From assembly GCA_948435975.1 (NCBI GenBank), contig CAOJHG010000007.1, positions 1-16,466 on the forward strand: 16,466 bases of DNA, read 5' to 3'. Origin of the DNA: an uncultured Oscillibacter sp. GTDB lineage: Bacteria > Bacillota > Clostridia > Oscillospirales > Oscillospiraceae. Below the pieces are notes generated by a model. That model was not told the origin of the DNA, ran no database searches, and worked only from the letters and a program-made list of their open reading frames with translations. The position numbers and the translations under genes were made by a program. Shown piece after piece: positions 1-16,466 of this stretch (position 1 is its first letter; every line of letters begins with the position of its first letter).

Positions 1-378
1 CCGGAATGGCAGTCTCAAGCCCAGGTCGTGGAAAACCTGATTGCAGAGCTGGGGGCAGGCGAACTTCCCAGGATCGATGTGTTCAACAAGTCCGACCGGG
101 TGACGGCGGGAGAGATCATGCCCCACGGAGAGGACATCTGCTCCATTTCCGCCAAGACCGGCGAGGGTGTGGACAAGCTGCTGGAAATGATTGCCCAGCG
201 GCTGAACAAGGGGATACAGCGCGTGACGCTCCATCTGCCCTATGCCCAGGGCGGCTTGCTGGATGTGCTTTACCGGGAAGCAAAAGTGGAGTCGGTGGAA
301 TACGGAGAGGCCATAGACGTGACGGTTGTCTGCGGTCCCCGCGTCCTGGGCCGGGTGCGTCAGTTTATGGAACCCTGA
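1..378 (+). CDS. hflX: GTPase HflX, C-terminal part (5' end outside window)
   Basis: This is the 3' end of the gene for HflX, a ribosome-associated GTPase that in other bacteria splits stalled or stress-damaged ribosomes. The frame is open from base 1 and ends at TGA 376-378. The visible 125 residues carry the G4 guanine-specificity motif NKSD inside FNKSD (bases 85-99) and the G5-like SAKTG (bases 151-165). These are followed by a C-terminal domain with the family's YREAKVESVEYGE pattern. The G1-G3 motifs and the N-terminal domain lie upstream of the window. No terminator is visible before the next gene, 42 nt downstream, so read-through into it is possible. The assignment rests on the G4/G5 spacing and the HflX-like C-terminal domain; a related Obg/TrmE-type GTPase is less likely. 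Confidence 0.85.
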   Translation, partial: PEWQSQAQVVENLIAELGAGELPRIDVFNKSDRVTAGEIMPHGEDICSISAKTGEGVDKLLEMIAQRLNKGIQRVTLHLPYAQGGLLDVLYREAKVESVEYGEAIDVTVVCGPRVLGRVRQFMEP

Positions 379-420
379 TCCTCCCTGCCTCACATCAGAA
401 ACAGAAAGAAGGAATTCCCC

Positions 421-981
421 ATGACGGTTCAAACGCCCCGTCTGCTCCTCCGGCCCTTCCAGGAGGCTGACGCGGCAGACGTATACGCATATGCTAAAAA
501 TCCCGCTGTAGGGCCAGCCGCCGGGTGGCCTCCCCACAAGGATGAAGCCGAAAGCCTGGAAATCATCCGCACGGTCTTTTCCTCTCCCAAGGTTTTCGCC
601 ATCACCCTCCAGGAGACCGGCCGCGTCATCGGCTCCATTGGCTACATCGGCGAGCATCCCCAGGGCCTCCAGCCGGACTGCCCAGACGACGAGCTCGGCT
701 ACGCTCTGGACGAAGCCCATTGGGGACGGGGCTTTATGACAGAAGCCGCCCGAGCCGTTCTGGACTTCGGCTTCGCAGACCTGGGCCTGCATCGCGTCTG
801 GTGCAGCCACTATATAGAAAACCGCCGCTCCCGCCGGGTCATCGAAAAGCTGCCCTTTCAATACCAATTTGACCGCGCCGTAGACGTTCCCCTGCTGGGC
901 GAGACCCGGAACGCCCGCTACTACCTGCTGGCAAAGGAGGATTGGCGTGGACGCTTACCAGATTCCCTTTCAGGACGCTGA
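421..981 (+). CDS. GNAT-family N-acetyltransferase (RimJ/RimL-like)
   Basis: This 186-residue protein is predicted to transfer an acetyl group from acetyl-CoA to an amine, either a protein N-terminus or a small molecule. It begins with the RimJ/RimL-type signature TPRLLLRPFQEADA (residues 5-18). A central strand IGSIGYIGEHP is followed by the acetyl-CoA pyrophosphate loop region HWGRGFMTEAARAVLDFGF (about residues 100-118, R/Q-x-x-G-x-G/A type). A late VWCSHYIENRRSRRVIEK segment (N-x-x-S-x-R/V) is typical of the family. The ATG at 421 has an AAGGA ribosome site 7 nt upstream. The last 35 nt overlap the start of the yigZ-like gene, so the two are probably translationally coupled. The substrate cannot be told from sequence. 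Confidence 0.85.
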   Translation: MTVQTPRLLLRPFQEADAADVYAYAKNPAVGPAAGWPPHKDEAESLEIIRTVFSSPKVFAITLQETGRVIGSIGYIGEHPQGLQPDCPDDELGYALDEAHWGRGFMTEAARAVLDFGFADLGLHRVWCSHYIENRRSRRVIEKLPFQYQFDRAVDVPLLGETRNARYYLLAKEDWRGRLPDSLSGR

Positions 982-1579
982 GAGCGAGTTTACAGAAAAA
1001 CGCTCCCGCTTCATCAGCCATATTTTTCAGGTGTCCACAGAGGCGGAGGCCCGGGAAAAGCTGGAATCCATCCGCCGGAAATACTACGACGCCCGCCACA
1101 ACTGCTGGTGCTACCTGCTTCGGGAGGGCGGCACAGTCCGATACTCCGACGACGGCGAGCCCCAGGGCACCGCCGGCCAGCCCATGCTCAACGTCTTCCA
1201 GCGGGAGGAGGTCACAAATCTTCTCTGCGTCGTCACCCGATATTTCGGCGGCGTGCTCCTGGGCGCCGGAGGGCTGACCCGCGCCTATACCCGAGGAGCC
1301 AAGGACGCCCTGGACGCGGCAGGCATTGCCAGGGTACAACTCTGGACCCTCTGGAGCGTCCCCTGCACCTATCCACTTCTGGAGCGTGTAAAACTGGAGG
1401 TCACAGCCTGCGGCGGTATCCTGCGGGATGCGGAATACGGCGCGAACGTCACCCTTCTGGCCGCATTCCCCCCAGAGGCCGCAGACGCCTTTGCCGCCCG
1501 CCTGGTAGAGCTTTCCGCCGGACAGCTTATCATGCAGGCGGCAGGTCAGGAGTATCTCCCCGGCCCCCGGGAACGCTAG
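947..1579 (+). CDS. YigZ / IMPACT family protein (UPF0029)
   Basis: This 210-residue protein belongs to the widespread YigZ/IMPACT family, a conserved fold of poorly defined function linked in other organisms to translation regulation. The N-terminal domain shows the family landmarks EKRSRFISHIFQVST (residues 17-31), ARHNCWCYLLRE (residues 49-60), SDDGEPQGTAGQPML and the glycine-rich VTRYFGGVLLGAGGLTRAY (about residues 97-115). A C-terminal ferredoxin-like half (UPF0029 C-terminal domain) follows. The length is normal for the family. The start is GTG at 947, chosen because AAAGGAGG lies 6 nt upstream inside the end of the GNAT gene; no ATG fits better. No clear plus-strand terminator follows. 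The hairpins downstream carry their T-tracts on the minus strand and belong to the noncoding RNA there. Confidence 0.92.
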   Translation: MDAYQIPFQDAESEFTEKRSRFISHIFQVSTEAEAREKLESIRRKYYDARHNCWCYLLREGGTVRYSDDGEPQGTAGQPMLNVFQREEVTNLLCVVTRYFGGVLLGAGGLTRAYTRGAKDALDAAGIARVQLWTLWSVPCTYPLLERVKLEVTACGGILRDAEYGANVTLLAAFPPEAADAFAARLVELSAGQLIMQAAGQEYLPGPRER

Positions 1580-1590
1580 ACTTTCTCACA

Positions 1591-1625
1591 GGAAAAAGAA
1601 AAGCCGCCAGCACCTCTGCCAGCGG
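1591..1625 (-). terminator. second (backstop) rho-independent terminator of the noncoding RNA
   Basis: On the minus strand, bases 1625-1604 form a 9-bp hairpin (CCGCTGGCA / TGCTGGCGG, including two G-T pairs) closed by a GAGG tetraloop. It is followed by CTTTTCTTTTTCC. It lies just beyond the first terminator at 1630-1676, giving a tandem arrangement. It has no T-tract in the plus direction, so it does not terminate the yigZ-like gene. Confidence 0.65.
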
Positions 1626-1629
1626 AATA

Positions 1630-1676
1630 AGAAAGACAAAACACACCCCCCACTCGCTCCAGCGGCGAATGGGGGG
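1630..1676 (-). terminator. rho-independent terminator of the noncoding RNA
   Basis: On the minus strand a strong hairpin pairs CCCCCCA (1676-1670) with TGGGGGG (1652-1646). Four further pairs follow one mismatch, around a 7-nt loop. The sequence after it is TGTGTTTTGTCTTTCTT. The stem is fully positioned to end a transcript that starts near 1961. Confidence 0.8.
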
Positions 1677-1961
1677 ACTACTCATTGATTGGACTGTCCA
1701 TTGGTCCGTACCTCTTCCTCTGAAGTACCGTTCACTTGGTGTTAGGGGGGATGGGTGATTCTGGGTCATGCCTGCCAATCCATGAAACAGTGATACACGA
1801 CAGCCTTGATAAATAGCGGCCTCGTTTGCCTCATCCTAGTGAGTGGTGTTTCGTCTTTGGAGCTTCTCCGAAAATCACGCTGATGCCTGAATGCCTTGAA
1901 CGGCGCCTGGATTTCAAATAGAACGCTTCCACCTAAATCATTGGACTCACCTCTTTCTTAT
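1630..1961 (-). ncRNA. structured noncoding RNA of unknown class, about 330 nt
   Basis: The 546 nt between the yigZ-like gene and the SLH gene hold no credible protein gene but a complete minus-strand transcription unit. It has a TTGACA-17-TATATT promoter, an expected start near 1961, and two tandem terminators. Several local hairpins can be drawn in the transcript: TTGAA/TTCAA around GGCGCC (about 1915-1890), GGAG-AAG-CTCC (about 1870-1859), CTCA/TGAG (about 1843-1830), ACGA-GCC / GGC-TCGT (about 1826-1797), and TCATG/CATGA (1784-1765). A longer pairing, GTGATTTT with AGAATCAC (about 1879 with 1755), would enclose most of these in a multibranch fold. The first ATG near the 5' end is followed after one codon by a stop. 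It does not show the conserved cores of RNase P RNA, tmRNA or SRP RNA that I would expect. It may belong to one of the computationally defined Clostridia RNA classes, raiA for example, but I cannot confirm that by eye. Confidence 0.6.
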
Positions 1962-1967
1962 GTTTAG

Positions 1968-1996
1968 AATATACAACAATCTCTCCGTTTTGTCAA
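1968..1996 (-). promoter_or_regulatory. strong sigma-A-type promoter for the noncoding RNA
   Basis: On the minus strand a perfect -35 TTGACA (1996-1991) is followed by a 17-nt spacer and a -10 TATATT (1973-1968). The sequence upstream of the -35 is A/T-rich (AAAATTGTATAAAAG), as in UP elements. The predicted start is the A at about 1961. It is the closest match to consensus in the window and fires into a region without a protein gene. Confidence 0.85.
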
Positions 1997-2059
1997 GAGC
2001 TTTTATACAATTTTACACTTTCCACAAACGCCAAACGATTACCCCTGTCAAAATGCACA

Positions 2060-2099
2060 GTGTATAAAACAGGGCGGCGCATCCGAAGACACACCGCCC
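2060..2099 (-). terminator. rho-independent terminator of the ABC-SLH operon
   Basis: Beginning 27 nt after the SLH stop codon, the minus strand folds GGGCGG (2099-2094) onto CCGCCC (2077-2072). Six inner pairs (with G-T wobbles) are capped by a TTCG tetraloop. TGTTTTAT follows. A UUCG-capped 12-bp stem is a very stable terminator. Confidence 0.85.
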
Positions 2100-2125
2100 C
2101 GCTCAGCAAAGCAGATTATTCTAAC

Positions 2126-4375
2126 TCAGCCCTTGACCTCAATGGCCCGGATCACACCGTCGTCGCTGGCATACAAATCCGCCGAGGCCGCATACGCATG
2201 AGCCGCGTCCAGACTGATCCATGCCGCAGTATCATGATTGAAGCAGATCACGTCGCTGGCAACCGTGTAGCTCCGCCCATTCACCGTCACGACGCTCTGA
2301 CCGCTCCAAGCCGTGTTTGGTACTGCAGCCAGCTTCTCCAGCTCCCGCAGAGAAGCAAAGCCGACGCCGCTGCTGTCGCTGGTGGCCATAACGAAGGTGC
2401 CGCCGGGGATGTCGCTCCGCAGCCGGAACGGGCCCATCCGGTCCTTCCCGTTGTACACCGTCATATAGTAAGAGATCTGGTCCGGACTGCTGCCTTCCAT
2501 CGTCACAGACGTCCGGCCATAAATCACGTTCCCGTTGTTCACGCCGCCCAGGACCAGGATATCCACCCGGTTTGCCCAGTTGAGGTGCGCGTAGCTGATT
2601 TGGGAAGCCGGAATCGTACCGCCGCCCAGGTCGCTGAAGCTGATAGGTTTCAGGCCCTCCACGCCGTACTCGAATACCGTCACCGTCTCTGCCAGGCTGT
2701 TGGTGCCCAGCTTCCGGGTGCTCAGGTCCAACGCGCCATTTACGCCGCCGCCCAGCCGTGCCAGGCCAATGGCGCCCTTGCCTTCAGAGGACACCTTCAC
2801 CAAACGGCCCTGCATCAAGCCGCTTTCCGTCTCGCTCAGGTTCACACGGCCCTCGATGGTAATACCGCACAGCAGGTTCACCTTAGCGCTGCTGGTAGAC
2901 ACGGATTCCACAAGGCCCAGCACATTCGCCGCAGCCCCGCTGGTCCCCGCCTTCACCGCGCCTGCAACCTGGTTATTCTCCGTCAGAAGCAGCGTGATCT
3001 GGTCCCCGGGACGGAACCGGGAAAGGGTCGCCTGAGCCGTGGTCAGCACCGGGAATTCATGTCCCAGGACCACGATGGAGGTAGGCTCCGTGGGATTCGG
3101 CGTACAGCTCTCGTAATAGCCTGTCAGCCGGTTGTCACACACGCGGATGGTGTTGGTAGCGCTGGAATAGGTCGCCACATCGTAGGGCCGCATGTCAGAC
3201 GCCTTGGCCGTAGACCCGTTCTTTACGATGGTATACCCGCCAGCGCCGCCGGTCAGCGCCTCAAAGCCCTTGGCGGAACCCTTCTCGTAAACAATAACGG
3301 CCTCATTGGACACCGAGCCGCCGCCCACGAAAATAAATTCCACATTGCTGGCCGACCCCAGATACAAGGTGATGGACGTGCCAGGATTCAGCCACGTATA
3401 CACCTCGCTCCACTTCTGCTCCTTGTTGTTGTAGTAAACACTGGTATCCGCAGCAACCGCGTACTTCGCGCCGCTGGTATCCGTAATCTGGAGCTGGCCC
3501 GCGCTGGAAAGGATAACACTCCGGCTGGTGCCCTTAGCGTTGGGCAGGAAGGTCAGCACTCTCTGTCCCTTCATGACCAAGGTGCCCTTGTAGCCGTTGA
3601 AGCAGCCGTTGGAAACCTTATCATCCACCATCTGTAAAATTTCCCCGGAGGAAAGCTGGAGCGAGGTCTCTTTCCCATCCGGTCCCTTGGCGTTGGAGGA
3701 AACGATCATCACATTGTCCCGCAGCGTCACATCCAGGCCGGTGAGGAAGCTGCCGCCGCCCTTTCCGTCCTCGCCGCTGCTATTGTCTGCCCGCAGGAGG
3801 TTCACGAAAAGCTGCGCGGCCTCCTTCCGGGTCAGGGGGGCGCTGCCGTGGGACATATCCAGACCGTCCATCAATCCTATGGAAGCAGCGGCGGCAAGAT
3901 AGCTGTCCGGCCATACGCCGCCGACGTTTTTATCCTCATACCCCAGGACCCGGAGGAGAATCGTCACCGCCTGTCCCATGGTTACGGTGCGGTCTGGATA
4001 GAATTTCCCGTCCGCATAGCCGGAAATGACGTTCCTCCCCTTGGCGGCCATATTGATATAAGCCGCCGCCCAGTGGGAGGGTTTTACATCAGGGTATACG
4101 GTCACAGTCCGGTACAGTCCCAGCTCGTCCTCAGCGTCCAGGGCGCAGATGACCATTTTGCAGAACTGGGCCCGGGTCAGTTGGGTGTCCGGGCGGAAGG
4201 TTCCGTTGGAATACCCGTCCAGCACGCCCATGAGCCGCAGGGTCTCCACAGACATGATAAGGTTTGCGTCCGATACGTCGGAAAAGCGGTTGGTTGGAGC
4301 CGCCGCCGCTGCCGGGAGGACCAGCAGACACGTCATCACACCCGCCAGCAGCAGGGATAGCAGTCTTTTTTTCAT
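2126..4375 (-). CDS. SLH-domain surface protein
   Basis: This 749-residue exported protein is predicted to be held on the cell surface through S-layer-homology domains that bind secondary cell-wall polymer. A Sec signal peptide (MKKRLLSLLLAG..., with cleavage likely in PAAAAAPTN near residue 26) precedes three SLH repeats. These lie at about residues 31-80, 93-146 and 154-195, with the typical GYSNGTFRPD, HWAAAYINMA, GYADGKFYPDRTVT and LTRKEAAQLFVNLL elements. Residues 200-749 are rich in beta-type, Gly/Ser/Thr/Val sequence with no enzyme motif I recognise. The ATG at 4375 has GGGAG about 8 nt upstream. The gene starts 29 nt after the permease stop with no terminator between, so it is the last gene of the transporter operon. 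A structural S-layer role or a role tied to the exporter are both possible. Confidence 0.85.
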   Translation of the reverse strand: MKKRLLSLLLAGVMTCLLVLPAAAAAPTNRFSDVSDANLIMSVETLRLMGVLDGYSNGTFRPDTQLTRAQFCKMVICALDAEDELGLYRTVTVYPDVKPSHWAAAYINMAAKGRNVISGYADGKFYPDRTVTMGQAVTILLRVLGYEDKNVGGVWPDSYLAAAASIGLMDGLDMSHGSAPLTRKEAAQLFVNLLRADNSSGEDGKGGGSFLTGLDVTLRDNVMIVSSNAKGPDGKETSLQLSSGEILQMVDDKVSNGCFNGYKGTLVMKGQRVLTFLPNAKGTSRSVILSSAGQLQITDTSGAKYAVAADTSVYYNNKEQKWSEVYTWLNPGTSITLYLGSASNVEFIFVGGGSVSNEAVIVYEKGSAKGFEALTGGAGGYTIVKNGSTAKASDMRPYDVATYSSATNTIRVCDNRLTGYYESCTPNPTEPTSIVVLGHEFPVLTTAQATLSRFRPGDQITLLLTENNQVAGAVKAGTSGAAANVLGLVESVSTSSAKVNLLCGITIEGRVNLSETESGLMQGRLVKVSSEGKGAIGLARLGGGVNGALDLSTRKLGTNSLAETVTVFEYGVEGLKPISFSDLGGGTIPASQISYAHLNWANRVDILVLGGVNNGNVIYGRTSVTMEGSSPDQISYYMTVYNGKDRMGPFRLRSDIPGGTFVMATSDSSGVGFASLRELEKLAAVPNTAWSGQSVVTVNGRSYTVASDVICFNHDTAAWISLDAAHAYAASADLYASDDGVIRAIEVKG

Positions 4376-4404
4376 AATTTTTCTCCCAAGTCAAATTTTT
4401 ACCG

Positions 4405-5675
4405 TCACTCTGCCCGCAGGGCCTCCACAGGCTGGAGGTTTGCGGCTTTGATGGCCGGATAGCATCCGAAAATCAACCCCAGCAGGACCGAAAGTCCAAA
4501 GGCGGCGCCTGTCACCGGCGGCGAGGGATATATGGTCGTGCTGAAAAGAATATTTCCCAGAATCAAACAGCCGCCAGTGCCAATCAATATCCCGATTATG
4601 CCGCCGATGCCGCAGAGCATGGCCGCTTCAATCAGGAACTGGGTTACAATGCTGCTCTTCTGCGCTCCAATGGCCCGGCGAATACCAATCTCCCTGGTGC
4701 GCTCTGTAACTGTAACAAGCATAATATTCATGATGCCAATACCGCCAACCAGGAGGGAAATCGCCGCCACGCCGCCCAGGACGCCGCCTATCAACCCCAT
4801 CTGCTCATTCACATAGTCCATGTTCTGGCTCTCCGGCTGGACCCGGTAATCGCTGGTATTCTGGTCCAAAAGCCCCTTCAAAAAGCCGTCCAGTTGGGTG
4901 ACGATCTCATCCATCTTCATGGCGTCCTTCGCAACGACAATAAACGTGCTGTCGCTGTCGTCGGCCCCGCCCAGAATCCGGCGGGCCGTATAGGGAATCA
5001 ACACAAAATTGTCCAGCGTACTCTGTGACGCTCTTTCCTCACTGAGCCGGGAGGCATATACGCCAATCACCTCAAAATTCTGATTGTTCAGTTGTACTGT
5101 CTGCCCCACCGGGTTTGCGCTGCCAAAGAATACCTTCGCCGCCTGATGCCCAAGGACCACCACCTGATTGTAATTCTCAATGTCCAGATAGCTCAGGTCC
5201 CGTCCCTTCGCCATCTTCAGATTGCTGCACGCCGAATACTGGTCGCTGCCATAGTAAAAACTGGGCGGAGCGCTGATCAGATTTACGCCCATCTCGTCCC
5301 ACTCATAGCTCATGTTCGCGGAGGACGTCGTACCATAAACCATCGTCGCGCTGCAATAGGCCTGCGGCGTCACTCCCGCAACCAAATCCTTCATGCCGTT
5401 GCAGTATTTGTAGATATCGGGAAAGTAGTCCTTTCCCGCCGGGACCATGTTGCCCTTATCATCCGTGGTCCACACATAGTTGTAGACATTCACCGCAATA
5501 CGGTTGGTCCCCATCGCCTCAAACTGCTCCATGGTCTTTTCGGCAAAACCCATGATGGCGGATACAATGGTCATGACGGACGCGATGCCGATAATGATGC
5601 CCAGCATGGTAAGGACCGCCCGGCCCTTCTTGCCCCAGATGGACTTCCAGGCCATTTTCACTGCCTGCCGGATAT

Positions 5676-5679
<4 letters not shown>
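4405..5679 (-). CDS. MacB/FtsX-type ABC transporter permease
   Basis: This 424-residue membrane subunit of a tripartite-like ABC exporter has the MacB/YknZ architecture. One N-terminal helix (about residues 21-45, within RAVLTMLGIIIGIASVM) is followed by a large extracytoplasmic domain (about 46-290). Three C-terminal helices come next, preceded by the conserved VTERTREIGIRRAIGA cytoplasmic segment. The protein ends in the family-typical NLQPVEALRAE. The start is TTG at 5679, chosen for an AGGAGG 9 nt upstream; no in-frame ATG fits. The start overlaps the ATPase stop by 4 nt (TTGA), which points to translational coupling. That coupling is in question because the ATPase frame is broken upstream. 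Family members export peptides, lipoproteins or antimicrobials, or act mechanically on the envelope; the substrate here is unknown. Confidence 0.92.
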
Positions 5680-6357
<678 letters not shown>

Positions 6358-6361
6358 GGCA

Positions 6362-8029
6362 TCAGAACCCATAGGAGTTGGAAATCTGCATCTGGGTGAA
6401 GACCTCGGTGCCATCCTCCACTCCGGACTTGATTTCCACATAATAATTATCGGAAATGCCGATCTCTACCTCCACCGGCCAGAAGCCCTCCGGGATCATC
6501 TCGTCAACTATGACGCCCTCCAAGGCATTGTCCGGCCGGTCGCCCTTCACATACACCACGGTCTTGCTCTCGCCGTCCTCCGTGGAGACGTTGCGCACAC
6601 ACTGAAGCGGCACGACCAAGCAGTTGTCATTCTCGCTGGCGGTAAGGTTGTAGTTGATGTAGCTGTTGACCTGGAGGCTTTCGTCCATATTGTCCACAGA
6701 AATGACCATGGGATAGGTCGCCACGCCGTTGTTGATGGTGCTGGAAAGGCTGACGCTCTCCACCGTTCCCATGGCAGGGGTGCCCCACTGGTCCAGATTC
6801 ACCATCATGCCCGGCTTGACAGCGCTCACATTCCGCTCGTCCACGGTGGCGTTGACGATGAGGGAGGAGGTGTCGGAAATGGCCGCCACCTCGTCGCCGG
6901 GCTGGATGGTCAGACCGATGACCTTGCCGCTAATAGAGGCCACAGCGTTGCAGTTCGCCAGATTCTTTTCGGCGGTCTCCAGGGTCTTCCTGGCCTCCTC
7001 CAGACTCTGCTGCACGGTGAAGATCTCCGCCTCGCTGTCCTCGCCGTCGATGCGCACCAGCACCTGTCCGGCGGAGACTTGGAGGAAGTTCACCAGGGAG
7101 CTGGAAATCACGGTGCCGTTCACGGTGGATTTCAGCTCGCCGGTCCGGAAATACTCCAACTGGCCGGGCTCATAGGGATATACGATCTCCTCCCCCGCGT
7201 TCACGGTGGCGGAAGCCGTCATCTCCGCGCTGAGGGCCCCGTCGTTTGTGACAAGGATATCCGCAGAAAAGAGCTTCGTCCCCTCTGGCGTAATGCGGCT
7301 GACCATATGCACCGCTTCCACCGTGCCGGTAATGGAACTCATAAGGGCGGGGATGGACACCTCCACGCTCTGCCCCTGGTAAACCATATCCTCATAGGCA
7401 TAGCTGTAGTATTGGGTCAGGCGAAGCTGAGTATCGTCCGCCAGGGTCGCCACGGTCTGCCCCTTGGAGATGGTATCTCCGGGGTTCAGAACGACAATAT
7501 CCATCAGCTTGCCGGAGTAGCCCGCCGCCAGATTCAGTCCGGCGATATCCTTCTGTAATGCCGCCAACTGCTTCTCGTAACCCAGCACGTCCTGCCGGGC
7601 CTTGTCCACAGCGGTGCGGGCGTCGTCAGAGTCGATGATAAACAACTGCGTTCCAGCGGTCACGGTGTCGCCCTCTGCTACCAGGACCTCCTTCACCGTG
7701 CCCGTCGTGGCGATGGTGATGGTCTCGCTGTCCTTGGCTTTCGTGAGGCCGCTGCCCTCCACGGTAGAGGAGATGGCGTCGTAATGCACCACATCCACCA
7801 TGGCTTCCGTCTGCTGTTCGCCCCCCTGGTTGTCCAGGAAATACTTGACGCCGAACGCGACTCCTGCCAAAATCAGGAGGAAGACAAACAAACGTACAAT
7901 TTTCCGCCGCCGCTTTCGGGGCATCCCCTTCCATTTTTTCCACAGGGAGCTTTTTTCCTTCTTCTGCTCAGCGGGCGGAGACTGCTGAACGGAGGCTGCC
8001 GGCCCAGTTTTATCCATGACTTCAGACAT
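6362..8029 (-). CDS. HlyD/MacA-like membrane-fusion (adaptor) protein
   Basis: This 555-residue periplasmic-adaptor-type subunit belongs to the ABC exporter. An acidic/basic cytoplasmic tail (residues 1-43, with a KWKGMPRKRRRK cluster) precedes one transmembrane anchor (about 44-63). The extracellular part contains two successive lipoyl/hairpin modules. The first has TGTVKEVLVAEGDTVTAG followed by a short coiled coil (KARQDVLGYEKQLAALQKD). The second has VNGTVISSS...VSAGQVLVRID followed by QQSLEEARKTLETAEKNLAN. Beta-barrel segments and a C-terminal membrane-proximal domain follow. The start is ATG 8029, with AAAGGAG 8-9 nt upstream; the frame is open further upstream, but without a ribosome site. 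It is first in the operon and stops 4 nt before the ATPase start. In Gram-positive relatives (YknX type) such proteins assemble with an ATPase and a permease without an outer-membrane channel. Confidence 0.88.
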   Translation of the reverse strand: MSEVMDKTGPAASVQQSPPAEQKKEKSSLWKKWKGMPRKRRRKIVRLFVFLLILAGVAFGVKYFLDNQGGEQQTEAMVDVVHYDAISSTVEGSGLTKAKDSETITIATTGTVKEVLVAEGDTVTAGTQLFIIDSDDARTAVDKARQDVLGYEKQLAALQKDIAGLNLAAGYSGKLMDIVVLNPGDTISKGQTVATLADDTQLRLTQYYSYAYEDMVYQGQSVEVSIPALMSSITGTVEAVHMVSRITPEGTKLFSADILVTNDGALSAEMTASATVNAGEEIVYPYEPGQLEYFRTGELKSTVNGTVISSSLVNFLQVSAGQVLVRIDGEDSEAEIFTVQQSLEEARKTLETAEKNLANCNAVASISGKVIGLTIQPGDEVAAISDTSSLIVNATVDERNVSAVKPGMMVNLDQWGTPAMGTVESVSLSSTINNGVATYPMVISVDNMDESLQVNSYINYNLTASENDNCLVVPLQCVRNVSTEDGESKTVVYVKGDRPDNALEGVIVDEMIPEGFWPVEVEIGISDNYYVEIKSGVEDGTEVFTQMQISNSYGF

Positions 8030-8063
8030 GTGCGTATACTCCTTTTTGTTGGTCCGAATTTTC

Positions 8064-8088
8064 AAAGCCCGTAGGAATTGCGGGCTTT
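8064..8088. promoter_or_regulatory. inverted repeat in the leader of the adaptor gene
   Basis: An 8-bp perfect inverted repeat AAAGCCCG / CGGGCTTT with a 9-nt loop lies 35-59 nt upstream of the adaptor start. Neither side has a proper T-run, so it is more likely a leader hairpin or operator than a terminator. It lies downstream of the candidate promoter and would be in the transcript. Confidence 0.45.
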
Positions 8089-8103
8089 CTAACTGTATCA
8101 CCT

Positions 8104-8132
8104 ATGCTAGAACAGTTCCGCTTGTAAAACAA
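8104..8132 (-). promoter_or_regulatory. candidate promoter of the ABC-SLH operon
   Basis: On the minus strand TTGTTT (8132-8127) and TAGCAT (8109-8104) are 17 nt apart, about 75 nt before the adaptor start. The match is weak at both hexamers. Imperfect direct repeats of about 11 nt (GCGGAA(A)CTGTT, at 8156-8145 and 8121-8111) flank the -35, which would fit an activated promoter. Confidence 0.3.
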
Positions 8133-8370
8133 CAACAAAACGGTAACAGTTTCCGCAAATAGCCTTTATTTTCTATGACGAATCAGCCGTCCAAAAGGTT
8201 TCAGGAAATTTTGCCCAAATCCCACGGCGCGGCTTCTACTTTTTTCACCAAAATGACAGGATGGAAATCAGCCTTCCTCCCACAAAGACAGGCCCCCTTT
8301 CCAAACCATATGAACGAGCTTCCCAAAAGAGTCCAAAAACCAGCGCTCCTGCCAAATTTCCAGACTCAGC
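8133..8370. other. intergenic stretch without a recognised feature
   Basis: Between the adaptor leader and the TRAP operon terminator about 240 nt hold no credible gene. Frames that cross it are antisense extensions over the TRAP permease gene and have no ribosome site. Apart from one copy of the direct repeat at 8145-8156, I see no further structure. Confidence 0.5.
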
Positions 8371-8403
8371 TAAAAAACCCGCCCCAGAGAAACCAGGGCG
8401 GGC
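8371..8403 (-). terminator. rho-independent terminator of the TRAP operon
   Basis: On the minus strand CCCGCCC pairs with GGGCGGG around an 11-nt loop and is followed by TTTTTT, 18 nt after the permease stop. It is a textbook intrinsic terminator. Confidence 0.9.
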
Positions 8404-8420
8404 AAAAGAGGCGGAAGAAA

Positions 8421-10472
8421 TCAGGCCTCAGAGGGTTTTGCTTTTTGGGCCATAGCTCTTTGATAGAACACAATCACGGCTACGACTGCCAGGCCCACAA
8501 CATCCGTAATGGAGCCGGGAATCATCATGCACAGTCCGCCCACGGCCAGCACCACCCGCAGCAGTACAGGAATCTGCCGGAACAGGAACCCGTTCAGGGA
8601 AGCCGCTACGCCGAAAATGCCCAGCAGCGCACTAATGACAATCTGCACCACCTGGAAGGGCGTCGTACCATCCACGAACAGCATAGCGGGCGTATAAGCG
8701 AAGATATAGGGCACAATAAAGGCGGCAATGGCGAGCTTTGTCGCATTGATGCCCGTCTTCATGGGGTCCGACTTTGCGATGGCACTGCCCGCGTAAGCCG
8801 CCAGGGCTACCGGAGGCGTGATATCAGCAACAATGCCAAAGTAAAACACGAAGAAATGGGCTGGAATCTTGCCAATACCCAGTTGAATCAGGATGGGCGC
8901 ACAGGTAGAAGCCATGATGCAGTAATTGGCGGTGGTTGGTACGCCCATGCCCAGAACGATACAGCACAGCATGGTCAAGAACAGCGCAATGAACAGAGAC
9001 AGCGCCGGAACCGGAATCAGGTTGCTGATGTTGATAACGCCGTTAATCAGCTTGGAGGCCAGACCGGTGACGGTGATGCAGCCCGACACAATACCCGCCA
9101 CAGAGCAGGCTACAGCCACAGTGATGCAGCTCCGTCCGCCCGCCTCCAGGGAGTTGACGATCATAACAGCGGTATCCTTCACGAAGCCCCCCGACGCGGA
9201 TGCGCCCCCGCTTTGTTGGGCGCGGCTGTTGGCGAAGATATGGGGAAGACTTACCAAAATCGCAAGAACGATGGCAATGGAAGCGGAAAACTGGAGCGTC
9301 CGCGCACCGGTCGCCACCATCCAGACCAGCACCACCAGAGGCAGAAGCAGGTAAATACTGCGGATCAGAATGCCGAATTTAGGCAGTTGTTCCCGGGGGA
9401 TACCCTTCAGATTCAGCCGTCTGGCCTCCAGGTGAACCGCCATAAAAATACCCGTGAAGTACAGAAGAGCGGGCAGAATCGCTTTCACGGCCACACTGGC
9501 ATAACTGGTGTCCATATACTCTGCCATGAGGAACGCCGCCGCGCCCATGATGGGTGGCATGATCTGACCGCCGGTAGAGGCTGCGGCTTCCACGGCGGCG
9601 GCAAACTCGCCCTGATAACCGGTGCGCTTCATCATGGGGATGGTGACGGAGCCGGTAGTAACCGTGTTGCCAACTGAGGAGCCGGACACCATGCCGCAGA
9701 GAGCGGAGGAGATTACCGCCACCTTCGCGGGACCGCCGGAGGTGCTGCCCGCCAGTGAATTCGCAAGGTCGATAAAAAAGCTGGAAATTCCCGTCCGCTC
9801 CAGGAACGCGCCGAAGATGATGAACACCGCGATAAACTTTGCGCAGACCTGAACAGGCGTGGCCATGACGCCGGAGGTGCCGTAGAACAAGGTATAGACC
9901 ACGCGGGCCAGGTTCTGTCCGCTGGCAAAGGTATAGACCAGCAGCACGCCCGCCACGCACAGTATAGGAATGCCCACACAGCGCCGGCACAGCTCCGCAA
10001 GGCACAGCACGCCAACAATACCCAGGATGATATAGAACCAAGCGCCGTCAATTGCGCCATCGCCCCAGGGATTGATTTTGGCGGCGCTGGTAATCAGCCT
10101 TGCCAGCTTCCCATAGTTGATGCAGTAATAGAAGAAAGAGCCTGCCCCCAGGGCCATCAGCACCCAGTCATACCAGGGCATGGCGTTGGGCTTCACATGG
10201 TCTTTCCGTGCGGGATAGGTGAGATAGCCCATGACGATGATGAGCCCCAGGAAGGAGCTGAGCCGGATGGGCATGTCCCAGTTGCAGCGGAGGGTCAGCC
10301 AGATACAGTATACGGAAAAGATGGACATGACGATCCGGACCGCCAGCTTAGGGGTTCCCTCCCAAATACGGGTTGCAGACTCCCGGTCGTACTTCCGCAT
10401 GACCTCATCCATCTCTGCGGCGCTGCCGACATCCACGTCGGGGATGTGGTTCTTCTTGTCTTTCTCGCTCAT
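8421..10472 (-). CDS. TRAP transporter fused permease (DctQ-DctM type, TAXI class)
   Basis: This 683-residue, highly hydrophobic protein is the membrane part of a TRAP transporter. Such transporters use the Na+ or H+ gradient to import a solute delivered by a binding protein. The N-terminal third (after a soluble, charged first 40 residues) contains several helices of the DctQ-like part. The rest is the DctM-like part, with helix-hairpin elements such as AFLERTGISSFFIDLANSLAG, VSGSSVGNTVTTGSVTIPMM, ASTGGQIMPPIMGAAAFLMA, GMGVPTTANYCIMAS and VADITPPVALAAYAGSAIA. The fused layout is typical of TAXI-type systems. The start is ATG 10472, with AAGGAGG 8 nt upstream; the open frame extends further upstream but overlaps the TAXI stop. 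It lies 131 nt after the TAXI gene, across a pair of strong hairpins. The substrate is not evident; C4-acids or glutamate/2-oxoglutarate are reported for some relatives. Confidence 0.93.
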   Translation of the reverse strand: MSEKDKKNHIPDVDVGSAAEMDEVMRKYDRESATRIWEGTPKLAVRIVMSIFSVYCIWLTLRCNWDMPIRLSSFLGLIIVMGYLTYPARKDHVKPNAMPWYDWVLMALGAGSFFYYCINYGKLARLITSAAKINPWGDGAIDGAWFYIILGIVGVLCLAELCRRCVGIPILCVAGVLLVYTFASGQNLARVVYTLFYGTSGVMATPVQVCAKFIAVFIIFGAFLERTGISSFFIDLANSLAGSTSGGPAKVAVISSALCGMVSGSSVGNTVTTGSVTIPMMKRTGYQGEFAAAVEAAASTGGQIMPPIMGAAAFLMAEYMDTSYASVAVKAILPALLYFTGIFMAVHLEARRLNLKGIPREQLPKFGILIRSIYLLLPLVVLVWMVATGARTLQFSASIAIVLAILVSLPHIFANSRAQQSGGASASGGFVKDTAVMIVNSLEAGGRSCITVAVACSVAGIVSGCITVTGLASKLINGVINISNLIPVPALSLFIALFLTMLCCIVLGMGVPTTANYCIMASTCAPILIQLGIGKIPAHFFVFYFGIVADITPPVALAAYAGSAIAKSDPMKTGINATKLAIAAFIVPYIFAYTPAMLFVDGTTPFQVVQIVISALLGIFGVAASLNGFLFRQIPVLLRVVLAVGGLCMMIPGSITDVVGLAVVAVIVFYQRAMAQKAKPSEA

Positions 10473-10504
10473 TGGCGACGCCTCCTTAGAAATCAAAATA
10501 AAGC

Positions 10505-10581
10505 CCTTGCCGTATTGAAGGGGCAGAATCCACGCCGCCCTTTCAACACGGCAAGGACCGCAGCCATCAGCGGCCCTTGCC
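10505..10581 (-). promoter_or_regulatory. intercistronic pair of mutually exclusive hairpins
   Basis: Between the TAXI and permease genes the minus strand contains two strong hairpins that share one arm. Hairpin 1 (10581-10550) pairs GGCAAGG with CCTTGCC plus an inner CCGC/GCGG. Hairpin 2 (10556-10505) uses the same CCTTGCC, as CCTTGCCGT with ACGGCAAGG, plus TTGAA/TTCAA and GGGC/GCCC. It is followed by the T-rich GCTTTATTTTG. Hairpin 2 looks like an attenuating terminator and hairpin 1 would compete with it. Simple mRNA stabilisation of the binding-protein transcript is the plainer reading. Confidence 0.6.
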
Positions 10582-10603
10582 AGATAGACTTTAATGCTGG
10601 AAA

Positions 10604-11674
10604 TCAATAGGTCCCGGCGGGGATGGTGTACGCGGAGTAGAAGGGAGAGCTCTCCAGCAGGGCGCTGATGTGCTCATCATCCAGGCCGACCAGATAGGTG
10701 GGCTTAGACAGGGCCAGGTCGCTGATGGCCGGGGTGGGTGCGCCTGCCACGATGAAAGCCGCGTCGATCTTGCCGTCCTTCAGGCTGTCGGCACTGTCGC
10801 CGAAGCTCTGGAACACGGGCTGGATGTCGTCCTCAGTCAGGCCGTAAGCGCCCAGAACATCGATAGCGTTGAAATGCACGCCGGAACCGGAAGCGCCGAT
10901 AGAGACGATTTTGCCCTCCAGGTCGGCCACAGACTTGATGTCAGGGTTGGTGGTAGCAATCTGAACCTGCTCCATATACAGGGAGGCCACAACGGAGAAG
11001 TTGGTAACAGGGCTGTCGAAGAGTCGCTCGCCGTTGTAAGCATAGCTCATCACGTCAGACTGAACAAAGGCAAGCTGTACGTCTCCGGCGGTCAGGTCCT
11101 CCACGTTGGACTGAGAGCCGTTGCCCTCCACCGCAGTAACAGAGGAACCAGAGTTATTGGAAACATAGCTGGCCAGCACGCCGCCGAAAGCGTAGTAGGT
11201 GCCGGTAGAGCCGCCGGTGGTAAAGGTCAGGGACTTGGAATCACCTGTGCCCGCGCCCTCCTTCACAGCGGCAACCTCAACGCCCTGCTCCTCAAAATAC
11301 CGGGCCGCGCCGGGGTGATAGGGCACGGAGGTCACGGAAGCGGCAAAGTTCAGGTCCAGCTCGCCGCCCTTGGCATGCTGCTCAGTAATCGCGCTGGTGT
11401 TGTTGAAAATGGTGGAGACAAAATTATATACGTCTTCCTCAGAAACATCGTCCCGGGCGATAACCACCGCGCCAACAGCCACCGTATTGGTATCTACAGA
11501 GGCCGTGGAAGCGCCGCTGTCTCCAGCACTGCTGCCGGAGTCGCCGGAGGTCTGCGCACCGCTGTCGGAGCCTGCGCCGTCAGCCTGGCCGCTGGAGCCG
11601 GAATCGCCGCCGCAGGCAGTAAGCAGGACGGTCAGCATCAGGACCACCATCAGCAAAGACAAAATTTTCTTCAT
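10604..11674 (-). CDS. TRAP transporter TAXI solute-binding lipoprotein, apparently circularly permuted
   Basis: This 356-residue extracellular solute-binding lipoprotein would deliver substrate to the TRAP permease. A lipoprotein signal ends in LLTAC (Cys21), followed by a Gly/Ser/Asp linker to about residue 58. Residues 60-136 (TVAVGAVVIARDDVSEEDVY..., ...SVPYHPGAARYFEEQGVEV) match what is normally the C-terminal end of TAXI proteins. Residues 146-356 start with the normal N-terminal LTFTTGGSTGTYYAFGG and continue through GDVQLAFVQSDVMSYAYNG. They end abruptly at AYTIPAGTY, a motif that is normally followed by the TVAVGAV segment. The order of the two parts is therefore swapped relative to the family as I know it. 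The ATG at 11674 has AGAGG about 10 nt upstream. It is the first gene of the TRAP operon. Confidence 0.9.
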   Translation of the reverse strand: MKKILSLLMVVLMLTVLLTACGGDSGSSGQADGAGSDSGAQTSGDSGSSAGDSGASTASVDTNTVAVGAVVIARDDVSEEDVYNFVSTIFNNTSAITEQHAKGGELDLNFAASVTSVPYHPGAARYFEEQGVEVAAVKEGAGTGDSKSLTFTTGGSTGTYYAFGGVLASYVSNNSGSSVTAVEGNGSQSNVEDLTAGDVQLAFVQSDVMSYAYNGERLFDSPVTNFSVVASLYMEQVQIATTNPDIKSVADLEGKIVSIGASGSGVHFNAIDVLGAYGLTEDDIQPVFQSFGDSADSLKDGKIDAAFIVAGAPTPAISDLALSKPTYLVGLDDEHISALLESSPFYSAYTIPAGTY

Positions 11675-11729
11675 CCTCAAAAATCCTCTTTTCTTCAATT
11701 TTTGCAAAACGCTTTGCACCCACTCGCAT

Positions 11730-11758
11730 ATCATACCGCAACCCCCTTCATTTTTCAA
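11730..11758 (-). promoter_or_regulatory. promoter of the TRAP operon
   Basis: On the minus strand TTGAAA (11758-11753), a 17-nt spacer and TATGAT (11735-11730) form a good sigma-A-type promoter. Its expected start is near 11723, about 50 nt before the TAXI start codon. Confidence 0.8.
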
Positions 11759-12117
11759 GTATTTTTCTGAAATCTTTCCCAGCTTTTTGCAAGTTTCTTC
11801 GATTCATCCTGCATTTTTGGCAAATTCATGAAACCTGGCGGCCCCATTCCTGCAAAAAGCGGTCATCCTGCCCAAACGCTGCCAGCTTCTCTCTCGCCGC
11901 GTCAGTAAACAACTTTGGATAAGTTTGGGCAGCGCTGGGGACTTTTGGACCATCCTCCGCCCGTGCCGCCCCAAAACACAAGGCAGGCAAACACCGCCAT
12001 GGGGATGCTTCCGCTTTTTGCTTGTGCTGATTTCGCGGGAACGGCAAAAGCTAAGTCCGCCGGCGGAACGTGCAGAAAGGCGCTCTTCCGGCAGTTTGAT
12101 GGAAAGGGGTGATTTGA
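11759..12117. other. intergenic region with a possible decayed minus-strand reading frame
   Basis: About 360 nt separate the TRAP promoter from the divergent SpoIVB-like gene. No gene here has a proper start. On the minus strand, bases about 11938-11826 read like real coding sequence (VPSAAQTYPKLFTDAAREK..., ending GRQVS and TGA). The sequence just upstream reads as a hydrophobic leader (MAVFACLVFWGGTGG, from 12000) in a different frame. A remnant of a small secreted protein with a frameshift would fit, but this is speculative. No spoIVB promoter could be recognised by eye. Confidence 0.3.
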
Positions 12118-13149
12118 TTGTATGGACTTTCTCAAAGAGGAAAGCGGATGCTGCGGGGCGGGGCGGCATTCCTCCTGGCGCTGCTGCTGTGGAGTCCGCT
12201 TCCCGTCCGTGCCGCCGGGACTGTCGTGGACGATCTTCCCGCGTCCGGCACTCCCCGGATGCTGGTCCCGGTAGGTCACACGATTGGCATTAAGCTCTTC
12301 GCCCGGGGCGTGGTAGTGGTCAAGCTCACTGACGGCGGCACCCCTGCGCGGGAATGCGGCCTGCGCACTGGGGATATTATTCTGGAATGCAACGGCACCG
12401 CCGTCACCTCCTCGGAACATTTCCAGTCTCTCTTGCAGGAAAACGGAGACGGGGCAACAGACCTCCAGATCCGCCGGTCCGGGGACAGCATGACTTTATC
12501 GGTAGAACCAGAGCAGAATGAACAGGGCGTTTACTGCATCGGCGCGTGGATACGGGACAGCATGGCGGGCATCGGCACCATGACCTATTATGACCCGGCC
12601 AGCGGCGTTTTCGGTGCTCTGGGCCACGGCATTACGGACACGGACACCGCGCTGTTAATGCCTTTCTCCAATGGGTCCATCCTTCCCTCTACCGTAAAAG
12701 CGGTGAAAAAAGGGGAAGCTGGAGCCGCTGGAGAGCTGCGCGGGGATTTTGATTTGTCCAGCCAGTTGGGGGAGCTCTATTCCAACACTTCCAGCGGCAT
12801 TTTTGGCACCATGGATGAACCGGTCTCCCAGGGAGCGGCCCTGCCCGTGGGGAGCGCCCATCCCGGCCCGGCTGTGATTCGTTCCAACGTCCGGGGCGAC
12901 GAGGTGCAGGAATACCCCATTGAAATCCTGAGCGTGACAGACAACGCCTCTGACGGACGGGATATGGTGCTGTCCGTCACGGACCCGGCGCTGATTGAAG
13001 CTACCGGCGGCATCGTACAGGGCATGAGCGGCAGTCCTATTCTCCAGGACGGAAAATTTGTAGGGGCAGTCACCCACGTCCTTCTGAGCGACCCGACAAA
13101 AGGATATGGCATTTTCATTGACACCATGCTGGAAGCCGCCGGGAAATAA
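12118..13149 (+). CDS. spoIVB: SpoIVB-like sporulation serine peptidase
   Basis: This is a 343-residue S55-family peptidase. In Bacillus, SpoIVB is secreted from the forespore into the intermembrane space and cuts SpoIVFA, triggering pro-sigma-K processing. An N-terminal membrane/signal segment (residues 13-32) precedes a PDZ domain (about 59-130, with FARGVVVVKL, GLRTGDIILECNG). The peptidase domain follows, with GALGHGITD (His170), VTDPAL (Asp289) and GGIVQGMSGSPI (Ser304). The 15-residue Asp-Ser spacing matches what I recall for the Bacillus enzyme, so a His/Asp/Ser triad is inferred. At 343 residues it is shorter than Bacillus SpoIVB (about 425), mainly at the N-terminus. The start is TTG 12118, with GGGG 8 nt upstream; the next in-frame ATG is 12148. 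It is not followed by spo0A here, unlike the usual order. Confidence 0.9.
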   Translation: MYGLSQRGKRMLRGGAAFLLALLLWSPLPVRAAGTVVDDLPASGTPRMLVPVGHTIGIKLFARGVVVVKLTDGGTPARECGLRTGDIILECNGTAVTSSEHFQSLLQENGDGATDLQIRRSGDSMTLSVEPEQNEQGVYCIGAWIRDSMAGIGTMTYYDPASGVFGALGHGITDTDTALLMPFSNGSILPSTVKAVKKGEAGAAGELRGDFDLSSQLGELYSNTSSGIFGTMDEPVSQGAALPVGSAHPGPAVIRSNVRGDEVQEYPIEILSVTDNASDGRDMVLSVTDPALIEATGGIVQGMSGSPILQDGKFVGAVTHVLLSDPTKGYGIFIDTMLEAAGK

Positions 13150-13156
13150 GGAAAAG

Positions 13157-13185
13157 GAGGGGGACGCAGCAATCCCCCTCTTTTT
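13157..13185. terminator. bidirectional terminator between convergent genes
   Basis: GAGGGGG (13157-13163) pairs with CCCCCTC (13174-13180) and is followed by TTTTTC on the plus strand, ending the spoIVB-like gene. Read on the minus strand the same stem is followed by CCTTTTCC, so it can also end the transcript of the convergent membrane-protein gene, whose stop is at 13187. Confidence 0.85.
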
Positions 13186-13186
13186 C

Positions 13187-13513
13187 TCACAGGTCCTTGA
13201 TCCGCATTTTCTCCACCTGGTCCCGGACCCGCTGCTTTTCCCGTACCGCCCAGTAAACTGCCAGCAGCACCAGCGTTGGGACATTCCCCGTCAGCAGAGC
13301 CATCAGCACTGCCAGCACGTTCTGGGACACGCTTCCGGTATCCCTGATGTTCAGCACCAGCAGCAGCGCCCAGCAGAATGTCAGCAGCGGCAGCACCAGC
13401 CCCGGCCACCGGCTCTTCCGGCGGGACAGAAAGATTTGCAGCACCACGCCTCCCACCAGCAGCATCAGAAAAACCGTCAGGACCCCAATCAGCATTTTAG
13501 ATACAATAGCCAT
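13187..13513 (-). CDS. small three-helix membrane protein
   Basis: This 108-residue protein has three predicted transmembrane helices, at about residues 5-28, 37-55 and 66-89. They are separated by a basic loop (SRRKSRWPG), and the tail is short and charged (REKQRVRDQVEKMRIKDL). No enzymatic motif is visible. The ATG at 13513 has AGGAGG 8 nt upstream, inside the end of the DUF2089-like gene, whose stop is only 4 nt before this start. The two genes are therefore almost certainly coupled. The pairing of a small HTH protein with a small membrane protein suggests a regulator and its membrane partner, but I do not recognise the family. Confidence 0.75.
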   Translation of the reverse strand: MAIVSKMLIGVLTVFLMLLVGGVVLQIFLSRRKSRWPGLVLPLLTFCWALLLVLNIRDTGSVSQNVLAVLMALLTGNVPTLVLLAVYWAVREKQRVRDQVEKMRIKDL

Positions 13514-13517
13514 ATAT

Positions 13518-13811
13518 TCAGCCTCCTTTTTTTGTCTCACGGTACGCCTCAATCAAGAGCTTCGCCGTGTCAAAATCCAGCTTGTCATCCACCGCCAGCC
13601 GCTTCACCAGCGACACATAAGGATCTGCCTCCGCCTGCTCCGTCAACTGGATCTTCTGAATCAGCCGGTCCAGCCGGAGCCGCACGGTGGGGTAACTCAC
13701 GCCGTACTGCGCCGCCGCCTCCTTCAGAGACCCGGACGCCAGCAGGAATTTTTTGATGAAGGCCATATCCGCCTCATCCATCTCCGCCATCCATACCGGA
13801 ACCGTTTTCAT
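13518..13811 (-). CDS. DUF2089-like helix-turn-helix protein
   Basis: This 97-residue protein is probably DNA-binding. Its N-terminal half contains FIKKFLLASGSLKEAAAQYG followed by VSYPTVRLRLDRLIQKI (about residues 18-54). That is the helix-turn-helix pattern of DUF2089 proteins (ISYPTVR-x-RLD-x-LI). The zinc-ribbon that often precedes it in DUF2089 members is missing, so this is a short form. The C-terminal half (YVSLVKRLAVDDKLDFDTAKLLIEAYRE) is helical, perhaps for dimerisation. The ATG at 13811 is chosen for the GGGGG run about 8 nt upstream; an open frame further up overlaps the promoter. The dyad over the -10 of its own promoter makes autoregulation plausible. Confidence 0.8.
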   Translation of the reverse strand: MKTVPVWMAEMDEADMAFIKKFLLASGSLKEAAAQYGVSYPTVRLRLDRLIQKIQLTEQAEADPYVSLVKRLAVDDKLDFDTAKLLIEAYRETKKGG

Positions 13812-13836
13812 TTCCCCGCCCCCTTTTATATTATTA

Positions 13837-13865
13837 AGTATATTCTTTAATATTATAAAAGTCAA
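13837..13865 (-). promoter_or_regulatory. promoter with dyad for the DUF2089-membrane protein operon
   Basis: On the minus strand TTGACT (13865-13860), a 17-nt spacer and TATACT (13842-13837) form a strong promoter in a very AT-rich island. An inverted repeat TATTAA (13832-13837) / TTAATA (13847-13852), 9 nt apart, lies across the -10 and is a candidate operator. Confidence 0.8.
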
Positions 13866-13909
13866 GTTTTATTTTTATCTTATATAAAATTTAACAAAAG
13901 CCAGAGAAG

Positions 13910-13940
13910 CGCCTCCTCCAGACGGCGTCCAGAGGAGGCG
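13910..13940 (-). terminator. probable terminator after the 61-residue gene
   Basis: CGCCTCCTC (13910-13918) pairs perfectly with GAGGAGGCG (13932-13940), and an inner GAC/GTC hairpin makes the structure very stable. It starts 10 nt after the stop at 13950. The T-tract on the minus strand is poor (TTCTCTGGCTTTTG), so it may act partly as an mRNA 3'-end stabiliser. Confidence 0.55.
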
Positions 13941-13949
13941 TTTCCCCGC

Positions 13950-14135
13950 TCACATGATATGCTCTTCACAGAAATTGTCCACGACCCGGAATCCCATGTC
14001 CCCCGGGTCCGCAACACGGAATTTCGCCACGGTGACAGGGTCAAAGGCGGGACACAACCGCTTTTCCGGCTCCAGACGCAGGTTAGGCGTCCGGTCCGGC
14101 GTTTTTCCATTGATGGCTCTGTGATTTTCCGCCAT
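13950..14135 (-). CDS. small hypothetical protein (61 residues)
   Basis: This is a short soluble protein with no signal peptide or membrane helix. It begins MAENHRAINGKTPDRTPNLR and ends VDNFCEEHIM. I do not recognise it. Support comes from a GGGG ribosome site 8 nt before the ATG at 14135, a strong hairpin right after the stop, and a position 70 nt downstream of trkA on the same strand with no terminator between. In-frame ATG 14141 and GTG 14144 lie too close to the ribosome site. A cysteine and acidic residues near the C-terminus (CEEH) are the only notable feature. Confidence 0.5.
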   Translation of the reverse strand: MAENHRAINGKTPDRTPNLRLEPEKRLCPAFDPVTVAKFRVADPGDMGFRVVDNFCEEHIM

Positions 14136-14205
14136 GTTCATCACCCCGACGTCAGTATGCCCCGGGACGGGACAGGCTACACCCGGCGGTTTCTGGCGGG
14201 AGCGG

Positions 14206-14856
14206 TCAAATCTGGTTCATCAGACGGATGCCCGCCGTCTTGTCCCCGGCGATAATCAAATGCGCGTCCGCCTGGAACCGGTAGTCCGGACTCAGCAAAG
14301 GCTCCACCTCGTCTCCGTCCTTCACGCCCAGGATGTTCACATTGTACCGGCGGCGTACATCCATCTCAGCCACAGTCTTCCCCACCCAGGTTTCCGGCGT
14401 CTCCATTTCAAGGACCGCAAACTTCGGCGTCAGTTCAAAATAGTCAAAGGCGTTCCTGGCGGAAAAGCGGGTTGCCACGCGGTACGCCATATCCATTTCC
14501 GTATGCACCACATGATCTGCGCCAATCTTCCGCAGGAACTTGATTTGCCGCTCCTGATCCGCCCGGGCCACGACACATTTCGCCCCCAGGTCCTTCAAAG
14601 CGGCGGTGGCCTCCAGGGAACTCTGAAAGTCGTCCCGCACACAGACAAAGCACACGTCGAAATTCCGCACCCCCAGGGAGGCCAGCACCTGCTCATCCTG
14701 GCAGTCTCCCACACAGGCGGCGGTGGCCTGTCCAGCGATGCGGGCCACCCGTTCCTCCTCCTTGTCCAGTACCATGACCTCATTGCCCAGCTCCAGCAGC
14801 CGGGCCGTAAGGTTCCGCCCAAACCGTCCCAGGCCAATCACTAAAAACGATTTCAT
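14206..14856 (-). CDS. TrkA/KtrA-type potassium uptake regulator (RCK protein)
   Basis: This 216-residue cytoplasmic gating subunit binds nucleotide (NAD(H)/ATP class) and controls the K+ channel subunit TrkH/KtrB. The N-terminal RCK_N Rossmann domain shows VIGLGRFGRN (residues 6-15, GxGxxG) and an acidic Asp31 at the end of strand 2 (VMVLDKEEE). VGDCQDEQVLASLG follows, then KCVVARADQERQIKFLRKIGADHVV. An RCK_C (TrkA-C) domain fills about residues 140-216. The size fits single-RCK KtrA rather than the duplicated TrkA of E. coli. The ATG at 14856 has AGGAGG 6 nt upstream. It follows the trkH stop by 85 nt, so the two form one potassium-uptake unit. The C-terminal domain of KtrA proteins often binds c-di-AMP, but that is family knowledge, not seen here. 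Confidence 0.93.
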   Translation of the reverse strand: MKSFLVIGLGRFGRNLTARLLELGNEVMVLDKEEERVARIAGQATAACVGDCQDEQVLASLGVRNFDVCFVCVRDDFQSSLEATAALKDLGAKCVVARADQERQIKFLRKIGADHVVHTEMDMAYRVATRFSARNAFDYFELTPKFAVLEMETPETWVGKTVAEMDVRRRYNVNILGVKDGDEVEPLLSPDYRFQADAHLIIAGDKTAGIRLMNQI

Positions 14857-14941
14857 TTTCCGCCTCCTGATTCTCCGCACAACCGCAGCACGCGCACCCT
14901 ATACATTTCGTTATTTCGCAATAATATGATACAATATTCAA

Positions 14942-16261
14942 TCAGCCAATCAGAATTTTCTCTGGTACATTCCGGCACTTTGGCTGAGGGCGGTCTCTGG
15001 TGACTGCCATGGCCACCGACATGCTCCCCACCCGGCCAGAGAACATCAGCAACAGAATCGTCCACTGCGACAGCGCCGGAAGAGATGCTGTGATCCCCCG
15101 TGACAGCCCCACAGTGCCGATGGCCGAAACCGCCTCGAAAAGCGCGTCGTCCAAAGCGATGCCCTCCACACACAGCACCATGCACCCCGCTAAACACGCC
15201 ATAAGATACAAGCTGACCGAGGAATAGGCCTTGTGGATGGTCTCCCCGTCCAGCCGCCGCTGGAAGACATTCACATCCTCCTGCCGCCGGACCCGCGCCA
15301 GAGAGCTGAGGAGCAGAACAGACAGGGTATTGACCTTCACACCGCCGCCCGTAGAACCGGAACCCGCCCCGATAAACATAAGCACCAGCATCAAAAGGGT
15401 GCTGCTCTGACTCAGTGCCGCCTGATCCACCGTAGCAAAGCCAGCCGTCCGGGCCGTCACCGACTGAAACGCCGCCATCAGGCCCTTCTGAAAGCCGGAG
15501 GCCCCGGAAAAGGCATGGTCCCTCTCCAGGAGGTAGAACGCCGCCGCCCCTCCCGCATACAGAGCCAGCGTGAAGACCGTTACCAGCTTTGAATGCAGCC
15601 GCCAGCGCCGGAATTGAAGGCGATGGGTCAGCAGGTCGTCCCAAACCAGGAAGCCCAAGCCGCCGCAGATAATCAGCGCCATGACCGTCAGGTTCACCAA
15701 AGGGGACCCCGCCGCCGAAGCCAGAGAATCCCCGGTTCCAAAAAGGTCAAACCCTGCGTTGCAGAAGGCGGATATGCTGTGAAACACGGCCATCCACAGT
15801 CCCCGCCCCAAACCATACCGCGGGCAGAACCAAAACGACAGAAGCAGGACTCCCGCTCCCTCGCAAGCCGCCGTAACCGCCAGCGCCCGCCGCGTCAAAC
15901 GGACCACGCCCCCAAGCTGGAGCGCTCCTACGGTGTCCATCAGCACAGCCCGCCGGTGAAGCCCCACCCGCCGCCGCAGCAGCAGGGAAACCAAAATGGA
16001 GACCGTCATAAACCCCAGTCCCCCCACCTGAATCAAAAGCAGAATGACCCCCTGTCCAAAAGGGGAAAATCGGGTGGCGGTATCATACAGCGCCAGACCC
16101 GTCACACAGGAAGCCGAAGCCGCCGTAAACAGCGCGTCCGCAAAAGGAACCGCCTCTCCCGTCCGGGAAGCCCAAGGCAGGGCCAGCAACACGCCTCCGC
16201 AGAAAATCAAAACCGCAAAGCCGGCCATCAGGGTCTGGACCGCATTCAAACGCATACGCAT
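14942..16261 (-). CDS. TrkH/KtrB-type potassium transporter, membrane subunit
   Basis: This is a 439-residue K+ translocating subunit. Four selectivity-filter repeats are visible: ASCVTGLALYD, FCNAGFDLF, VTARTAGFATVD and AIGTVGLSRG, each with the conserved glycine. Between them lie hydrophobic helices and the gating-loop-like stretch FIGAGSGSTGGGVKVNTLSVLL. The start is uncertain. A GGAGG at 16276-16272 precedes three ATGs; 16261 gives 10-nt spacing and a KtrB-like N-terminus, while 16267 and 16270 would add two or three residues. The open frame continues upstream without a ribosome site and overlaps the promoter. It forms a pair with the RCK protein downstream. Confidence 0.93.
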   Translation of the reverse strand: MRMRLNAVQTLMAGFAVLIFCGGVLLALPWASRTGEAVPFADALFTAASASCVTGLALYDTATRFSPFGQGVILLLIQVGGLGFMTVSILVSLLLRRRVGLHRRAVLMDTVGALQLGGVVRLTRRALAVTAACEGAGVLLLSFWFCPRYGLGRGLWMAVFHSISAFCNAGFDLFGTGDSLASAAGSPLVNLTVMALIICGGLGFLVWDDLLTHRLQFRRWRLHSKLVTVFTLALYAGGAAAFYLLERDHAFSGASGFQKGLMAAFQSVTARTAGFATVDQAALSQSSTLLMLVLMFIGAGSGSTGGGVKVNTLSVLLLSSLARVRRQEDVNVFQRRLDGETIHKAYSSVSLYLMACLAGCMVLCVEGIALDDALFEAVSAIGTVGLSRGITASLPALSQWTILLLMFSGRVGSMSVAMAVTRDRPQPKCRNVPEKILIG

Positions 16262-16353
16262 AAACATCATACCTCCGGGGGCGAAACAAGGCCGATCCGA
16301 TTTCATACTCGCGGCATAGGGGTTTTTCCAATGATACCCGCCGCGCTCCTCTG

Positions 16354-16382
16354 ACCATACCACAAATCCTGGAAAACCGCAA
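16354..16382 (-). promoter_or_regulatory. promoter of the potassium-uptake operon
   Basis: On the minus strand TTGCGG (16382-16377), a 17-nt spacer and TATGGT (16359-16354) give a reasonable sigma-A-type promoter about 90 nt before trkH. The leader that follows does not show the conserved elements I know for the c-di-AMP (ydaO) riboswitch often found before K+ transporter genes. Confidence 0.6.
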
Positions 16383-16399
16383 CCCTTTCTCCGGCATCT

Positions 16400-16440
16400 A
16401 TAAAAAGTTCCGGCGCAGCTCTTCACCACGCCGGAACTTC
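16400..16440 (-). terminator. rho-independent terminator of the gene at the right edge
   Basis: An 11-bp perfect stem AAGTTCCGGCG (16405-16415) / CGCCGGAACTT (16429-16439) with a 13-nt loop is followed on the minus strand by TTTTT. It ends the transcript coming from beyond the window, just after a TAA at 16444-16442, and isolates the potassium operon from it. Confidence 0.85.
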
Positions 16441-16441
16441 T

Positions 16442-16466
16442 TTAAGCGTTGACTTCCATGCCAAGC
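16442..16466 (-). CDS. C-terminal end of an unidentified gene (partial)
   Basis: The last bases of the window read on the minus strand as LGMEVNA followed by TAA, two bases before a strong terminator stem. The placement makes it very likely that a minus-strand gene ends here. Seven residues are too few to identify it. Confidence 0.4.

Follow-up and report, generated by a model that had tools for sequence, protein, structure and literature searches.

One gene in the DNA analysed here, a window of 16,466 nucleotides from an uncultured Oscillibacter sp. (contig CAOJHG010000007.1), raises a question with three sides: does it encode a TAXI-type solute-binding protein whose two parts stand in swapped order, how did that order arise, and what kind of protein results from it? 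The preliminary description had placed the gene at 10604..11674 without naming a strand. These coordinates are correct and the strand is minus, the gene running from its ATG at 11674 to the last stop base at 10604 and encoding 356 residues.

Architecture of the permuted gene

The gene and its parts are as follows.

10604..11674, minus strand: TAXI-type TRAP solute-binding protein of 356 aa in circularly permuted form (profile and solved-chain matches, segment order in relatives, AF2 model)
11612..11674, minus strand: signal peptide, residues 1-21, with LTAC at residues 18-21, which we take to be the lipobox, and lipidation at Cys21 (sequence; AF2 helix 3-18)
11498..11611, minus strand: disordered Ser/Gly/Ala-rich tether, residues 22-59 (pLDDT below 50 for 17-56)
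11267..11497, minus strand: segment C, residues 60-136, which stands at the C-terminus in ordinary TAXI proteins and holds hinge strand 2 (62-74) and the helices that close domain 1 (1us4 alignment of 59-132 to 238-312; AF2)
11231..11266, minus strand: junction linker, residues 137-148, VKEGAGTGDSKS, from the old C-terminus to the old N-terminus (aligned junctions)
10607..11230, minus strand: segment N, residues 149-356, which makes up the N-terminal three quarters of ordinary members and holds what remains of domain 1, hinge strand 1 (226-241), domain 2 and all mapped ligand contacts (solved-chain alignment, AF2)

The whole protein scores above the curated cut-offs of two TAXI profiles, TIGR02122 (264.5 bits against 84.35) and PF16868 (237.5 bits against 27), which makes it a TAXI solute-binding subunit by score. 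Both profiles match in two stretches, the best single ones being query 140-356 on profile positions 23-244 of TIGR02122 and query 151-356 on positions 1-214 of PF16868. In a TIGR02122 search of the genome, profile positions 247-320 were found at 11282-11506 and positions 23-247 at 10598-11257, both on the minus strand and in one frame, with 247-320 ahead of 23-247. The comparison of profile order that the preliminary description had proposed thus came out reversed, not normal. The solved TAXI chains agree with this order. The N-terminal part of seven distinct sequences aligns with the query from residue 140 or 149 to 356, and six of the seven have a second aligned stretch, 4ddd having one stretch only. 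In the five alignments listed in full (1us4, 8u79, 9oz4, 8s4j and 9ibo), query residues 59/62-132 correspond to the chain part right behind the first stretch; the sixth second stretch is in 9ibp. For 1us4, query 141-356 aligns to 12-234 (E 2e-32) and query 59-132 to 238-312 (E 8e-8). Such a two-stretch reversed match to solved TAXI chains is far beyond chance.

In the solved members the N part stands ahead of the C part, and here that order is reversed. The old termini are joined through a linker, the new termini are adjacent in the parent and each segment occurs once, so that the product is confirmed as a circularly permuted TAXI solute-binding protein and the two-part swapped order of the preliminary description is supported; its residue limits for both segments are accurate to within a few residues. 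The protein belongs to the TAXI family by score and, as described below, by partner and pocket, and is filed as a permuted variant because its topology is not the normal one. Since the family profiles rate it as an ordinary member, other permutants may be overlooked in the same way.

The junctions place the cut precisely. Normal-order relatives read '..YTIPAGTY-SGMTEDV-TTVAVGAVV..' across this site and end in '..KYFAEKGITVPTK' or similar. Permuted proteins terminate at '..YTIPAGTY' or similar, with three additional residues in the spirochaete ones and in locus L038, and their segment C starts near 'VDTNTVAVGA'. The present ends are therefore neighbours in normal-order relatives, as had been claimed: '..TIPAGTYSGMTEDVTTVAVGAVV..' in normal-order L063 stands against '..TIPAGTY*' and '..VDTNTVAVGAVV..' in the window. 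At the new junction, '..YFAEKGxxVAxVK' is joined to 'xGAGxGxxxxLTF'. Among 20 aligned junctions, picked to cover 48 distinct ones, the V, the A-G and the G two positions on are invariant, and the K and first G are kept in at least 90%; the most divergent linker is that of L020 (VAENAGKG). The invariance of these positions across the aligned junctions suggests a structural role for the linker.

An AlphaFold (AF2) model of the permuted core is confident, the blocks covering residues 131-150 scoring 97 and 94. It contains a strand at 62-74, helices from 79-91 to 121-129, a strand at 149-152, the long strand 226-241 and a last strand at 346-351. The model of a normal-order relative has long strands at 80-95 and 217-229, the latter separated by a gap (206-216) from the strand 200-205. 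The elements of the normal-order model recur in the permuted one in new order with lengths within one residue, and those of segment C follow the order of normal-order residues 217-284 with equally close lengths. VIA-align and Foldseek follow sequence order, and the comparison of the permutant with a TAXI chain is one of element order and lengths rather than of superposition; from these, segment C is predicted to pack against segment N as in the TAXI fold.

In the excerpted text of PMC11574862, VcGluP has hinge strands at 116-131 and 255-267, a domain 1 made of 29-115 plus 268-328, and a domain 2 of 132-254. By correspondence with these domains, the cut in the modelled protein would separate domain 2 from the second hinge strand. 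It would make each domain continuous in sequence, including domain 1, which is normally split, and leave one covalent crossing between the domains. The preliminary description had also suggested that the membrane tether now enters from a different face; judged from the topology, the tether appears to have moved from the first strand of domain 1 to the start of hinge strand 2.

Distribution, neighbourhood and selection

The permuted order was sought in other genomes, as the preliminary description had advised, and many independent assemblies carry it, which argues against misassembly. A scan of relatives, with one genome per species and order called by separate matches of the two segments inside one open frame, was read for the best 80 of 462 confirmed relatives. 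It gave 39 permuted loci (L001-L039), 40 normal ones (L041-L080) and one too short to call (L040); these 80 are the most query-like, so that the share of 39/80 gives no estimate of frequency. The permuted loci are labelled Oscillospiraceae (22), Spirochaetota (8) or Lachnospiraceae (3), with six lacking a family label, and one of them, L006, belongs to Oscillibacter sp. 1-3, where it lies on a scaffold of 1.3 Mb that bears no MAG label. A TIGR02122 search covered 60 relatives, 36 of them of the same genus. The permuted pattern, in which the C part lies shortly ahead of an N part whose end falls in or near a stop, was found in the window's own genome and in nine of the 36 same-genus genomes (G001, G005, G006, G015, G016, G031, G033, G034 and G036); a tenth case is G002, where the N part stands alone beside a contig edge and is closed by a stop. 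This search is a loose one, its control giving matches in 8 of 14 well-known genomes and above the cut-off in two, and weak rows were left unused.

A draw of 400 genomes from the family yielded at least 114 that match P0002 at 1e-60 or better. At least 20 rows, the own genome among them, match it in one colinear stretch, and all 20 were permuted when read, while the next ten rows were all of normal order; with up to five candidates scored per genome, these counts are lower bounds. Altogether 138 loci have both segments, 61 permuted and 77 normal, or 48 against 63 once identical ones are removed. Farther afield, a junction profile at E 1e-8 gave no full-length match except the own genome among 391 class-level genomes, nor among 299 phylum-level genomes. 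The permuted form therefore seems to be an innovation of local rather than wide occurrence. In 32 genomes of the genus of G429, searched with the junction profile at E 1e-6, G429 itself was the sole full-length match; its protein (L132:1414-2427) is permuted and strongly diverged (56% identity), with a linker of the same kind. The partial junction-profile matches L144 and L146 are normal-order proteins.

Within the genus (37 genomes, own included) 11 are counted as permuted, G002 by inference, and a close normal-order gene (at least 60% identity over segment N, best locus per genome) occurs in at least 18. The two sets do not overlap, for which a simple count that ignores kinship gives a chance of 9e-5. 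More distant TAXI paralogues do co-occur with the permuted gene, at 40% identity in G034, 38% in G036 and more weakly elsewhere.

Downstream of the gene lie a spacer and a putative partner.

10473..10603, minus strand: 131-nt spacer containing a terminator-like element, a strong hairpin with a U-rich run behind it (z -3.42, 0/200 shuffles as stable)
8421..10472, minus strand: DctM, a fused TRAP membrane component of 683 aa when counted from an ATG with an AGGAGG site (PF06808, 295.2 bits)

The gene is thus encoded with a fused TRAP membrane component, as expected of a TAXI TRAP subunit. Among the best 80 of 462 relatives, a fused TRAP permease stands downstream in 36 of 39 permuted loci, the contig ending first in the other three, and in 39 of 40 normal-order loci. 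The hairpin with its U-rich tail resembles an attenuator and would raise the binding protein above the permease. The adaptor and MacB-type genes that follow are common, in part or whole, to the window and seven normal-order loci (L060, L062, L063, L066, L067, L070 and L078), although some of the frames counted in this comparison are antisense shadows; segment N of the window is 66-69% identical to that of the seven. Because these following genes are shared, the permuted and normal versions occupy the same operon slot in Oscillibacter-type genomes. As to other genes nearby, the MacB-type ABC ATPase of the operon (5676-6441, minus strand) is split into frames 6016-6441 and 5676-6005, with a frameshift in gene or assembly likely, and an upstream gene on the other strand (12118-13149, plus strand) encodes a SpoIVB-type peptidase S55 with a PDZ domain, a sporulation protease.

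The dN/dS values of the permuted pairs counted lie between 0.02 and 0.24, indicating purifying selection. For the window against L111, L001 and L002 they are 0.055, 0.100 and 0.094 in segment C and 0.035, 0.094 and 0.134 in segment N, with one to three differences among the 13 linker residues; the figures for L112 equal those for L002. In some pairs synonymous change is high (dS up to 0.99 in segment C) and their dN/dS is rough. The permuted gene is real and conserved, and very probably functional, as judged from its sequence record.

Origin of the permuted order

How did the permuted order arise? The route proposed in the preliminary description, a tandem duplication whose outer parts were then lost, would fit the junctions. 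The gene would have been duplicated in tandem and fused in frame, and the first N part and second C part would then have been lost. This would have happened in a gut Oscillospiraceae lineage, from which the permuted gene would have been handed to other gut and rumen bacteria, with segments later exchanged between genes of the two orders. Neither a second copy of a segment nor a duplicated intermediate was seen in the open frames of the permuted loci (flanks of up to 6 kb, often shorter); among 146 loci, one second segment match fell under E 0.05 (0.041, in normal-order L064) and is taken as chance.

The trees give moderate support to the unity of the main permuted group. A first two-segment tree, built without L081 and L082 (copies of the window) and without L040 and L083 (no segment pair), places 41 of 42 permuted rows in one group (SH-aLRT 80). 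In a second one, from which 32 near-copies, truncated or long-branch loci and all loci from L133 on were left out, the group holds 45 of 46 (SH-aLRT 98), and in a tree of 54 rows chosen from 99, used also for the AU test, 22 of 23 (UFBoot/SH-aLRT 83/84). Single-segment trees, additionally without L086, L087, L091, L092, L100 and L039, fail to recover the group fully, with four type changes for segment N and three for segment C. The spirochaete rows form one cluster inside the main permuted group, as expected for transfer from Bacillota.

Locus L038 (5989-6996) stands out as either a mosaic or a second permutation. It falls together with L044, L051 and L054, all of normal order, in segment N (SH-aLRT 99), in segment C (92), in both segments (100/99) and in its permease (98), the permease tree being built without L086, L087, L091, L092, L100 and permeases of 280 aa or less. 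A single permuted clade is rejected (p-AU 0.0134) and present in 0% of 200 bootstrap trees. All this would suit two or more permutations at one loop, one in the main group and another in the L038 lineage, which would make the loop a hot spot or the rearranged form an object of selection. However, the linker of L038, VKSGAGTGESRKL, is of the permuted kind and of the same length as that of the window; it shares up to 10 of 13 residues with the 55 permuted linkers (mean 7.6, a few shifted ones down to 1) and at best 6 (mean 2.6) with 67 normal-order spacers. A common junction with both flanks replaced by gene conversion explains L038 by one permutation. We therefore favour one permutation followed by segment exchange, and consider repeated permutation possible but the less probable course.

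Probable function of the permuted protein and its known counterparts

What does the permutation leave of the binding site? The contacts of VcGluP were mapped onto the permuted protein through the solved-chain alignment. Those named in the excerpts of PMC11574862 all lie before residue 204, and the corresponding positions fall in segment N. With all named contacts within one segment, the pocket would be left whole despite the permutation. Y160, S187, Q205 and E235 of the window match Y45, S75, Q93 and E125 of VcGluP, the residues of a glutamate-type pocket by the roles that these excerpts assign, and they are identical in 61 of 61 permuted rows, as are G265 (VcGluP G156) and G311 (G203); Y161 (Y46) is identical in 59 of 61. 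S40, V44, H123, D157, Y200 and M201 of VcGluP are replaced in the window and likewise in its normal-order relatives, and with six contacts changed the ligand may differ from that of VcGluP. An amino acid of the glutamate kind would be our best guess, and no more than that. A search for riboswitches as a clue to the ligand returned 0 Rfam matches.

The preliminary description had the lipoprotein signal kept in front, and this is borne out by the LTAC motif with Cys21 at the head of the 356-residue frame. By a simple pattern, a lipobox is present in 37 of 45 distinct permuted sequences with a readable start (L037 and L109, with unreadable starts, were set aside, and L011 and L035 lack the N-terminus) and in 60 of 62 normal-order ones. 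The eight without it, six from spirochaete MAGs (L023-L027 and L030) together with L018 and L019, have a signal peptide with no lipobox cysteine and are probably not lipid-anchored.

We consider it highly probable that the gene product works as the lipid-anchored solute-binding protein of a TRAP uptake transporter of the TAXI type. Its chain would run from signal and tether through hinge strand 2, the helices that close domain 1, the glycine-rich linker, the first part of domain 1 and hinge strand 1 to domain 2. Binding, closure and hand-over to the permease, which we infer, would then proceed in a protein that has lost one of its two covalent inter-domain links, while both domains are continuous in sequence and the tether is re-sited to hinge strand 2.

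Two other readings have to be weighed against this one. A chimeric contig or a frameshift might have misordered the two pieces, and the window's genome, in 376 contigs and about 61% complete, is of a kind in which this could happen; yet dozens of other genomes show the same order, the same cut site and a similar linker, and the permuted pairs counted are under purifying selection, which leaves an artefact of assembly or annotation with a negligible chance. Misassembly, pseudogene and chance are rejected by the many permuted loci elsewhere, the common junctions and dN/dS. The protein might also not be a closed monomer, its segment C completing domain 1 of a second molecule in a domain-swapped dimer on the membrane. 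Although the junction linker and the free tether would in principle permit such swapping, AF2 models the monomer with high confidence across the linker, and the linker is alike in sequence and length in the 20 aligned members, as expected for an intramolecular bridge; we regard the dimer as improbable. More speculative is the idea that the loss of one link and a tether at the hinge are a selected design, one loop having been opened in two or more independent events (in the main group and in L038), with membrane tension or permease docking acting on hinge strand 2 and tuning the opening and closing of the cleft. We think this unlikely.

How does this protein compare with known systems? Its top structural and sequence matches are TAXI proteins, Cluster F in the excerpts of PMC11574862. 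No type I sugar-binding Pfam family is among the seven families listed, an absence that by itself excludes nothing. With normal-order TAXI proteins (VcGluP, 8s4j/9ibo; TtGluBP, 1us4/8u79; TIGR02122 and PF16868) it shares the sequence of both segments, the predicted fold, the key contact positions, the adjoining fused TRAP permease and the lipoprotein signal of most close relatives. Unlike them, it has reversed segments, a new linker and one inter-domain link cut, and its tether leads into hinge strand 2, where theirs leads into the first strand of domain 1. Another lipid-anchored TAXI protein of unusual architecture is TAXI-GltS BP0403 of Bordetella pertussis, which differs by extra N-terminal domains and another transporter partner in the excerpts of PMC12344293, in whose main text 'permut' occurs 0 times. 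A literature search gave no permuted TAXI or TRAP protein among the matches listed.

The nearest precedent found is TpMglB-2 (Tp0684) of Treponema pallidum, a 'Type Ic' lipoprotein. According to the excerpts of PMC4990184, it is circularly permuted, binds glucose and changes shape, and has relatives in treponemes and Gram-positive gut bacteria. Like the present protein, it is two-lobed and tethered and became circularly permuted in nature. It differs in its type I fold, its ABC transporter and its family, and it is cut elsewhere, with a lobe-strand block moved and a fourth cross-over added; its moved part shows little similarity, with 13% identity in the authors' attempted alignment. The same excerpts mention a possible link of the permutation to tethering. 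Applied here, this idea is weakened because eight of the 45 permuted sequences lack a lipobox.

Circular permutation in the laboratory has been used to make sensors from binding proteins. Natural, conserved permutations in such proteins seem rare, TpMglB-2 being the one found. What is new here is a permuted form of the known TAXI family, a natural experiment in how far a binding protein tolerates rewiring. Normal and permuted versions in the same slot, with the same type of partner, form a matched natural pair, which could show how affinity for the ligand, speed of closure and delivery to the permease depend on hinge connectivity and tether position.
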